Of a stretch of 64,000 nucleotides of DNA, positions 1 to 64,000 are shown piece after piece; the stretch's first letter is position 1, and every line of letters starts with the position of its first letter. Made by a program: the position numbers and the translations under genes. This DNA comes from Candidatus Koribacter versatilis Ellin345 (GTDB taxonomy: Bacteria; Acidobacteriota; Terriglobia; Terriglobales; Acidobacteriaceae). The notes beneath the pieces are model-generated. The model did not search any database and was not told where the DNA came from. It saw nothing but the letters and a program-made list of their open reading frames with translations. The stretch lies in assembly GCF_000014005.1 (NCBI RefSeq), contig NC_008009.1, positions 1 to 64,000 on the forward strand, read 5' to 3'.

Positions 1-32
1 CCGTGTGTTGCGCGGCCAGATGAGAAATTTCT

Positions 33-1418
33 ATGTCCCTCTCGACCACGACTCCACCAGCTCCGAACCCTTGGCTTCAGGTTCTGGATGCGCTGGAGAA
101 GAAAGTAAATCGCCTCTCGTACGACACCTGGCTCAAACCCACACGGTTCAGTCACTCACAGGGAAACAAGATCTTCGTTCGCGTGCCGACGCCGGAGTTC
201 CGCCACATTGGCGAAAAGTACGGCGACCTGATCCAGGAAGCGCTCGACAGTCTTGGCCTCGGCTTTGAAGACGTCGAGTTCGTGACCGATCAAGCGCCCG
301 CGGAAGCACCGATGCGGCACGACGGAGGATTTCCGCCACAGTCAGCGGCAGCCCCTGCGCCGGCGCGAGTTCAACAAGCGCGCTTCGACTGGGACGGTGC
401 GGCACAGCTGAATCCCAAGTACATCTTCGATAACTTCGTTACCGGCCCCGGCAACCAGTTTGCACACGCTGCGTCGCGTGCAGTGGCGGACCGGCCTTCG
501 AAGACCTACAACCCGCTGTTCCTGTACGGCGGCGTGGGAATGGGAAAGACGCACTTGATGCAGGCCATCGGCCATACCATCAAGCGTAACAACCCTGAGC
601 ATTCCATCTGCTACGTGTCGAGTGAGAAGTTCACGAACGACATGATCAACTCCGTCCGCTACGACAAGATGACAAGCTTCCGCGAGCGCTACCGGACGGT
701 GGATGTGCTACTGATTGACGATATCCAGTTCATTGCACGCAAGGAGCGGACCCAGGAAGAATTCTTCCATACGTTCAACGCGTTGCACGAGCAGCAGAAG
801 CAGTTGGTGATTGCCAGTGACCGTCCGCCGAAAGAGTTGGCAGAGATCGAAGATCGTCTACGTAGCCGTTTCGAGTGGGGCCTGATTGCCGATATTCAGC
901 CTCCCGACCTTGAGACGAAGGTTGCAATCCTTCAGAAGAAGGCGGAGTCCGAACGGACGCAGTTGCCCACGGATGTGGCTCTGTTCATTGCGTCGAACAT
1001 TCGCAGCAACGTGCGAGAGTTGGAAGGCGCCTTAATCCGTCTGGTAGCGTACTCGTCTCTTACGGGTGGCGAGTTGAACCTGATGACCGCGCAGCAGGTG
1101 CTGAAGAACATCATTGATCAGCAGACGCGGAAGGTGACGATCGAGTCGATTCAGAAGGCCTGCGCTGAGCAGTTTGGCCTGCGGATCGCCGAAATTAAGG
1201 CGAAAAACAATTCGCGGGCGATTGTGTATCCGCGCCAAATTGCGATGTACCTGGCGAAGCACCTGACGGAAGCATCGTTGCCCGAGATTGGGCGGCAGTT
1301 TGGCGGCAAGCATCATACGACGGTGCTGCACTCGGTGGACAAGATCGACGAGGCCCGGAAATCGGACAAAGATTTGAACAGGCTCCTCAATAAACTTACC
1401 GAGAGTCTAAGCGGATAA
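33..1418 (+). CDS. dnaA: Chromosomal replication initiator protein DnaA
   Basis: DnaA binds DnaA boxes at the origin, melts the duplex as an ATP-bound oligomer and recruits the replicative helicase. The 461-residue length is normal. Domain I covers roughly residues 1-80, followed by a variable Pro/Ala-rich linker. The AAA+ domain shows Walker A GGVGMGKTH from about residue 166 and Walker B LLIDDIQF near 227. The C-terminal DNA-binding domain carries GGKHHTTVLHSV from about residue 424, the signature that reads the DnaA box. Only 32 bases lie upstream in the window, so the promoter is not visible. A hairpin terminator follows directly and dnaN is next, the usual dnaA-dnaN order. Identification is certain. 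Confidence 0.98.
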   Translation: MSLSTTTPPAPNPWLQVLDALEKKVNRLSYDTWLKPTRFSHSQGNKIFVRVPTPEFRHIGEKYGDLIQEALDSLGLGFEDVEFVTDQAPAEAPMRHDGGFPPQSAAAPAPARVQQARFDWDGAAQLNPKYIFDNFVTGPGNQFAHAASRAVADRPSKTYNPLFLYGGVGMGKTHLMQAIGHTIKRNNPEHSICYVSSEKFTNDMINSVRYDKMTSFRERYRTVDVLLIDDIQFIARKERTQEEFFHTFNALHEQQKQLVIASDRPPKELAEIEDRLRSRFEWGLIADIQPPDLETKVAILQKKAESERTQLPTDVALFIASNIRSNVRELEGALIRLVAYSSLTGGELNLMTAQQVLKNIIDQQTRKVTIESIQKACAEQFGLRIAEIKAKNNSRAIVYPRQIAMYLAKHLTEASLPEIGRQFGGKHHTTVLHSVDKIDEARKSDKDLNRLLNKLTESLSG

Positions 1419-1419
1419 G

Positions 1420-1440
1420 ACGCGGCTTCGGCCGCGTTTT
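1420..1440 (+). terminator. Intrinsic terminator of dnaA
   Basis: ACGCGGC and GCCGCGT form a 7-bp stem with a TTCG tetraloop, followed by a run of T. It begins two bases after the dnaA stop codon. Confidence 0.8.
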
Positions 1441-1810
1441 CCACTTCTGGAGGCAGTTTTCCTTCAGGCAAGTTGTGGATGAGATGTGGAAGGCGTGCAA
1501 GACCGGGTCAGTCTGGAAAGATATGGACGGGTTAGGAACAGAAGTAGCAGTATGCGGGACCGGAACTCGACAGGTGGAATTCGCTTCGGGTCACGCAGGA
1601 CGCGGGTTTTACCGATTTTCCACTTTTCCGCAAGACCTACTGTTACTACTGTTTTTATGTTCTATTTTTGATATATAAAGCAAAGCAGTAAAACCGGGTC
1701 CAACCGAAGCGCCACTCTGGTTGACGCGGTTAGAAACCAGGGGGAGGCAGCGTAAGTTGCCAACGACGATTATGGCGGCGGAGACATCGGGAACAGCGCA
1801 AGGAACCGCA
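1441..1810. other. dnaA-dnaN intergenic region, candidate oriC
   Basis: This roughly 370-bp gap holds no convincing gene. It contains DnaA-box-like 9-mers: TTTTCCACT near 1436 and 1617, and TGTGGATGA at 1474-1482, which is one base from the reverse complement of TTATCCACA. A strongly AT-rich stretch at about 1635-1680 could serve as a duplex-unwinding element or as the dnaN promoter (TATATAAAG near 1671). Boxes plus an AT-rich tract next to dnaA fit an origin, but none of the boxes is perfect. The region upstream of dnaA, a common alternative, is outside the window. Confidence 0.4.
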
Positions 1811-2926
1811 ATGGAAATTACGGTCAGCAAGTTCGATCTGCTCAAGGAACTCACCGCGACGCAAGGCGTCGTCGAGCGCAAGACCACCATTCCCATCCTT
1901 TCCAATTTTCTCTTCGAAGCCGTCGGCGACAAGCTGAACATCACTGCGACCGATCTTGATCTCAGTCTTCGGACCGCTTGTGTAACGAAGGTGAAGAAAG
2001 AGGGATCCTGCACCATTCCGGCGCGCAAACTCTACGACTACGTGAAGCTGCTTCCCGATGGCGACATCACGATCAAGTTGCTGGAGAACCACTGGGTCAA
2101 CATTCGTAGCGGACGCTCAAACACCAAGATGGTTGGCATGGCGCGCTCGAACTTCCCCAGCTTGCCAGTGTTTCCGACGACTGGGATGGTGAAGATTCCT
2201 GCCGCCGCGCTACGAACGATGATTGGTAAGACGATTTTCGCGATCTCCAACGAAGAGTCGCGGTACACATTGAATGGCGCGCTGATGGTGCTGAAACCAG
2301 AGTCGCTGATCATGGTTTCGACCGACGGCCATCGCCTGGCCCATATCGAGCGCCAGGGTGGAAAGTTCGAAATCAGCGGCGAGATGAAAACGCTGGTGCC
2401 GAAGAAGGCGATGAGCGAGTTGTACTCGCTATTACAGTCGACCGAGACCGAAGACATCGAGTTCGCAAAGGACGAGAGCACGCTGTTCTTCCGCATCGGC
2501 GGACGGTTGCTGACCTCGCGCCAACTCACCGGCCAATTCCCGAACTACGAAGCTGTGCTGCCGAAGGACAACGACAAGTCGGTGACAATCCGGACCGATG
2601 AATTCATGGCGGCGATCCTGCGTGTAGCGCAATTTGCGGACGAACGCTCGCAGGCAATTAAAGTTCGCCTGGAAAAGGACGAGCTACGCATCTCATCTTC
2701 ATCCACTGAAACCGGCGAGTCGGAAGATTCGATCGTGACCGCGTATACGGGTGAGGTAGTGACCATCGGTTTCAATTCGCAATACTTGATTGAGTTCCTG
2801 AAGGCCGCTGGTGCGGATGAGGTGAGACTCGAATTCAAGAATGCGCAGTCGGCCGGCCAATTGCGTCCGGAAGCAACGTCAGATGAGTTCAAGTATCGGT
2901 ATGTGGTAATGCCGATGCGGATCTGA
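1811..2926 (+). CDS. dnaN: DNA polymerase III beta subunit (sliding clamp)
   Basis: DnaN forms the dimeric ring that tethers polymerase III to DNA. The 371 residues match the family length of about 370 and the sequence reads as three repeated clamp domains, starting MEITVSKFDLL and ending VVMPMRI, the canonical C-terminus. An upstream in-frame TTG at 1721 would add 30 residues that look non-conserved. The ATG at 1811 is preceded by AAGGA six bases upstream and begins exactly at the conserved N-terminus, so it is preferred. A hairpin terminator follows at 2949. Confidence 0.96.
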   Translation: MEITVSKFDLLKELTATQGVVERKTTIPILSNFLFEAVGDKLNITATDLDLSLRTACVTKVKKEGSCTIPARKLYDYVKLLPDGDITIKLLENHWVNIRSGRSNTKMVGMARSNFPSLPVFPTTGMVKIPAAALRTMIGKTIFAISNEESRYTLNGALMVLKPESLIMVSTDGHRLAHIERQGGKFEISGEMKTLVPKKAMSELYSLLQSTETEDIEFAKDESTLFFRIGGRLLTSRQLTGQFPNYEAVLPKDNDKSVTIRTDEFMAAILRVAQFADERSQAIKVRLEKDELRISSSSTETGESEDSIVTAYTGEVVTIGFNSQYLIEFLKAAGADEVRLEFKNAQSAGQLRPEATSDEFKYRYVVMPMRI

Positions 2927-2948
2927 AACTCTCTGTTGGATTTTGGGG

Positions 2949-2972
2949 TCGCTGCCTGCGGGCAGCGATTTT
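2949..2972 (+). terminator. Intrinsic terminator of dnaN
   Basis: TCGCTGCC pairs with GGCAGCGA around a TGCG loop and is followed by TTTTC. It separates dnaN from the sugar-kinase cassette. Confidence 0.7.
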
Positions 2973-2995
2973 CATTTGGCGGTAGGATTACCGAC

Positions 2996-3931
2996 ATGAT
3001 CGGGGCTGTCGATATCGGCGGAACAAAGATCGCTGTGGGCGTGGTGGACGCAGACGGCGTGGTGATTGCGAGCGACGAATGTCCCACCGAAGCGAAGCGT
3101 GGGTATGCTGATGCGCTGAACCGGATCAGTGCGATGTTGCGTGCCTGTGCCGAGAAAAGCGGCGAGGTGATCACGGGGGTTGGAATCGGCAGCACCGGCC
3201 CAGTCGATCCGCTTACGGGCGAAATCGGCAACGCCGAGTTCATCAAGGAGTGGATGGGCTGCAATCCGGTGCGCGACCTGGCCGAACGGTTCGGCGTGAA
3301 GGTCGCAATGGAGAACGACGCGGATGCCGCTGCTCTTGGCGAGGCAGCATGGGGTGCTGGCCGCGGTCGCAAGCACATGATCTTCGTAACCGTGGGAACC
3401 GGGATCGGTGGCGGCATTATTCTTGGCGGCAGGCTCTATCGTGGCGCAGATGGTGCGCACCCGGAGATTGGACACTACACGATGGATTCTTCTGGCCCTC
3501 TCTGCTTCTGCGGCATCCATGGTTGCTGGGAGGTACTGTGCGCAGGACCGGCGATGGGCGCGTGGATGACTTCGCAAGCGCCTGCCGATTGGCCGCCTGA
3601 AGACTTCTCTGCCAAGCGCATTTGCGAACGCGCGCGTGAGGGCGATCCTATTGCGAAACGGGGGGTGGAGCGGGAAGCACACTATCTCGGGCTGGGCGTC
3701 GCGAACCTGATCACGCTATTTACGCCGGAGGTCATTGTTCTCGGAGGCAACGTGATGCGAAGTGCGGATTTGTTCATGGAACAGATCCACGCCGAGGTCC
3801 GTCGCTGCTGCACCCAGGTTCCCTACGAGAAGACGGATATCCGGCTCGCCTCGCTGGGACCTCAAACCGGACTGGTCGGCGCCGCGCGGGTTTGGCATCA
3901 TCGATTTCGGCAAGATGGGGAGGTCGCGTGA
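2996..3931 (+). CDS. ROK family sugar kinase (glucokinase/N-acetylhexosamine kinase type)
   Basis: This is a cytoplasmic ATP-dependent sugar kinase of the ROK family. The N-terminal phosphate-binding motif is AVDIGGTKIAVGVV (residues about 4-17). A second ATP motif TVGTGIGGGII lies near residue 132. The ROK zinc motif C-x-C-G-x2-G-C-x-E is present as CFCGIHGCWE near residue 169. ENDADAAALGE supplies the catalytic Asp region. The ATG at 2996 starts at the conserved N-terminus and gives 311 residues; an upstream in-frame start at 2936 would run through the dnaN terminator. The stop overlaps the next gene by four bases (GTGA), so the two are probably translated together. The neighbours suggest an amino sugar such as GlcNAc as substrate, but this is inference. 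Confidence 0.85.
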   Translation: MIGAVDIGGTKIAVGVVDADGVVIASDECPTEAKRGYADALNRISAMLRACAEKSGEVITGVGIGSTGPVDPLTGEIGNAEFIKEWMGCNPVRDLAERFGVKVAMENDADAAALGEAAWGAGRGRKHMIFVTVGTGIGGGIILGGRLYRGADGAHPEIGHYTMDSSGPLCFCGIHGCWEVLCAGPAMGAWMTSQAPADWPPEDFSAKRICERAREGDPIAKRGVEREAHYLGLGVANLITLFTPEVIVLGGNVMRSADLFMEQIHAEVRRCCTQVPYEKTDIRLASLGPQTGLVGAARVWHHRFRQDGEVA

Positions 3932-4977
3932 AGAGCGACAGTTCCGTTATTCGAGGCCGCTATTTAGAGGACATTCTCGATCAGCCGCGAGCACTGCGAG
4001 CGACGTGGGATGTGCTCAGTGATTCTTCTGCGTTCGAGCGGATTAGAACTCTGCTCGGTTCACGAAAGTTCGAGAGACTGGTACTGACCGGCATGGGCTC
4101 CTCGTATTTCGCTTCACACCCACTGGCAATCGAGTGCGCGGAACACGGTTGGACGCCGATCTTGCTGGAAACCTCGGAACTACTTCATTACTACCCGCAC
4201 TTGCTCAAACCGTCGACGCTGGTGATCGCGGTTTCGCAATCGGGGCGGAGCGCCGAGACGGTACGTCTGCTCGAAGGAAACGCAGGAGGGCACGCGGTGG
4301 TTGCGGTGACCAATACGCCCGACAGTCCGCTCGCGACAAAAGCCGATGTCGCGGTACTCACGAAGGCGGGTGAAGAATTCTCGGTGTCGTGCAAGACGTA
4401 TGTTTCATCGCTGATGGCTCTTGAAGTCGTAAGCGCTGCGCTATGTGGGAAATCTACCGATGACCGGTTGCAGGAACTTCAGGTAGCTGCGGATGCTGTC
4501 GAGCAATACCTCAGAGAGTGGGAGAAACACGTCGCAGATTTGTGTGAGGCGCTGCAGCCGATCAAGGATATTTTTCTCGTCGGCCGGGGATCATCCCTGG
4601 CAGCGGTGTATACAGGTGCGCTAACGATTAAAGAATCCGACCATTTCCATGCGGAAGGGATGAGCAGTGCCGCGTTCCGACACGGACCGTTTGAGATGCT
4701 CAGGCCCGAGCTGTTCGTCGCCGTGATCGCAGGCGAGCAACGAACGCGTGCACTAAACGAACGCATGGCAGCGGAGATTCGCGAAGCCGGCGCGCACGGT
4801 GTACTGATTTCCACCGATTCAAACGACGCTGCCTGCCGAATTCCGACTGTTCCCGAATGTGTCCGGCCGATTGTCGAGATCCTGCCGGCAGAAATGATGA
4901 CCATCGCGCTGGCTGCGCTGGCAGGTCGCGAAGCCGGAAAGTTTGAACGGGCCACTAAGATTACGGCGGTCGAGTAA
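3928..4977 (+). CDS. SIS-domain sugar-phosphate isomerase/deaminase (GlmS-isomerase or NagB-II type)
   Basis: The protein has two SIS domains and no glutaminase domain. SIS 1 carries GMGSSYFA near residue 55 and SQSGRSAET near 103. SIS 2 carries VGRGSSLAA near 218 and the GlmS-like SSAAFRHGPFEML near 246-258. The length of 349 residues fits stand-alone isomerase or glucosamine-6-phosphate deaminase type II proteins and not full GlmS of about 600. The GTG at 3928 overlaps the kinase stop and has GGGGAGG just upstream. Between a ROK kinase and an FucP-like transporter, it most likely converts an imported, phosphorylated amino sugar to a glycolytic intermediate. The exact substrate cannot be read from the sequence. 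Confidence 0.8.
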   Translation: MKSDSSVIRGRYLEDILDQPRALRATWDVLSDSSAFERIRTLLGSRKFERLVLTGMGSSYFASHPLAIECAEHGWTPILLETSELLHYYPHLLKPSTLVIAVSQSGRSAETVRLLEGNAGGHAVVAVTNTPDSPLATKADVAVLTKAGEEFSVSCKTYVSSLMALEVVSAALCGKSTDDRLQELQVAADAVEQYLREWEKHVADLCEALQPIKDIFLVGRGSSLAAVYTGALTIKESDHFHAEGMSSAAFRHGPFEMLRPELFVAVIAGEQRTRALNERMAAEIREAGAHGVLISTDSNDAACRIPTVPECVRPIVEILPAEMMTIALAALAGREAGKFERATKITAVE

Positions 4978-4983
4978 ACGAGA

Positions 4984-6249
4984 ATGCGCAGAAGCTATGC
5001 CATCGTCGCGCTGTTGATGCTGGTTTACTTCGTACTGTCCTTCCTGACCAACATCCTTGGTCCCATCATTCCCGACATCATTACGAGCTTCCACGTAAGC
5101 CTCACGGCGGCGGCGATTCTTCCGTTTGCATTTTTCATTGCGTACGGAGTGATGTCGATTCCGGGAGGGTTCCTGGTCGAACGGTTTAGTGAAAAGCCGG
5201 TGATGGTGGCCTCATTTTTTGCGGCCACGATAGGCGCTCTGGTTTTTGCGGTGCATCCCTCGTACCTTGTTGCGATCGTGTCGTTGTTCGTGATGGGCGG
5301 CGGCATGGCGGTGCTGCAAGTCGCGCTCAATCCTTTGCTGCGAGTCGCTGGAGGAGAGGAGAATTTCGCATTCAACTCGGCGCTGGCGCAACTCGTCTTC
5401 GGTCTAGCTTCGTTCCTCAGTCCGCTGGTGTTCTCTTATCTTGTCGAAAACCTTCCGAAATTGTCGGGACACAATTGGTTTGTCCATCTGCTCGCGGCGG
5501 TCACGCCCGCGCAATGGCCGTGGTTGTCGATGTACTGGATTTTCGCGGCCTCGACCGCTCTGATGGTCATCCTGCTCCTGGTTGTACGGTTTCCGGCTGT
5601 ACAGCGCACCAGTGACGAAGCGGCGGGGTCCCGCGAGATGTACAGCGCGCTGATGAAGAGACCGATGGTGTGGCTCTACTTCGGCTGTATTTTCGCGTAC
5701 GTCGGATGCGAGCAGGGTGTCGCCGTCTGGATGTCGAAGTTCCTGGAGCAATACCATGGCTTCGACCCACATACCACCGGGGCGAGTGCAGTGTCATGGT
5801 TCTGGGGGCTGATGACGGCGGGATGCCTGCTTGGGCTCGTCCTGCTGAAATTGTTCGATAGCCGTCGCGTGCTGCTGGCGTTTTCGTTCGGCGCGGTTGG
5901 CTGCCTCACCGTGGCGCTGTTTGGCCCTGCTAAGGCGGCGCTGTACGCCTTCCCAGCGATTGGGCTGTTTGCTTCCATCATGTGGCCTACGCTGATGTCA
6001 CTCGCCCTCAATTCCGTCTCAGAGCATCATGGCTCGTTCGCGGGCATTCTTTGTACCGGCATCATGGGTGGTGCGGTTGTTCCGCTTATCATCGGCCGCC
6101 TTGGCGATATGTTCGGGCTACGTTACGGGATGATGGTGCTCTACCTCACCTTCGGATGCGTTTTGAGCGTGGGATTGTGGGCCAAGCCAATTATCAGCAA
6201 CGCTACATTCAGTTCGAATCCAGGAACTCCGTTGCCTGATGCTAAGTAG
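4984..6249 (+). CDS. MFS sugar transporter, FucP/GlcP-like
   Basis: This 421-residue inner-membrane protein has about twelve hydrophobic segments. The first begins directly after MRRSY and a hydrophilic central loop lies around residues 205-220. Its layout (N-terminal segment ending NILGPIIPDI, then PGGFLVERFSEK after TM2) resembles the FucP branch of the Major Facilitator Superfamily, proton-coupled sugar importers. It starts six bases after the SIS gene, so kinase, isomerase/deaminase and transporter form one operon. No NagA-type deacetylase or regulator is adjacent, so the pathway would need enzymes encoded elsewhere. Confidence 0.82.
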   Translation: MRRSYAIVALLMLVYFVLSFLTNILGPIIPDIITSFHVSLTAAAILPFAFFIAYGVMSIPGGFLVERFSEKPVMVASFFAATIGALVFAVHPSYLVAIVSLFVMGGGMAVLQVALNPLLRVAGGEENFAFNSALAQLVFGLASFLSPLVFSYLVENLPKLSGHNWFVHLLAAVTPAQWPWLSMYWIFAASTALMVILLLVVRFPAVQRTSDEAAGSREMYSALMKRPMVWLYFGCIFAYVGCEQGVAVWMSKFLEQYHGFDPHTTGASAVSWFWGLMTAGCLLGLVLLKLFDSRRVLLAFSFGAVGCLTVALFGPAKAALYAFPAIGLFASIMWPTLMSLALNSVSEHHGSFAGILCTGIMGGAVVPLIIGRLGDMFGLRYGMMVLYLTFGCVLSVGLWAKPIISNATFSSNPGTPLPDAK

Positions 6250-6356
6250 CGGCTTGGACAATTGCTTTCCTGACGTGAAAGGCGATGGATGGAACGCCTT
6301 GCCGCGAATGTTTTCCTCACGTAGATTGATTGCGCGCCCACTCCCGGAGGCAAGCC

Positions 6357-6773
6357 ATGCTCAAAGGATTCAAGGAGTTCGTACTTCGCGGTAACGTGGT
6401 GGATTTGGCAGTCGGCGTCGTGATGGGCGCCGCGTTCGGCACCGTGGTCACGTCGATCGTAAAAGATCTCCTCACTCCATTCATTGCGGCGATTGTCGGC
6501 AAACCTGACTTCTCCGCGATCGCACTTGAGATTCGCGGCAGCAAGCTGATGTTCGGCAATTTCGTCAATGCGGCGATCTCGTTTCTATTGATTGCAGCAT
6601 CGGTGTACTTCTTCGTTGTAATGCCGATGAACGCGATCATCAAGCGCGCGCGCAAAGAACCTCCGGTGGATCCGACGACGAAGAAGTGCCCGGAGTGCCT
6701 GAGCGAGATTCCGCTCGATGCACGGCGCTGCGCACATTGCACCAGTCAGTTGACGGTGCCGGCAAAGGCATAA
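6357..6773 (+). CDS. mscL: Large-conductance mechanosensitive channel MscL with C-terminal zinc ribbon
   Basis: MscL is an inner-membrane channel that opens under membrane tension to release osmolytes after hypo-osmotic shock. The N-terminus MLKGFKEFVLRGNVVDLAVG and the first pore helix are canonical, and TM2 spans about residues 70-92. After the cytoplasmic helix there is a tail with Cys111, Cys114, Cys125 and Cys128 (CPEC...CAHC), a zinc-ribbon-like element absent from E. coli MscL. The ATG at 6357 has GGAGG seven bases upstream; an in-frame upstream start at 6330 adds only non-conserved residues. Length is 138 residues. Confidence 0.93.
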   Translation: MLKGFKEFVLRGNVVDLAVGVVMGAAFGTVVTSIVKDLLTPFIAAIVGKPDFSAIALEIRGSKLMFGNFVNAAISFLLIAASVYFFVVMPMNAIIKRARKEPPVDPTTKKCPECLSEIPLDARRCAHCTSQLTVPAKA

Positions 6774-6816
6774 CATTCGTTGACGCGCCCCAGCGGGGAA
6801 CTGGGGCCGCGTCCGA

Positions 6817-6972
6817 CTATTCCGAGCCCTCGTTTCCGGTGGCAGCCTTGTTGTGCAAAGTCACCGCATCTTCTACGGAAAATCCATGAGACGGGATCGG
6901 CTCCACTTTCGCGGGCCGCGGCACAATATCGGCTTCCACGGGCGGCGAGTGGCTCTGGATTGGTTCCACCAT
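6817..6972 (-). CDS. Possible small protein, unknown
   Basis: A 51-residue reading frame starts at an ATG (6972) with GAGG about six bases upstream and contains a loose internal repeat (VEPIQSHSPPVE and VEPIPSHGFSVE). I recognise no family. It is acidic and proline-rich with no membrane segment. It lies between mscL and the broken membrane gene on the same strand as the latter. The repeat and ribosome binding site argue for coding, but the ORF is short and could be chance. Confidence 0.3.
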   Translation of the reverse strand: MVEPIQSHSPPVEADIVPRPAKVEPIPSHGFSVEDAVTLHNKAATGNEGSE

Positions 6973-7065
6973 GTTGCACCTCGCTTGGTGTTGCACTCCT
7001 TCCATCGGCAGAATGGAAATCGCGATTCGTTACGAAAGTGACGTCCCCTTTGCTGAAGCGAGACG

Positions 7066-7850
7066 TCAAGAATGCGCTATCTGCATACGTTTCCAAGAGG
7101 TGTAGCCGAACCACAGGCCCAGGAACAGTGCGAGCATTCCTCCGCTCATTGCGGTGCTCGCGATGATCGAGAATTGCAGCTTCTCGGCGATGACAAAGAA
7201 GTCCCCACAGATTCCGAGAGCAAGGAACACCATTGCAGTGAGAAGCATTCTGCCTGCAAAACGCACGAAGTTGGCTGTGTCTTCGCCGGCCTCAGCGATG
7301 CGGTGGTAGGCAGCCGGCAGAACCAGCAGGATCGTCGCGATGGCGACAGAGCAGAGGCTCGCCAGGTGTGTGAGCTTTGCGTGCTGCGAGATTGTGTCGA
7401 ACCCGCCCAACCAGACGTTGATGAATTGGAAGCCGAGCAACGCCTGCGCACCCGGTAGGACCATGCGAGCAGCGTTGAAATCACGGCGGCGACGATCGCG
7501 GTGCCCGGCGTGCTCAATTTTTGGAACGTCACCAGGATCGTGGACCCCAATGAGATGGCGAACGGAAGGAGTCCGATGGCTAGCATCGCCGTCGTGAAGC
7601 GATGAAAGCCGGCGGTGTCGCGGTGCTTGTCGACGATCGTGTGGTAGCTCGCGGGCGCCATCACTAAGGCCAAGCCGAGAAGAAGTATGGCGAGCCCAGC
7701 AAAGAGAGTTCGTTGATAGATCAGTGCAACGTGCTGGAAGTCGTCCTCGAAGAAGATTCTGAACTGCACGCCGATGATGACTTGGCCGCCAAGAATGAGA
7801 ATGCGCGCTTCATTTACAGCGTTCTCGATCTTGTGGTGCAGGCTCGCCAT
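7066..7850 (-). pseudogene. Frameshifted membrane protein made of two duplicated DUF6328-like units
   Basis: Two reading frames on the minus strand encode paralogous halves. The first (from ATG 7850) gives a unit with NEARILILGGQ near its start and MAPASYHTIVDKHRDTAGFHRF in the middle. After about 7455 it continues for some 100 residues as an obvious out-of-frame shadow. The second unit, in another frame from about 7476 to 7066, has NAARMVLPGAQ and LPAAYHRIAEAGEDTANFVRF at the matching places. Each unit has about three to four hydrophobic segments. The units overlap by about 20 bases in different frames, so this is either a frameshifted fusion, a sequencing error, or a second gene starting at ATG 7464 with a clipped N-terminus and no clear ribosome binding site. 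The DUF6328 assignment is from memory and moderate. Function is unknown. Confidence 0.6.
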
Positions 7851-10916
<3,066 letters not shown>

Positions 10917-10939
10917 CGAAGAATCTCTGCAAAAGATTT

Positions 10940-10965
10940 GGCCCGCCGCTTTGGCGGGCCTTTTG
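10940..10965 (+). terminator. Intrinsic terminator of gyrB
   Basis: GGCCCGCC pairs with GGCGGGCC around GCTTT and is followed by TTTTGC. It lies 23 bases after the stop. Confidence 0.85.
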
Positions 10966-11117
10966 CATTGCGATCAGAACCGGACCATGTGAGTGCACAC
11001 TGACTCGAACCAACTCACACCCAAAAGCATTGATCCTGCCCCACACCCTTCGGGTCGCGTCAGGTTTCGCTGTTTAATGGCGGCTTTCTTTGTAATTCCC
11101 GGCGGTAAGGAGCTTCC

Positions 11118-13151
11118 ATGAAGGCGATACAAGTTGTATTGGGCACGGCACTTCTTCTGGCTGGTATTCCCTGGGTGCATGGCGCTCCTGAGGAGAACGA
11201 TACCGGCTTCAGCATCGATGCACTGGACCGTACTGCGGACCCGTGTACCGACTTCTACCAATTCGCGTGCGGCAACTGGGTCAAGAACCATCCGCTGCCG
11301 GCCGAGCGCACGCGTTTTGCAACCTTCGACCAGCTCGAAGAGCACAACACCGCAACACTCCGCACAATTCTCGATAAGGCATCAGAACAGGCAAAGGCCG
11401 GCAGCGCCGACGCCACCACGACGAAGATTGGCGATTACTACGCGGCATGCATGGATGAATCTGCGATTGACGCAAAGGGAACCGCGGCCATCGCTCCTGT
11501 GCTGGAGAAAATCCGCGGCATGCAAAGCAGAGCGGATTTGCCGCAGACGCTGGCAGCACTGCACCTCATCAGCGTGGATGCGTTTTTCGGATTCTTTTCC
11601 ATCACCGATCCCAAGGATGCGCGGCAAGTGATCGCCGCCACGGACCAGGGAGGGATTGGACTGCCAGAGCGCGATTACTACCTTACGACCGATGAGAAAT
11701 CGGTGAAGCTTCGCGCGGAGTATGTGGCACACATCGCGAAGATGCTGGAGCTGGCTGGCACGTCACAAGCAGCCGCGGCAAAGTCTGCTGAAAAAGTCAT
11801 GGCACTGGAGACCCAGCTGGCGAAAATCTCAATGGACGTCGTGAGCCGCCGCGATCCGGAGAAGCTCTACAACCCGAGTACGCGCGAGAAGCTGGTCGCC
11901 GGTTCGAAAGACTTCAATTGGAATCACTATCTGGCCGCGGTGAATCCGCCGCAGTTCGAGAAGATCAATCACGTCTCGCCGCCGTTCCTGAACGGATTGG
12001 GCGCGGTTCTTCAGAAGACAGACCTCGCGGTAATCAAAGATTATTTAACTTGGCAAACGTTGCACGCGGCGTCGCAGGAGTTGCCGACTGGATTCCAGAC
12101 GGAAGAATTTCATTTCTATCGCCAGGTGTTGGGCGGCGCGAAGGAGCAGCGTCCGCGCTGGAAGCGCTGCGCGAATTACACCGACAATCACCTGGGCGAA
12201 GCACTCGGCCAGGTGTACGTGAAGAGTGCATTTGGTGCGCAGGCCAAGGAGCGCATGGAAACGATGGTGAAAAATCTCGAGGCCGCGCTGCATGAGGACA
12301 TCAGCAATCTCGACTGGATGTCGCAGGACACTAAGAAGCAGGCGATGGCGAAACTTGACGCCATGGTCGACAAGATCGGTTATCCGGACAAGTGGCGCGA
12401 CTACAGCAACTATCGCGTGGAGCGTGGCGATGCGTTGGGAAATCTCTGGCGCGGAAACGAGTTCGAGATTCGGCGACAACTGAACAAGATCGGCAAGCCG
12501 GTGGACAAGACCGAATGGGGCATGACGCCACCAACGGTGAATGCGGAATATCATCCGGAACGCAATGACATTACGTTTCCGGCGGGAATCCTTCAGCCGC
12601 CGTTCTTCGACAACCGTCTCGATGATGCGATCAACTATGGCGCGATCGGCGCGGTGATCGGGCACGAAATGACCCATGGTTTCGATGACGAGGGCCGTCA
12701 GTACGACCGCGACGGCAATCTGCACGATTGGTGGACTGCGACCGACGGCAAAGCTTTTACCGACCGTGCGGAATGCATCGTCAATGAGTATTCGGGTTTC
12801 GAAGCGACAGAAGGCGTGAAACTGAATGGCAAGCTCACGCTCGGCGAGAACACCGCCGACAACGGCGGCGTGAGGGTTGCGCTGATGGCGCTGTTGGCGT
12901 CCTACGGGAACAACCCTCCGGCCGACGTGGACGGCTTCAGCCCGGAGCAGCGGTTCTTCCTCGGTTATGGTCACGCTTGGTGCGCGAACCAGACGCCGGA
13001 ATCGCTGCGGCTGCAAGCGACCACGGATCCACACTCGCCGGGCAAGTGGCGTGTGAACGGAACGGTTCAGAATATGCCCGAGTTCCGCAAAGCGTTCGGC
13101 TGCAAAGCCGGCATGGCGATGGCGCCAAGCAATGCCTGTCGCGTTTGGTAG
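11118..13151 (+). CDS. M13 family zinc metallopeptidase (neprilysin/PepO type), secreted
   Basis: The N-terminal 22 residues form a signal peptide ending near VHGAPEE, so the enzyme acts outside the cytoplasmic membrane. The conserved M13 start DPCTDFYQFACGNW follows. The active site is HEMTH at about residues 516-520 with the third zinc ligand in ENTADNGG near 577. The substrate-binding region ERNDITFPAGILQPPFF and the C-terminal CRVW are also typical. Length is 677 residues, as expected for the family. AAGGAG lies upstream of the ATG. It is a single gene between two terminators and probably cleaves oligopeptides. Confidence 0.93.
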   Translation: MKAIQVVLGTALLLAGIPWVHGAPEENDTGFSIDALDRTADPCTDFYQFACGNWVKNHPLPAERTRFATFDQLEEHNTATLRTILDKASEQAKAGSADATTTKIGDYYAACMDESAIDAKGTAAIAPVLEKIRGMQSRADLPQTLAALHLISVDAFFGFFSITDPKDARQVIAATDQGGIGLPERDYYLTTDEKSVKLRAEYVAHIAKMLELAGTSQAAAAKSAEKVMALETQLAKISMDVVSRRDPEKLYNPSTREKLVAGSKDFNWNHYLAAVNPPQFEKINHVSPPFLNGLGAVLQKTDLAVIKDYLTWQTLHAASQELPTGFQTEEFHFYRQVLGGAKEQRPRWKRCANYTDNHLGEALGQVYVKSAFGAQAKERMETMVKNLEAALHEDISNLDWMSQDTKKQAMAKLDAMVDKIGYPDKWRDYSNYRVERGDALGNLWRGNEFEIRRQLNKIGKPVDKTEWGMTPPTVNAEYHPERNDITFPAGILQPPFFDNRLDDAINYGAIGAVIGHEMTHGFDDEGRQYDRDGNLHDWWTATDGKAFTDRAECIVNEYSGFEATEGVKLNGKLTLGENTADNGGVRVALMALLASYGNNPPADVDGFSPEQRFFLGYGHAWCANQTPESLRLQATTDPHSPGKWRVNGTVQNMPEFRKAFGCKAGMAMAPSNACRVW

Positions 13152-13172
13152 TTGACCTGAAGTTGTAGTTCT

Positions 13173-13223
13173 AAAAGCGTCCAGTGAGCAGTGCATCAAG
13201 CGCTCTGCACTGGACGCTTTTAT
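13173..13223 (+). terminator. Terminator of the M13 peptidase gene
   Basis: A 14-bp perfect stem pairs AAAAGCGTCCAGTG with CACTGGACGCTTTT around a loop of about 21 bases that can itself pair in part. The symmetric A and T runs would let it work in either direction. Confidence 0.8.
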
Positions 13224-13473
13224 TCAGCGCTATTATTATGCCCGAGTTTGCACAGATCGCTGGTTGTCCCTCGAACGAGCTACGTACGCTTGCTATCCCT
13301 TGCCCCGAAGACATTGATCCACCGCGACTTGCGCAGAGAACACGGAAGTGTGCCGTAGCCTTATTGACGAAGCCTTACGATAGCCCCGGAACTTCAAGGA
13401 CACGCCTGTGTTCGTAATTGCAGACCCCGAAAGCTTGGGGAAATCAGTTGGGGAAAACAAGGAGAAGTTCCAA
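13224..13473. other. Intergenic region before the Spy-like gene
   Basis: No gene, tRNA or clear promoter was recognised in this 250-bp stretch. Reading frames in it have no family-like sequence. Confidence 0.5.
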
Positions 13474-13911
13474 ATGGCTAGGTATCTCGCAACCTCTGTA
13501 CTTGCATTAACTCTTGCAGTTTCCGGTGCGGCCTTCGCGCAAGATGCGCAGACTGCGGCTCCGGCGCAAGGCAACACCGCTGCGGCAACAGCGCAGAACG
13601 GTCAGCGCGGCGAGCGCATGTTCGACAACCTCTCGCAGAAGCTGAACCTTTCTGACGAACAGAAGACGCAGTTGAAGCCGATCTTCGCAGAGCGCCGTCA
13701 GAAGATGGAAGCACTGCGCAGTTCGACGGATGACAAGGCCACCAAGCGCAAGGAAGCGCGCCAAATCATGAAGGACTCTGACGCGAAGGTGAAGGGCGTA
13801 CTGTCGGCTGACCAGTACACGCAATACAAGCAGCTCAAGCACCAGATGCGCGAGCAGCGCAAGCAGGGCCGCGACAATCAGCAACAGGCGCAGCCGCAAC
13901 CGCAGCAGTAG
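13474..13911 (+). CDS. Spy/CpxP-like (LTXXQ) periplasmic protein
   Basis: This 145-residue protein has a signal peptide ending at VSGAAFAQ (about residue 22), a Gln/Ala-rich spacer and a helical core of about 75 residues with two LTXXQ-like repeats: LNLSDEQKTQLKPIF and GVLSADQYTQYKQL. Proteins of this kind are periplasmic chaperones or stress sensors in other bacteria. The last 20 residues are Gln-rich. The ATG at 13474 has AAGGAG nine bases upstream; an in-frame start at 13408 would hide the signal peptide. It is a single gene closed by a terminator. Function here is inferred from the domain only. Confidence 0.8.
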   Translation: MARYLATSVLALTLAVSGAAFAQDAQTAAPAQGNTAAATAQNGQRGERMFDNLSQKLNLSDEQKTQLKPIFAERRQKMEALRSSTDDKATKRKEARQIMKDSDAKVKGVLSADQYTQYKQLKHQMREQRKQGRDNQQQAQPQPQQ

Positions 13912-13940
13912 CCGCATCGCCCGCCAGGGCGACGGTCTAA

Positions 13941-14010
13941 GGAAGCATCGATCAACCCGATGACGTGACAGGGCGCGGACGGAATTGCCGATCCGCGCAG
14001 CTTCCTTTTT
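13941..14010 (+). terminator. Terminator of the Spy-like gene
   Basis: An outer stem GGAAGC/GCTTCC encloses an inner hairpin GCGCGGA/TCCGCGC and ends in TTTTT. It lies 30 bases past the stop codon. Confidence 0.7.
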
Positions 14011-14111
14011 GCAGAGCTTTCCATCTCGCCCAAAAAAATCCTTGCAAGCCAGTCCAGTGACACCGTTCTCTCTCTGACGGCGAGAGCGCCCTCGCCCCAG
14101 GAGACAAGGTG

Positions 14112-15593
14112 ATGCGCAAGTTTGTTGGTGGCTTCTTAACTACAGTTTGGCTGATGTTTCTTCTGTCTGTCGCCGCGGTTGCGGAGGATGGAACCTCGCT
14201 CACGATCTACAACGGCGGCTTTGCCGCGGTTCGTGAGCATCTTCCGCTCGATCTGAAGAGTGGAATCAACCCCTTCACATTTGCCGGAGCGACAACCACG
14301 CTCGAACCCGAATCGGTGATTCTGCGCGATCCTCTCGGACAGCACTCGGTGCAGATCCTCGAGCAGAGCTATCGCAGCGATCCGGTTTCGCAAGGGCTTT
14401 TGCTCTCGATGTACGAGGGCAAGACTATCGACTTCCTCGTCCGCCGCGGCCAGTTTGGTGAGCGGGAAGAGATCGTCAAGGGTAAGGTCATCCGCAGCGG
14501 GTACGTGCATCCGAATGCCCAGAATCCATACGGCGGCGCACAGCAACCGGTGATCGAAGTGGACGGCAAGCTGCGTTTCTCGCTGCCGGGCGAGCCCATC
14601 TTTCCGGACCTCGGCCAAGACACCGTTCTCAAGCCGACACTGAATTGGCTGCTGCAATCGGACAAGCCCGGAGCGTTCAATGCCGAGTTGGCATACATCA
14701 CCAACGGCATGAGCTGGAACGCCGATTACAACCTGGTCGTGCCGGAGACCGGCAACGTTGCTGATGTGGTTGGTTGGATCACCATGCACAACAATACCGG
14801 CAAGACGTTCGAGAACTCGCGCATTCGGCTAATGGCGGGGGACGTGAATAAAATTCAGAACACAGGTGGGCTTAGGAGGGACTACGCGGCGAAGGCTGCT
14901 ATGTCGATGAACGAGGCCGCTTCGGCTCCGGTGGTGACGGAGAAGGCGTTTGACGAATTCCATCTCTACACCCTCGAGCATCCGACGACGCTGCATGAGG
15001 AAGAGACCAAGCAGGTCGAGTTTGTACACGCGATGGGCGTGACCTCGCAGCGCATCTACGTGTACGACGGTATGGACGGCTATTACTACTACGGCAGCTA
15101 TGTTGGCGATCAGCCGAGCTACGGCACGCAGACGAACAAGAAAGTCTGGGTGATGCAGGAGTTCAAGAACTCCAAGGAAAACGGGCTCGGCATCGCATTG
15201 CCGAAGGGCCGTGTGCGCTTCTACCGCCGCGATTCCGATGGCTCGCTGCAATTTATCGGCGAGAACCAGATTGACCACACGCCGAAAGATGAAACCGTAC
15301 GGCTATACACGGGCAACACATTCGACGTCGTCGGCGAGCGCAAGCAGACCGACTATCACGTGGACCACAACGGCCACTGGGCGGACGAGAGCTTCGAGAT
15401 CCACGTGCGCAATCACAAGAAAGAAGCCGTGACGGTGCGCGTGGTCGAGCACCTCTATCGCTGGGTGAACTGGAAGATCACGACCGAGACCGACCAGCAC
15501 AAGAAAACGGACTCGCAAACAATGGAGTATCACGTGACTGTTGCACCGGACCAGGAGAAGGTGGTGCGCTACACCGTGCATTATTCCTGGTAG
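14112..15593 (+). CDS. Secreted DUF4139-type protein
   Basis: A 493-residue protein with a hydrophobic signal sequence in residues 1-24 (ending VAAVAED). The body is beta-rich and resembles proteins annotated as DUF4139: an early TIYNGGFAAVREHLPL, a central WNADYNLVVPETG and a C-terminal run ending EKVVRYTVHYSW. No catalytic motif is visible. A Tyr-rich patch (YYYYGSY near 320) is unusual. GTG at 14109 directly precedes the chosen ATG at 14112 and either could be used; AGGAGAC lies upstream. It is probably extracytoplasmic with unknown function. Confidence 0.72.
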   Translation: MRKFVGGFLTTVWLMFLLSVAAVAEDGTSLTIYNGGFAAVREHLPLDLKSGINPFTFAGATTTLEPESVILRDPLGQHSVQILEQSYRSDPVSQGLLLSMYEGKTIDFLVRRGQFGEREEIVKGKVIRSGYVHPNAQNPYGGAQQPVIEVDGKLRFSLPGEPIFPDLGQDTVLKPTLNWLLQSDKPGAFNAELAYITNGMSWNADYNLVVPETGNVADVVGWITMHNNTGKTFENSRIRLMAGDVNKIQNTGGLRRDYAAKAAMSMNEAASAPVVTEKAFDEFHLYTLEHPTTLHEEETKQVEFVHAMGVTSQRIYVYDGMDGYYYYGSYVGDQPSYGTQTNKKVWVMQEFKNSKENGLGIALPKGRVRFYRRDSDGSLQFIGENQIDHTPKDETVRLYTGNTFDVVGERKQTDYHVDHNGHWADESFEIHVRNHKKEAVTVRVVEHLYRWVNWKITTETDQHKKTDSQTMEYHVTVAPDQEKVVRYTVHYSW

Positions 15594-15610
15594 AGAGTTG
15601 CAGTGTGAGG

Positions 15611-15636
15611 AGCGCGGCTTCGGCCGCGCTTTTCTT
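15611..15636 (+). terminator. Terminator of the DUF4139-type gene
   Basis: AGCGCGGC pairs with GCCGCGCT around a TTCG-type loop and is followed by TTTCTT, 17 bases past the stop codon. Confidence 0.8.
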
Positions 15637-15672
15637 GTGCTCGTGATAAAACAATAAGTTCCACCCTGTACC

Positions 15673-16821
15673 ATGCCCAAACTCTTTGGTGAGCGAATCC
15701 GGTTGCCGCAGGTGTTCGCGGCGTTGCTTCTCTGCGTGTTTCTCGCGCAGTGCCTGTGGTTCGTCGCGCGCGTTCCTTTGGTCGAGAACGAAGGACTTGT
15801 GCTGCAATCGGGCGCGCAGCAGTTGCGCGGAATGTTCATCGCGGGTACACAACAGAACTCGCCACTCATCAGCTTACTGGCGGCCATTCCGGTGATCGGA
15901 AAAGACAGCAGCAATGCGTATCTCATGATCCGGAACCGCTGGGCGATCCGCGCCCCGTTCTTGTTGATGGGCGTGCTCCTCGGTGGTTCGCTCTGGTACG
16001 TGGCCAGGCGCCTCTATGGCAACGCCGGCGGATACATCGCTCTCACTCTCTATATCTTTTCTCCGTTCCTGATTATTCGCAGCGCCTTGCTGCAGCCGGA
16101 TGTTCCGGCCGCTTGGGGCGCTTTTGGATTGATCTTCACCGGCATCGCAGTGGCGCATACGCTTTATGCACCGCGCGAAGTTGTGTTGTGGAACTGGAAG
16201 CGCATCGTTCTGCTCGGCATTTCCATTTGCATCGCTGTCGGCGCGCAGTATTCCGTGGTCTGGTTGTTGCTGCCGGCGTTGGCTTTTATGCTATGGCTCG
16301 CTCCGGTGCGGCGTGGAGCGGCGATGACGATTTTCGTAGCCGCGTGCGTGGTTGGACTGGTTGCGCTCTCCTTCACATTCGTTCCTAATCCAGCGGAGAT
16401 GCTCGCTGCTTTGCGCCACGCGAACTGGGGCGAGTTCGATGTGTCGCAACTTGCCAGTATGAGTTCCTATCGTTTGATCGGATCTTTTTTCCGCGATAAC
16501 AGTCTTCCCGCTTTGCTTCTGCTCCTTATCGCATTGGTCACCTACATCGCATGGCCGCGGACGCGCTACTTCGGTACCACCGCGCCTCTAGTCGCCGGAT
16601 TGTTCTGTGTCTTCTTGTGCCTGGTGATGCCGCACTTCGGCGGACGACTCTTCCTCTTCGTTGCCCTCCCCATGTTCTATGTGTTCATTGCGGGAGTGTT
16701 CACCGATCTGCTGGAGACGCGTTACATGGTCCCACTTGCGGCCGTGCTGGTCGGTGCGCTGCTCGTGCATGCGGCGGCGAGCGTGATGGGGCTCGTCCAG
16801 CTTACGCATTTGACCCGCTAG
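15673..16821 (+). CDS. Polytopic membrane protein, GT39-like glycosyltransferase
   Basis: A 382-residue inner-membrane protein with about nine to ten hydrophobic segments. The order TM1, then a loop with ENEG near residue 39, then LMIRNRWAIRAP after residue 85, recalls the dolichol-phosphate-mannose/ArnT (GT39, PMT_2) fold, whose first loop carries an acidic catalytic residue. The family is normally longer (over 450 residues) with a soluble C-terminal part that is missing here. Assignment to the superfamily is moderate and the substrate is unknown. It lies between two terminator-ended units and is probably transcribed alone. Confidence 0.55.
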   Translation: MPKLFGERIRLPQVFAALLLCVFLAQCLWFVARVPLVENEGLVLQSGAQQLRGMFIAGTQQNSPLISLLAAIPVIGKDSSNAYLMIRNRWAIRAPFLLMGVLLGGSLWYVARRLYGNAGGYIALTLYIFSPFLIIRSALLQPDVPAAWGAFGLIFTGIAVAHTLYAPREVVLWNWKRIVLLGISICIAVGAQYSVVWLLLPALAFMLWLAPVRRGAAMTIFVAACVVGLVALSFTFVPNPAEMLAALRHANWGEFDVSQLASMSSYRLIGSFFRDNSLPALLLLLIALVTYIAWPRTRYFGTTAPLVAGLFCVFLCLVMPHFGGRLFLFVALPMFYVFIAGVFTDLLETRYMVPLAAVLVGALLVHAAASVMGLVQLTHLTR

Positions 16822-16924
16822 TACCCTTCCTGCCGGTGACCTCCGGTTCCCAGAATTGACAAAAACAATTGCGCTGCACGTTTGCGGCGGCAGTATGATT
16901 GTTGCTCGAATGGGGGATAGTCCC

Positions 16925-17656
16925 ATGCACTCGAAATTTCGTCTGTTTGCATTGGCCTCGGCAGTCGCTGCGTTTGCGGCGCTACCGGTGGCGGCCCAGA
17001 ACCAGGGATCCCATGGTGGATCCGGCGGTGGCGGTCACGCCACGTCAACCAGCCACAGCGGCAATTGGGCTGGCGGCGCGGTGAAAGTTGCCGGACCGTC
17101 CCATGGCAACAACGGACATAACGGCAATGGCGACCACGGCGGCGGCAATGGCGGCCACAATGGTCACGACAACAACAGCCACCGAAACAATAACAATGGG
17201 TTTGGCTATGGCTCGGGCTACGGGTACGGTGGCACTTCCACCGAGCTTCCATACGACAGCGAATATGGCCAGCTCGAGGGGCACGGCACGTTTGACCACG
17301 GTGAGGTGCAAGAGCAGCCGGACAATCGTGTGGGCCCGACGATCTTTGAGCACAACGGACAAGCTTCAGGCGCGATCGCCGACAACCGCAGCAGCGCTCC
17401 GATCTATCGGGAACAGCAACCGAGCTATGACGAACCGGCGCCGGTTGCGTCTTCGCTCGACGACTCGCCCAATCCGACGATCCTGGTGTTTCGCGATGGG
17501 CATCAGCAGGAAGTCTCGAATTACGCCATCGCCGGAACTCACTTGATCGTTCTCGGGAGCAAGACCCAGAGACTCCTGCTCACCGATCTAGACCTGAGTG
17601 CAACGTCGAAGGTAAACGCGGACCGTGGTGTGAATTTCAAGATGCCGCAGAACTAG
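16925..17656 (+). CDS. Secreted Gly/His/Asn-rich protein with conserved C-terminal tail
   Basis: The protein has 243 residues. Residues 1-23 form a signal peptide (ending LPVAAQ). Residues about 25-105 are low-complexity Gly/His/Asn (for example NGHNGNGDHGGGNGG) and could bind metal or remain disordered. The last 55 residues form an ordered module starting PTILVFRDGHQQEVSNYAI and containing LTDLDLSATSKVNADRGV. I recall this tail from several acidobacterial secreted proteins but know no function. The ATG at 16925 starts the signal peptide; an upstream in-frame start at 16856 would mask it. A terminator follows. Confidence 0.65.
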   Translation: MHSKFRLFALASAVAAFAALPVAAQNQGSHGGSGGGGHATSTSHSGNWAGGAVKVAGPSHGNNGHNGNGDHGGGNGGHNGHDNNSHRNNNNGFGYGSGYGYGGTSTELPYDSEYGQLEGHGTFDHGEVQEQPDNRVGPTIFEHNGQASGAIADNRSSAPIYREQQPSYDEPAPVASSLDDSPNPTILVFRDGHQQEVSNYAIAGTHLIVLGSKTQRLLLTDLDLSATSKVNADRGVNFKMPQN

Positions 17657-17676
17657 CCGTGCACGTAAACAACGAG

Positions 17677-17706
17677 GGCCACCCAAAGCGGGTGGCCTTA
17701 CTTTTT
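17677..17706 (+). terminator. Terminator of the Gly/His/Asn-rich gene
   Basis: GGCCACCC pairs with GGGTGGCC around AAAGC, followed by TTACTTTTT. Confidence 0.8.
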
Positions 17707-17748
17707 CCTTCGGCTACAACATTGAAAACAAAGAAGTGCCTGCGGCAC

Positions 17749-18162
17749 TCAGACGTGGAGGTCGATGAGGATCAGTTCGGCGAAGTGCTTGCGAATGGGA
17801 CGCAGTTGGAGGTAGATCGCAGGGACGGCGAGCAGGCCGGCTAGGGTCATGGCGATGATACCGTCCACCAAGTCGCGGGAGAGGGTTGAGATGCCGAGAA
17901 TCATCGCCAGTCCGGCGGGGCCGGCAAAGATGCTGAACGTTGCCCAGCGGGCGTCTTCGTCGAGGTCCCAGAGGCCGTAGGAGATGAAGCCGAAAGTCAT
18001 GAAGCCGAGAGTGAGTTCGGCCATGCCGCCGATGAAGAGCGGACCATTCGTAAGGTGTCCGATGTGGGCAGCCCAGCAGCCAAAGGCGATCAGCGCGGCG
18101 ACCACGCCGGCGAGAGACGAGAACAAGACTGAAAGAAGGACCACCCCTACGGGTCGCTTCAT
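17749..18162 (-). CDS. Four-TM membrane protein, unknown
   Basis: A 137-residue protein with four hydrophobic segments (about residues 7-29, 40-62, 73-93 and 103-121). I do not recognise the family. The start MKRPVGVV at 18162 has GGGAGG five bases upstream; two further in-frame starts (18186, 18261) lack a comparable site. It lies on the same strand as the TetR gene upstream and may be cotranscribed with it. Confidence 0.6.
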   Translation of the reverse strand: MKRPVGVVLLSVLFSSLAGVVAALIAFGCWAAHIGHLTNGPLFIGGMAELTLGFMTFGFISYGLWDLDEDARWATFSIFAGPAGLAMILGISTLSRDLVDGIIAMTLAGLLAVPAIYLQLRPIRKHFAELILIDLHV

Positions 18163-18299
18163 GACGGCCTCCCGTTCGTTTGACATACAGACACCAGAAA
18201 GGATTACAAGGTTTCGAGAATATTTCAATCGAAAGCGTGAGTTGCCGAAATCGGTTCCCAAATATGCGGATTTGATCCAATTGCCGAAATGGCGAGGAT

Positions 18300-18869
18300 T
18301 TAGGGCAGCAATGCCTTCAGCGTAGGTAGCGACATTTCGCGAAAGACGCGATCAACTTCAAGTGGGGTAAGGCGGATGTTGTAATCGAGCCACCACACCA
18401 TGACGGACATCAGCGCACCGACGAGGAAGTGTGCTGCGAGTTCAGGAATCTTGTTGCTTCGACCGAGTGCCGCAGAACGGCTGGTGTCGAGACGAACCAA
18501 GTCCAGCAGCAGGCGACGCATCTGGCGATCCACGATAAAGCCGCTCTCCCGACCCACGATTGCCCTCCAGAGCTGGCGATGGCTGTCGACGTGGCGAAAG
18601 AATGCGAGAGTGAATCCGAGGGGCGTACGCTTGGATTTTTTCTTTGCCGCCGTCTCCGCGACCAGATGCAGACGCAGGATGTCCATGGAGCGGACCAGGA
18701 GATCCTCCTTGCTGCGGTAGTGGGCATAGAACGTAGCGCGGCCCACGCCGGCGCGATCAAGGATGTCCTGCACGCTCAATTGCTCATAGCCGTGCTCCAC
18801 TATCAGTGCCAGCAAGGCTGAACGCAGTTGGTATTGGGTGCGTTGAACACGCTTATCAAGCTTCGTCAT
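18300..18869 (-). CDS. TetR family transcriptional regulator
   Basis: The N-terminal helix-turn-helix is canonical: ALLALIVEHGYEQLSVQDIL, then AGVGRATFYAHYRSKEDLL (residues about 19-62). The C-terminal ligand domain is not a familiar subtype. At 189 residues the length is normal. It starts at ATG 18869, or at GTG 18875 which has a better-spaced GAGAG. It is divergent from a methyltransferase gene, and the 110-bp space between them contains two palindromes with TGTTC/GAACA arms, so it probably represses both its own gene and the neighbour. The inducer is unknown. Confidence 0.9.
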   Translation of the reverse strand: MTKLDKRVQRTQYQLRSALLALIVEHGYEQLSVQDILDRAGVGRATFYAHYRSKEDLLVRSMDILRLHLVAETAAKKKSKRTPLGFTLAFFRHVDSHRQLWRAIVGRESGFIVDRQMRRLLLDLVRLDTSRSAALGRSNKIPELAAHFLVGALMSVMVWWLDYNIRLTPLEVDRVFREMSLPTLKALLP

Positions 18870-18889
18870 TTGCACAAACTCTCACTTTT

Positions 18890-18905
18890 TGTTCGGGAGT
18901 GAACA
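18890..18905. promoter_or_regulatory. Candidate TetR operator 1
   Basis: TGTTC-N6-GAACA is an inverted repeat immediately upstream of the TetR gene start. It shares its arms with operator 2, and a lone TGTTCGG half-site lies between them near 18918. Confidence 0.5.
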
Positions 18906-18938
18906 TCCTCGCCCGGTTTGTTCGGCAGTTTTCCATTT

Positions 18939-18955
18939 CCGAACAGTATGTTCGG
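18939..18955. promoter_or_regulatory. Candidate TetR operator 2
   Basis: CCGAACAGTATGTTCGG is a 17-bp palindrome with 7-base perfect arms around GTA, 24 bases before the methyltransferase start. Length and position suit a TetR dimer site. Confidence 0.65.
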
Positions 18956-18979
18956 TTATGCGAGACGGGAGGTCAAGCG

Positions 18980-19936
18980 ATGAGCGAGGGGAAACATGGC
19001 CACATGCTGCCAATGGGACTGTTTGGAGTGATAGCCGCAATCGGGTTGATGGTGTTCGTGCCGCGGCTGCACGCAATTTCCAGGGTGATGGTGTGGTTCG
19101 CTGGATTTCACGTGCTCGGCGCAGCCGTGCTGGGAGCATCTGTGTATGTGCTCGGCGGCAACCGCCTTGCCAGGACGCTGCGGCGAGCACGCCACGATGA
19201 GTATCAGTTCGGATGGGAGCCTGCCTGGATGCTGGGACCGTGGATTGCGGCTTCAACGTTACTTGGCTGCGCGATCGTGCTGGAAATTGCGGTACCGCGC
19301 ATTTGGGGGTTGGCGTTACTTGCCACGCTCCAGGCGGCGGGTTTCTTTGCCGGCGGATTGATCGCGCGCACCACCGCAAGTTACGACAGCGCGGTACTGC
19401 CAATGGTGGATCTTCGGCTGGGGGAAGAGAGCGTGGTGCTCGATGCCGGGTGCGGATCCGGACGGACGGTGCTGGCGCTAAACCGCGCGTTCCCACAAGC
19501 ACGAATTGTCGCTCTCGATCGCTTCGATTCCGGTTACATCGAGGGTGGAGGACGCGACTTGCTGGAGCGAAACCTGGAACTGGCGGGGATTCGGCAGCGG
19601 GTTGAGATTCGCAAGGGCGATATCACCCATGTTCCCTTCGAAGACGGTGACTTCGACGCCGTCGTCAGCGCACATGCGATGGACCACTTGGGCGACGCGA
19701 CGATGCCAGGCCTTCGCGAAGTGCGACGTGTGTTGAAGCCGGACGGTCATTTTCTGCTGGCCGTCTGGATACCGGGCTGGACGATGTTCGCGGTCGCGAG
19801 CGTGCTTTCATTCCATCTTGCCGGCAAGAAGAAATGGCGAACGCGAGTCTGCGAAGCTGGATTCAAGATTGCGGATGAAGGCATGTTCAACGGCTACTAC
19901 TTCCTCGTGCTTGGGCGGACAGAACCGCTGGATTAG
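18980..19936 (+). CDS. Membrane-anchored class I SAM-dependent methyltransferase
   Basis: The first about 120 residues contain four hydrophobic segments. A Rossmann methyltransferase domain follows with motif I VVLDAGCGSGRTVLAL near residues 152-167, the acidic residue after strand 2 in VALDRFD, and DAVVSAHAMDHLGD as motif IV. Its closest-looking relatives act on lipids or quinones, but no substrate can be read. GGGAGG lies six bases before ATG 18980. It is divergent from, and probably repressed by, the TetR gene. Its 3' end overlaps the convergent membrane gene by 50 bp. Length is 318 residues. Confidence 0.8.
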   Translation: MSEGKHGHMLPMGLFGVIAAIGLMVFVPRLHAISRVMVWFAGFHVLGAAVLGASVYVLGGNRLARTLRRARHDEYQFGWEPAWMLGPWIAASTLLGCAIVLEIAVPRIWGLALLATLQAAGFFAGGLIARTTASYDSAVLPMVDLRLGEESVVLDAGCGSGRTVLALNRAFPQARIVALDRFDSGYIEGGGRDLLERNLELAGIRQRVEIRKGDITHVPFEDGDFDAVVSAHAMDHLGDATMPGLREVRRVLKPDGHFLLAVWIPGWTMFAVASVLSFHLAGKKKWRTRVCEAGFKIADEGMFNGYYFLVLGRTEPLD

Positions 19937-20291
19937 TCTTCACATACGCGATCACGAACAACAACCCAAACATCGGATCCACGAGTGACGGCGCGAGGCT
20001 GTTCTTCGCGATGCGTCCTTGCAGGTAGAGAAGAATGCACGGCCCGGTGTAAATGACCTTCTCGAGGACCGTGACGAGCATGATCGGACGGTAGCGGATG
20101 GGATCGCTGGCGATGACGAGAAACAAGACCTGGAAGAGCAGCGCGACGCCGACGAACCCGCAGTAGAACTCGGGATGAGTGATAGGCGGAGGGGCGTCGT
20201 GGCCGATGCGATCGAAGAGGAAATAGAGTGGCGTGACGACGAGGAAGCCGTAGATTGCGGCGATGAGGTAGGTGCTTTTGGCGAATCTCAT
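19887..20291 (-). CDS. Four-TM membrane protein, unknown
   Basis: A 134-residue protein with four hydrophobic stretches (residues about 8-27, 43-62, 70-90 and 105-120). It resembles small uncharacterised bacterial membrane proteins of about 130 residues, but I cannot name the family. It converges on the methyltransferase gene with a 50-bp tail overlap. Confidence 0.6.
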   Translation of the reverse strand: MRFAKSTYLIAAIYGFLVVTPLYFLFDRIGHDAPPPITHPEFYCGFVGVALLFQVLFLVIASDPIRYRPIMLVTVLEKVIYTGPCILLYLQGRIAKNSLAPSLVDPMFGLLFVIAYVKTNPAVLSAQARGSSSR

Positions 20292-20360
20292 GGCTAGAAG
20301 CTAAGATTCTGCGTGGTTTATCCGCGATTCGGCGAATCTCTTCGAGCGTTGCCGCCCGGA

Positions 20361-20390
20361 TTGACTCCCGCCTGTTGAAAACGTTACAAT
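20361..20390 (+). promoter_or_regulatory. Sigma-70 type promoter of rplU-rpmA
   Basis: TTGACT (20361-20366) and TACAAT (20385-20390) are separated by 18 bases. This is the best promoter match in the window and is placed before the ribosomal protein genes. Confidence 0.7.
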
Positions 20391-20396
20391 CACATG

Positions 20397-20558
20397 GTTT
20401 GCCTGTACTTTCGCGTCCTTCCTAGGACACCCCGGAATGGTTGGGCCTCTCGGCCCCGCAAGGTTGTATCGGGGGAGTGCAAGCGCATAAAGTTCGTTTC
20501 TCGTAGCTCCACGTGCCGTTGCCCGTGTGCGCGGGAGCGTTAAGTTTCGGAGGCATCT
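20397..20558 (+). promoter_or_regulatory. Structured rplU mRNA leader
   Basis: About 160 bases separate the likely transcription start from the rplU ATG. The leader can form several GC-rich hairpins (for example GGGCCTCTCGGCCC near 20445). L21 leaders regulate translation in other bacteria; whether this one does is inference. Confidence 0.35.
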
Positions 20559-20954
20559 ATGTACGCGGTCATCCGCGCCGGGTCAAAGCAGTTTCGCGTC
20601 TCGCCCGGAGACGTTATCAAAGTCGATTCGGCTCCGCACTCGGAGTCGGGCAAGCTGGAAATCGCCGATGTGCTCGCAGTGAGCAACGGCCAAGGCAAGT
20701 TTGGCAGCCCGGAAAACGCTACCGTCACGGCCGAAATTCTCGGCGATGGACGCGGCGACAAGATCCTGGTCTTCCACTACAAGCGCAAGAAGCAGTACAA
20801 GAAGCTCCAGGGACATCGCCAAGGCTTCACGGCGCTGAAGATTACCGAGATCAATGTGGACGGCGAGAAGTTCACGATTGACGACATGCCGAAGAAGGAA
20901 GCTGCCCCGGCGAAGGCGCGCCGTTCGACAAAGAAAGCCGCAGCGGCTGAGTAA
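20559..20954 (+). CDS. rplU: 50S ribosomal protein L21 with basic C-terminal tail
   Basis: L21 binds 23S rRNA in the large subunit. The first about 105 residues follow the family (MYAVIRAGSKQFRVSPGD, then KILVFHYKRKKQYKKLQGHRQ, the rRNA-contact region). The last about 25 residues are a Lys/Ala-rich extension (KARRSTKKAAAAE) beyond the usual length of about 103. GGAGG precedes ATG 20559. rpmA follows after 11 bases, the universal L21-L27 pair. Confidence 0.96.
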   Translation: MYAVIRAGSKQFRVSPGDVIKVDSAPHSESGKLEIADVLAVSNGQGKFGSPENATVTAEILGDGRGDKILVFHYKRKKQYKKLQGHRQGFTALKITEINVDGEKFTIDDMPKKEAAPAKARRSTKKAAAAE

Positions 20955-20965
20955 AGGATTAAGCG

Positions 20966-21226
20966 ATGGCACATAAAAAAGGTTTAGGCAGCTCTCGAAA
21001 CGGCCGCGACTCGAATGCCCAGCGGTTGGGCGTGAAGGCGTTTGGCGGCGAAACCGTGACCGGCGGGACGATCATCGTTCGTCAGCGCGGCACCCGCATT
21101 AAGCCGGGCCTGAATGTCGGCCGCGGCAAAGACGACACGCTCTTTGCGAAGGCCGATGGCCGCGTCGAGTTCAAGGATCGCGGGAACCTCGGGCGGTTCG
21201 TCAGCATCGTTCCGGCTAAGGCGTAG
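20966..21226 (+). CDS. rpmA: 50S ribosomal protein L27
   Basis: L27 sits near the peptidyl transferase centre. The 86 residues are canonical from [16 protein letters not shown] through [24 protein letters not shown]. There is no N-terminal cleavage extension of the Firmicutes type. It is cotranscribed with rplU and ends before a terminator. Confidence 0.97.
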
Positions 21227-21279
21227 TTTTTTCCCACGTCCTGAAAGACGCGTGACGTGGGGCACCCGCTTAGAGAATG

Positions 21280-21305
21280 GGCCTCGCTGCGGCGAGGCCT
21301 TTTCG
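21280..21305 (+). terminator. Terminator after rpmA
   Basis: GGCCTCGC pairs with GCGAGGCC around TGCG, followed by TTTTCG. It separates L21-L27 from obg, though readthrough is possible because obg lies only 22 bases further. Confidence 0.75.
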
Positions 21306-21327
21306 TTTGCAATAATGTTGAGAGCCG

Positions 21328-22425
21328 ATGTTCGTTGATGAAGCCAAAATTCGAGTGAAGGCCGGGAACGGCGGGAATGGTATTGTCGCCTTCCGCCGCG
21401 AGAAGTTCGTGCCCCGTGGTGGTCCGTGGGGCGGCGACGGCGGCCGCGGTGGCGACGTCATAATGGAATCGAGCGAGCGCCACAACACGCTCGTACACTT
21501 CCGCTTCAATCCCGAATACAAGGCCGAGCGCGGACGCCATGGCGAAGGTGCCAACAAAACCGGCCGCGAGGGCGTAGACGTCCTGTTGAAAGTTCCCGTC
21601 GGCACGCTGGTGTACGACGACGAAACCGGCGAGTTGCTGCACGAGTTCGTTCACCCTGACGAGCGGATTATCATCGCCCGCGGCGGACGCGGCGGACGCG
21701 GCAACGCTCAATTCGCCACTCCGACGCATCAGGCGCCGCGCGAGTCCGAAGACGGCAAGATTGGTGATGAGAAGTTCCTGCGGCTTGAGTTGAAACTGCT
21801 GGCGGACGTTGGGCTGGTGGGTTATCCCAACGCCGGCAAGAGCACGCTGATTTCGCGCATTTCTTCGGCGCGGCCGAAGATCGCAGACTATCCGTTTACG
21901 ACGTTGCAGCCGAACCTCGGTGTAGTGGTCGTCGGGGAGATGCCGCATGAACAGAGCTACGTGGTTGCCGACATCCCGGGATTGATCGAAGGCGCGAGCC
22001 TTGGAGCGGGCTTGGGTATGCAGTTCCTCCGTCACGTGGAGCGCACGCGATTGATCGCGCACCTGGTGGATGTGTCGGACGCGAGTGGGCGGCCGGATCC
22101 AGTGCAGGATTACAAGGTCATCACCAAAGAACTCGCAAGCTTCGGCTCGGGGATCGAGAAGAAACCGACGATCATTGTCGCGACGAAGATCGATGTCGCA
22201 AACCCCGACAAGCTGAAGAAGCTCACCACTTTCGCCAAGCGCAGCAAGAAAGCATTCTTCGCGATTTCCGCCGTGACCGGCGAAGGCATCGAGCCGCTGA
22301 AATGGGAGATGGCGAAGCGCGTGGAGGCGATCCGCGCGAAGGCACAAGATCCGGTTGAGGAAGCGGATGAGATCGAAGCGCCGAAGAAGAAGCGGCGTGC
22401 TCCGGCACGAAAGTCGGTGCGATGA
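21328..22425 (+). CDS. obg: Obg GTPase (ribosome assembly)
   Basis: Obg is an essential GTPase that helps assemble the 50S subunit. The N-terminal glycine-rich Obg fold is clear ([32 protein letters not shown]). The G domain has GYPNAGKST near residues 166-174, [10 protein letters not shown] and TKID. The C-terminal OCT domain is absent; in its place is a short Glu then Lys/Arg-rich tail ([14 protein letters not shown]). At 365 residues this is a typical short Obg. Its stop overlaps the nadD start (ATGA). Confidence 0.96.
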
Positions 22426-23198
22426 ACGTTGCGCTCTTCGGCGGCACCTACGATCCGATCCATCTAGGACATTTGGCGGTAGCGCGCGCCGCAGCCGAGC
22501 GCTTCAATCTGAAACAGATTCATTTCGTCCCGGCGTATATTCCGCCGCACAAGCAGAAGCAGGCGATTTCTAGCTTCGGCCATCGGTACACCATGATTTC
22601 GCTGGCGACCGCGGGGGATCCGCGGTTTATTCCGTCATTGCTGGAATCGCCGGATGCAATTCAGCGATCGGGACTCGACGCGAGCTATTCGTTCGATACC
22701 GTGCGGCGGATGAAGTCGCGGCTGAAGAAGGGCGACAAGCTGTACTTCCTGATCGGCATGGATGCCTTCGCCGATATTGCGAAGTGGCGCAATCCGGTGG
22801 AAGTTTTGCGGGAGTGCGAGTTCATTGTCGCCAACCGGCCGGGGTATTCACTCGCCGATGTTGTAAAGTCTTTGCCCAAGGAATTGCAGCCCACGGCGGA
22901 GGGGACTCGTCCCATAGAACGCGAAAAACCGCGGGGGGCGTTGAAACTGGAGGGTGCGACAATTCATCTGCTGGAAGATGTGAACGAGCCGGTTTCGTCC
23001 ACGGAGATTCGGCTGGCGGTTGGAAAGCGCGGGCAAGCTTTAGAGCTTTTGGTAGGGGATGCCGTCGCAGATTACATCCGCAAACTCTATCTATACAAGC
23101 CCACCGAGCCGGTGCAAGATGAGGCCGGTAAGCAGAAATCCGGCCTAAAAGACCGTGGAGGGCTGCATGTGGTGGGCGGCCGGGAACATCAGGACTAA
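22422..23198 (+). CDS. nadD: Nicotinate-nucleotide adenylyltransferase
   Basis: NadD adenylates nicotinate mononucleotide in NAD synthesis. The nucleotidyltransferase signature [12 protein letters not shown] lies at residues 7-18 and the second motif VSSTEIR near 193. At 258 residues it is longer than the usual 190-220 because of an internal loop (about 150-175) and a polar C-terminal tail. The start overlaps the obg stop by four bases, so translation is coupled. rsfS follows, as in many bacteria. Confidence 0.93.
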
Positions 23199-23234
23199 AA
23201 GAAATCAGGGCGAAAAGAGTACGCCGCGAGGTTT

Positions 23235-23726
23235 ATGAGCAAATCTGAAAGTCGTAAAGCTGTTGCACTTGCGGTTTCTGCCGCACAGGAGAAAAAGGCG
23301 GAGAACATCGCTATTCTTGAGCTCGATAAGAGCTCGAGCGGGTTTACCGATTATTTCGTTATCTGCACCGGTAGCAACCCGCGGCAGCTACAAGCCATCT
23401 CCGATGAGGTAGACCAGAAGCTCTCCTCGATTGGTCAGGAGCCCCGGCACGTGGAGGGCTATAACCAGGCGGAGTGGGTGCTGATGGACTATGTGGATTT
23501 CGTCGTCCACATTTTCAGCGAGAACGCGCGCAAGTTTTACGACCTGGAGCGGCTGTGGAAGTCCGCCAAACATCTTTCCCCGGAAGACCTGAGCAAGCCC
23601 TCGGAACGGACCCCGGCCAAATCGCGACCGGCAGCCAAGAAAACGGCGGTACGCAAGAGCGCGCCAGCAGTAAAGAAGCCGCGCAAGACCGCCGCGAAGA
23701 AAGCGACCAAGCGCACCCGCGGTTGA
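23235..23726 (+). CDS. rsfS: Ribosomal silencing factor RsfS with basic tail
   Basis: RsfS binds L14 and blocks subunit joining when nutrients are scarce. Residues about 1-112 match the family (DYFVICTGSNPRQLQAI, then HVEGYNQAEWVLMDYVDFVVHIF). The remaining about 50 residues are a Lys/Ala/Pro-rich extension (for example AKKTAVRKSAPAVKKPRK) that the core family lacks. It lies in the obg-nadD-rsfS order and is followed 11 bases later by the AAA+ activator. Confidence 0.94.
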   Translation: MSKSESRKAVALAVSAAQEKKAENIAILELDKSSSGFTDYFVICTGSNPRQLQAISDEVDQKLSSIGQEPRHVEGYNQAEWVLMDYVDFVVHIFSENARKFYDLERLWKSAKHLSPEDLSKPSERTPAKSRPAAKKTAVRKSAPAVKKPRKTAAKKATKRTRG

Positions 23727-23737
23727 ACGACAACACA

Positions 23738-24697
23738 ATGAGCGAACAGGGCGCAGCCTCGGCGAAAGCGGCAGAGAGCAGCGCCCTTTCTGCTTATGTG
23801 GCGGTGGATGCGGCGTCGAAGAGGCTCGTCGAGCAGATCAAGCGCGTAGCGCAGAGCGCCGCGACCGTGCTGGTGCGCGGCGAGAACGGCGTTGGCAAAG
23901 ATCTTGTTGCGTCGCTGCTGCACTACCTGGGACCTAATCGCGATGAGCCGATGGTGAAGATCGACTGCGCGAGCCTGCCGCACGAACTCATCGAAAGCGA
24001 ACTCTTCGGTTACGAGAAGGGCGCGTTCACCGGCGCTACGCACCAGAAACGCGGGCGCCTGGAACTGGCCGGCAATGGCACGCTGATCCTCGATGAGATC
24101 GCGGCGTTGACGATGCCGATGCAGGCGAAGCTGCTGCGCGTGATCGAACAGAAAGAGTTCGAGCGCCTCGGTGGCGAGAAGACGATTAAAGTCCATGCGC
24201 GCATTCTTGCCCTGACGAATGTGGACCTGGAACGCGCGGTGGCGCGGCGATCGTTTCGCGAAGATCTTTACTACCGCCTGAGCGTGATTCCGCTTGTGGT
24301 GCCACCTCTGCGGGAACGGCGCGACGACATCCAGCCGCTGGCGGAACACTTCCTTTCACAACTCGCGCAGGTGCATCGGCGACCGAAGCCAGTGTTTACG
24401 GCGGGAGCGTTGGAGGCATTGCTGAGCTTCAGCTATCCCGGCAATGTTCGCCAGCTGCGCAATATTCTCGAGCGCGTGGTGGTTATGAGCACCGGCCCGG
24501 AGATCCATGAAGATGATCTGCCAAGCTTCGTGCGCCAAGCCACCGGGCGTCCGATGATGACGCTGGAAGAGTTGGAGCGCAGCTACATCGCCGAAGTGCT
24601 CGACGCGACGCGCGGAAAGAAGTCGAAGGCCGCGGAGATTTTGGGGATCAGTCGGAAGACGCTGCTGGAGAAGCGGAAGCGGTACGGGCTGGATTGA
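23738..24697 (+). CDS. Sigma-54 dependent AAA+ transcriptional activator without a receiver domain
   Basis: The protein has a central AAA+ domain and a C-terminal Fis-type helix-turn-helix. Walker A is GENGVGKD near residue 50, the sigma-54 contact loop is EKGAFTGAT near 92-100, Walker B is LILDEI near 120 and the arginine-finger region is FREDLYYRLSVIPLVVPPLRER. The HTH is KSKAAEILGISRKTLLEKRKRYGL. Only about 30 residues precede the AAA+ domain, so no receiver or PAS sensor is present and control must come from elsewhere. ATG 23738 is 11 bases after rsfS; an in-frame ORF from 23474 runs in another frame over rsfS and is not the start. Length is 319 residues. Confidence 0.9.
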   Translation: MSEQGAASAKAAESSALSAYVAVDAASKRLVEQIKRVAQSAATVLVRGENGVGKDLVASLLHYLGPNRDEPMVKIDCASLPHELIESELFGYEKGAFTGATHQKRGRLELAGNGTLILDEIAALTMPMQAKLLRVIEQKEFERLGGEKTIKVHARILALTNVDLERAVARRSFREDLYYRLSVIPLVVPPLRERRDDIQPLAEHFLSQLAQVHRRPKPVFTAGALEALLSFSYPGNVRQLRNILERVVVMSTGPEIHEDDLPSFVRQATGRPMMTLEELERSYIAEVLDATRGKKSKAAEILGISRKTLLEKRKRYGLD

Positions 24698-24742
24698 CGC
24701 CTCAGTATCTCTCCTGCGAATTTGCCTTATGATTGTCCGCAC

Positions 24743-25183
24743 ATGAAGCTCCGCGTTGTGTGGATCGGCAAGACCAAAGAATCCGCCATCCAAACCCTTA
24801 CCGGCGAATATCTCAAGCGGCTGTCGCGTTACGTCGCGACGGAGGGGCTTGAGATTGGCTCGGAAGAAGCACTGCTCAAGTTGAAGGACCGACCGGGGCG
24901 GACCGCTCCCGTGCTTGTTCTGATGGATGAGCGCGGCAAGCAGGTGGGATCCGAAGAGCTAGCTAATTTTCTTGGCTATCATCGCGACCAGGGTGTGCAG
25001 GACCTGATTTTTGCGATTGGGCCTTCTGACGGCTGGCAGAAAGAAACGCTAAAATCCGCCACCCAAGTCCTCTCGATGGGCAAAATGACCCTGCCGCACG
25101 AGCTTGCCCGGGTGGTGCTGCTGGAGCAGCTTTACCGGGGCTACACCATTCTTACGGGACATCCTTACCACGGTGGACACTGA
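24743..25183 (+). CDS. rlmH: 23S rRNA (pseudouridine1915-N3)-methyltransferase RlmH
   Basis: RlmH is a SPOUT (knotted) methyltransferase acting on helix 69 of 23S rRNA. The 146 residues match the family: MKLRVVWIGKTKE at the start, FAIGPSDGW in the SAM site, and MTLPHELARVVLLEQLYRGYTI with HPYHGGH at the end. The stop overlaps the next start (TGATG). Its location after rsfS agrees with the rsfS-rlmH association seen widely, here interrupted by the AAA+ gene. Confidence 0.95.
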   Translation: MKLRVVWIGKTKESAIQTLTGEYLKRLSRYVATEGLEIGSEEALLKLKDRPGRTAPVLVLMDERGKQVGSEELANFLGYHRDQGVQDLIFAIGPSDGWQKETLKSATQVLSMGKMTLPHELARVVLLEQLYRGYTILTGHPYHGGH

Positions 25184-25749
25184 TGCTATCCCTGACGCGG
25201 ATTTGGCGGCGGATTGGTCTTGACGGCCTGGAGCACATCACGCTTCAGGAAGTGCCGGGTGGCTATGTTGCGGATTCGGTGCTCTCGGTGGAAGCCGATC
25301 TCGGCGGCGTGACATGCGAGTATCACTTCGATCTTGATGCGCGCTGGCGGACAAAGACATTCACGCTGAAGCAGCATCAATCCGGAGAAGACCGGACACT
25401 GCGGATTGAGCGCGTTCACGAGAGCGAGTGGAAGGTGGATGGCGCTGATCGGCCGGATCTCAGCGGCTGCCTCGATCTGGACCTGACGGTCTCGCCATTT
25501 ACGAACACGCTGGCGATTCGTCAGCTTGCGCTTGCGCCGAATGAGGCGAAGGAACTGAATGCGGTGTACGTGAAGATTCCACAGTTGGAAGTCGTTCTGG
25601 CGCGGCAGCGGTATCAGCGGCTGGATGCGAACGAGCCGCCACGGCGGTTCTTGTATTCCGGGCTCGATACCGGATTCATTCAAGAGATTACGGTGGATGA
25701 GCACGCGCTCGTCGAAGGCTATCCCCGTTTCGCCGAGCGCGTTGCCTGA
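25183..25749 (+). CDS. Putative glycolipid-binding family protein (PF06475-like)
   Basis: A 188-residue cytoplasmic protein. The pattern DGADRPDLSGCLDLDLTVSPFTNTLAIRQL followed by AYVKIPQLEV and QRYQRL, with a C-terminal VDEHALVEGYPRF, is what I remember of the family labelled putative glycolipid-binding (formerly DUF1089). That label is itself weakly supported. Its start overlaps the rlmH stop, so it is translated with rlmH. The function is not established. Confidence 0.7.
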   Translation: MLSLTRIWRRIGLDGLEHITLQEVPGGYVADSVLSVEADLGGVTCEYHFDLDARWRTKTFTLKQHQSGEDRTLRIERVHESEWKVDGADRPDLSGCLDLDLTVSPFTNTLAIRQLALAPNEAKELNAVYVKIPQLEVVLARQRYQRLDANEPPRRFLYSGLDTGFIQEITVDEHALVEGYPRFAERVA

Positions 25750-25750
25750 G

Positions 25751-26500
25751 TTATACGCGGATTCCGCCACCCGCGAGAATCGTTTCACCCGTTACCCAAC
25801 CCGAGTCTCCCGAGGCGAGGAACAATGCGACTTTGGCAATGTCGTCCGGCTGGCCTACGCGGCCGAGCGGCGTTCTTAAGACCGAAGACTTGGAGAGGTC
25901 TTCTTCGTAACCCGACGCCTGCACACCTTCGGTGATCGTGAATCCCGGCGAGAGCGAGTTCACGCGGATCTTCTTCGGACCCAATTCTTGGGCCAGCACG
26001 CGCGAGATCACATCCACAGCGCCTTTGGTCGCGCTGTAGACCGCGCTGCCAGACGGCGGCGTCTTGGCAACCACCGAGCTGATATTGATGATCGAACCGC
26101 CCTCTTCGGGGATAAGCTTCACGAATTCCTGCGTGGTGAACAGCAGACCGGTGACGTTAAGGTCGAAGATCTTTTTGACGTGCGTTTCATCAATCAGTTC
26201 CAGCGGACGGAATTCGTACACGCCGGCATTGTTCACCAGGATGTCCACTTTACCGAACTGCTTCTTCGTTTCCGCCGCTAATTTCTTGGCATCTTCCGGC
26301 TTGGAGAGATCGGCGTGGATGGCTACCGCCTTGCCGCCGGCTTTCTGAATCTCGTTGACTACTTTGTCTGCACCGGCTTTGCTCGATGCGTAATTCACGA
26401 CTACGCTCGCGCCTTCGCCTGCCAATGTCTTTGCGATTGCTGCGCCGATTCCTTTCGACGCGCCCGTTACCACTGCAACTTTTCCGCTCAGCTTGCCCAT
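25751..26500 (-). CDS. Short-chain dehydrogenase/reductase
   Basis: A classical SDR of 249 residues. The NAD(P) motif TGASKGIG is at 12-19, NNAG at 90-93, the catalytic Ser near 141 (NISS) and YSATK at 155-159. The C-terminal GGGIRV is typical. An Arg/Lys after strand 2 is missing and there is NYASSK, so cofactor preference is uncertain. The gene lies downstream of an ArsR-type regulator on the same strand and a near-perfect palindrome sits in its promoter region, so it is probably the regulated target. The substrate is unknown. Confidence 0.88.
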   Translation of the reverse strand: MGKLSGKVAVVTGASKGIGAAIAKTLAGEGASVVVNYASSKAGADKVVNEIQKAGGKAVAIHADLSKPEDAKKLAAETKKQFGKVDILVNNAGVYEFRPLELIDETHVKKIFDLNVTGLLFTTQEFVKLIPEEGGSIINISSVVAKTPPSGSAVYSATKGAVDVISRVLAQELGPKKIRVNSLSPGFTITEGVQASGYEEDLSKSSVLRTPLGRVGQPDDIAKVALFLASGDSGWVTGETILAGGGIRV

Positions 26501-26525
26501 TGTCGTCGTCCTCCCACATTTCGAT

Positions 26526-26545
26526 AGTTAGATAATTGTCTAACT
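26526..26545. promoter_or_regulatory. Candidate ArsR-type operator upstream of the SDR gene
   Basis: AGTTAGATAATTGTCTAACT is an inverted repeat with seven-base perfect arms and one mismatched pair in the centre. It lies 26 bases before the SDR ATG, which suits a winged-helix repressor site. Confidence 0.65.
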
Positions 26546-26593
26546 GTCACAACGAATCAGATGAGCGCCGTGACGGAAGGATTCAGGCAAGAT

Positions 26594-26866
26594 TTAGCGG
26601 CCGATTTTCTTGAGTTCTTTCAGGTAGGCCTTCCAGGCAGGGCGTTGCAGGCTCAGATACACGTACTTGGATTCCTTACGAACTTCGACAAGTCCGGCGG
26701 ACTCAAGCTCTTTCAAATGGTGGGAGAGCGTTGCGGGCGTGACTTCGTGGCATTCCTTCACCGCGGCGCACGAAACCTCTTCTTCTGAGGCAATTTGCTG
26801 CAGGATCTCGAAGCGCCGGGGATCAGCCAAGGCTTTGGCGATCCGGGTGAATTGTCGTTTTTCCAT
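26594..26866 (-). CDS. ArsR family winged-helix regulator
   Basis: A 90-residue regulator: AKALADPRRFEILQQI (helix 1-2), then VTPATLSHHLKELESAGLVEVRKESKYVYLSL (recognition helix and wing). Two Cys residues (SCAAVKECHE) lie in front of the recognition helix but do not form the classic ELCVCDL metal site, so the signal may be redox or an organic ligand. The ATG at 26866 begins MEKRQFTRI; an in-frame start at 26917 adds 17 non-conserved residues. It is on the same strand as, and upstream of, the SDR gene. Confidence 0.88.
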   Translation of the reverse strand: MEKRQFTRIAKALADPRRFEILQQIASEEEVSCAAVKECHEVTPATLSHHLKELESAGLVEVRKESKYVYLSLQRPAWKAYLKELKKIGR

Positions 26867-26934
26867 AGCCGCATGATACGCCAGCGGCCTGGCGAATCGA
26901 ATCTGGCGGCGCGACATCCAATAGACAGGCGGGT

Positions 26935-26964
26935 TTGCCGGAAATACCGTAAATCCGCTAAAAT
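26935..26964 (+). promoter_or_regulatory. Candidate promoter of rpmE
   Basis: TTGCCG and TAAAAT are separated by 18 bases. The start would be about 115 bases before the rpmE ATG, leaving a leader with a possible regulatory role. Confidence 0.5.
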
Positions 26965-27087
26965 TAAGATGTTTGGATTACCCAGCCATCTCCGGTTGGG
27001 TACCCCCGGAGCACCCAGACGAACTCGTGAGTCAACCGGGTTTTACGAGGAGCACGGCGAGCCGATCAGGCAACTAGGAAAAGTTCC

Positions 27088-27312
27088 ATGAAAACAGCAA
27101 CTCATCCTTCGTATGACGAAGTCCGCGTCCAATGCGCGTGCGGCAATAGTTTCGCGACCCGCTCCACGCACAAAGGCGACATCCACGTGGAAATTTGTTC
27201 TGCCTGCCACCCATTCTTCACGGGCAAACAGAAGCTGATGGATACCGCCGGCCGAGTCGAGCGCTTCCGCCGCAAGTACGCGAAAGCGGACAAGCAAGCC
27301 GACAAACAGTAA
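27088..27312 (+). CDS. rpmE: 50S ribosomal protein L31, zinc-binding type
   Basis: The 74 residues match L31. Two pairs of cysteines (QCACGNSF and EICSACHPF) form the zinc site of the zinc-binding (C+) form, which in other bacteria is replaced by a Cys-less paralog during zinc shortage. [22 protein letters not shown] is canonical. AGGAAAAG lies upstream. A terminator follows. Confidence 0.96.
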
Positions 27313-27326
27313 GTTCGGAACACAGG

Positions 27327-27355
27327 AAGCCTCCGCGCAGGCGGAGGCTTTTCTT
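27327..27355. terminator. Bidirectional terminator between rpmE and the next gene
   Basis: AAGCCTCCGC pairs with GCGGAGGCTT around GCAG, followed by TTCTT. It serves rpmE and touches the end of the convergent membrane gene. Confidence 0.85.
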
Positions 27356-27635
27356 ATGCTTTGGCCTTTGTTTCCGTGGGCTTGTCGCCGCCGTAAAGCC
27401 AGGCCGCGATAAGCAGCGAAACGATCAGGAACAGGATTGCGTCGGATAACGACCCGAACACCTGGCCCTTGTTGTACCAGGGCTGGCCGGCGGAAAGGGC
27501 GCTATGCTGGCTCCAGCGCTGGATCCACATAAGCAACGGGTTTTCCACCGCGCGCACCATACCGGTGACAAAGTTATAAAGCAGGAAAGCGATCAACACC
27601 GCGCCAACATGGCGGTCACGTAACCAAACTCGCAT
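27354..27635 (-). CDS. Small two-TM membrane protein, unknown
   Basis: A 93-residue protein with a hydrophobic segment near residues 10-28 and another at 63-82, separated by a polar Trp/Ser-rich loop, and a charged C-terminus (KPTETKAKA). I do not recognise the family. GGAGG lies four bases before ATG 27635; an upstream start at 27695 would overlap dusB. It is divergent from dusB. Confidence 0.6.
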   Translation of the reverse strand: MRVWLRDRHVGAVLIAFLLYNFVTGMVRAVENPLLMWIQRWSQHSALSAGQPWYNKGQVFGSLSDAILFLIVSLLIAAWLYGGDKPTETKAKA

Positions 27636-27675
27636 CAGGCCTCCAAAGGAATTAGCACTAGAATAGCAAGAGACC

Positions 27676-28788
27676 GTGAGAAAAGGCTTCGACAACCCGA
27701 TTCAGCACCAGGCGCCCGAAGGTGCCTGTGTCGCCGTGCGCTTCCAGATTGGCAGCGTCGAGATCCGTCCCGCGACCGTGCTGGCGCCGATGGCAGGGGT
27801 GACGGACACGGTTTTCCGGCGGTTCATCCGCAACCTGGGCGGCTGCGGACTGATGATGACGGAGTTCACCTCGGCTGACGGCTTGGCGCGGATGCGCGAG
27901 GCAAAGGCCCGGCGCTATCTCACGTTCTACGGCAACGAGCGCCCGATTTCGGCACAGTTGTTCGGCAGCGATGCCGAAACGCTCGCCGACGCGGCAAAGG
28001 TCGTGCAGGACCTCGGCTTCGACCTGGTCGACCTGAATTTAGGATGTCCGTCGAAGCGCGTGGTGAAGTGCAATGGCGGCTCCGGACTGTTGCGCGACTT
28101 GCCGCAGATCAAAGTTATCTTCGAATCCGTACGCAAGGCGGTGACGATTCCGTTCACGGTGAAGTTCCGCGCCGGCTGGAACGAGAAGGAACTCGTTTTC
28201 CTTGAGCTGGCGAAATTGGCGGAGAATTGCGGGCTGAATGCTGTCGCGATGCATGCGCGAACGCGCGAGCAGGGCTACAGCGGCCAGGCGAACTGGGGAT
28301 GGATTGCCGACCTGAAGCAGGTGGTGAAAATTCCTGTCATCGGGAATGGCGATATCCGTACACCCGAAGATGCGGCGGCGATGGTGGCGAAGACCGGCTG
28401 TGATGCCGTGATGATCGGCCGCTCCGCGGCGTCGAATCCATGGATCTTCCGTCAGATCGAGCAGTACACCGCCACCGGACGCTACGATCTGCCGACCAAC
28501 GAAGATCGCTACGAGATGATCCGCATGTACTTCCGCATGCTGATCGAGAACGACACCCAAGGCGCGGAAGGCAAGATGAAGCAGTTCGCCTCGTGGTTCA
28601 CGCATGGCGTGCCGGGAGGAGGCGTTCTGCGCAAAGCCGTGTACGAAGCGAAGAAGCGCGAGACGATTCTGGTGGCGGTGGATCAGTTCTTCGAAGCGTT
28701 GCTCGCCGGCAAAATTGCAGCTGCGAGCGAGACGGGGCCGTCACCGAATGATGAGCTGGAGTCAAATCCGGCGGCAATGACGGGCTAG
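27676..28788 (+). CDS. dusB: tRNA-dihydrouridine synthase
   Basis: Dus enzymes reduce uridine to dihydrouridine in tRNA using FMN. The FMN barrel begins VLAPMAGVTDTVFRRF, the catalytic Cys is in NLGCPSKRVVKC, and VIGNGDIRTPEDA and IGRSAASNPWIF are the FMN phosphate motifs. Length is 370 residues with the GTG start at 27676. A GTG at 27736 (beginning RFQIGSVEI) would match the family start better and remove a 20-residue extension; the choice is open. It is divergent from the small membrane gene. Confidence 0.92.
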   Translation: MRKGFDNPIQHQAPEGACVAVRFQIGSVEIRPATVLAPMAGVTDTVFRRFIRNLGGCGLMMTEFTSADGLARMREAKARRYLTFYGNERPISAQLFGSDAETLADAAKVVQDLGFDLVDLNLGCPSKRVVKCNGGSGLLRDLPQIKVIFESVRKAVTIPFTVKFRAGWNEKELVFLELAKLAENCGLNAVAMHARTREQGYSGQANWGWIADLKQVVKIPVIGNGDIRTPEDAAAMVAKTGCDAVMIGRSAASNPWIFRQIEQYTATGRYDLPTNEDRYEMIRMYFRMLIENDTQGAEGKMKQFASWFTHGVPGGGVLRKAVYEAKKRETILVAVDQFFEALLAGKIAAASETGPSPNDELESNPAAMTG

Positions 28789-29210
28789 ACGAACCACTCC
28801 CTCTCTCTCCACAAATAACTCGCAATCGCCATCCGCACTAAAATCTGGACTCCGTCGAGACTCATCGCCGCATAGCGTTCGTCCACCACAGCGCTCGAGA
28901 TATGCGGCACGACAAACAGAATTCCGACGGCGCAGAGGATGACGGTCAGCAACCGCGCCCAGTTCTGACGCAGCAACAAGCCCGTTCCGCCTGCGCAGAG
29001 CGCGATCGTGTACAGGAAGAAGGGCGTCGGCCCCATGACTTCGAGGCCGCTGCCGAGCAGCTGTGCGGCGAGGCGCAACGACATCGAGCCAATCAACGAC
29101 AGCACTCCACAAATACACAGCACCGCTGCGAATGAGAAACACACGATCGCAATCGGCAAGATCAGCACCGGCCGTTCCACGTTCTCGGAGGTGAGCAACT
29201 GCTGCGTCAT
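28785..29210 (-). CDS. Four-TM membrane protein, unknown
   Basis: A 141-residue protein with four hydrophobic segments; the second half (GTGLLLRQNWARLLTVILCAVGILF) recalls small bacterial membrane proteins whose members are not characterised. The start MTQQLLTSEN at 29210 is preferred; the longer frame to 29402 has no membrane or family-like sequence and covers the promoter of the basic-protein gene. It converges with dusB with a four-base overlap. Confidence 0.58.
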   Translation of the reverse strand: MTQQLLTSENVERPVLILPIAIVCFSFAAVLCICGVLSLIGSMSLRLAAQLLGSGLEVMGPTPFFLYTIALCAGGTGLLLRQNWARLLTVILCAVGILFVVPHISSAVVDERYAAMSLDGVQILVRMAIASYLWREREWFV

Positions 29211-29311
29211 GTGGTGAAAGGTTGTACCGGCGGATTCCCGGGGCGCAACCGCGGGTTTAGGAATTGAATCACACCTAGTGGAAGTACGAAGCAAAGAGGA
29301 GGCTAGATTCA

Positions 29312-29611
29312 ATGGCAGCAACCAAAAAGTCCACACGCAGCCGCTCATCGCGGAGCAGCGGGACGCGCTCGCGTAAAACTGCAGCGAAGAAGAAGAGCAC
29401 ACGTCGCACGTCGGCGAAGAAGTCGTCGCGTCGTAAATACAGCCCGAAAGCTGGAAAGTCCGTGAAGCGCGAGATGCATGAGTTCAAGCGTGGCAAGTTA
29501 AAGAGCGGACGTAGCGGAAAGAAAGTGAAGAGCCGTAAGCAGGCGATCGCGATTGGTTTGTCGGAAGCACGGCGTTCGGGCGCGAAGGTTCCGCGTAAGA
29601 AGGCCGCGTAG
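29312..29611 (+). CDS. Histone H1-like basic protein (DUF6496-like)
   Basis: A 99-residue protein rich in Lys, Arg, Ser and Ala. The N-terminal half is low-complexity (RSRKTAAKKKSTRRTSAKKS), resembling bacterial H1-like proteins. The C-terminal 45 residues are more ordered: MHEFKRGKLKSGRSGKKVKS, then RKQAIAIGLSEARRSG. The latter pattern fits what I recall as DUF6496. It probably binds DNA or RNA. GAGGAGG precedes the ATG and a strong terminator follows, so it is an independent transcript. Confidence 0.72.
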   Translation: MAATKKSTRSRSSRSSGTRSRKTAAKKKSTRRTSAKKSSRRKYSPKAGKSVKREMHEFKRGKLKSGRSGKKVKSRKQAIAIGLSEARRSGAKVPRKKAA

Positions 29612-29634
29612 TCGAACCCTCAAGGGAGAAAGAG

Positions 29635-29666
29635 AAAACACCGGTGGGTGCCGGTGTTTTCTGTTT
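29635..29666 (+). terminator. Terminator after the histone-like gene
   Basis: AAAACACCGG pairs with CCGGTGTTTT around TGGGTG, followed by CTGTTT. It ends 17 bases before the HAD gene start. Confidence 0.85.
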
Positions 29667-29682
29667 CACAGATAGGAAACAC

Positions 29683-30369
29683 ATGCTCAAGGCTGCGATC
29701 TTCGATATTGACGGCACGCTTGTTGACTCAGTGGACCTCCACGCCGAGGCTTGGGTGCGCGCGTTCCACCGCTTTCGTTATCAGCACGTAACGTTCGCCG
29801 AGGTTCGCTCGCAAATCGGCAAAGGCGGCGATCAACTCATGCCCGTCTTTATCCCGCAGCAGGACCTGGAGCGGATTGGCGATGCGTTAGAGCAATGGCG
29901 CTCGGAACTCTTCCGTCGCGAATACATGCCTCACGTGAAGCCATTCCCCATGGTGCGCGAACTCTTTGAGCATTTGAAGAACGATGGCTGGCAGATCGCG
30001 CTGGCGTCGTCATCGAACAAGCAGGACCTGGAGCAGTATAAAAAGATTGCGAACATCGGTGATCTTCTGGAAGCAAGCACCTCCGCCGATGACGCAGAAC
30101 GCTCCAAGCCGCATCCCGACATCTTTGCCGCGGCGCTCGATCATCTTGGCGGACTGAAGCCGACTGAAGTTGTGGTGGTGGGTGATACACCCTATGACGC
30201 CGAGGCTGCGCGCAAGCTCGGGGTCCGCGAGATTATCGGCGTGTTGTGCGGCGGATTTCGGGAAGATGATCTGCGCAAGTCAGGATGCACCGCGATTTAT
30301 CCCGAGCCGGCGGACATCCTGGAGCACTACGCCGAATCCGCATTCGGAAGAGCGCGTAAGGCGGCTTAG
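29683..30369 (+). CDS. HAD family phosphatase
   Basis: The 228-residue protein has HAD motif I FDIDGTLVDS (residues 7-16), motif II ASSSNK near 106, the Lys of motif III in SKPHPDIF and motif IV VVGDTPYDAEAA. A helical cap lies after motif I, so it belongs to the phosphoglycolate phosphatase/beta-phosphoglucomutase branch. The substrate cannot be read. GATAGGAAAC precedes ATG 29683; an in-frame start at 29644 lies inside the terminator. It converges on the FmdB gene with a four-base overlap. Confidence 0.85.
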   Translation: MLKAAIFDIDGTLVDSVDLHAEAWVRAFHRFRYQHVTFAEVRSQIGKGGDQLMPVFIPQQDLERIGDALEQWRSELFRREYMPHVKPFPMVRELFEHLKNDGWQIALASSSNKQDLEQYKKIANIGDLLEASTSADDAERSKPHPDIFAAALDHLGGLKPTEVVVVGDTPYDAEAARKLGVREIIGVLCGGFREDDLRKSGCTAIYPEPADILEHYAESAFGRARKAA

Positions 30370-30665
30370 GATTTCTTGTCGGAACTGGTGGAAGGCTTCG
30401 GCGTCTCCGCGGATGCTGGGGCACTCTCCGATTTCTTTTCTGAAGAAGTGGAGTCGGTTGAGCTGCTTTTGGCCGCGCCACCCTTTTTCTTCGCGTAGTC
30501 GGTTACGTACCAGCCTTCGCCCTTGAATTGCACGGCGGGAGCGCTCAGCAGGCGTTCGACCTCGCCGCCGCACTTTGGGCAGACTTTTTCGGGCTCGTCC
30601 GAGAACTTCTGGATCTTTTCAAAACGCTCGCGGCACTGTTTGCACTCGTATTCGTAGAGAGGCAC
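30366..30665 (-). CDS. FmdB family zinc-ribbon protein
   Basis: A 99-residue protein. The first about 45 residues form the FmdB zinc ribbon: YEYECKQC and CPKCGGEVERLLSAP. A spacer with GEGWYVTDY follows and then a Ser/Lys-rich tail (KSSSTDSTSSEKKSE). Role is unknown but the family is frequently found as a stand-alone regulator-like protein. GTG at 30665 has AAGGA nine bases upstream. Confidence 0.82.
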   Translation of the reverse strand: MPLYEYECKQCRERFEKIQKFSDEPEKVCPKCGGEVERLLSAPAVQFKGEGWYVTDYAKKKGGAAKSSSTDSTSSEKKSESAPASAETPKPSTSSDKKS

Positions 30666-30751
30666 GGAAATGAATCCTTAATTCAACTTGATCTCTCTTT
30701 GATTCTAGAGTTGCGGGAAAATCCGCGCAAACTTGAGGTATCCTGCGCTGG

Positions 30752-31615
30752 ATGGCGGAGAACGTCCAGCGCGGCACGCTGTACCTCGTGGGGACGCCGA
30801 TTGGCAACCTCGAAGACATCACTTTCCGCGCCATTCGCACGATGAAAGAGGTCCAGCTCATTGCCTGCGAAGACACGCGCCAGACCCAAAAACTCCTCAA
30901 TCACTACGATATCGTGACCCACACCACCAGCTATCACGAGCACAATGAGCTGACGCGGTCCGCCGAGCTGGTAATGCAGTTGGAACAAGGGAAGAGCATC
31001 GCTCTGGTTACCGATGCCGGTATGCCTGGAATTTCCGATCCGGGCTTCCGATTGATTACGCTGGCGATCCGGCACCGGATTCCCGTTGTTCCGATTCCCG
31101 GTCCGTCGGCTTTTCTCAGCGCGCTTGTCGCCAGCGGACTGCCGACTGATGCGTTTCGTTTCCTGGGCTTTCTTCCCAGCAAAGAAGGCCAGCGCGCCAA
31201 AGCGCTGGAGGGGATTCGGAATTCGACGCGGACCGTCATCTTCTACGAGGCTCCGCATCGGTTGCTCGAGACCGTTGAGGAGATCGTGCAGGTTCTTGGC
31301 CCGGAGCGGCCGGTCGTGGTCGCGCGTGAGGTGACGAAACTGCATGAAGAGTTTCTTCGTGGAACGTCCACCGAAGTTCTCTCCGAGCTGAAACATCGCG
31401 CAGAGGTGAAGGGCGAGATCACGTTGCTCATCGGCCGTGCCCCCGAGCAGCAGCATGGTCAATCTGTGTTCAGCGCCGCCACGGTCCGCACACGCGTGCG
31501 TGAACTGATGAAGCACGAGAACCTTGACGAACGCGATGCGCTCAAGCGTGTAGCCAAAGAGATGGGCGTGAGCAAGAGCGAAGCCTACCGCGAATTGCAG
31601 AAGACCAAGGACTGA
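30752..31615 (+). CDS. rsmI: 16S rRNA 2'-O-ribose methyltransferase RsmI
   Basis: RsmI methylates C1402 of 16S rRNA. The tetrapyrrole-methylase fold motifs are clear: YLVGTPIGNLEDITFRA at 11-27, TDAGMPGISDPG and PGPSAFLSALVASGLPTD. A C-terminal helical part ends SKSEAYRELQKTK. At 287 residues it is the normal size. It is divergent from the FmdB gene, leaving 86 bases for both promoters. Confidence 0.95.
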   Translation: MAENVQRGTLYLVGTPIGNLEDITFRAIRTMKEVQLIACEDTRQTQKLLNHYDIVTHTTSYHEHNELTRSAELVMQLEQGKSIALVTDAGMPGISDPGFRLITLAIRHRIPVVPIPGPSAFLSALVASGLPTDAFRFLGFLPSKEGQRAKALEGIRNSTRTVIFYEAPHRLLETVEEIVQVLGPERPVVVAREVTKLHEEFLRGTSTEVLSELKHRAEVKGEITLLIGRAPEQQHGQSVFSAATVRTRVRELMKHENLDERDALKRVAKEMGVSKSEAYRELQKTKD

Positions 31616-31618
31616 CGC

Positions 31619-32092
31619 CTATTCTCCTGACGAATGATCGTGCACGATGCGCCATCCCTCGGGGAATTTCCGCACCAGCAGCGTGAACATCCCGTGCGGC
31701 TTCTTGCCGTCCGGCATCTCGAGTTGCCACTGGCCGCGCACGAAGGCCGCATCATCGGACAGTGATGTAATTTTCAATTCAGGAAATGACACCTTTCCCA
31801 TGGTCTTGCCCGAACCTTGGTAACGTGCCTTGTAGCGGTCCAGGGTCGGCTGCCAGCCGTGGGTTTCTGTGGCGTTGGAGAAGAACGTCAGGTCAGGCGA
31901 ATTCCAGTATCCGGCCATGTAGCCCTCCAGATCGCCGTGGTTCCAGGCTTCGGTCTGGGCCTGCAAGACCTTTTGAATCTGCTGCTCAGCCGCATTTCCA
32001 TCGGATTGCGAGGCAACGGAGGATTGGGCGGTTGCCAAGGCTCCCCAAACTACGATCGCGCATAGCAGTACCACTCTCAATGGTGTTACCAA
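31619..32092 (-). CDS. Secreted NTF2/SnoaL-like protein
   Basis: A signal peptide (ending GALATAQ) is followed by a YybH/SnoaL-type domain: IQKVLQAQTEAWNHGDLEGYMAGY, later AFVRGQWQLEMPDGKKPHG and VRKFPEGWRIVHDHSS. The start is probably the TTG at 32092, eight bases after GGGAG; no ATG precedes the signal peptide. That gives 157 residues. A protein of the same kind is encoded at 40290. Both could bind small molecules in the periplasm; function is unknown. Confidence 0.72.
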   Translation of the reverse strand: MVTPLRVVLLCAIVVWGALATAQSSVASQSDGNAAEQQIQKVLQAQTEAWNHGDLEGYMAGYWNSPDLTFFSNATETHGWQPTLDRYKARYQGSGKTMGKVSFPELKITSLSDDAAFVRGQWQLEMPDGKKPHGMFTLLVRKFPEGWRIVHDHSSGE

Positions 32093-32478
32093 GTTAATTA
32101 CTCCCAAAGGTACTCATATTGTTGGCACCGGAGGTACAGTACCATCGTTATAGCTGGTTACGTTGACCGAGGTTACAAGTTGCTGTAAGTTGGACGCTCT
32201 TCTACCCGTTGCTTAGGATTCATGCGCCTTTGGGCCATATACTGAGCGGGAAGAAGACGCGATTCGGAACGGGAAGTCCAGTTACAGGTTCGTTACCTGT
32301 AACCTCCTCTTCAGCGTCGTGACCCAGTCAGGCTGTGTGGGTCTCCCCCCATGCCATTGCAGCCGCAAGGGCAACTCTGCGCGAAATTCAGGGTTGATGC
32401 TCTGCGCGGGGCTCGCTCTCGGGAATTTGGTACAGGGTCCTCGCGCCGATGTTCGGTGCTCGGCCGAGGAAGAGTGAT
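32093..32478. other. Intergenic region upstream of the Ser/Thr kinase gene
   Basis: No gene seen. It holds a weak promoter-like pair TTGACC and TAAGTT (32163-32191, 17-base spacer) and a perfect nine-base inverted repeat GTTACAGGT/ACCTGTAAC at 32281-32303 with a five-base loop. The repeat has no T-run and could be an operator or an RNA hairpin in the kinase leader. Confidence 0.4.
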
Positions 32479-34701
32479 ATGCCAACGGAAACCATAGGCC
32501 GTTACGAAGTGGAAAGCGTCATTGGACGCGGCGCAATGGCCGTCGTCTACAAGGCCGTCGATCCTACGATCGGCCGCACCGTTGCGCTCAAGACCATGCG
32601 CTTCGACGTGCATGGCATCGAGAAGAATGAAGTACTGTCGCGCTTCCGCAATGAAGCGCGCGCAGCGGGAAAGCTACTTCATCCGAACCTGGTCACAATT
32701 TACGACGCCGGCGAACAGGAAGGAACGTTCTACATCGCTATGGAGTGCGTTGAGGGGAATACCCTCCAGGCGCTGCTCTCCGAACAGCGGTTCCTCACCC
32801 TCGATCGCACCATCGACATCATGACCCAGATTTGCGCTGGCCTCGATTACGCCCATGCTAACGGCGTAATCCACCGCGACATTAAGCCGGCGAACATCAT
32901 GATCACCCGCAGTGGCGTGGTGAAAATCATGGATTTCGGTATCGCCAAGTCCGGCGCGCAGTTGACGACCGGCGGCGATGTCCTGGGCACCCCGAATTAC
33001 ATCTCGCCCGAAATGGTGAAGGGCGATCCAATTGATGGCCGTTCTGACCTGTTCAGCGCCGCAGTGATTCTCCACGAAATGTTGCTTGGGGAACGTCCGT
33101 TCACGGCGCCGAACATCAGCACCATCATCTACAAGATTGTGAATGAGCCGTTGCCGCCGGACCTCGAGACGAAGGTACATCCGGCCGTTGCTGCGATTTT
33201 GCGCAAGGCGCTCTCGAAACATCCGTCGGACCGCTACCAGGCGGGTGCGGATTTAGTCGGAGCGTTAAAGAGCTACCAAGCTCTGCTCACGCAACCAATT
33301 CCGACCTCGGTTGTTCCGGGGACACCGATTGTCACGAACTGGCCTGCGGTTTCACCAGCGGCAAGCGCGGCTGCACCGAAGCTCTCCGACACGGCTTCGT
33401 ATCCAAGACCGCAACAGTCGCCGTCGGCGCCCCCAGGTCCTACCTATCAGGCGCCTGAGGTGTTCGGCTCCGACGTTCCGGAAGTCTTCCGCGCTCCTGT
33501 GTCGTCGTCAGACCTGGGCAGCACTCCATATCCGCCACCGATGAGGTCGTCGTCACCGCCACCGCCAGCGAATCCGGTTCCGGCGAGCTTTGGTCCGGTG
33601 GGGATGCAGCCGGCTGTGGTGCCGCCGCCGATTTTCGGGGCAAAGAATCTTGAGCATGAAACGATTGCGCCACCGCCGTCAAAGAGCGCATTTCCGCGCA
33701 TTTTGATTGTGGCCGTCGTAACGGTGGTCGTCATCGCGGCCGGCGTCTTCGGCTATCGCGCCATGAACGATCAGACGCCCTCGAAACAACAAGCACCGCT
33801 GACGGTGGTAACTCCGGATCCGGTAGCGATTACCCAGACTGAGTCGGCAAAGGGCCGTGAAGAGACTTCCAAAATTGACGCAAGTGCAGCGGCAGCGACT
33901 GTAAACAAGGCCAACGCAGCGCCCGCCGCTACAAAAGGAAACAAGAAGAACCCTCAGCCTACGCCAGCTCCGGCAGTCGCGACGGTTGCGCCGCCGCCTG
34001 TGGTTCCGGGCGCAACAACTGCCGATCTTGCGATCAACTCAAATCCAGCTGGCGCAAGCGTTCAGCTCGACGGACAGAACCGCGGCGAGAAAACGCCTTT
34101 CACCGCTTCCGGCATGAAGGCCGGATCGCATACGGTAATTTTCACGAGGCCCGGTTATCAGCCGATGACTCGCACGGTCGAAATCGCCGCGGGGAACAAC
34201 GCGTCGCTCAATGTCAATCTTGCCGTGGCGCCGACAGGTATCGCGTTCGAGAGCACTCCGGCGGGCGCGCAGATTTTCGTGGACGATGAACCGACTGGAA
34301 AAGTCACTCCCGCGACGGTCACAATTCCTCCCGGATCGCATTCGGTGAGCATCTTCAAGCAGGGTTTCGACGAAGGCACCGGCAACGTGCATGTGGGTGA
34401 GGGCGAGCTTCAGCACTTCGCGGTTGTCCTACAGCCCGGCGATCGTGATTCCCGCACCAAGCGCTTGTTCGCAGGCGCCAAAGACAAAGGGATGATCATC
34501 GTGCGTTCGCGTCCACGCGGTGCCCAGATCAGGCTCGAAGACATGAATGTGGCGACTACACCAGCGCGCATCATCGTGCGCAATGGCAAAGCGCATCTGC
34601 TGGTCACCAAGGACGGTTACAAGCCGTTCAAGAAGGAAGTCCAAGTGGATAAGGGCGACATCGTGGTGGTGGATGCGACGCTCGAACCTGTCGGCCAGTA
34701 A
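32479..34701 (+). CDS. Membrane Ser/Thr protein kinase with three PEGA domains
   Basis: The 740-residue protein has a eukaryotic-like kinase domain (about residues 1-270) with the P-loop VIGRGAMAVVYKA, HRDIKPANIM from about residue 131 (catalytic Asp), and DFGIAK near 152. A Pro/Ser-rich cytoplasmic linker follows (about 280-400). One membrane helix is at about 409-430. The extracytoplasmic part has an Ala/Lys/Pro-rich spacer and three PEGA repeats starting near 515, 587 and 671 (NSNPAGASVQLDG, ESTPAGAQIFVDD, RSRPRGAQIRLED). It is probably a receptor kinase that senses envelope or cell-wall signals. ATG 32479 has GAGGAAGAG upstream. It ends in a terminator. Confidence 0.93.
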   Translation: MPTETIGRYEVESVIGRGAMAVVYKAVDPTIGRTVALKTMRFDVHGIEKNEVLSRFRNEARAAGKLLHPNLVTIYDAGEQEGTFYIAMECVEGNTLQALLSEQRFLTLDRTIDIMTQICAGLDYAHANGVIHRDIKPANIMITRSGVVKIMDFGIAKSGAQLTTGGDVLGTPNYISPEMVKGDPIDGRSDLFSAAVILHEMLLGERPFTAPNISTIIYKIVNEPLPPDLETKVHPAVAAILRKALSKHPSDRYQAGADLVGALKSYQALLTQPIPTSVVPGTPIVTNWPAVSPAASAAAPKLSDTASYPRPQQSPSAPPGPTYQAPEVFGSDVPEVFRAPVSSSDLGSTPYPPPMRSSSPPPPANPVPASFGPVGMQPAVVPPPIFGAKNLEHETIAPPPSKSAFPRILIVAVVTVVVIAAGVFGYRAMNDQTPSKQQAPLTVVTPDPVAITQTESAKGREETSKIDASAAAATVNKANAAPAATKGNKKNPQPTPAPAVATVAPPPVVPGATTADLAINSNPAGASVQLDGQNRGEKTPFTASGMKAGSHTVIFTRPGYQPMTRTVEIAAGNNASLNVNLAVAPTGIAFESTPAGAQIFVDDEPTGKVTPATVTIPPGSHSVSIFKQGFDEGTGNVHVGEGELQHFAVVLQPGDRDSRTKRLFAGAKDKGMIIVRSRPRGAQIRLEDMNVATTPARIIVRNGKAHLLVTKDGYKPFKKEVQVDKGDIVVVDATLEPVGQ

Positions 34702-34725
34702 TTTAGAAGAAGTCTTGGTAACGAG

Positions 34726-34755
34726 AAAGGCGCGAGAGGATCGCGCCTTTCGTAT
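34726..34755. terminator. Bidirectional terminator between the kinase and TonB/TPR genes
   Basis: AAAGGCGCGA pairs with TCGCGCCTTT around GAGGA. It is symmetric, so it can end both convergent transcripts. Confidence 0.8.
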
Positions 34756-35844
34756 TTATTGAGCCTGCTTTTCCAGGTCTTGCGCGAGCCCTTCGACTTC
34801 CCGAGCACGCGAGTACTTCAGGTTCTTGCGATACACGGTTTCACAGGTGCGCAGCACGATGATCGCTTCATCCTTCGCCATTGCCTGGCCGGCATCGCCG
34901 GCAGCCTGATCGCAGTACTTCAGGGCCTCTTCGCCCGCACCCATCTCCTGGTTCAGCGACGCAAGCATGAAGAGATTCATTACCCGGTGACGGCGGTCGT
35001 TGGTGTATTGCGTCTTCGAAGTCGGATCCTGTAATCGCTTTTCGTAGATCTCAACTGCTTTGAGGAACAGCGGCTCCGCCTTGCTGAAGTTGTTCTCGGC
35101 AAGGTATACCTGCGCGAGATTTCCGATTGCGTCTGCGATCTCCGAAGAGTCGGCTTCGCGGTGGTTTTGCTGGATCTGGATCGCCTGCATCAAATATGGC
35201 TCGGCCGCGGAATAGTTCTTCTGGCGGTACTCAACAGATCCCAGTCTCGACAGCGCATTCGCCAATTCCTGCCAGTTTGCCTGGCCTAGCTTAGAAGCCT
35301 CGCTGCGACCGATCTCGAACTGTTGTTTCGCGGTTGCGTAGTCTTGTTTTGCAAGCGCCTCTTCGCCAGCGCGCCACGCCGGCCAGTATGTTTCCTGGAA
35401 ATGTTTTTCTAACTCGCGTTCCGCTTCAGACGCAAAGAGGGAATAGTGGACCGTCAGTTGTGTGACCGCCGGCACGCGCGTCTCGCCAGAATAGAAGGGC
35501 CGGAAGAGCCACTGTTTCACGAATGCGACAGCCGTTGGCGCCAGTGCTGGATGCCCTGAAACTACTTTGGTCGAGGCGACATTGCCGTCGGTGTCGATCG
35601 TCGCTTCAATCACAACGTCGCCCTCGATTTTATTTACCGAGGCGAGTGCGGGATAGATCTGCAAGGGCCGGGTCAAAATGTGCGAGAGCGCGTCGGTCTC
35701 ATTCACTGTGACGGAACTCGAGGACACCGCAGGCTTCGGAGCAGGCTTCCCGAATGGTGCGGGTTTCGGCGCTGACGGTGCATCCGGCAGATTTTGCGCA
35801 ATCGCAGCTAACGACAACAAGAAAATGCAGAGAAGTGTTTTCAT
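34756..35844 (-). CDS. Secreted TonB C-terminal domain plus TPR protein
   Basis: The 362-residue protein has a signal peptide (MKTLLCIFLLSLAAIAQ). Residues about 40-125 form a TonB C-terminal-like domain: GDVVIEATIDTDGNVASTKVVSGHPAL and VKQWLFRPF. The C-terminal two thirds contains TPR-like helical repeats (NALSRLGSVEYRQKNYSAAEPYLMQA and ADAIGNLAQVYLAENNFSKAEPLF). There is no N-terminal TM anchor typical of TonB, so it is periplasmic. The start ATG at 35844 overlaps the hydrolase stop (TGATG), so the two are coupled. Function is unknown. Confidence 0.78.
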   Translation of the reverse strand: MKTLLCIFLLSLAAIAQNLPDAPSAPKPAPFGKPAPKPAVSSSSVTVNETDALSHILTRPLQIYPALASVNKIEGDVVIEATIDTDGNVASTKVVSGHPALAPTAVAFVKQWLFRPFYSGETRVPAVTQLTVHYSLFASEAERELEKHFQETYWPAWRAGEEALAKQDYATAKQQFEIGRSEASKLGQANWQELANALSRLGSVEYRQKNYSAAEPYLMQAIQIQQNHREADSSEIADAIGNLAQVYLAENNFSKAEPLFLKAVEIYEKRLQDPTSKTQYTNDRRHRVMNLFMLASLNQEMGAGEEALKYCDQAAGDAGQAMAKDEAIIVLRTCETVYRKNLKYSRAREVEGLAQDLEKQAQ

Positions 35845-36707
35845 CACAGATACCGCGGCACTGGTTTTCCGCGCTCATCGCGTTCGACGTATGCGAAGGG
35901 ATGCTCGTGATCGTGAGTGAATGCGACCAGCCACTTCTCCGGAATCGCCACGTCGTAGAACTTCTTGCGATTATCAATGCACAGGATCGGGTCGAGGTCG
36001 TAGCCCATCACCCACGTCGGGTCCAAGTGTGCGGACGTCGGAATTAGATCGCTGATGTAGCACGCAGTCTTGCCTTGGCTCTCGATGATCACAGCCTGCA
36101 GATTGCGGGTATGTCCGGGGAACATCTTCACACGAACGCCGGGCGCGATCTCCGCATCGCCCTTGAGTAGTTTCATCTGACCGGCGTTGATCAACGGGTC
36201 GTAGTTATCGCTGATGTAGCTCACCTTGTCGCGATCGTGCTGTTCCTGCGCGTGCTCCCACTCACCCTGTTGCGCATAATATGTGGCGCGCGGGAATGTC
36301 GGCGTGGCACGACCGTCTTTGTAATAGGTGTTCCAGCCGCAATGATCGAAGTGCAGGTGAGTGTTGATCACCACATCTATATCGTCTGGCGATAGTTTCA
36401 AAGTTTCGAAACTATGCAACAATGCGGATTGGTTTCCGTAGATCTGTTGTTGCTTCTCGCCCAGCTTCGGGCCGATCCCAGTCTCCACCAGGATGTTCTT
36501 GCCATTCCCGCGGATGAGCAGCGAGTTCAAGCCGAGCGTGATCCGGTTCTGGTCGTCAGCCGCAACCCGCTTGCTCCAGAGCGGCTTGGGCACAACTCCG
36601 AACATGGCTCCGCCATCGAGCCAATACGTTCCGTCGGTCAGGATGGTCAGCTCGAAATCGCCAATTGTGGTGCGATGCGTCTTGCTGGAGATTGCCGGTA
36701 CGTTCAT
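35844..36707 (-). CDS. Metallo-beta-lactamase fold hydrolase
   Basis: The 287-residue protein has the MBL metal motif HLHFDH within NTHLHFDHCG (about residues 114-123), the later ligand in PGHTRNLQ, the Asp in ISDLIPTSAH and His near HDHEHP. It belongs to the lactonase/AttM-like branch of cytosolic MBL proteins. It has no signal peptide. The substrate is unknown; lactone hydrolysis is possible. It lies downstream of parB with 83 bases between and overlaps the TonB/TPR gene. Confidence 0.85.
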   Translation of the reverse strand: MNVPAISSKTHRTTIGDFELTILTDGTYWLDGGAMFGVVPKPLWSKRVAADDQNRITLGLNSLLIRGNGKNILVETGIGPKLGEKQQQIYGNQSALLHSFETLKLSPDDIDVVINTHLHFDHCGWNTYYKDGRATPTFPRATYYAQQGEWEHAQEQHDRDKVSYISDNYDPLINAGQMKLLKGDAEIAPGVRVKMFPGHTRNLQAVIIESQGKTACYISDLIPTSAHLDPTWVMGYDLDPILCIDNRKKFYDVAIPEKWLVAFTHDHEHPFAYVERDERGKPVPRYL

Positions 36708-36790
36708 GAAGCGTCTAGGGTTTCGCTCTCTGCGACATTTGTTTTATTGATATCTCGTTCATGTGACGGCTTGATTACAGACCCAAGCCG

Positions 36791-37687
36791 CTATCGTCGC
36801 TGAAGGACCTCAACAACGCGATCGAAGTCTTCCAGCGACTTGTATTCGATCACGATCTTGCCCTTGCCTTTGCGGTCCGCAATTTGAACTCGAACCCCAA
36901 GATTCCGCTCCATCTCCCGTTCAACCTCGCGGACGTTGGGATCCACTTGGCGCTCCTCTGGCTGTTTCTTTTCCGGAGGGTTGAGCAGGTTTACGACTGC
37001 GCCTTCGGTCTGCCGAACGGACATTGAAAGGGTTGCCACTCGCTGTGCGAGCCTGATGATCGCTTCAGGAGATTCCAACGGCATCAAGGCCTTGGCGTGC
37101 CCGAAGGAGAGCTTATTCCCCTCCACCATGGCTTGGACTTCGGCGGGCAGCTTTAGCAACCGCATGAAATTCGCCACAGATGAGCGGTCTTTGCCCGTCC
37201 GTTGTGCCATTTGCTCCTGGGTCAGGCTGAATTCCCGCGCCAAGCGCTCGTAAGCTCGGGCCTGCTCCATGGGATTCAAGTCCTCGCGCTGGAGATTTTC
37301 GATGATCGTCATCTCCATGGCCTGTTCGTTTGAGACCTGCCGCACGATCGCCGGTACCGTGGTCTTTCCAGCGAGCTGCGAAGCCCTCCAGCGACGTTCA
37401 CCAGTAATTAGCTGAAAACGATCGCCGTGAGGGCGCACGGTCACGGGCTGGAGCACCCCCGAAACCCTGATGGAGGCCGCTAACTCGTTCAGTGCAGTCT
37501 CATCCCATTGAGTCCGCGTCTGATAGGGATTGCGATCGATATGGTCGATCGGAAGCTCACGGACCATATCACCGGTCGGCGGAGCCGGCGCGGTGGCGAC
37601 TGCTGGCGCAGCGGTGGCGCGGGAGGCGGGCAATAGACTCTCCAGGCCGCGGCCGAGGACTTTACGTTTTTCGATCATGGTTGTCAT
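36791..37687 (-). CDS. parB: Chromosome partition protein ParB
   Basis: ParB is a CTP-dependent clamp that loads at parS and spreads. The 298 residues show the N-terminal leader GRGLESLLPA, the box IDRNPYQTRTQWDE, the CTP-binding GERRWRAS, ENLQREDLNPMEQA, and a helix-turn-helix region from TQEQMAQRTGKDRSSVANFMRLLKL. A variable linker (EKKQPEERQVDPNV) precedes the dimerisation domain. It starts 11 bases after parA. Two parS-like sites lie upstream of parA. Confidence 0.96.
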   Translation of the reverse strand: MTTMIEKRKVLGRGLESLLPASRATAAPAVATAPAPPTGDMVRELPIDHIDRNPYQTRTQWDETALNELAASIRVSGVLQPVTVRPHGDRFQLITGERRWRASQLAGKTTVPAIVRQVSNEQAMEMTIIENLQREDLNPMEQARAYERLAREFSLTQEQMAQRTGKDRSSVANFMRLLKLPAEVQAMVEGNKLSFGHAKALMPLESPEAIIRLAQRVATLSMSVRQTEGAVVNLLNPPEKKQPEERQVDPNVREVEREMERNLGVRVQIADRKGKGKIVIEYKSLEDFDRVVEVLQRR

Positions 37688-37698
37688 CCGACTCGGAT

Positions 37699-38520
37699 TT
37701 AATCGCTCTCGCTGTGCGCCTGCACCATCTGCTCGGGAGCGACGTGCTGCGCCTTATTGCGGTGCTTCTGGATCACTTCTTTCGCCAACTTGATGTAGCT
37801 TTCAGCCCCGCGGGACTTCGGATCGTACAGCAACGCTGGTTTTCCGTGACTAGGTGCTTCGGCAAGCCGAACATTGCGCGGAATCTGGGTATCGCATAAT
37901 CGCTCGCCAAAATAGCTTTTTAGTTCGGAAGCGACGGACTGCGCCAGGTTGGTTCGATCATCGAACATCGTCAAAACGACGCCTTCGACCGCAAGCTCAG
38001 GGTTATACGACTCCCGGATACGCTCGACGGTATCCAACAATTCGCTAACGCCCTCGAGCGCGAAGTACTCCGCCTGCATTGGAACGAGTACCGAATCGGC
38101 GGCGACGAGGGAATTGAGCGTGAGGAGATCCAGCGCCGGGGGACAGTCAATCACAATGAACTCGAAATTTTCCTTCAGCACTTGAATGGCGTCGCGTAGG
38201 CGATACTCGCGCCGCTCCATCATGACGAGCTCAATATTGGCACCGATCAGGTTCTTACTTGCTGGAATGAGCTGTAACTCTTCGAGCGCGGTGTGTTGCA
38301 GTACGTCGCTGGCTGGCGCCGTCCCCATCAGCAGCTCGTAGCTACTCAGACGATTGGGATCTTTTCCGAAGCCCAAGCCGCTCGATGCATTCGACTGAGG
38401 GTCGCAGTCAATAAGCAACGTCGGGACCTCGGCTGCCGCAAGGGAAGCGGCAAGGTTGATGGCGGTGGTGGTCTTGCCCACGCCACCCTTCTGATTAGCA
38501 ATTGCGATGACCTTGCCCAT
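37699..38520 (-). CDS. parA: Chromosome partition ATPase ParA (Soj)
   Basis: ParA is a Walker-type ATPase that binds DNA and moves ParB-parS complexes. The 273 residues have the deviant Walker A KGGVGKTTT at 11-19, the switch I region DCDPQSNAS and Walker B FIVIDCPP. The N-terminus is short, without an HTH, which is the chromosomal Soj type. It follows rsmG and precedes parB, the conserved rsmG-parA-parB order. Confidence 0.97.
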   Translation of the reverse strand: MGKVIAIANQKGGVGKTTTAINLAASLAAAEVPTLLIDCDPQSNASSGLGFGKDPNRLSSYELLMGTAPASDVLQHTALEELQLIPASKNLIGANIELVMMERREYRLRDAIQVLKENFEFIVIDCPPALDLLTLNSLVAADSVLVPMQAEYFALEGVSELLDTVERIRESYNPELAVEGVVLTMFDDRTNLAQSVASELKSYFGERLCDTQIPRNVRLAEAPSHGKPALLYDPKSRGAESYIKLAKEVIQKHRNKAQHVAPEQMVQAHSESD

Positions 38521-38645
38521 GTGCCTCGTCCGCGAAGGGAGTCGCTCTCACGCTGAATCCCGAACCTTTGCAGGTTATCGGAGCCCACCCCTCAACGCAA
38601 CAGCAGCGGCCCTGTGTATTCTGTGCATCCTGTGCAAAAGGAGGG

Positions 38646-38661
38646 TGTTCCACGTGGAACA
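38646..38661. promoter_or_regulatory. parS site 1
   Basis: TGTTCCACGTGGAACA is a 16-bp perfect palindrome matching the parS consensus TGTTNCACGTGAAACA at all but one position. It lies upstream of parA and is the expected ParB loading site. Confidence 0.85.
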
Positions 38662-38677
38662 TAGCCGGCATTAGAAA

Positions 38678-38693
38678 TGTTCTACGTGGAACA
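38678..38693. promoter_or_regulatory. parS site 2
   Basis: TGTTCTACGTGGAACA differs from site 1 by one base and sits 32 bases away, about three helical turns, on the same face of the DNA. The pair probably forms the origin-proximal ParB nucleation zone. Confidence 0.8.
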
Positions 38694-38796
38694 TTGACAA
38701 GTAGGCACCTTAGTGCTAATCTCCCCCGCAATCCTCAAGGATGTTTTGGATGAACCGGGGACGCTGTGTCTAAAGGGGATCACAGCGGCCCCGTTT

Positions 38797-39429
38797 CTAT
38801 TTCTGAGCTCGCTGCCCAATCCACAGCACTCGCTGGGTGGAACCAGGAAAGTAAACAGTTCGTTCCGTCCGCCAGCACTCTCCTATAACACCTTCTGCCT
38901 CAGCAGCTTGCGGAGATCCTAGAAGGCAGGCAAGCCGTCCGCCGGGGCGCACGAGTCTTGCTGAAACCGGGAGAATTGACGCAAATTCTTCCACCGCGCG
39001 CATGGTAACCACATCTGCCACCCCCACGTATTCCTCTGCCCGGATCGCCTGTACAGAGGCATTGGTGAGTCTCGTGGAACGCACTACTTCTTTGAGGAAC
39101 GTGGCTTTCTTGCCATGGGCCTCGATCAAGGTCACGCTCAGCCCTGGGCGCTCGATCGCGATCGGCACTCCGGGAAATCCGGCGCCGGACCCTACATCCA
39201 CCAGGGATCCTGTCGCGTCCGGGTCAGGGAACAGTTCGCGGGCCGCGAACAGCGATTCGCCAAAATGTCGCAATACGATTTGTTCGGGATCGCGTACCGC
39301 CGTCAGGTTCATGCGCGCGTTCCACTTCAGCAGCAGATCTAAATAGACGGAGATCTGCTCAAGCTGTCGCTCGGCGACCACGATGGGGTCCAGCAACTCA
39401 GCAATACGCGCAATCTCCACGCCCGGCAT
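38797..39429 (-). CDS. rsmG: 16S rRNA (guanine527-N7)-methyltransferase RsmG
   Basis: RsmG (GidB) makes m7G527 in 16S rRNA. The SAM motif is [16 protein letters not shown] near residue 78, with [10 protein letters not shown] and RAEEY downstream. The ATG at 39429 (MPGVEIARI) has AAAGGAAA just upstream and gives 210 residues; a GTG at 39456 would add nine residues with no good ribosome binding site. It heads the rsmG-parA-parB cluster. Confidence 0.93.
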
Positions 39430-39494
39430 TTTCCTTTCTCGAAAGTTGCGTGTCACAATAGAGCATACCCTTCGTAATTCTGAGAGATTGACCG

Positions 39495-40175
39495 ATGTCC
39501 GAGAAAATTACAGGCAAGTGCGTGACGGCCTCCGGGCTGCCGCTTGAGATTGAATTGGAGTGGCCTTTCCGCGCCGCGAGCTTCGGCTCCGACTGGTACG
39601 TTCTGCATGGAAGCGCGCGGCTCGATGACGCCAGCGGACTCCATGCCGATATCGCCGTTCACCTCACGGCCAGCATCCGCGAGATTCTGACGGCAATCGA
39701 CAGCCAGGAAGCACTGATGGCCTCGATCAATACCGTCCGCAAAGCCGTCGACGACAAACAGCTCGAGCTGCTCAAGACCGGCAAGCGCCAACCATGCCCA
39801 TTATCAAGTCGCCAGTACAGCATCAAGAACAAGCACTGGTGGTTCCTCGAAGCGAACGACGAACAGCTCAAGGCGTTCGTGAAGCGCAAAGTCTATTGGC
39901 TCGGCGTCGTCAACGGTAGTGGATCCGTGGAAGTGAGCGACGCGGTGGACCAGGCTTACCTCGGCGCAAAAGATAAGAACATCGCATATCGACTGCGCGA
40001 AGCGGCTAAAGCCTTGGCTGGCGAAGGATATCTTGCGCTCGATGCCGCCGGGGAACATGCATCGCCCACCGATATGCTCCGCGCGGAAGCCCCGAAAATG
40101 CAAGCTGAGAAAGATGCGGCGCTCGATGCCCTCATGGCCAAGCATGCCTATGAGAGCGCGCACAATCGCGCATAG
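39495..40175 (+). CDS. Hypothetical protein
   Basis: A 226-residue soluble protein of mixed composition. I recognise no family, signal peptide or motif. Sequence features include [19 protein letters not shown] near residue 113 and an Ala/Glu-rich C-terminal half predicted to be helical. The reading frame is uninterrupted, has base use like its neighbours and is divergent from rsmG, with 65 bases between. A terminator-like hairpin lies 20 bases after its stop. Confidence 0.65.
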
Positions 40176-40195
40176 CGAGTTCCACAAAGAACGAC

Positions 40196-40222
40196 GCCGG
40201 GAGAACCTCTTCCGGCTTTTTT
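40196..40222 (+). terminator. Terminator after the hypothetical gene
   Basis: GCCGGGAG pairs imperfectly with CTCTTCCGGC and is followed by TTTTTT. Confidence 0.65.
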
Positions 40223-40289
40223 AGTTGGAGATTGATTGATTCGAAGGCTCTCTGGCACAATCCCTTCACTCTTTGAAGGAGAGCCTCGG

Positions 40290-40745
40290 ATGAAATCAAT
40301 TCGTGTCGCCGTCTGTCTCGCGGTTATCTTTCTTATATTTGCAGCTTCCGGCCGCGCACAGTCGGCGCCCGACAAAGCCTATCTGCAGAAGATCTGGGAC
40401 GGCTGGCAGACCCTCAACGCGGATAACCAGACGCAGTACTATGCGCAGGGCCCGCACCAGTTCTTCGACATCGCCCCGGTGAAATACAACAATTGGGATG
40501 AGTACAAAAAGACGGTCGGCGAAGACCTGGCGCAATACTCGAAAGCCACGTTTAAAATCAACGACGACGCCCAGATCCACAAGGCTGGCGATATCTACTG
40601 GGGTTCCTGCACCATCGATTCGGACATGCTTCGCAAAGACGGGAAGAGCGAGAAGAACACGTTCCGCTGGACCTTCATCTTCCAGAAGCAGAATGGAAAG
40701 TGGTTGATCGTGCACGAGCACGTTTCCATGGCGATGCCGAGCTGA
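40290..40745 (+). CDS. Secreted NTF2/SnoaL-like protein
   Basis: The signal peptide ends near ASGRAQS. The mature part (about 127 residues) is a SnoaL-like fold: LQKIWDGWQTLNADNQTQYYAQG, a Trp/Asp-rich middle (NNWDEYKKTV) and FIFQKQNGKWLIVHEHVSM. It resembles the protein at 31619-32092 in plan, so the two could be paralogs. ATG 40290 has GAAGGAGAG upstream; an in-frame start at 40236 would extend past the signal peptide. The length is 151 residues. Substrate is unknown. Confidence 0.75.
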   Translation: MKSIRVAVCLAVIFLIFAASGRAQSAPDKAYLQKIWDGWQTLNADNQTQYYAQGPHQFFDIAPVKYNNWDEYKKTVGEDLAQYSKATFKINDDAQIHKAGDIYWGSCTIDSDMLRKDGKSEKNTFRWTFIFQKQNGKWLIVHEHVSMAMPS

Positions 40746-40784
40746 GCGGCTGAGGATACGCTCGGCAAGAACAAACACTGAGCT

Positions 40785-41849
40785 CTAGATTGCCGCCAGA
40801 TATTTTTGTTTTTCCGTTTCCGGCAAGAACGACGCTTCGAAGGAATTCCGCGCGACCCGCCGAAGGTCATCGTCACTGAAGCCGAATTGGTCCTGCAGGA
40901 TCTGATATTCGCCGGTCAACGTGCAGCCAAACATTTCGGGATCATCGGTAGCAATCGTGATCTTCACACCGGCGTCGAAAAGCTTCCGCACCGGATGCTC
41001 GGCGAGCGCTCGGCAACAACCCGTCCGGACATTGCTGCTCACGCACACTTCGATCGCTGTGCCAGATTTCGCGAGGTGTTCCACGAGCTCTGGATCCTCG
41101 ATCGCGTGCAGACCATGTCCAATGCGCTCGGCTTTCAGATCATTCATGGCGGACCAAATCGATTCAGGTCCCGTACTTTCACCTGCATGTGCCGTCAGAT
41201 GCAGCCCGTTCTTCGCGGCGTTCTCGTAGATCTCGCGAAAGTTCTCGGCCGGTCCACCCGCCTCATCGCCGCCAATTCCGATTCCAACCACGTTGCGCTC
41301 GCGAAGCTGGATCGCCTTCTCGACAACTTTCCACCCTTCGTCCGGCCCGAAGTGACGCACCGCATCGAAGATCCAATTGATCTTTACGCCGAAATCTCGC
41401 TCGCCGCGTTCTCGCCCGCGTTCCATGCCGTCGAATAAATGATCGAACTCTCCGCCACGCCAATAGATCACGCCCACGGACACATACGGCTCCGCATACA
41501 CGCAGCCCTCGCGCGCCAGCTCTTCGCACATGCGATAGGTGATGAGTTCGTAATCGTCGGGATCGCGCAGGCGCTCGGTCACGGCCTTGAACGCCATCAG
41601 GAATCCGATGAAATCTTTGTATCTATAAATCGCGCGCGCATCGTCTTCGCTGAGCACGCGCCCGCTATCGCTCACGTCCGAATAGCGATTGTTCAGCACC
41701 GGCAAGGTCGTCGGATGCCGACGGCTCAACTCCGCAAGCGTCGCGGGATCGACCGTACCCTCAAGATGCAAATGCAGCTCGGCCTTCGGCAGACTTCGGA
41801 TAAATGAAGAAGGCCCGGAGAGCTTCTCCGAGCCTGTAGAACTATTCAT
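40785..41849 (-). CDS. add: Adenosine deaminase
   Basis: The 354-residue enzyme deaminates adenosine to inosine (purine salvage). Zinc ligands lie in AELHLHLEG, the general base in TAHAGES, the next His in ERIGHGLHAI and the last ligand in TIATDDPEMFG. Related proteins deaminate adenine, so the substrate is not fully certain. Its start at ATG 41849 lies four bases after the permease stop, so the two genes are probably cotranscribed; an in-frame start at 41873 would overlap the permease. Confidence 0.88.
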   Translation of the reverse strand: MNSSTGSEKLSGPSSFIRSLPKAELHLHLEGTVDPATLAELSRRHPTTLPVLNNRYSDVSDSGRVLSEDDARAIYRYKDFIGFLMAFKAVTERLRDPDDYELITYRMCEELAREGCVYAEPYVSVGVIYWRGGEFDHLFDGMERGRERGERDFGVKINWIFDAVRHFGPDEGWKVVEKAIQLRERNVVGIGIGGDEAGGPAENFREIYENAAKNGLHLTAHAGESTGPESIWSAMNDLKAERIGHGLHAIEDPELVEHLAKSGTAIEVCVSSNVRTGCCRALAEHPVRKLFDAGVKITIATDDPEMFGCTLTGEYQILQDQFGFSDDDLRRVARNSFEASFLPETEKQKYLAAI

Positions 41850-41853
41850 CACA

Positions 41854-43407
41854 TTACTTTCTGACGGGCGCAAATTCGCTGCGGTGACGGCTATATAGCC
41901 AATAAACGCTCATGCCAATAATCAGCCAGGCGAAGAATCGCAGCCAGGTCAAAATCGGCAGTCCGGACATAAGCAGAATGCAGAACACCACGCTCAAGAT
42001 CGGGGCGGTCAGCCCACCGGGGGCGCGGAACCCGCGGCGTCGTTCTGGCTGCTTAAATCGCAGAATGATGACACCTAGTGACACAAGCACGAACGCAAAC
42101 AACGTGCCGATGTTCGAAAGGTCGGCGAGGGTGCCAATGTCGAGAATACCTGCCGGAATGCCGACGAGAACCCCGGCAATCCAAGTCGCCGTGGAAGGCG
42201 TGCGGAACTTGGGATGGACGCGCCCGAACAGCTTTGGCAAAAGGCCGTCCCGCGACATTGCGAACCAAACCCGCGCCTGCCCGAGCTGAAACACGAGCAA
42301 CGAAGAGATCATCCCCATCATCGCCCCGAACAGTACCACCAGTCGCGTCCAATGCAGTCCCTTGGAGTGGGACATCAGGCCGAGCTTCTTCAGGCTGTTC
42401 ACGACCGGAGCCGCGTCGTCAATCAGCGTGTCCCATTTCACGATGCCTGTCAGTACTACGGCGACCGCGATGTAGAGCACGGTGCAAATGACAAGAGTGG
42501 CGATGATGCCGATCGGTAAATCGCGCTGGGGGTTCTTGGCTTCTTCGGCGGCGGTGGATACTGAATCAAAACCGATGTAGGTGAAGAAGATAATCGACCC
42601 ACCGGTGAGAACTCCCGGCCAACCCTGCGGTGCGAACGGATGATAGTTCGTCGGGTGGATGTACTTCATCCCGGCGACCACGAAAGCAAGAATGGCGCCA
42701 ATTTTAAGGAGCACCATAATGTTGTTCGTCTCAGCCGATTCCCGGATTCCGCGCACAAGGACGACCGTCAACAGCATTACGATGAGGAACGCCGGGATAT
42801 TGAATCCGAAGTGCCAACCTGTGTTGTAAATCGTGCCGCCTTGGAGATCAGTGAGGCCGCTCGGCAGGTACGCCGGCGATATCCAGCGTGGATTGGGATG
42901 CCAACCAAACCAGTCGAAGGCATCCACCAGATGCGCGGCGAAACCCACACTGACGGCCATATTGCTGACGGCGTACTCGAGGATAAGGTCCCAGCCGATG
43001 ATCCACGCGATCAACTCACCCATGGTGGCGTAAGTGTAGGTATACGCACTGCCAGCGATCGGGATCATGGAAGCCAGCTCGGCGTAACACAATGCAGTGA
43101 ACGCGCAGACCAGCGCGACCAACACCAGCGATAGCGCCAGGGCTGGACCGGCGCCCGGCCGTCCCGTGGTGGCCGTGTGATGAATGATGTAGTCGAGCAG
43201 CGGCGCGTTCAGGATCGAAGAGGTATCGAACTTCTGGCCGGCGATCGCAGTGCCGATGACGGTGAAGATGCCGGAGCCGATTACGGCGCCGATGCCCAAA
43301 GCAGTCAGAGACCAGGGTCCGAGCGTCTTCTTAAGCTGATGCTCCGGCGCTTCGGAATCAGAGATGAGTTTGTCGATCGACTTACAAGCGAGTAGTTGGT
43401 TTGCCAG
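41854..43407 (-). CDS. APC family amino acid permease, apparent CTG start
   Basis: The permease has twelve TM segments and belongs to the cationic-amino-acid-transporter-like branch: TM1 has GIGAVIGSGIFTVIG, and TM6 begins FFTYIGFDSVSTAAEEAKNPQRDLP. Translation from the first ordinary start codon, TTG 43299, would begin inside TM1. Upstream the same frame encodes the expected N-terminal leader (SIDKLISDSEAPEHQLKKTLG, then PWSLTALG) back to a TAG near 43450, with no ATG, GTG or TTG on the way. CTG 43407, with GGAGCAGG just before it, would give 517 residues and a family-like start. Adenosine deaminase follows in the same operon. Confidence 0.85.
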   Translation of the reverse strand: MANQLLACKSIDKLISDSEAPEHQLKKTLGPWSLTALGIGAVIGSGIFTVIGTAIAGQKFDTSSILNAPLLDYIIHHTATTGRPGAGPALALSLVLVALVCAFTALCYAELASMIPIAGSAYTYTYATMGELIAWIIGWDLILEYAVSNMAVSVGFAAHLVDAFDWFGWHPNPRWISPAYLPSGLTDLQGGTIYNTGWHFGFNIPAFLIVMLLTVVLVRGIRESAETNNIMVLLKIGAILAFVVAGMKYIHPTNYHPFAPQGWPGVLTGGSIIFFTYIGFDSVSTAAEEAKNPQRDLPIGIIATLVICTVLYIAVAVVLTGIVKWDTLIDDAAPVVNSLKKLGLMSHSKGLHWTRLVVLFGAMMGMISSLLVFQLGQARVWFAMSRDGLLPKLFGRVHPKFRTPSTATWIAGVLVGIPAGILDIGTLADLSNIGTLFAFVLVSLGVIILRFKQPERRRGFRAPGGLTAPILSVVFCILLMSGLPILTWLRFFAWLIIGMSVYWLYSRHRSEFAPVRK

Positions 43408-43565
43408 GGTGCCTGCTCCGCACGAACTTGATTGGCCAGCGAGTGGCTACGGCACGAATTCGACCGGCGACGCAAAACCGTGCCGCGCTATTACGCGTGC
43501 TGGAAGAAGTGCTGCAGCACCAGCGCTTGCAGCGCCATTCTTGCGCTTTGAATCGCGGGAGAATC

Positions 43566-43604
43566 TTACCCTGCCGCCGCGCATTGCGCCAATCGGCAGG
43601 GTAA
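43566..43604. other. 11-bp inverted repeat with nested GCGC hairpin
   Basis: TTACCCTGCCG and CGGCAGGGTAA are perfect complements separated by 17 bases, and the loop contains GCGCATTGCGC. It lies between the permease and the small basic protein. There is no T-run, so it is more likely a leader structure or operator than a terminator. Confidence 0.5.
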
Positions 43605-43640
43605 AGATGTGCCACTTCGAAACGGATTCGCCGGGCTGGC

Positions 43641-43796
43641 TTACCGCTTCGAGGTTCCGCGGACCAACTTCTTGACCTTGCGTTTCTTCTCGCCGCGAAT
43701 GTAAGTGCGCTTCGCCTTCGGGGCCGCCTTCTTGCGGGCTGCGCGCTTTACTTTCTTGCGCTCGTCTTTATCGGTAATCTTCTTCGTATTTGCCAT
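43641..43796 (-). CDS. Small Lys/Arg-rich protein (51 residues)
   Basis: The ORF from ATG 43796 to TAA 43643-43641 encodes 51 residues, of which 24 are Lys or Arg; it begins MANTKKITDKDERKK and ends VRGTSKR. The composition and clean frame argue for coding, and the size and charge recall bacterial histone-like or small ribosomal-type proteins, but I recognise no family. The ribosome binding site is weak (AGGA about 14 bases upstream). It is a stand-alone gene on the permease strand. Confidence 0.6.
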   Translation of the reverse strand: MANTKKITDKDERKKVKRAARKKAAPKAKRTYIRGEKKRKVKKLVRGTSKR

Positions 43797-43890
43797 GTGT
43801 GTTGTAGTTGTCCTATCTAATTTGCGCGACAGATGTCGCTTAAACTGCGTCGCGGTCAGCCCGCGTATATCTCACCCTCTCCACCGCCCT

Positions 43891-43932
43891 CTCCTGTCAT
43901 CCTGAGGAGCGTAGCGACGAAGGATCTGCTGT
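43891..43932 (+). repeat. Dispersed repeat, CTGTCATCCTGAG type
   Basis: This segment shares the core TCCTGTCATCCTGAG and the end GAAGGATCTGCTGT with the copy at 50802-50838. It lies between the helicase and the small basic gene. Such repeats are common between genes in this group. Confidence 0.6.
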
Positions 43933-43955
43933 CCTGCTTCGGCCTCCGGGGATCT

Positions 43956-46505
43956 TCACGCCTTTTCCAACTGCGCGAACTTCTCCACCAGTTTTTTCAA
44001 GCCGAACCTTGGAAATTGTACCGTAATCTTGGCTTCTTCCCCTTCGCCCTCGCGCTGATACACCGTCCCCTCCCCATACTTGGGGTGTTTCACCTTCTGT
44101 CCCGGACGGAACCCGCGCTTCCCATGCGGCTCTTCCATCGGCACGCTCGGACGATTGAATTTCTTCCCGCGCGACGCGAAAAACTCCGCAATGTTGTCGA
44201 TCGAGTTGTATGTCGAGCCGCCGCCATAGCTCGTCTTCTGCTTCGTCCGTCCATATTGCGGACGCTGATCTTCGTTCTCGTAGTCGTAATGCGTGCTGTA
44301 CGAGTCATCGCCGAACACCGGCGTTTTCTTCTGCGGCGACCCGATGTCTTCAAACAACTGCGGTGGCACTTCGCTCAGGAACCGCGAAGCCGTACTCGCA
44401 TCCGGCATGTCGGTCCCATACCGTCGCCGATACCGCGCCCGGCTCAACACAAGGATGCGCATCGCCCGCGTCATTCCGACATAACAAAGCCGCCGCTCTT
44501 CCTCAACTTCATCCGGGTTCATCAGCGTCCGCGAGCTCGGAAACAGCCCTTCTTCCATGCCGACGATGAACACCAGCGGAAATTCCAGCCCCTTCGCCGC
44601 GTGCATCGTCATTAGCGTGACCTGCGCACCGGCTTCAATGTCGTCGGTGTCCGCCACCAGCGCGGCGTGGTCGAGGAAATCCGCAATCGTTTCTCCGCGA
44701 TCCCGCGAGTCCATCGCCGCATTCACCAATTCGCGAAGGTTCTCAATCCGCGCCAGCGACTCCGGAGTGTCTTCCGCCTCCAACTGCTTGATGTATCCCG
44801 TGCGATCGATCAAGAACTTCAGCACCTCGGAAACGTTCGCGTTCTCACCGGGCGAGCGGAAGCCCTCGACCTTCTCCGGAGCCGCTTCTTCCGCCGTGCC
44901 CAGGGCCTCCGGCGAAAACTCCTCCGCGTCCGGCTCCAGTTCTCCGAAGTCGAACGCCATGTTGTCTTGCAGATCTTCGTCTGCAATCTCCGGTTCGGCC
45001 GCGTCACTTTCTTCGGGCTTTGATACCTGTGCCGTCTCCACCAGTCGCTCTTCGAACTTCCCGTAGAGCATGGCGCGCGCATCCTGAATAAGTTCGCGGA
45101 AGCCCTTCAGCGCCGCGCACGCCCGTGGCTGCATTAGTCGCTGTTCCACGATGTGCCCCAACGCATCCCACAACGGAAGGTTGGTCTCCAGCGCAATCCG
45201 CTCAATCTGCTCGACGGTCGTCTTCCCGATCCCACGCGTCGGCGTATTAATCGTCCGCAGCAGCGCCACCGAGTCGCTCGGGTTCTGGATCAGCTTCAGA
45301 TAGCTGATCATGTCCTTGATTTCGGCGCGCTCGTAGAAGCTGAAGCCCCCGACCACGTTGTACTTGATGCCATAGCGCCGCATCGCTTCTTCAAATAATC
45401 GCGACTGCGAGTTGGTGCGATAGAGCACCGCCGCGCGCTTCGGCTCATCGTCTTCATCGTGCGCGATCATCAGGTACTTGTTGATGTAGTCGGCCACAAA
45501 CAGCGACTCGTTCTCGCCGTCCGGCGCCTCGTAATACCCGACCTTCGCGCCACCCATGCGCTCGGTCCACAGGTTCTTGCCCTTCCGCTTCAGGTTGTTC
45601 TTCACCACTGCCGACGCCGCTTCCAGAATGTTCTGCGTCGAACGGTAGTTCTGCTCAAGCCTTACGATCTTGGCCTCGGGGAAATCCTGCTCGAACTCGA
45701 GAATGTTGCGGATGTCCGCCCCGCGCCACGAGTAGATCGACTGGTCCTCATCGCCCACCGCGCACACGTTGTGCAGCGTTCCCGCCAGCGCCCGCATGAT
45801 CTCGTACTGCGGACGGTTGGTGTCCTGGTACTCATCAATCAGCACGTACTGGAACCGCCGGTTGTAGCGCTCGCGCACCTCGGTCGAGGTCTTCAGCAGC
45901 TTGTTGGTCATCAGCAGCAGGTCGTCGAAGTCGAGCGCATTCGCTTTCGCCAGCTCCGATTCGTACACCTTGTAGATCTGCGCGATCCGCTCCACCTTCG
46001 GATCGCCGGATTGCAGGTACACCTCCTGCGGATCCAGCAGATGGTTCTTCGCATGCGAAATCCGCGAGAGCACGTTGCGCACCGTGAGCTGCTTATCGTC
46101 GATCCCCAGCCGCTTCATCGCCGACTTCACCAGCGACTGCTGGTCGCTCTCGTCGTAAATCGCGAAATCTTTCCGGTAGCCCTTTCCGTTGATCTGCAGT
46201 GCCTCGATATCGCGCCGCAGCACCCGCACGCAAAACGAGTGGAACGTCGAAATCACCGGCTTGGCCAGCGTCCGCCCACCTACCAGGTGTTCCACGCGCT
46301 CCTGCATCTCGGCGGCAGCCTTGTTGGTAAACGTCATCGCCAGGATGGAGTCCGGCGACACCCCAACCTTCTCGATCAGGTAGGCAATCCGGTAGGTGAT
46401 AACCCGCGTCTTGCCGCTCCCCGCGCCTGCGAGAATCAACACCGGTCCATGGACGGTTTCCACCGCCTCGCGCTGCTGGGGATTCAGTTTTTCGAGGAAC
46501 TGCAA
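43956..46505 (-). CDS. UvrD/PcrA-type superfamily 1 DNA helicase
   Basis: A 3'-5' SF1A helicase used in repair and replication restart. Walker A is AGAGSGKTR at 26-34; further motifs are TFTNKAAAEM, IDEYQDTN (II), VGDEDQSIYSWRGAD (III), VRLEQNYRS (IV) and MTMHAAKGLEFPLVF and YVGMTRA (V-VI). An acidic insertion (about 515-570) is variable. The C-terminal region (FRPGQKVKHPKYGEGTV) is the PcrA/UvrD RNA-polymerase-binding Tudor-like domain. TTG 46505 with AAGGA upstream is the likely start, giving 849 residues. PcrA and UvrD cannot be told apart here. Confidence 0.93.
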   Translation of the reverse strand: MQFLEKLNPQQREAVETVHGPVLILAGAGSGKTRVITYRIAYLIEKVGVSPDSILAMTFTNKAAAEMQERVEHLVGGRTLAKPVISTFHSFCVRVLRRDIEALQINGKGYRKDFAIYDESDQQSLVKSAMKRLGIDDKQLTVRNVLSRISHAKNHLLDPQEVYLQSGDPKVERIAQIYKVYESELAKANALDFDDLLLMTNKLLKTSTEVRERYNRRFQYVLIDEYQDTNRPQYEIMRALAGTLHNVCAVGDEDQSIYSWRGADIRNILEFEQDFPEAKIVRLEQNYRSTQNILEAASAVVKNNLKRKGKNLWTERMGGAKVGYYEAPDGENESLFVADYINKYLMIAHDEDDEPKRAAVLYRTNSQSRLFEEAMRRYGIKYNVVGGFSFYERAEIKDMISYLKLIQNPSDSVALLRTINTPTRGIGKTTVEQIERIALETNLPLWDALGHIVEQRLMQPRACAALKGFRELIQDARAMLYGKFEERLVETAQVSKPEESDAAEPEIADEDLQDNMAFDFGELEPDAEEFSPEALGTAEEAAPEKVEGFRSPGENANVSEVLKFLIDRTGYIKQLEAEDTPESLARIENLRELVNAAMDSRDRGETIADFLDHAALVADTDDIEAGAQVTLMTMHAAKGLEFPLVFIVGMEEGLFPSSRTLMNPDEVEEERRLCYVGMTRAMRILVLSRARYRRRYGTDMPDASTASRFLSEVPPQLFEDIGSPQKKTPVFGDDSYSTHYDYENEDQRPQYGRTKQKTSYGGGSTYNSIDNIAEFFASRGKKFNRPSVPMEEPHGKRGFRPGQKVKHPKYGEGTVYQREGEGEEAKITVQFPRFGLKKLVEKFAQLEKA

Positions 46506-46595
46506 CGGGATTTCCTTCGTCGTGGCCTAAACTCAATTGTAACGTGCGACAGAGCGGCAGAGAGAGGTACACTCGCGCGGAGGCATCGGAAAGAT

Positions 46596-46843
46596 ATGGC
46601 AAACCTGGATGGCGCGAAAGTAATTATCGCTCTCTTAGTAGCGGTATTTGTGGTTTGGATCTGGGGCAACATCGCGCAGAGGGCGGGTATTCCCGCTGGC
46701 TCAGCGTTCTAGCGGTGGTTCCAATCGTGAATCTCCTCGCCCTCGTCTGGTTTGCCTTCGACGAATGGCCAATTGCAGTAGAGCTTGGAAAATTGCGAGC
46801 AGAAAAATCTATGCGTGAGACCGCGGGCAGCCGATTGAGGTGA
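46596..46843 (+). pseudogene. Small membrane protein broken by a one-base deletion
   Basis: From ATG 46596 the frame reads MANLDGAKVIIALLVAVFV, then WIWGNIAQRAG, and stops at 46712 after a change of character. The other frame continues in step from the same point with YSRWLSVLAVVPIVNLLALVWFAF and DEWPIAVELG to 46843. A single missing G in the GGG at 46685-46687 would join them into an 82-residue, two-TM protein of a familiar small-membrane type. This is a real frameshift or a sequencing error. It is divergent from the helicase. Confidence 0.7.
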
Positions 46844-46846
46844 AGC

Positions 46847-47590
46847 TCACTTCGTCGTGCAGTCCACCATCTCTCCCGGCGTGAAATCCCACTCCACCTT
46901 CCGAGCACTTCTTAACGCCGCGCTCGAATCCTTCACCAGCCGTCGATGCTCAAGATCCAGCCTGAGAAATTCATCTCTCGGTGGCTCCGTGTGAAACGTG
47001 AAGAAATATCCGCGCTCATCCTTGTAGAACTCCCCGATCTCGCCGCTATCTTTGAGCGCTTTCTCGTCGAGAACCATAGACCGGGTGGCCACATCCACGA
47101 CTGCCAGTCCGGTGTCGTCGCGCATATGTAAGCCAATTAGGTAACGCTTGTCCTCTGTCTGGAAATAAAGCCCACCCGGCAGGTTCGCCACCTTCCCATC
47201 GCCCGAGATGACGATCATCCGCCCGTCGTAGTCGCCTTCTTTCATGATGACGAGCGCATCGGGGATAGGCTGCCGTAGCGGAAGAAACAGGCCAAAGCTG
47301 AAGCCGCCGGGATCAATTGCTAAGAACGAAAGTCGCGTCACGACCGCTTCGTCGCGCCGCACCTCAATAAAGGCATTGCAATCGGCGGGTGCGCCGACGA
47401 AGTTGCGCGCACGCGCCTGGATCACGCGCACCGACGCTGATTCGAGTGGGAACTCCCTCCGCGTGACGATGTATAGATTGCGCGGATATTTGGCGGGATT
47501 GAATGAGGCAGTTTCCTGAACCTTCTCCTGCGCCTCCCCCATTGCGAGCAGCGCGCAAATTGCTAGAGCGACAGCAAACCATCGCTTCAT
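46847..47590 (-). CDS. Secreted protein of unknown function
   Basis: The signal peptide (MKRWFAVALAICALLAMGEAQ) is followed by about 225 residues without recognised family. The sequence alternates beta-like segments with charged loops (RRDEAVVTRLSFLAID, RYLIGLHMRDDTGLAVVD and GEIGEFYKDERGYFF). ATG 47590 starts the signal peptide; an in-frame upstream start at 47653 adds polar residues. It is downstream of, and close to, the DUF971 gene (4-base gap) and may be cotranscribed. Confidence 0.62.
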   Translation of the reverse strand: MKRWFAVALAICALLAMGEAQEKVQETASFNPAKYPRNLYIVTRREFPLESASVRVIQARARNFVGAPADCNAFIEVRRDEAVVTRLSFLAIDPGGFSFGLFLPLRQPIPDALVIMKEGDYDGRMIVISGDGKVANLPGGLYFQTEDKRYLIGLHMRDDTGLAVVDVATRSMVLDEKALKDSGEIGEFYKDERGYFFTFHTEPPRDEFLRLDLEHRRLVKDSSAALRSARKVEWDFTPGEMVDCTTK

Positions 47591-47594
47591 AAGC

Positions 47595-48005
47595 TCAGTT
47601 CGGCTTCCCCTCGCCCTCATCCACTGCTTCGCCTTGCGCCACTGCCGCCGCATCCCGCTTCATCTTGCACTCCGGACACGTGCAGTTCTCCCGCAGATAC
47701 TCCCACGAGTAAATCCCATGCTGGTGCCCATCGTTCCACGTAAAGCGGATCGCATACTTCCCCACCGCCTCGGCTTCCGTGGGCCGTGCCAGCGCTTTGA
47801 ACATCGGCAGCGCCCCGGCAATTGCCTTCAGCGGATCGCCTGGCTTGCGCCCTTCTTTTTCTCGTTCTTCAATACACAACGCACACGGGCAAGCATCGCG
47901 CAGCCAGGGGAAGGTGTAAGCCGAGCGGTGCCCGTCCTTCCACTCGATTTCCATCCCCGTGCCTTCGGTCTTATGCACTTTGACCGACTTCGGATCAGCA
48001 CTCAT
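47595..48005 (-). CDS. DUF971 domain protein
   Basis: A 136-residue cytoplasmic protein. The DUF971 pattern is clear: GTGMEIEWKDGHRSAYTFPWLRD, then CPCALC and KYAIRFTWNDGHQHGIYSWEYLREN. It also has a CTCPEC pair after the core. DUF971 is related to the N-terminal domain of gamma-butyrobetaine hydroxylase and is often found with Mrp/ApbC iron-sulfur proteins. The start is ATG 48005; the ORF further upstream (to 48215) is an antisense shadow of the deacetylase gene. Confidence 0.82.
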   Translation of the reverse strand: MSADPKSVKVHKTEGTGMEIEWKDGHRSAYTFPWLRDACPCALCIEEREKEGRKPGDPLKAIAGALPMFKALARPTEAEAVGKYAIRFTWNDGHQHGIYSWEYLRENCTCPECKMKRDAAAVAQGEAVDEGEGKPN

Positions 48006-48025
48006 ACCTCTAGTATCGCAGACGC

Positions 48026-48958
48026 TCACAAACCGAGCGCATCCATCTTTGGGTTCTCGTACACGTCGTCCTCGCCCGGATACCGCAGCTCCGCGTCGAA
48101 CTTCCCCGTCTCTTTCGCCAGCGCCCAGATCAAGCTCTCGCCGCAAGGCAAAATGTCCGGCTGCCGGTCGTACACCGGATCGGCAAACGCCTTCGCCGCA
48201 TCCACCGGCTCCCATCCCTTGCCCTTGAATTGAGCAATCAAATCCGGCAAGAACATCGCATTCATCGGCGAATGATGGAGCAATACCGTGTGCGCGGGAC
48301 TCCGTCCTAACACGCGCTGTGCCAGCGAATCGTAATACTGCGCGCGGTCCCAGATGTGTTGCAGATAGAAGTCGCGATACGGCCGCAGGTCGGCCTTCGC
48401 ATCTTTCTCATACCGCTTGCGCATGCGCCCATCAATCGCCCAATCCGAAGCATCCACGGTCGCCCGCCCAATCCTGTATCCATGCTCCTTCAAAAACGCG
48501 CGCATCCCGTCGCGCTTCTCTTTCGTGTTCCCCTCTTTAAAAAACGGAAACCGAAACAGCTTCTGAAACTGCGAGTACCTCTCCACCAGCGGCTCGTTCT
48601 TCAACAGATCCGCCTCAAACCCCGCCAGCGTCACCTTCTTCGAATCGAAGAACAAGTGCGAATACGAGTGGCTCCCGATCAAATGCCCCGCATCGTTCCA
48701 CTTCGCCACCAGCTTGCGCCCATCCTCGCTGTCCACGCGCATCCCGGTCACGAACAAAGCCGCCTTCACGTTGGCCTTATCCAGCGCGGCGAGCAGGTTG
48801 TCATTCACCTGCTGCCAGGTCAGCCCGGGGCCGCTGTCAGTTTTCGGATCGTCAAACGTAAACGCAATCTGCCGCGCACGCTCTTCAGCAAACGCATCTC
48901 CCGCTGCTGCGCACGCCACTGCCGCCACCAAGCTCCCAAGAAACTCTCGACGCCTCAT
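48026..48958 (-). CDS. Polysaccharide deacetylase family protein with Tat-type signal
   Basis: The N-terminus MRRREFLGSLVAAVACAAAG has the twin-arginine motif RRREFLG, so the protein is probably exported folded. The NodB-type fold shows TFDDPKT (catalytic Asp) and SHSYSHLFF (metal His pair). A later active-site loop is seen at VDASDW. It probably removes acyl groups from N-acetyl sugars of cell wall or exopolysaccharide. ATG 48958 gives 310 residues. It lies on the same strand as DUF971, 20 bases upstream of it. Confidence 0.8.
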   Translation of the reverse strand: MRRREFLGSLVAAVACAAAGDAFAEERARQIAFTFDDPKTDSGPGLTWQQVNDNLLAALDKANVKAALFVTGMRVDSEDGRKLVAKWNDAGHLIGSHSYSHLFFDSKKVTLAGFEADLLKNEPLVERYSQFQKLFRFPFFKEGNTKEKRDGMRAFLKEHGYRIGRATVDASDWAIDGRMRKRYEKDAKADLRPYRDFYLQHIWDRAQYYDSLAQRVLGRSPAHTVLLHHSPMNAMFLPDLIAQFKGKGWEPVDAAKAFADPVYDRQPDILPCGESLIWALAKETGKFDAELRYPGEDDVYENPKMDALGL

Positions 48959-49042
48959 CCCCGCAGCATACCCCCAATTCCCTTCGTGCAACCTTCATGC
49001 CCTTCGTGTTCAAAGATTTTGGCTGTGATTAAATAGAACGGC

Positions 49043-50599
49043 ATGTCAGACAAGAAGGTCCGGGCCCGGTTCGCGCCCTCGCCGACCGGGCAATTACATG
49101 TCGGGAACGCCCGCACCGCGCTCTTCAACTGGCTCTTCGCGCGCCAGCAGGGCGGCACCATGATCCTGCGCATTGAAGACACCGACCTCGAACGCAGCGA
49201 AGCCCGCTACGAGCAGCAGCTTCTCGACGACCTCAAGTGGATGGGCATCAACTGGGACGAAGGCCCCGACGTTGGTGGCCCGTTTCCACCCTATCGCCAG
49301 TCCGACAAGATCGACGTCTATCGCGAGCATGCCGAGCGCCTCGTCGCCGAGGGCAAGGCCTACTACTGCTTCTGCTCCCAGGCCGATCTTGACGCCTATC
49401 GCGAGCAGGCCCTCAAAGACCATCGTCCGCCGATCTACCCCGGAACCTGCCGCAGCGTCGACCCCGCCGAGGCCAAACGCCGCCGCGATTCCGGCGAGGC
49501 TGGCGCCATCCGGCTCCGCATTCCCGAGCGCCCCATCCGCTTCCACGATATAGTTCACGGCGACGTCGAGTTCTCCAACGAAGTCGTCAGCGACCCGATC
49601 ATTCTGCGTTCCAGCGGCGTGCCGGTATACAACTACGTAGTAGTCGTTGACGACGCCGAGATGCAGATCACGCACGTCATCCGCGGCGACGACCACCTCT
49701 CCAACACGCCCAAGCAGGTCGCGCTCTACGAAGCTCTCGGCTGGGCAGTGCCCGAGTTCGCGCACCTCTCCACCATCCTCGGTCCCGATCGCGAGCGCCT
49801 TTCCAAGCGCCACGGCGCAACGTCGATCGCCACCTTCCGCGAGATGGGCGTCCTCCCCGAAGCTTTGGTGAATTACATCGCGCTGCTCGGCTGGGCGCCA
49901 ACGGGCGGCACTCGCGAAATCTTCCGCCCGGAAGAGTTGGTCAAAGAGTTCGATCTGCGTCGCGTCACGCCATCGCCGGCCATCTTCGACTTCGAGAAGC
50001 TCTACTGGCTCAACCGCCACTACATCAAGGAAGCCGCGACGTATCGCATCGCGAAACTCGCGCGCCATTATTGGGACCGCATGATGATCGACAAGATCGC
50101 CCATCGTGTCGGCATGCCCAAACTCGATCCCATCCACGTCGCACAGTGGGGCGCCTCCAACGAAGTGGACGAGTGGCTCAGTAAAGTCACCGCCCTCGTC
50201 GTCCCCTCAGTCAACAAGCTCGACGAGCTCCCTGAGCGCGGCAAAGTCTTCTTCGACTACGACGCCGCAGCCGCCCTCGCCAATCCCGACAACGCCGAAG
50301 TCCTGGCCGCGCCGAAGACCACCGACGTCCTCGCGGCCTTCACCACTCGCATTGCGAATGAATCAGCGCCGCTAACCGCCGAGCGCTTCAAAGCCATCGT
50401 CAACGAGGTGAAAACCGAAACCGGCGTGAAAGGTAAAGACCTCTTTCACCCCATTCGCATTGCGGTCACAGGCACCCACAGCGGTCCCGAGTTCGACAAG
50501 TTAGTTCCGCTAATCGAAGAAGGCGCATCGCTCAACCTTCCGATCGCAGTGAAGAGTGTGAAAGAGCGTGTAGCCGAATTCGCAAGCGCCCGCAATTAA
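49043..50599 (+). CDS. gltX: Glutamyl-tRNA synthetase
   Basis: GltX charges tRNA with glutamate. The class I HIGH box is [14 protein letters not shown] at 12-25, a Cys pair region lies near [13 protein letters not shown], and the KMSKS-like loop is ERLSKRHG near 250-257. The anticodon-binding C-terminal half is complete. At 518 residues the length is normal. Whether it is discriminating (Glu only) or non-discriminating (Glu and Gln) cannot be read. It stands alone after the divergent deacetylase. Confidence 0.96.
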
Positions 50600-50720
50600 T
50601 TCGGTTGTGATTCTTGGTTTGTATCAGGGCACGACTTCAGTCGTGCCGATTCGCAGATGCCGCCGATAATTCGGTCGCGATTCTTGGTTTGTATCAGGGC
50701 ACGACTTCGGTCGTGCCGAT
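50597..50720. repeat. Two 54-bp direct repeats, each with an 8-bp hairpin
   Basis: Copies at 50597-50650 and 50667-50720 differ at three positions. Each contains GGCACGAC and GTCGTGCC around a TTCA or TTCG loop. The first begins at the gltX stop codon TAA. Period is 70 bases. No T-run follows, so terminator function is doubtful. Confidence 0.8.
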
Positions 50721-50801
50721 CAGACCACGCGATGAGCGGGCTTTAGCCCCTGCGAATGCCTCGCGCCCAGCCCACACTGATGCGCCAATCTCCAACACTA
50801 T

Positions 50802-50838
50802 CTCCTGTCATCCTGAGCGAACCGAAGGATCTGCTGTT
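50802..50838 (+). repeat. Dispersed repeat, CTGTCATCCTGAG type
   Basis: Contains CTCCTGTCATCCTGAGCG and GAAGGATCTGCTGT, matching the copy at 43891-43932 in both ends. The gap 50600-50852 otherwise holds the direct repeats above and a GGGCTTTAGCCC hairpin near 50738 but no gene. Confidence 0.6.
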
Positions 50839-50852
50839 CGCCGGCCCGAGCA

Positions 50853-51200
50853 CTACAGCGGCTTCAGCACTACCACCCAAGCATCCTTCGGTCCCTTCGC
50901 ATCCACCGTCACGTTGTACTCCGCATCGTGGAACACCGGCCGCGGCTTGTACAAAAACCACACCTCATACTCACCCGGTTCCAGGCTGTCGGCCTTGAAC
51001 TTCCCTTTGCTGTCGGTCTTCGTCGCGGCCACCAGCGATCGCCCGCCATACACTTCCACATCAATGTTGGGAATTGGCTCGCCGTTCTCGCGCTGCACCA
51101 CGCCCTGAATCCGCTTGAGCGAATGATCGATCTTCACCGGTTGCTGCGCAAAAGCGATCAACGTCGCGAACAGCATCGTCATCAGAACGATCCAACGCAT
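50853..51200 (-). CDS. Secreted CarboxypepD_reg-like protein (third of three)
   Basis: A 115-residue protein: signal peptide MRWIVLMTMLFATLIAFAQ followed by one carboxypeptidase-regulatory-like (Ig-type) domain (RIQGVVQRENGEPIPNIDVEVYG, DSKGKFKADSLEPGEYEVWF). It ends VVVLKPL. The ATG at 51200 overlaps the previous stop (TGATG). It is one of three paralog-like proteins in an overlapping operon. Function is unknown, but the fold usually binds partners or carbohydrate. Confidence 0.75.
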   Translation of the reverse strand: MRWIVLMTMLFATLIAFAQQPVKIDHSLKRIQGVVQRENGEPIPNIDVEVYGGRSLVAATKTDSKGKFKADSLEPGEYEVWFLYKPRPVFHDAEYNVTVDAKGPKDAWVVVLKPL

Positions 51201-51559
51201 CACTTGGCCGCCTGCATCGTCACAATCAACAGCTCTTTCGTTCCCTGGTCATCGACCTTCAGGTGATACAACGCCTTCTTGAAGCCCGCTTCCCGGACAT
51301 CCATGTCATACAGTCCCGGCGCGAGCAGCCTCATCACGAAGTGCCCATCCAGATGACTCGAAGTCGTCGCCATCACCGTTGACGATCCTTGCAACCGCAA
51401 CGCGATTAGCGCACCGGGCAACGGTTGCCCCTTCGCATCGCGCACAATGCCGTTGATCCCGCGGAGGTGCTGCACTTGCTTTACTTCCACCACATCCGAT
51501 TGCGCCCAAACGCTCGCGCAACCAGCCATTAACATCAGCCCAACCAATAAAGTCTTCAT
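51200..51559 (-). CDS. Secreted CarboxypepD_reg-like protein (second of three)
   Basis: A 119-residue protein with signal peptide (MKTLLVGLMLMAGCASVWAQ) and the same single domain: GINGIVRDAKGQPLPGALIALRLQ, DGHFVMRLLAPGLYDMDVREAG. The mature part ends TKELLIVTMQAAK. The gene overlaps both neighbours by a few bases, so the three proteins are made from one mRNA. The region between 51560 and 51886 in this frame is antisense shadow. Confidence 0.75.
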   Translation of the reverse strand: MKTLLVGLMLMAGCASVWAQSDVVEVKQVQHLRGINGIVRDAKGQPLPGALIALRLQGSSTVMATTSSHLDGHFVMRLLAPGLYDMDVREAGFKKALYHLKVDDQGTKELLIVTMQAAK

Positions 51560-51909
51560 TTGTACTTCAGCACCAGTTCCGGCGACGCGTGCTCTTCGGT
51601 CACCCGCACATGATAAAAATCGGCGATACCGTTGTGATGCACCTTGATGTTGAAGCGACCGTTCTTCACTGCCGGAAAGGCAAATCTCCCCTGCGCATCG
51701 GTCTTCGCTTCGCCCACGGTGTGCCCGTTCTCGCGGCGAATCACTTCCACGGTGACGCCCGTCACCGGTTCGCCCTTGTGGTTCTGGACCACGCCAAGAA
51801 TCTGTGGAACGCGCATCTCGTTCACATGCACCGCGAGTTGCTCCTCGGCGAATGCCGGAACAAGAAGAGTTAAGAAGAGAACACACAGCGCAGCGACTTG
51901 GCGGTTCAT
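51556..51909 (-). CDS. Secreted CarboxypepD_reg-like protein (first of three)
   Basis: A 117-residue protein with signal peptide (MNRQVAALCVLFLTLLVPAF) and the same domain: ILGVVQNHKGEPVTGVTVEV, DAQGRFAFPAVKNGRFNIKVHH. It ends ASPELVLKYK. It heads the three-gene set, which lies 20 bases downstream of the epimerase gene. The arrangement suggests tandem duplication followed by divergence. Confidence 0.75.
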   Translation of the reverse strand: MNRQVAALCVLFLTLLVPAFAEEQLAVHVNEMRVPQILGVVQNHKGEPVTGVTVEVIRRENGHTVGEAKTDAQGRFAFPAVKNGRFNIKVHHNGIADFYHVRVTEEHASPELVLKYK

Positions 51910-51929
51910 GAAGGCTCCGACGTAAAAGA

Positions 51930-52826
51930 TCAGTTCACCACATTGTGCAACGCTTCGCGCAAATCTGCATGTTGAAATTGGTAGCCGTAATCCAGCAAGC
52001 GTTTCGGCAACACACGCAACGACCCCAGCGCCGTCTCTTCCGCCGCTTCCTTCCCCATCGCAATGTGCAGCGCAAACCGCGGCACGGGAAACAATGTTGG
52101 CCGATGCAGCACCATACCCAAAACCTTCGTGAACGCAGCATTGGTCACCGGATACGGCCCCGTAAAATTCACCGGTCCGCTCACCTGCACGTTGTTCAGT
52201 GCAAACATCATCGCGCCCACAATGTCGTGGATCGAAATCCAGCTCCACCACTGCCGTCCACCGCTAAGTCTTCCACCAGCACCAAGTTTGAAGATCGGTA
52301 ACATCTGCGCCAGCGCTCCGCCATCTTTGCTCAGCACCACGCCAATCCGCGGATGCACCACGCGTACACCTGCATCTTTCGCCGATTGTGCCGCGCCTTC
52401 CCATGCCACGCAGATATCATGCAGAAATCCCGAGCCCGGCGCGCTCTCTTCGGTCAGCACCTCGTCGCCGCGGTTTCCGTAATACCCAATCGCCGACGCT
52501 GAAATCAGCACCGTCGGCTTTCCTGTCCGGCGAAACGCCTCCGCCACCGCATCGCTGATCGTCTTCGTTCCCGCCACACGGCTCTCATAGAGTTCTTTCT
52601 TCTCCTCTGGAGTCCACCTCGTAGCGACGTTCTTGCCCGCGAGATGAATCACTGCATCCGCACTTGCCAGCACCGCCGGATCCAGAGTTTTTCCCGGCGA
52701 CCATTGCACCTCGCGGGCCTTCGGTGTTCCGCGCACCAACGGCGTAACCGTATGACCCTCACTCCGCAGCCGCGCGCTTACCGCCCGTCCAATCAACCCC
52801 GTAGAACCCGTTACAAAAACGTTCAT
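51930..52826 (-). CDS. TIGR01777 family NAD-dependent epimerase (SDR39U1-like)
   Basis: The 298-residue protein has the extended-SDR start MNVFVTGSTGLIGRAVSARL, the midpiece VIHLAGKNVATRWT, SASAIGYYGNRGDE and a C-terminal DUF1731-like region (KRLLDYGYQFQHADLREAL). Family members are annotated as nucleotide-sugar epimerases, but the true substrate is not known. It lies ten bases after the S9 peptidase gene. Confidence 0.85.
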   Translation of the reverse strand: MNVFVTGSTGLIGRAVSARLRSEGHTVTPLVRGTPKAREVQWSPGKTLDPAVLASADAVIHLAGKNVATRWTPEEKKELYESRVAGTKTISDAVAEAFRRTGKPTVLISASAIGYYGNRGDEVLTEESAPGSGFLHDICVAWEGAAQSAKDAGVRVVHPRIGVVLSKDGGALAQMLPIFKLGAGGRLSGGRQWWSWISIHDIVGAMMFALNNVQVSGPVNFTGPYPVTNAAFTKVLGMVLHRPTLFPVPRFALHIAMGKEAAEETALGSLRVLPKRLLDYGYQFQHADLREALHNVVN

Positions 52827-52836
52827 CGCCTCCCCC

Positions 52837-55080
52837 TTACGGAGTAGATGACGCAGCCGTCTTCGGCATCAGCACATCGTCAAACTGCCTTTGAATGCGG
52901 TGAAAGAGATGCACCCTCGTTTCTTCTCCCGAGATCGAATGCGTTTTTCGCGGATAAATCTGCACATCGAACGGCACGCCGTGATTGATCAACGCATACA
53001 TGAATTGCATCGAGTTCTGCATGTGCACGTTGTCGTCGCTCGTGCCGTGCACCACCAGCAGCCTGCCATGAATCTGCTTCGCGTTCAGCACCACCGACGT
53101 CCGGTCATAGTCCGCCGCCTGTTCCTTCGGCATGCCCATGTAGCGCTCGGTGTAGATCGAGTCGTAGTTGCGCCAGTCGGTCACCGGCGCCACGCTCACG
53201 CCCACCTTGAACCAGTCGGAATGCTCGAGCGCCCAGGCGGTCATGGTGCCGCCATAGCTCCATCCCCACCACCCAAGCCGGGCGCGATCGAGCTGCGGGA
53301 ACTGCTTCAGCACCTGCTCGACGGAAGCCAGTTGGTCTTTCAGCGGAAGCTCGCACATGTGGTGCATAATCGGCGCCGCGAACTTCTCGCCGCGTCCCGC
53401 CATGCCGCGGTTCTCCATCTTCAGGATCGCGTAGCCGCGCTTCGCCATATATTGGTCGAAGAGATCAACCGATCCCCAGGAATCCCAATCCCCCGGAACG
53501 CCCGGTCCGCCGTACGGATTGGTGATCAACGGCACTTTGCCGTTCACCATCGCTACGCCTTCTGTTGGCATCAACAGAACCCCGTGCATCACCGTGCCAT
53601 CATCGGCCTTTGCATCTACAAACTGCGGTACCAGCAGAGCGTAGTCCTTCACGCTCCGTCCGCTCCAGAACGTTGTGCACTCATCCTTCAGCGTGCACAC
53701 CGCAAGCGCCGGCGGAGTCGTCAGCGCCGAGTAGTTGTCCACGAACCAGTTCGCCTCGGGTGCAAACTTCGCTTCATGCGTGCCGTGGTCCTTGGTGATC
53801 TTCTCGCTCACGCCATCGGCCAGGTTCACGCGATACTCCTGCCGCTGCCGCTCGTCTTCCTGGTCCGAGCTGTAGTAGACGATCCCCGTCTTCTCATTCA
53901 CGCCATCGATGGAGACGACGTCCCAATCCCCGCGCGTCAGTTGCCGCTCCAGCTTCAGCGGCGCCAGCGCATTGCTCTTGTCGAGGTCATACAAGTAGAT
54001 GTGCGTGTGCCCATCGCGCCAGCTCGTCCACAGCAGCTTCTCTCCATTAGCAATGAACTTGTACTCATCATTGGTCTCAATCCACGACGGGCTCGTCTCC
54101 GTCATCGCTACCTGCGTGCGCCCCGACTTCGCATCCACCAGGTACAAATCCAGCTTGTTCTGCGGACGGTTCAGCACGAACGCATACAGCAGTCCATCGT
54201 GCACCCACCCAAAGCGCGAGATATATGCATCCGTTGCCGGCAGCTCGATCCACTTCGTCTTCCCGCCCGTCGCGCTCACCACGCCAAGTTTCACCGACGG
54301 GTTCGGATCGCCCGGCTTGGGGAATTTCTCCTCATCCACCGTCGCCTGCGTCGGGATGTAATCGGTAATCGGATAGGTCGGCACCTTCGTCTGGTCCATT
54401 TGCAGATACACAATCTGCTTCCCATTCGGTGACCAGAAGTAATTGCTGCGGACGTTCAGCTCCTCCGCGTAAACCCAATCCACTTCGCCGTTCAGGACGT
54501 TCGCATTGCCACCTTCGGTAATTCGCTTCGCCTTTCCATCAAGTCCCGATACATACAGATCGTGCTCGCGCAGATAGGAAATGCGATCTCCCGACGGCGA
54601 GAACTTCGGATCGCCAAGCCCACCTTCGGCCGACGCAATCATCGCCGACTTCCCCGCCGCGAGGTCATAGTTCCACAGCGCACCGCCCGAGTCGAAGAGG
54701 ATGTGCTTGGAATCCGGCGCCCAATGATAGGCCGCGACCGAATACCGCTCGCGATTGTCCTTCTCGCGGTCATCGGACTTCGTCTTCGCCGGCGGCTTCA
54801 TCTCGGTCAGCTTCTCCTGCGCGACAAGCACAGCTGGCTTCGCTCCGGTGGTCACATCCACGTAATAGAGCGCACCGTTATCGCCCGAATCATCACGCTG
54901 CACGAACGAGACCTTCGTTCCATCCGGACTCCACTCCACCGACTCCGGCGCGCGGCCGAGCACTCCGCCCTTCGCGAAGATCGCTTCAATGGTTAGCTGT
55001 TTCGGCTTCGGCGCTTCCTGCGCGCTTACCAACGTAAAAGAGGAAGTGAAGAGAAGGAACGTAGCTAGATGTGCTTTCAA
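52837..55080 (-). CDS. S9 family serine peptidase (DPP4-like), secreted
   Basis: The 747-residue protein has a signal peptide (MKAHLATFLLFTSSFTLVSAQ), then a beta-propeller (about residues 40-500) including GEVDWVYAEELNVRSNYFWSPNGK, which carries the double-Glu DPP4 motif EE. The C-terminal alpha/beta hydrolase has the nucleophile in GWSYGG (Ser608), Asp683 in TSDDNVH and His714 in RKTHS. It is therefore a dipeptidyl-peptidase acting outside the cytoplasm. The start is TTG 55080 with GGAG nine bases upstream. Confidence 0.92.
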   Translation of the reverse strand: MKAHLATFLLFTSSFTLVSAQEAPKPKQLTIEAIFAKGGVLGRAPESVEWSPDGTKVSFVQRDDSGDNGALYYVDVTTGAKPAVLVAQEKLTEMKPPAKTKSDDREKDNRERYSVAAYHWAPDSKHILFDSGGALWNYDLAAGKSAMIASAEGGLGDPKFSPSGDRISYLREHDLYVSGLDGKAKRITEGGNANVLNGEVDWVYAEELNVRSNYFWSPNGKQIVYLQMDQTKVPTYPITDYIPTQATVDEEKFPKPGDPNPSVKLGVVSATGGKTKWIELPATDAYISRFGWVHDGLLYAFVLNRPQNKLDLYLVDAKSGRTQVAMTETSPSWIETNDEYKFIANGEKLLWTSWRDGHTHIYLYDLDKSNALAPLKLERQLTRGDWDVVSIDGVNEKTGIVYYSSDQEDERQRQEYRVNLADGVSEKITKDHGTHEAKFAPEANWFVDNYSALTTPPALAVCTLKDECTTFWSGRSVKDYALLVPQFVDAKADDGTVMHGVLLMPTEGVAMVNGKVPLITNPYGGPGVPGDWDSWGSVDLFDQYMAKRGYAILKMENRGMAGRGEKFAAPIMHHMCELPLKDQLASVEQVLKQFPQLDRARLGWWGWSYGGTMTAWALEHSDWFKVGVSVAPVTDWRNYDSIYTERYMGMPKEQAADYDRTSVVLNAKQIHGRLLVVHGTSDDNVHMQNSMQFMYALINHGVPFDVQIYPRKTHSISGEETRVHLFHRIQRQFDDVLMPKTAASSTP

Positions 55081-55119
55081 GCTTGGGTCTCCGATGACCC
55101 GCTAGTCTAATGGAAGAAT

Positions 55120-56361
55120 TTATTTCTCGCCCAAACCGCCGCGCGCCTCTGACGGACGATCCGGCACGCCGCCTTCTGCCGCGCGGAAGCGCCAATAATC
55201 GCCAGCTGTCTCGCTCAAATCGGCCTGCGGTTTCTCGCCCTTGTACACGCGAGAAACACCGCGCACCAGGCGTCGATACGGCAGTTCACCCTTGTCGTCG
55301 GTGAGAAAGATCTCGCCGGTTTTGCTCGTCCGGTAGTACCAGCGCTTCAGCAACGCTAGATGCTCCATCCATTCGTAGGCCGACGCCGGCTTCTGCACCG
55401 GGACGGCAGCGAGCGCCTCGGACAAACGCGCCTCCATGCTCTGCGGCGTCTTTACTTGTCCAACTTGCAAGCGCGGCGTCACGTTGAACGGCACCGGATC
55501 GTGCAGGAACCCGCCGCTGATCTTCAGCAGCGAAACACTCTCTGCTTCCTGAGACGGCTGCACCATCACGCCATCGAGCCGCTCGATGTTCCGCACCAGC
55601 TCCGAAGCCTGCTGCGTCACCGCCTTTAGCTTCTCGATCTTCGTATGCAGTTCCGCGGCCTTTTCGAACTCGAGATTTTCCGATGCGATGTTCCGATCGA
55701 TTTCAATCTGCCGCAACAACGATCGCCCGCCGCTTTCAAAGAACTCGCGGACGCTTGCTGTCTCTGCGGCGTAGCGCTCATCGGTGCAGCCCTTGAAGCA
55801 CGGCGCCAGGCACATCTTCATCTCGGAATAAATGCAGCCCGGAAATGCGGGATCCGGATTCAGGTCGTCGGTACAGCGCCGCAGCAGAAAGAAATCGAGC
55901 GCATCGTTGCTGAATTTCTCCGCCGCCACCCGAGACGCAAACGGCCCGTAATACGCGGACTTCGATTTCAAACTCTGGATCCGCGTCGTCACCGCCACCC
56001 GCGGATATTCGTTCTCGAGTATCAATCGCACCAGCGGCGCAAACCGCAGCTTCAGCCGGTCGGTATAGGTCGAAGGGAAAATCTCCCGCAAAGTGCGATA
56101 CAAACAAAACTGCGCCTCGAAATCCGACGCCACCAGCGAGTACTCAAGCCCCTGCACCCGGTCGCGCAGGTTGAGCCGCTTCGTTCGCTCCTCCGGGGCG
56201 CCCAGCAACCGCACCATCCGCCGGCGCAAATTCGACGTCTTGCTGACATACGGTTCCGTTCCCTCGGCGCCGCGCAACAAGAACACCGCAGCTTTCGCGG
56301 GAGCGGCGGCGAAGAACTCCGCGTCGTGCGCCGGTTCGAACTGGAGGCTGGATCGCAGCAC
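55120..56361 (-). CDS. UvrC-like protein without the endonuclease half
   Basis: A 413-residue protein with the N-terminal part of UvrC. An early region (GTEPYVSKTSNLRRRMVRLL) is a GIY-YIG-like core, but GIY/YIG themselves are not intact. The UvrC cysteine region is present (GCIYSEMKMCLAPCFKGC), followed by a UVR-type coiled coil near 215-255 (LEFEKAAELHTKIEKLKAV) for UvrB binding. The RNase H endonuclease and HhH domains of full UvrC (about 610 residues) are absent. It resembles stand-alone UvrC homologs and may nick DNA or serve as an adaptor. Its role is uncertain. Confidence 0.75.
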   Translation of the reverse strand: MLRSSLQFEPAHDAEFFAAAPAKAAVFLLRGAEGTEPYVSKTSNLRRRMVRLLGAPEERTKRLNLRDRVQGLEYSLVASDFEAQFCLYRTLREIFPSTYTDRLKLRFAPLVRLILENEYPRVAVTTRIQSLKSKSAYYGPFASRVAAEKFSNDALDFFLLRRCTDDLNPDPAFPGCIYSEMKMCLAPCFKGCTDERYAAETASVREFFESGGRSLLRQIEIDRNIASENLEFEKAAELHTKIEKLKAVTQQASELVRNIERLDGVMVQPSQEAESVSLLKISGGFLHDPVPFNVTPRLQVGQVKTPQSMEARLSEALAAVPVQKPASAYEWMEHLALLKRWYYRTSKTGEIFLTDDKGELPYRRLVRGVSRVYKGEKPQADLSETAGDYWRFRAAEGGVPDRPSEARGGLGEK

Positions 56362-56458
56362 CCTTGGAGTTTACTGCGACCCGTACATTCCGTTCACCAC
56401 AGAGGCGCGGAGGTACAGAGGATTGGATTACCTGGGTATCCCCTCCCCTTCTGGAATC

Positions 56459-56553
56459 GCAAAATCTTCAAAACATTAGAGTTAGCCATTGGATAGTGCG
56501 CAAAATATTCAATCCAAAAGAGTTAAAGGCAAAATATTCAAAACAAAAGGGTT
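56459..56553. repeat. Three 25-bp AT-rich repeats
   Basis: Copies at 56459-56483, 56500-56524 and 56529-56553 each start GCAAAAT, continue with TCTTCA or ATTCAA, and end in a GAGTT or GGGTT. Spacers are 16 and 4 bases. The unit is much richer in A and T than its surroundings. No cas gene is nearby, and spacers are too short and uneven for CRISPR. Confidence 0.75.
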
Positions 56554-56768
56554 GCGGCTCGCAAAGCTCGGGACAAAAGGTTCTCCGGTCGCCATCACAG
56601 GGTTTTCAAAGAGCGTCGAGAAAGCGTTGGGGTCAGCGGCGATGGGCGCTGAGCCCGGGCCTGCTGACCCTGATTGGCACAGTAGCAAAGGATTTGGGAT
56701 CGCGTCTGTGACCGGTGACCGCGTCGAGCGTGAGAGTCGTCACGCGATGTTGTGAGAGGCGGCTTTTT

Positions 56769-56930
56769 GCTGTCATTCCGAGCGGAGCACGCAAGTGCGA
56801 GGCGTGGGAATCCCCGGAATGCGTCGGGCGCCGCTACAGACCGAAGCTATCTCCGGAGGAATTCTTGACTGTTGTGGAAGACGACGCCGCGATGGGATTG
56901 CCACGTCGCTACGCTCCTCGCAATGACAGC
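56769..56930. repeat. Inverted pair of dispersed repeats (BIME-like)
   Basis: Segment 56769-56815 (GCTGTCATTCCGAGCGGAGC ... GTGGGAATCC) is matched in reverse complement by 56894-56930 (its reverse complement reads GCTGTCATTGCGAGGAGCG ... GTGGCAATCC). The two could fold into a long hairpin with an 80-base loop. They look like REP-family units. Confidence 0.6.
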
Positions 56931-56938
56931 AACACGTC

Positions 56939-57220
56939 TTACAGGATGTAGCGGACCTTGTAGACGAGCAACGCCACAATGGTCACCACCACCAGGACCA
57001 CCACGCTCCGGTACCGGCGCGCGAAAAAGAACATCACGCAGATCCCGGTTGCCACCACGGCAATCAACGCACCGCCAACGTATTCGCTCAAGATCTGTCG
57101 CGGAATCGCGTAGCCATACGCATGCTCGAGCCGGAAATACTCGGCCAGGCTGCGAATGATCACGACGAATAAAAGGATGATTCCAGCTTGGGCGCTGCGC
57201 TCGGGAGTGGGAAGTTTCAC
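56939..57220 (-). CDS. Small membrane protein, unknown
   Basis: A 93-residue protein with three hydrophobic segments (about residues 12-30, 45-66 and 71-90) and a Tyr/Arg-rich loop (EYFRLEHAYGYAIPRQ). The start is GTG 57220 without a good ribosome binding site. No family recognised. It lies downstream of the PIN-like gene on the same strand. Confidence 0.55.
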   Translation of the reverse strand: MKLPTPERSAQAGIILLFVVIIRSLAEYFRLEHAYGYAIPRQILSEYVGGALIAVVATGICVMFFFARRYRSVVVLVVVTIVALLVYKVRYIL

Positions 57221-57237
57221 GCCGGAATTTTACTCGC

Positions 57238-58062
57238 CTAGAACCCTCTTTTAGCCGCTATAGAAATCAAGTCTTTCCAAACTAAGACGCGGTCACGCTG
57301 CACGCTTTTCTTGATTCTCGCGGGGAGCTTCACTTCGGCGGTGACAAAGTGAACGGTCGGATCGGCAAGGTAAAGAAGCTGATGGTAATCGAGCCAATCG
57401 GAATCGCGTTCATCAAAGTTATAGTTTCGCGCTTTCGCAAGGTCGTATAGCGCACTGCTGTACCAAAATGCTGCATCAGTAGCATTCAAAATACGCGTTA
57501 CGTTCTCCGGGGTTGCGGGAACCTCTATGAGGTTTAAGAGTGACGTCGACCATATTTCTTGGTTCGAGCGTTTTGAAACGCCGTCTCGTAGTTCTTCTAG
57601 GCTTTTGACGTGCTGCGCTTTACCACGGTCGACTTGGGAGACCACTTCGTCAAGTTTGATGCCATAGGCTCTAGTTCCCAACCCTACCCCTTCTCTTTCT
57701 AATTGCCATCTGTCTCGAGCGCCGACAATGACACGTGCCCATATGCGTAGGTGCTCTGGGTCGAAATGATGGATTCTTCCTGGCAAGCCAAAAGCGTGAA
57801 CCCGCACAAAATCGCCTGCGAGCCCGAGATATCTGCGAGCGCCTAGCGAAAATAGAACCTTAAGCCGTTTTTGATTGTGCGAGAAATAGTCGTTGGAGCC
57901 GAGTGCGAGCCCGACCAACAGCTCGTACAAGGTATGTAACGAGATGTAGTAACGGTATTCGCACTGCAAGTAGCGCGTTACGTGATCCCATTCGCGCTTC
58001 GAGATATTTCCGGTCGCGGCGTATTCGAGAATCTGTGTATCCAAGAACACTTTTTTCTTCAT
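57238..58062 (-). CDS. PIN-domain-like protein
   Basis: A 274-residue protein with an N-terminus VFLDTQILEYAATG (acidic Asp8), Glu47 in HTLYELLVG, Asp196 in NATDAAFWYSSALYDLAK and a final VHFVTAEVKL (Thr241, Glu243). These occur in the order of the PIN nuclease acidic quartet, so it may be an RNase. It has a long central insertion compared with small toxin PINs, and its base composition is lower in GC than its neighbours, suggesting transfer. No antitoxin-like ORF is next to it. It begins nine bases after the stop of the DnaC-like gene, so the two are probably cotranscribed. The PIN reading is inference from motif spacing. Confidence 0.55.
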   Translation of the reverse strand: MKKKVFLDTQILEYAATGNISKREWDHVTRYLQCEYRYYISLHTLYELLVGLALGSNDYFSHNQKRLKVLFSLGARRYLGLAGDFVRVHAFGLPGRIHHFDPEHLRIWARVIVGARDRWQLEREGVGLGTRAYGIKLDEVVSQVDRGKAQHVKSLEELRDGVSKRSNQEIWSTSLLNLIEVPATPENVTRILNATDAAFWYSSALYDLAKARNYNFDERDSDWLDYHQLLYLADPTVHFVTAEVKLPARIKKSVQRDRVLVWKDLISIAAKRGF

Positions 58063-58071
58063 GGAGAGCCG

Positions 58072-58854
58072 TTACCGCCAGCTAGCACTCTTCCACTTGA
58101 TCCGAAAGTCCTCACCCTGCACGGTGACGATGCGGCACATTTCATGCAGTCGCGAGCGCATGCGTTCCCCAATGCGATCGCCGAGGGTCTCTTCGCGAGC
58201 GGCGCGTTCCGCGGCACCGTAGGTTCTTCGTGGCGGCTCATCGCCATTCGCGGCCCCGCCGGGCGGCAGGTCGCGATAATTCGTCGTGATGATCGTCGTC
58301 CTTCGGTCGTTGTAACGCGTGTTCAGAATGTGGCTTACCGTGTCCCATACCCACTCGGTCGGCTTCACCGCGCCGAGTTCGTCGAGCACCAGCACTTCAG
58401 CTTCAAATACCGGCCGCAAGACATCGAGCTCGGTGACGGCGACCGAGTTGTTGTAGGAGTTCTGGATTTCCTTTAGCAGCTCGCGATAGTCGTAGAACAG
58501 GCAGGGCACGCCCTTCGCCATCATCAGCTCGCGAATGATGCCAACCGCCAAGTGCGTCTTGCCCACGCCGATCGTTCCAATCAGCAGCAGCCCGGCGCGC
58601 TCCACCGGATACTTCTCCACAAACTGCGACGCCGCCAGGTGCGCCGGCGAGAGCGTCTGGAACGGCCCATCGTGCTCAAAATTGGAGAGCTCGCAATGCT
58701 TGTAGCGATCTGGAATGTAGGCATGCTGCAGCAGGCGGTCATTGCGCAGCCGCTGCTGGCAATCACAGCGCACCGCGCGCGGCCCTTTTTCGTCCGCCAC
58801 AGTTTTCCACCCCGTGTCGCGGCAAACCTCGCACTTCACTGTCGTCTCTATCAT
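58072..58854 (-). CDS. DnaC/DnaI-like AAA+ ATPase (helicase loader type)
   Basis: The 260-residue protein has an N-terminal zinc-finger-like region (Cys8, Cys11, Cys30, Cys32) as in DnaI, then an AAA+ domain: Walker A GTIGVGKTHLA at 93-103, Walker B VLVLDELGAV near 152-161, TIITTN near 188 (sensor 1) and DRIGERMRSRLHEMC near 225 (sensor 2 region). A loop after 200 (GGAANGDEPPRRTYG) is unusual. It probably loads a replicative helicase or is part of a transferred element. It is cotranscribed with the PIN-like gene. Confidence 0.85.
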   Translation of the reverse strand: MIETTVKCEVCRDTGWKTVADEKGPRAVRCDCQQRLRNDRLLQHAYIPDRYKHCELSNFEHDGPFQTLSPAHLAASQFVEKYPVERAGLLLIGTIGVGKTHLAVGIIRELMMAKGVPCLFYDYRELLKEIQNSYNNSVAVTELDVLRPVFEAEVLVLDELGAVKPTEWVWDTVSHILNTRYNDRRTTIITTNYRDLPPGGAANGDEPPRRTYGAAERAAREETLGDRIGERMRSRLHEMCRIVTVQGEDFRIKWKSASWR

Positions 58855-58883
58855 CGCGTCACTGCTAATCCTGTCCGCAAGAG

Positions 58884-58942
58884 CCTGTCATCCTGAGCGG
58901 AGAATCCGCATAACGATGCGGATTCGGAGTTGAAGGACCCCT
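58884..58942 (+). repeat. Dispersed repeat, CTGTCATCCTGAG type with an internal hairpin
   Basis: Starts CCTGTCATCCTGAGCGG and ends TGAAGGACCCCT. Between them AATCCGCAT and ATGCGGATT form an inverted pair. The gap 58855-59075 holds no gene apart from this element. Confidence 0.55.
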
Positions 58943-59075
58943 ATCCTCACTCAAATGCTTATCGTATTACTTTCGTCCCGAACCGAGCGCGACGCAACCG
59001 CAACCCGCCTCCGGCCTGTGTACAACGCATGTTCTCTGTGGACGCCTGAGGAAAACGTGCCCAGAATAGATCTCC

Positions 59076-59360
59076 ATGCAATCCGCCGTGAATCCGGAAC
59101 TTCCCGTGGCGGGCGCGCTTTGGAGCGGCGTGGCCGCGTTCTTTGCATTTCTCGGTACGGCCGGAGCATGCATCGCGATCGTTCTCATCGTGTCCGTAGG
59201 CCTTGGGCGAGACGAAGGCGGAGTTTGGCTGCCTATGCGCTATGCCGCCATTTGGGTGCCGATCACCGCTCTTGTTGCGGTAAGTGTCGCGGTCGTGACG
59301 TTCCGGCGCGTTGCACGGCGATTCACACACGTAGCCGCCGAGATTTTTGATCGACAGTGA
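59076..59360 (+). CDS. Small two-TM membrane protein, unknown
   Basis: A 94-residue protein with two hydrophobic segments (about 12-38 and 54-74) separated by a Gly/Asp loop; its basic C-terminus (FRRVARRFTHVAAEI) is cytoplasmic by the positive-inside rule. No family recognised. It lies 41 bases upstream of tilS on the same strand. Confidence 0.55.
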   Translation: MQSAVNPELPVAGALWSGVAAFFAFLGTAGACIAIVLIVSVGLGRDEGGVWLPMRYAAIWVPITALVAVSVAVVTFRRVARRFTHVAAEIFDRQ

Positions 59361-59401
59361 ATCGGTTCCAAAGTTAAATCGCTCGGTTGTACCATCTCCC
59401 C

Positions 59402-60796
59402 ATGCTGCCGTCCCTCAAGAGCTATATCCGCACGCACGCCCTCTTCCGCCCGGGCGATCGCGTCGGTGTAGCCGTCTCCGGCGGGGCTGACAGCGTTGCG
59501 CTTTTACGTGGCCTTCTGGAACTCCGGTCTGAGCTCGGCATTGCGCTCAGTGTTGTCCATCTCCACCACGGAATTCGCGGCGCCGAAGCCGATGCCGACG
59601 AACAATTCGTCGCCGATCTCGCCGGACAATTCGATCTCTCACTGCACCTTGAACGCGTCGACGTCCCGTCGCACAGTTCGCAGGAAAAGCTCAGTCTTGA
59701 AACCGCCGCCCGCGACCTGCGCTACGCTTTCTTCCGCCGGCTGCTCGAATCGAGTGCCTGCGACAAGGTCGCCACCGCGCACACTCTCGATGACCAGGCC
59801 GAAACCGTTCTCCTCCGGATTCTGCGCGGTACCGGGACCCGCGGCCTCGCAGCGATTCCGCCGTTCCGCGACGCCTCACCCGAACTCGCCGCTTGCATCG
59901 TTCGTCCACTCCTCGGAACCGAGCGCACCGAGGTCGAAACGTATCTGAAATCTCTAAACCAACCCTGGCGCGAAGACTCCACCAACACTGACCCCAAGCA
60001 CCTGCGCAACCGCATCCGACATGAACTCCTCCCAATGTTAGAGGCGGAATACAATCCCGCGCTTCGCCAGTCTCTGGCTAATCTAGCCGAGATTGCTCGA
60101 GCCGAAGAGGAATACTGGGGTCCTATTGTCGAACGACACTTCGATCAGATCGTGACCATGACGAACTTCGGCGCCGTGCTCGACAGGTCCAGGCTGTCGG
60201 AACTGCCGCAAGCGTTCCGCCGACGCGTCTTGCTCGCTCTCCACGACCGCTTGGATATGCCTGTGAGCTTTGACGGAGTGGATTTCGAGCTCGACTTCAT
60301 TGAAGGCAATCAGAAGGGCCACATCACCCACGCGCAAGCGAGCATTCAAGTTACGTCCGACCAAGTCAGTTTCTTCCTCCGCGACCTCACCAAAGATGGG
60401 CCAGCTGCCCCTGTCCTTTTCGACCAGCCTCTCTCCATCCCCACGACCCTCACCCTCCCTACCTCGACCACTCTCCGCACCACATTCATCCCCGCCTCCA
60501 ACGCCCCGCGCTATAATCCCCACAATCTGTTGGCTCACGACCGCCTTCAGCTTCCGTTGCGCGTGCGCAACTGGCAGCCTGGCGATCGTTACTGGCCGGC
60601 CGGCAGCAAGCAACCGGAGAAGCTCAAGCGCCTCTTCGCCGAGCACCACATCTCAGCCGACGCCCGCCTTACTTGGCCCGTCGTGCTCAGCGGCGAAACC
60701 ATCGTTTGGGTCAAAGATTTTCCGGTCGCCCAAGGATTCCAGGCGGAACAGCAGGACGCCGTCTTAATCGAAGCTGTCGAAACGAGGCAGGTGTGA
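59402..60796 (+). CDS. tilS: tRNA(Ile)-lysidine synthase
   Basis: TilS changes C34 of tRNA-Ile(CAU) to lysidine so it reads AUA. The PP-loop motif is SGGADS at 26-31 with VVHLHHGIRGAEADADE next and ATAHTLDDQAETVLLR downstream. The C-terminal TilS-C domain (RVRNWQPGDRYWPAGSKQPEKLKRLFAEHHI) is present. The start is ATG 59402; a TTG at 59387 adds five residues. Length is 464. The stop overlaps the hpt-like start (GTGA). Confidence 0.95.
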   Translation: MLPSLKSYIRTHALFRPGDRVGVAVSGGADSVALLRGLLELRSELGIALSVVHLHHGIRGAEADADEQFVADLAGQFDLSLHLERVDVPSHSSQEKLSLETAARDLRYAFFRRLLESSACDKVATAHTLDDQAETVLLRILRGTGTRGLAAIPPFRDASPELAACIVRPLLGTERTEVETYLKSLNQPWREDSTNTDPKHLRNRIRHELLPMLEAEYNPALRQSLANLAEIARAEEEYWGPIVERHFDQIVTMTNFGAVLDRSRLSELPQAFRRRVLLALHDRLDMPVSFDGVDFELDFIEGNQKGHITHAQASIQVTSDQVSFFLRDLTKDGPAAPVLFDQPLSIPTTLTLPTSTTLRTTFIPASNAPRYNPHNLLAHDRLQLPLRVRNWQPGDRYWPAGSKQPEKLKRLFAEHHISADARLTWPVVLSGETIVWVKDFPVAQGFQAEQQDAVLIEAVETRQV

Positions 60797-61347
60797 GCAG
60801 AGAAGAGGGACTTCCCGCGAACCTGAAGGCGATCGTTACCGCCGAGCAGATCCAGCACCGCGTCGTCGAGCTCGGCCGCCAGATCACCGCCGACTATGCG
60901 GGCAAACGCATCGTCATCATCGGCGTCCTCGAAAACGCCTTCGTCTTCATGGCCGACCTCATCCGCCATATTGAGCTGCCCACCGTCTGCCAGTTCGTTC
61001 TTTCCGATATTCACGACGTCGAGGAGGGCTTGGCGCCCGCTCGTGAAATCTTCTTCTTTCCAGAGGTCGAAGTCTCCGGCGAGCATGTCCTCCTGATCGA
61101 AGGCCTGGTGCAGTCCGGCCTCACCACCGACTTCCTCGTCACCAACCTGATGGGCCGCGGCGCTGCCTCCATCAAGACCGCTTCGCTTCTCAACCGCCAG
61201 AGCTCCCGCAAGGTTTCCGTCCAGCTCGATTACTTCGGTTTTGACATCGACGACCCCTACGTCGTGGGCTATGGACTGGGTGCACCTCATTTAGGCAGGA
61301 ATTTGCCTTATGTTGCGGCTACCAAACCGCCCGAACCCGGTGTCTAA
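60793..61347 (+). CDS. HPRT-family protein with altered PRPP-binding motif
   Basis: The family is clear from the C-terminus (QLDYFGFDIDDPYVVGYGLG, then RNLPYVA) and the central IVIIGVLENAFVFMADL. In place of the PRPP motif (usually VEDIIDTGLT) the protein has IEGLVQSGLTT at 102-112. The second acidic residue is Gly104 and the catalytic Asp is Gln107. The pyrophosphate loop (normally SSYG) is also not recognisable. So it may not catalyse IMP/GMP formation and could be a regulatory or divergent enzyme. The GTG start overlaps the tilS stop (GTGA). tilS-hpt-ftsH is a conserved order. Length is 184. Confidence 0.8.
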   Translation: MSREEGLPANLKAIVTAEQIQHRVVELGRQITADYAGKRIVIIGVLENAFVFMADLIRHIELPTVCQFVLSDIHDVEEGLAPAREIFFFPEVEVSGEHVLLIEGLVQSGLTTDFLVTNLMGRGAASIKTASLLNRQSSRKVSVQLDYFGFDIDDPYVVGYGLGAPHLGRNLPYVAATKPPEPGV

Positions 61348-61543
61348 ACACTCGTAATCCCGAGACTTTTCCCGATTCGGGTGGAAGTTCAGCAGTACAA
61401 TAGCTTGGGGCGACATTCCTTAAATCCAACTCGGCTGCGGGACATCTAAGTTTCAGCGGCGTTGGGTTTACCCGGTTCGCCGTCCGCCGTCGTGTGCGCC
61501 AAGCTGGAAACCGCGCGCCGACGGCACTAGAGGAGCAACATTC

Positions 61544-63457
<1,914 letters not shown>

Positions 63458-63478
63458 TTTTCAGTTTTACTGCTTCAC

Positions 63479-63511
63479 AAAAAACCCTGCTCCCTGGAGC
63501 AGGGTTTTTTT
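63479..63511 (+). terminator. Intrinsic terminator of ftsH
   Basis: CCCTGCTCC pairs with GGAGCAGGG around CT, flanked by A and T runs (TTTTTTT). It is the strongest terminator in the window. Confidence 0.92.
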
Positions 63512-63846
63512 CGGCCTGAATCGCCGCTACGGTGAAAATGTGGCTTTTTCCGTATGGTGAAACCCGAAGAAACGAGGAAAACTTACGGTAAAACCCGAAG
63601 TTAGAAGTTGGTTAACATAGTCTTCCAAGTGCATATTTACTGATGATTTACAGACACGTACCCTATAAGTGGGACCGGTTTTGCCCGCCATTTTTTTCCC
63701 AGAACCGCGCTAACCGTGCCCTGGACCGTAGATTTCTTCTAACTTGTCGGGTTTGCCGCAAAGGTGGTACAGGAAAGTTGGAAGATTTTGTTTACTGAGG
63801 GGTAAATAGGGAAACAGGCGCAACGCAGCCGGAAGAGAATTGGTAT
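63512..63846. other. Gene-poor, AT-richer region after ftsH
   Basis: No gene was recognised. Two copies of a short direct repeat, GGTGAAACCCGAAG and GGTAAAACCCGAAG, start near 63556 and 63587. Several short hairpins occur. I see nothing that identifies an RNA or a mobile element. Confidence 0.45.
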
Positions 63847-64000
63847 TTATTCTGTCGGTCCCGTGTTTTCGTCGGGTTCAACGATTTCCCCATGCGTTTT
63901 GAGCGGAGAAATGGCGTGGTCAAAATAGCTCATGTTTTTCCCCGCAAATGGAAGATGATGTAGATACAAGTACTCGGTGGGTGGTTCCTGAAAGAGGTTC
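63847..64000 (-). CDS. Partial ORF at the window edge, unknown
   Basis: On the minus strand the frame is open from the window edge to TAA at 63849-63847 and reads NLFQEPPTEYLYLHHLPFAG, then MSYFDHAISPLKTHG and ends DENTGPTE. It is either the 3' end of a longer gene or a small gene starting at the internal ATG. No family recognised. Confidence 0.4.
   Translation of the reverse strand, partial: NLFQEPPTEYLYLHHLPFAGKNMSYFDHAISPLKTHGEIVEPDENTGPTE

Follow-up and report, generated by a model that had tools for sequence, protein, structure and literature searches.

The window analysed here, a 64,000-nt stretch of the genome of Candidatus Koribacter versatilis Ellin345, carries a frame for a 184-amino-acid protein related to hypoxanthine phosphoribosyltransferase (HPRT), lying between tilS and ftsH (Table 1). 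Its GTG start codon and the tilS stop codon share a 4-nt overlap (GTGA, 60793-60796). Homology to HPRT is certain and extends over the whole domain: Pribosyltran is the single Pfam domain (54.2 bits), the NCBIfam HPRT model TIGR01203 matches with an E value of 2.7e-37 and 128.1 bits, below its 150-bit equivalog cut-off, and the closest solved structures are bacterial HPRTs, with E values down to 3e-34. An AlphaFold model predicted from 3 sequences (mean pLDDT 71.5; 46-53 for the remaining four models) has HPRT structures as its best matches and only confirms the HPRT fold.

Table 1. Features in and around the tilS-ftsH interval of the window. Site numbers in brackets (K68, G69, S103, Y104, E133, D134, D137, T138, G139, T141, K165, D193, R199) follow what we take to be the human HPRT numbering; other residue numbers are those of the 184-aa protein.
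Feature	Position	Strand	Basis
274-aa frame, possibly a PIN-like protein	57238..58062	-	by eye
260-aa frame resembling a DnaC/IstB-type ATPase, zinc-ribbon-like start; adjoins the 274-aa frame	58072..58854	-	by eye
tilS (tRNA-Ile lysidine synthetase); first start codon of the open frame used, 59402 may be the true start	59387..60796	+	ATP_bind_3 and TilS_C domains
HPRT-family protein, very probably a pseudoenzyme; GTG start at 60793, stop at 61347, 184 aa	60793..61347	+	frame, family profile, structure matches
E47-N48 in place of the pyrophosphate-loop Lys/Arg-Gly (K68-G69)	60931..60936	+	alignment; K/R or G in 0/84 class-linked copies
I73-H74 in place of Ser-Tyr of the SSYG loop (S103-Y104); segment length unchanged, motif gone	61009..61014	+	alignment
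PRPP motif remnant IEGLVQSGLT: D134 to G104, D137 to Q107; 5'-phosphate loop S108-G109-x-T111 retained	61096..61125	+	alignment, site counts
R135 at the position of the purine-recognising Lys165	61195..61197	+	K/R in 83/84 class-linked copies
G163 in place of the Mg2+ Asp193 (GYGLD)	61279..61281	+	Asp in 2/84 class-linked copies
R169, retained equivalent of Arg199	61297..61299	+	73/84 class-linked copies
TAnAAT box	61396..61401		by eye
CATCTAA element	61442..61449		
ftsH (AAA protease)	61544..63457	+	AAA and M41 parts found

Residues E103, G104, Q107, S108, G109 and T111 of the 184-aa protein occupy the positions of the HPRT motif E-D-x-x-D-T/S-G-x-T, the equivalent of E133 being retained as E103. 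An initial annotation of this DNA had placed an HPRT homolog between tilS and ftsH with a start overlapping tilS, and had read the PRPP motif as IEGLVQSGLTT, with Gln107 for the catalytic Asp and Gly104 for the second acidic residue; coordinates, frame and residues all agree with what is found here. It had also described the SSYG loop as missing, which holds for the motif and not for the segment, since this keeps its full length as S-D-I-H-D, without any deletion. Two further losses were absent from that account, namely Glu47-Asn48 in the pyrophosphate loop and the replacement of the C-terminal Mg2+ Asp by Gly163. As neither Mg-PRPP nor pyrophosphate could be held in the usual way, catalysis is very unlikely.

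The organism's own 5.65-Mb, one-contig genome has a second HPRT locus. This one, at C1:3633746-3634264(-), encodes an intact HPRT in which VEDILDTG, SSYG, LKGA and GYGMD are all present, and its neighbours resemble, by eye, deoC, a nucleoside transporter and a divergent adenosine deaminase. With this intact hpt in the genome, the degenerate copy is ruled out as a stand-in for an absent one.

Genomes were searched in three overlapping sets: 61 relatives, 200 of the class and 119 of the phylum. A separate scan of genome contigs yielded just 2 loci. A copy was called linked when tilS lay at most 400 nt upstream or ftsH at most 900 nt downstream. After near-identical sequences were merged (and L009 left out, as the same record as L012), 215 distinct sequences remained of 227: 84 linked copies from the class, 28 linked copies from other classes and 103 unlinked copies. 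In the class search all listed matches of at least 163.4 bits were read, with a few lower ones, giving a degenerate copy in at least 85 of 242 class genomes; in the phylum search all listed matches above 149.5 bits were read, with two at 148.7-149.0, and the 28 linked copies from other classes are a part of the total. By the distance rule 104 of the 112 linked copies have both tilS just upstream and ftsH just downstream, while 7 have only ftsH and 1 only tilS; three of these eight lie at or nearly at a contig end. In raw counts, 39 of 81 degenerate copies and 19 of 24 other linked copies have a candidate start codon that overlaps the end of tilS (-4 or -1, relative to its stop).

None of the 84 class-linked copies retains K/R68, G69, Y104 or D134; D137 is kept in 10 and D193 in 2, the catalytic Asp being lost in 74/84 and the C-terminal Mg2+ Asp in 82/84. 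In the same copies E/D133 is present in 75, T/S138 in 84, G139 in 84, T141 in 80, K/R165 in 83 and R199 in 73. A sequencing error or a single odd genome is ruled out by the main losses being common to 84/84. The 28 linked copies read from other classes have K/R68 in 26, D134 in 22, D137 in 28 and D193 in 27, with Y104 in only 4. Just 4 of the 103 unlinked copies are degenerate (L020, L134, L141 and L144, all placed with the linked branch of the tree), and the other 99 have G69, D134, D137 and D193 without exception and K/R68 in 94. Counted over five sites (68, 69, 134, 137 and 193), losses among the 112 linked copies are two-peaked: all five in 73 copies, four in 10, three in 3, two in 1, one in 4 and none in 21. 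Position 107 varies among the class-linked copies (Q, H, E, D, N and others), and other positions are newly fixed in the degenerate copies, among them F50 (96%), C66 (93%), P63 (91%) and E85 (81%). The base-stacking positions are retained in 24/24 and 22/24 copies of the window's own family, and in 32/59 and 33/59 of the other class members, where the alignment is uncertain; as they are variable outside the own family, retention of the purine pocket is not general.

A quick, unrooted tree of 117 rows, from which the motif columns had been removed, places all 58 sampled linked rows and the 4 degenerate unlinked rows on one side of a branch with an SH-aLRT of 99, and the remaining unlinked rows together with E. 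coli Hpt on the other. SSYG was probably lost first, since most linked copies of other classes already lack it; the remaining losses then fell within the window's class. In a sample mainly of genomes lacking the copy, tilS and ftsH are adjacent with no Hpt between them in 24 of the 27 genomes with a TilS match, the first recognised part of ftsH lying 53-370 nt past the tilS stop (ftsH is outside the view in G011, G033 and G022, and G008 has no TilS match). From this it follows that TilS and FtsH do not need the linked protein everywhere. Mapped on a TilS tree, presence and absence of the linked copy take about 6 changes, at least 3 of them forced by strong branches, and the scattered absence is most simply read as vertical descent in which the gene was cleanly lost several times.

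A separate HPRT accompanies the degenerate copy in 73 of its 85 class genomes; 25 of these HPRTs were read and 48 were assigned by profile score only (a hand count of genomes whose second place scores at least 177 bits). An intact HPRT was not found in the other 12, most of which are drafts that may hide copies. These include all four genomes of family f8 that carry the linked copy (G056, G064, G071 and G078); G071, which is 100% complete, has an extra 55.8-bit match with an internal stop, and G085, a fifth f8 genome, has one weak match only. Purine salvage may run differently in G056, G064, G071 and G078. The dead and the intact gene were never seen together in one fetched locus.

Over the closest 22 of 121 pairs (at least 72% identity), dN/dS in the degenerate copies is 0.03-0.18; the pairs are non-independent, several have dS near saturation, and the window's own pair, with one same-genus genome, is too distant to be among them. 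TilS at the same loci gives 0.10-0.28, exceeding the degenerate copy in 19 of the 21 pairs that could be compared; values for FtsH are mostly lower, and the unlinked HPRTs give 0.03-0.20 (22 of 43 pairs). The ranges being similar, the dead copy is held about as tightly as intact HPRTs. In 92 loci examined, the aligned cores are free of internal stops. With FtsH controlled for, the rates of the degenerate copy and of TilS have a partial correlation of 0.64, as against 0.36 for the intact HPRT in the same 21 genomes (0.47 over all 74 usable degenerate loci), a comparison confounded by common operon position. Of 1000 bootstraps, 962 give the degenerate copy the higher value, though the intervals (0.34-0.79 vs 0.03-0.63) overlap. 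The rates weakly fit a partnership with TilS.

We know of no accepted reason for the order tilS-hpt-ftsH. The order recurs in distant bacteria: two papers place tilS and hprT of B. subtilis immediately upstream of ftsH with a one-nucleotide overlap, a TilS-HprT complex being reported to activate ftsH (the review PMC8152036, on Lin et al. 2014), and hpt and tilS of S. mutans in the ftsH operon (PMC8112672). The Koribacter locus has the three genes, their order and the tilS-hpt overlap in common with the B. subtilis system, but HprT of B. subtilis is an active enzyme, whereas the linked copy is degenerate. Like Hpt/HprT (TIGR01203) at large, the linked protein has the fold, full-length homology, the position between tilS and ftsH, the 5'-phosphate loop and the C-terminal VGYGL..RNLP; unlike them, it is without the pyrophosphate-loop Lys-Gly, SSYG, the second PRPP acid, the catalytic Asp and the C-terminal Mg2+ Asp, and its score falls below the cut-off.

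PRTFDC1 is changed at Asp137 and loses the catalytic base only. Phosphoribosyltransferase paralogs without clear activity are already known elsewhere: the vertebrate PRTFDC1 (PMC3144895; PDB 2jbh, among the structure matches here), an HPRT paralog whose activity is in doubt and which accompanies an active HPRT, and in Trypanosoma brucei an APRT isoform without activity (PMC8836349), again one inactive member of a paralog pair. They differ from the linked protein, PRTFDC1 in being vertebrate and having no tie to tilS, the T. brucei protein in being an adenine enzyme of a eukaryote. No account of a tilS-linked HPRT pseudoenzyme was found in the literature searched, which missed most subscription papers and bioRxiv.

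The linked copy is very probably an HPRT pseudoenzyme throughout the class, non-catalytic and functional. The initial annotation had proposed a non-catalytic homolog, possibly regulatory; the first part is well supported by sequence, with D134 lost in 84/84 and D137 in 74/84 class-linked copies, and a regulatory role is plausible. It had also raised two points: as far as sequence shows, the same substitutions are not common in active HPRTs, D134 or D137 being lost in 0/99 non-degenerate unlinked copies, and the second, intact hpt it had asked about is the one at C1:3633746-3634264. A degenerate active site under selection beside tilS suggests a second, non-enzymatic job. As a whole, the explanation that we favour, at a strength somewhat short of probable, is a conserved HPRT pseudoenzyme that is most likely a partner of TilS. 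Taken by itself, the proposal that the linked protein is a non-catalytic TilS partner at the ftsH locus is a tentative one, drawn from the linkage, the possible translational coupling and the persistence of the copy where no intact HPRT was found. Counting against this proposal are the scattered absence of a gene that evolution can evidently dispense with, the lack of a tie between the protein and the CATCTAA element before ftsH, and the variable base-stacking positions.

An old split in the acidobacterial phylum gave one copy locked to tilS and ftsH and a separate copy keeping the active-site residues of a salvage enzyme, as tree, synteny and site counts show. In the window's class the linked copy afterwards lost the pyrophosphate loop and SSYG along with the second PRPP acid; the catalytic Asp went in most copies and the C-terminal Mg2+ Asp in nearly all. 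Largely retained are the 5'-phosphate loop, the basic character of position 165, Arg199 and the fold. IMP or GMP synthesis would, on strong grounds, not be expected of it, and salvage would fall to the separate hpt. The linked protein is presumably still made and, to go by dN/dS, selected in a non-catalytic capacity; as a translationally coupled partner it might bind TilS and adjust either TilS itself or downstream ftsH expression, in the manner reported for B. subtilis HprT, and what is left of its pocket may hold a 5'-phosphate ligand. We think it doubtful, though worth stating, that the role of hpt between tilS and ftsH across bacteria is an old structural or signalling one, exercised with TilS, and not purine salvage; in the Acidobacteriota salvage would have been left to the separate copy, and the linked protein would be a pure pseudoenzyme subunit of TilS, possibly reading a phosphorylated ligand.

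A sensor of nucleotides or alarmones, with a target other than TilS, is an unlikely alternative in which the pocket formed by the S/T-G-x-T loop, Lys/Arg135 and Arg169 would bind a purine nucleotide or ppGpp. The 5'-phosphate loop is indeed kept in 84, 84 and 80 of 84 copies at its three positions and R199 in 73/84, and the ppGpp contacts of HPRT given in PMC6783271 (Glu99, Asp100, backbone amides 103-107, Arg165, loop I and Mg2+) include loop III and loop I amides and an Arg. Against this, the linked protein is altered in loop I, at the Asp of the Glu-Asp pair and at the C-terminal Mg2+ Asp, its base-stacking residues are variable outside the own family, and the retained loop may be structural. 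With several ppGpp contacts gone from the sequence, alarmone binding is possible and probably weakened.

Pseudoenzyme paralogs act as regulatory subunits in other enzyme families, and the dead copy might likewise assemble with the intact HPRT into mixed dimers or tetramers, tuning it as a prozyme does. The separate HPRT in 73/85 genomes would allow this, as would the dimer or tetramer with an allosteric interface that PMC6783271 reports for HPRT. We consider it quite unlikely, and set it aside as the main reading, for the copy is kept in 12/85 class genomes with no intact HPRT found, including all four f8 carriers, one of them 100% complete (drafts may hide copies), and no fetched locus has both genes, the dead copy staying with tilS. 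Enzymatic activity of an unusual kind, using a different chemistry or acceptor for which the canonical residues are unneeded, is very unlikely: strong purifying selection and the catalytic Asp in 10/84 class copies would suit it, but the pyrophosphate-loop and PRPP ligands are changed together, and the alternation of Q, H, E, D, N and others at position 107 is unlike a new catalytic residue. A PyrR/PurR-type regulator was rejected, since the PyrR models score 12.9-16.8 bits against cut-offs of 140-218, there is one Pfam domain and the PRPP motif is lost. A decaying pseudogene on its way out, which the scattered absence might suggest, is exceedingly improbable, being ruled out by the dN/dS of 0.03-0.18 and opposed also by the 0 stops in the aligned cores of 92 loci and by the same sites having switched in many families.

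Before ftsH, loci of the own family have a TAnAAT box (by eye) and, tens of bases later, a CATCTAA element. Where the gene is present, CATCTAA occurs in 21/23 own-family loci, 10/60 other class loci and 1/28 linked loci of other groups; it occurs as well in 6/24 loci without the gene. Found without the gene and rare elsewhere with it, the element points to no operator tied to the linked protein, and the box and element were set aside as a TilS-HprT-type operator between the linked gene and ftsH. Inverted repeats within 61340-61560 are short, and nothing promoter-like turned up when 58900-61700 was scanned for sigma-70 sites (mean in shuffles 0.5). Several genomes without the linked copy have a CGTCTAA form before ftsH, in some of them after GGAACC (by eye), an arrangement that we take to resemble an ECF-sigma promoter.

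With the active site gone and both protein and place kept class-wide, the enzymatic and non-enzymatic roles become separable, and moonlighting becomes testable free of purine salvage. Automatic annotation, for its part, may give these genomes a second salvage enzyme that they lack.

The degenerate copies scored as unlinked lie in varied surroundings. L020 (G022), the only own-family degenerate copy read that was so scored, shares a contig with tilS at a distance of about 3 kb. L134 (G294), L141 (G284) and L144 (G303) come from other classes and belong to the linked branch; none of the three has tilS within 400 nt or ftsH in view, and the TilS match nearest to L144 lies some 470 nt upstream. 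Families f16 and f42, also of other classes, include 11 genomes whose sole HPRT match is the copy beside tilS (L152, L154, L204-L207, L209, L214, L222, L224 and L225). The f16 and f42 linked copies have the PRPP motif intact and the SSYG motif absent and, from their sequences, are possibly active HPRTs without the usual flexible loop.
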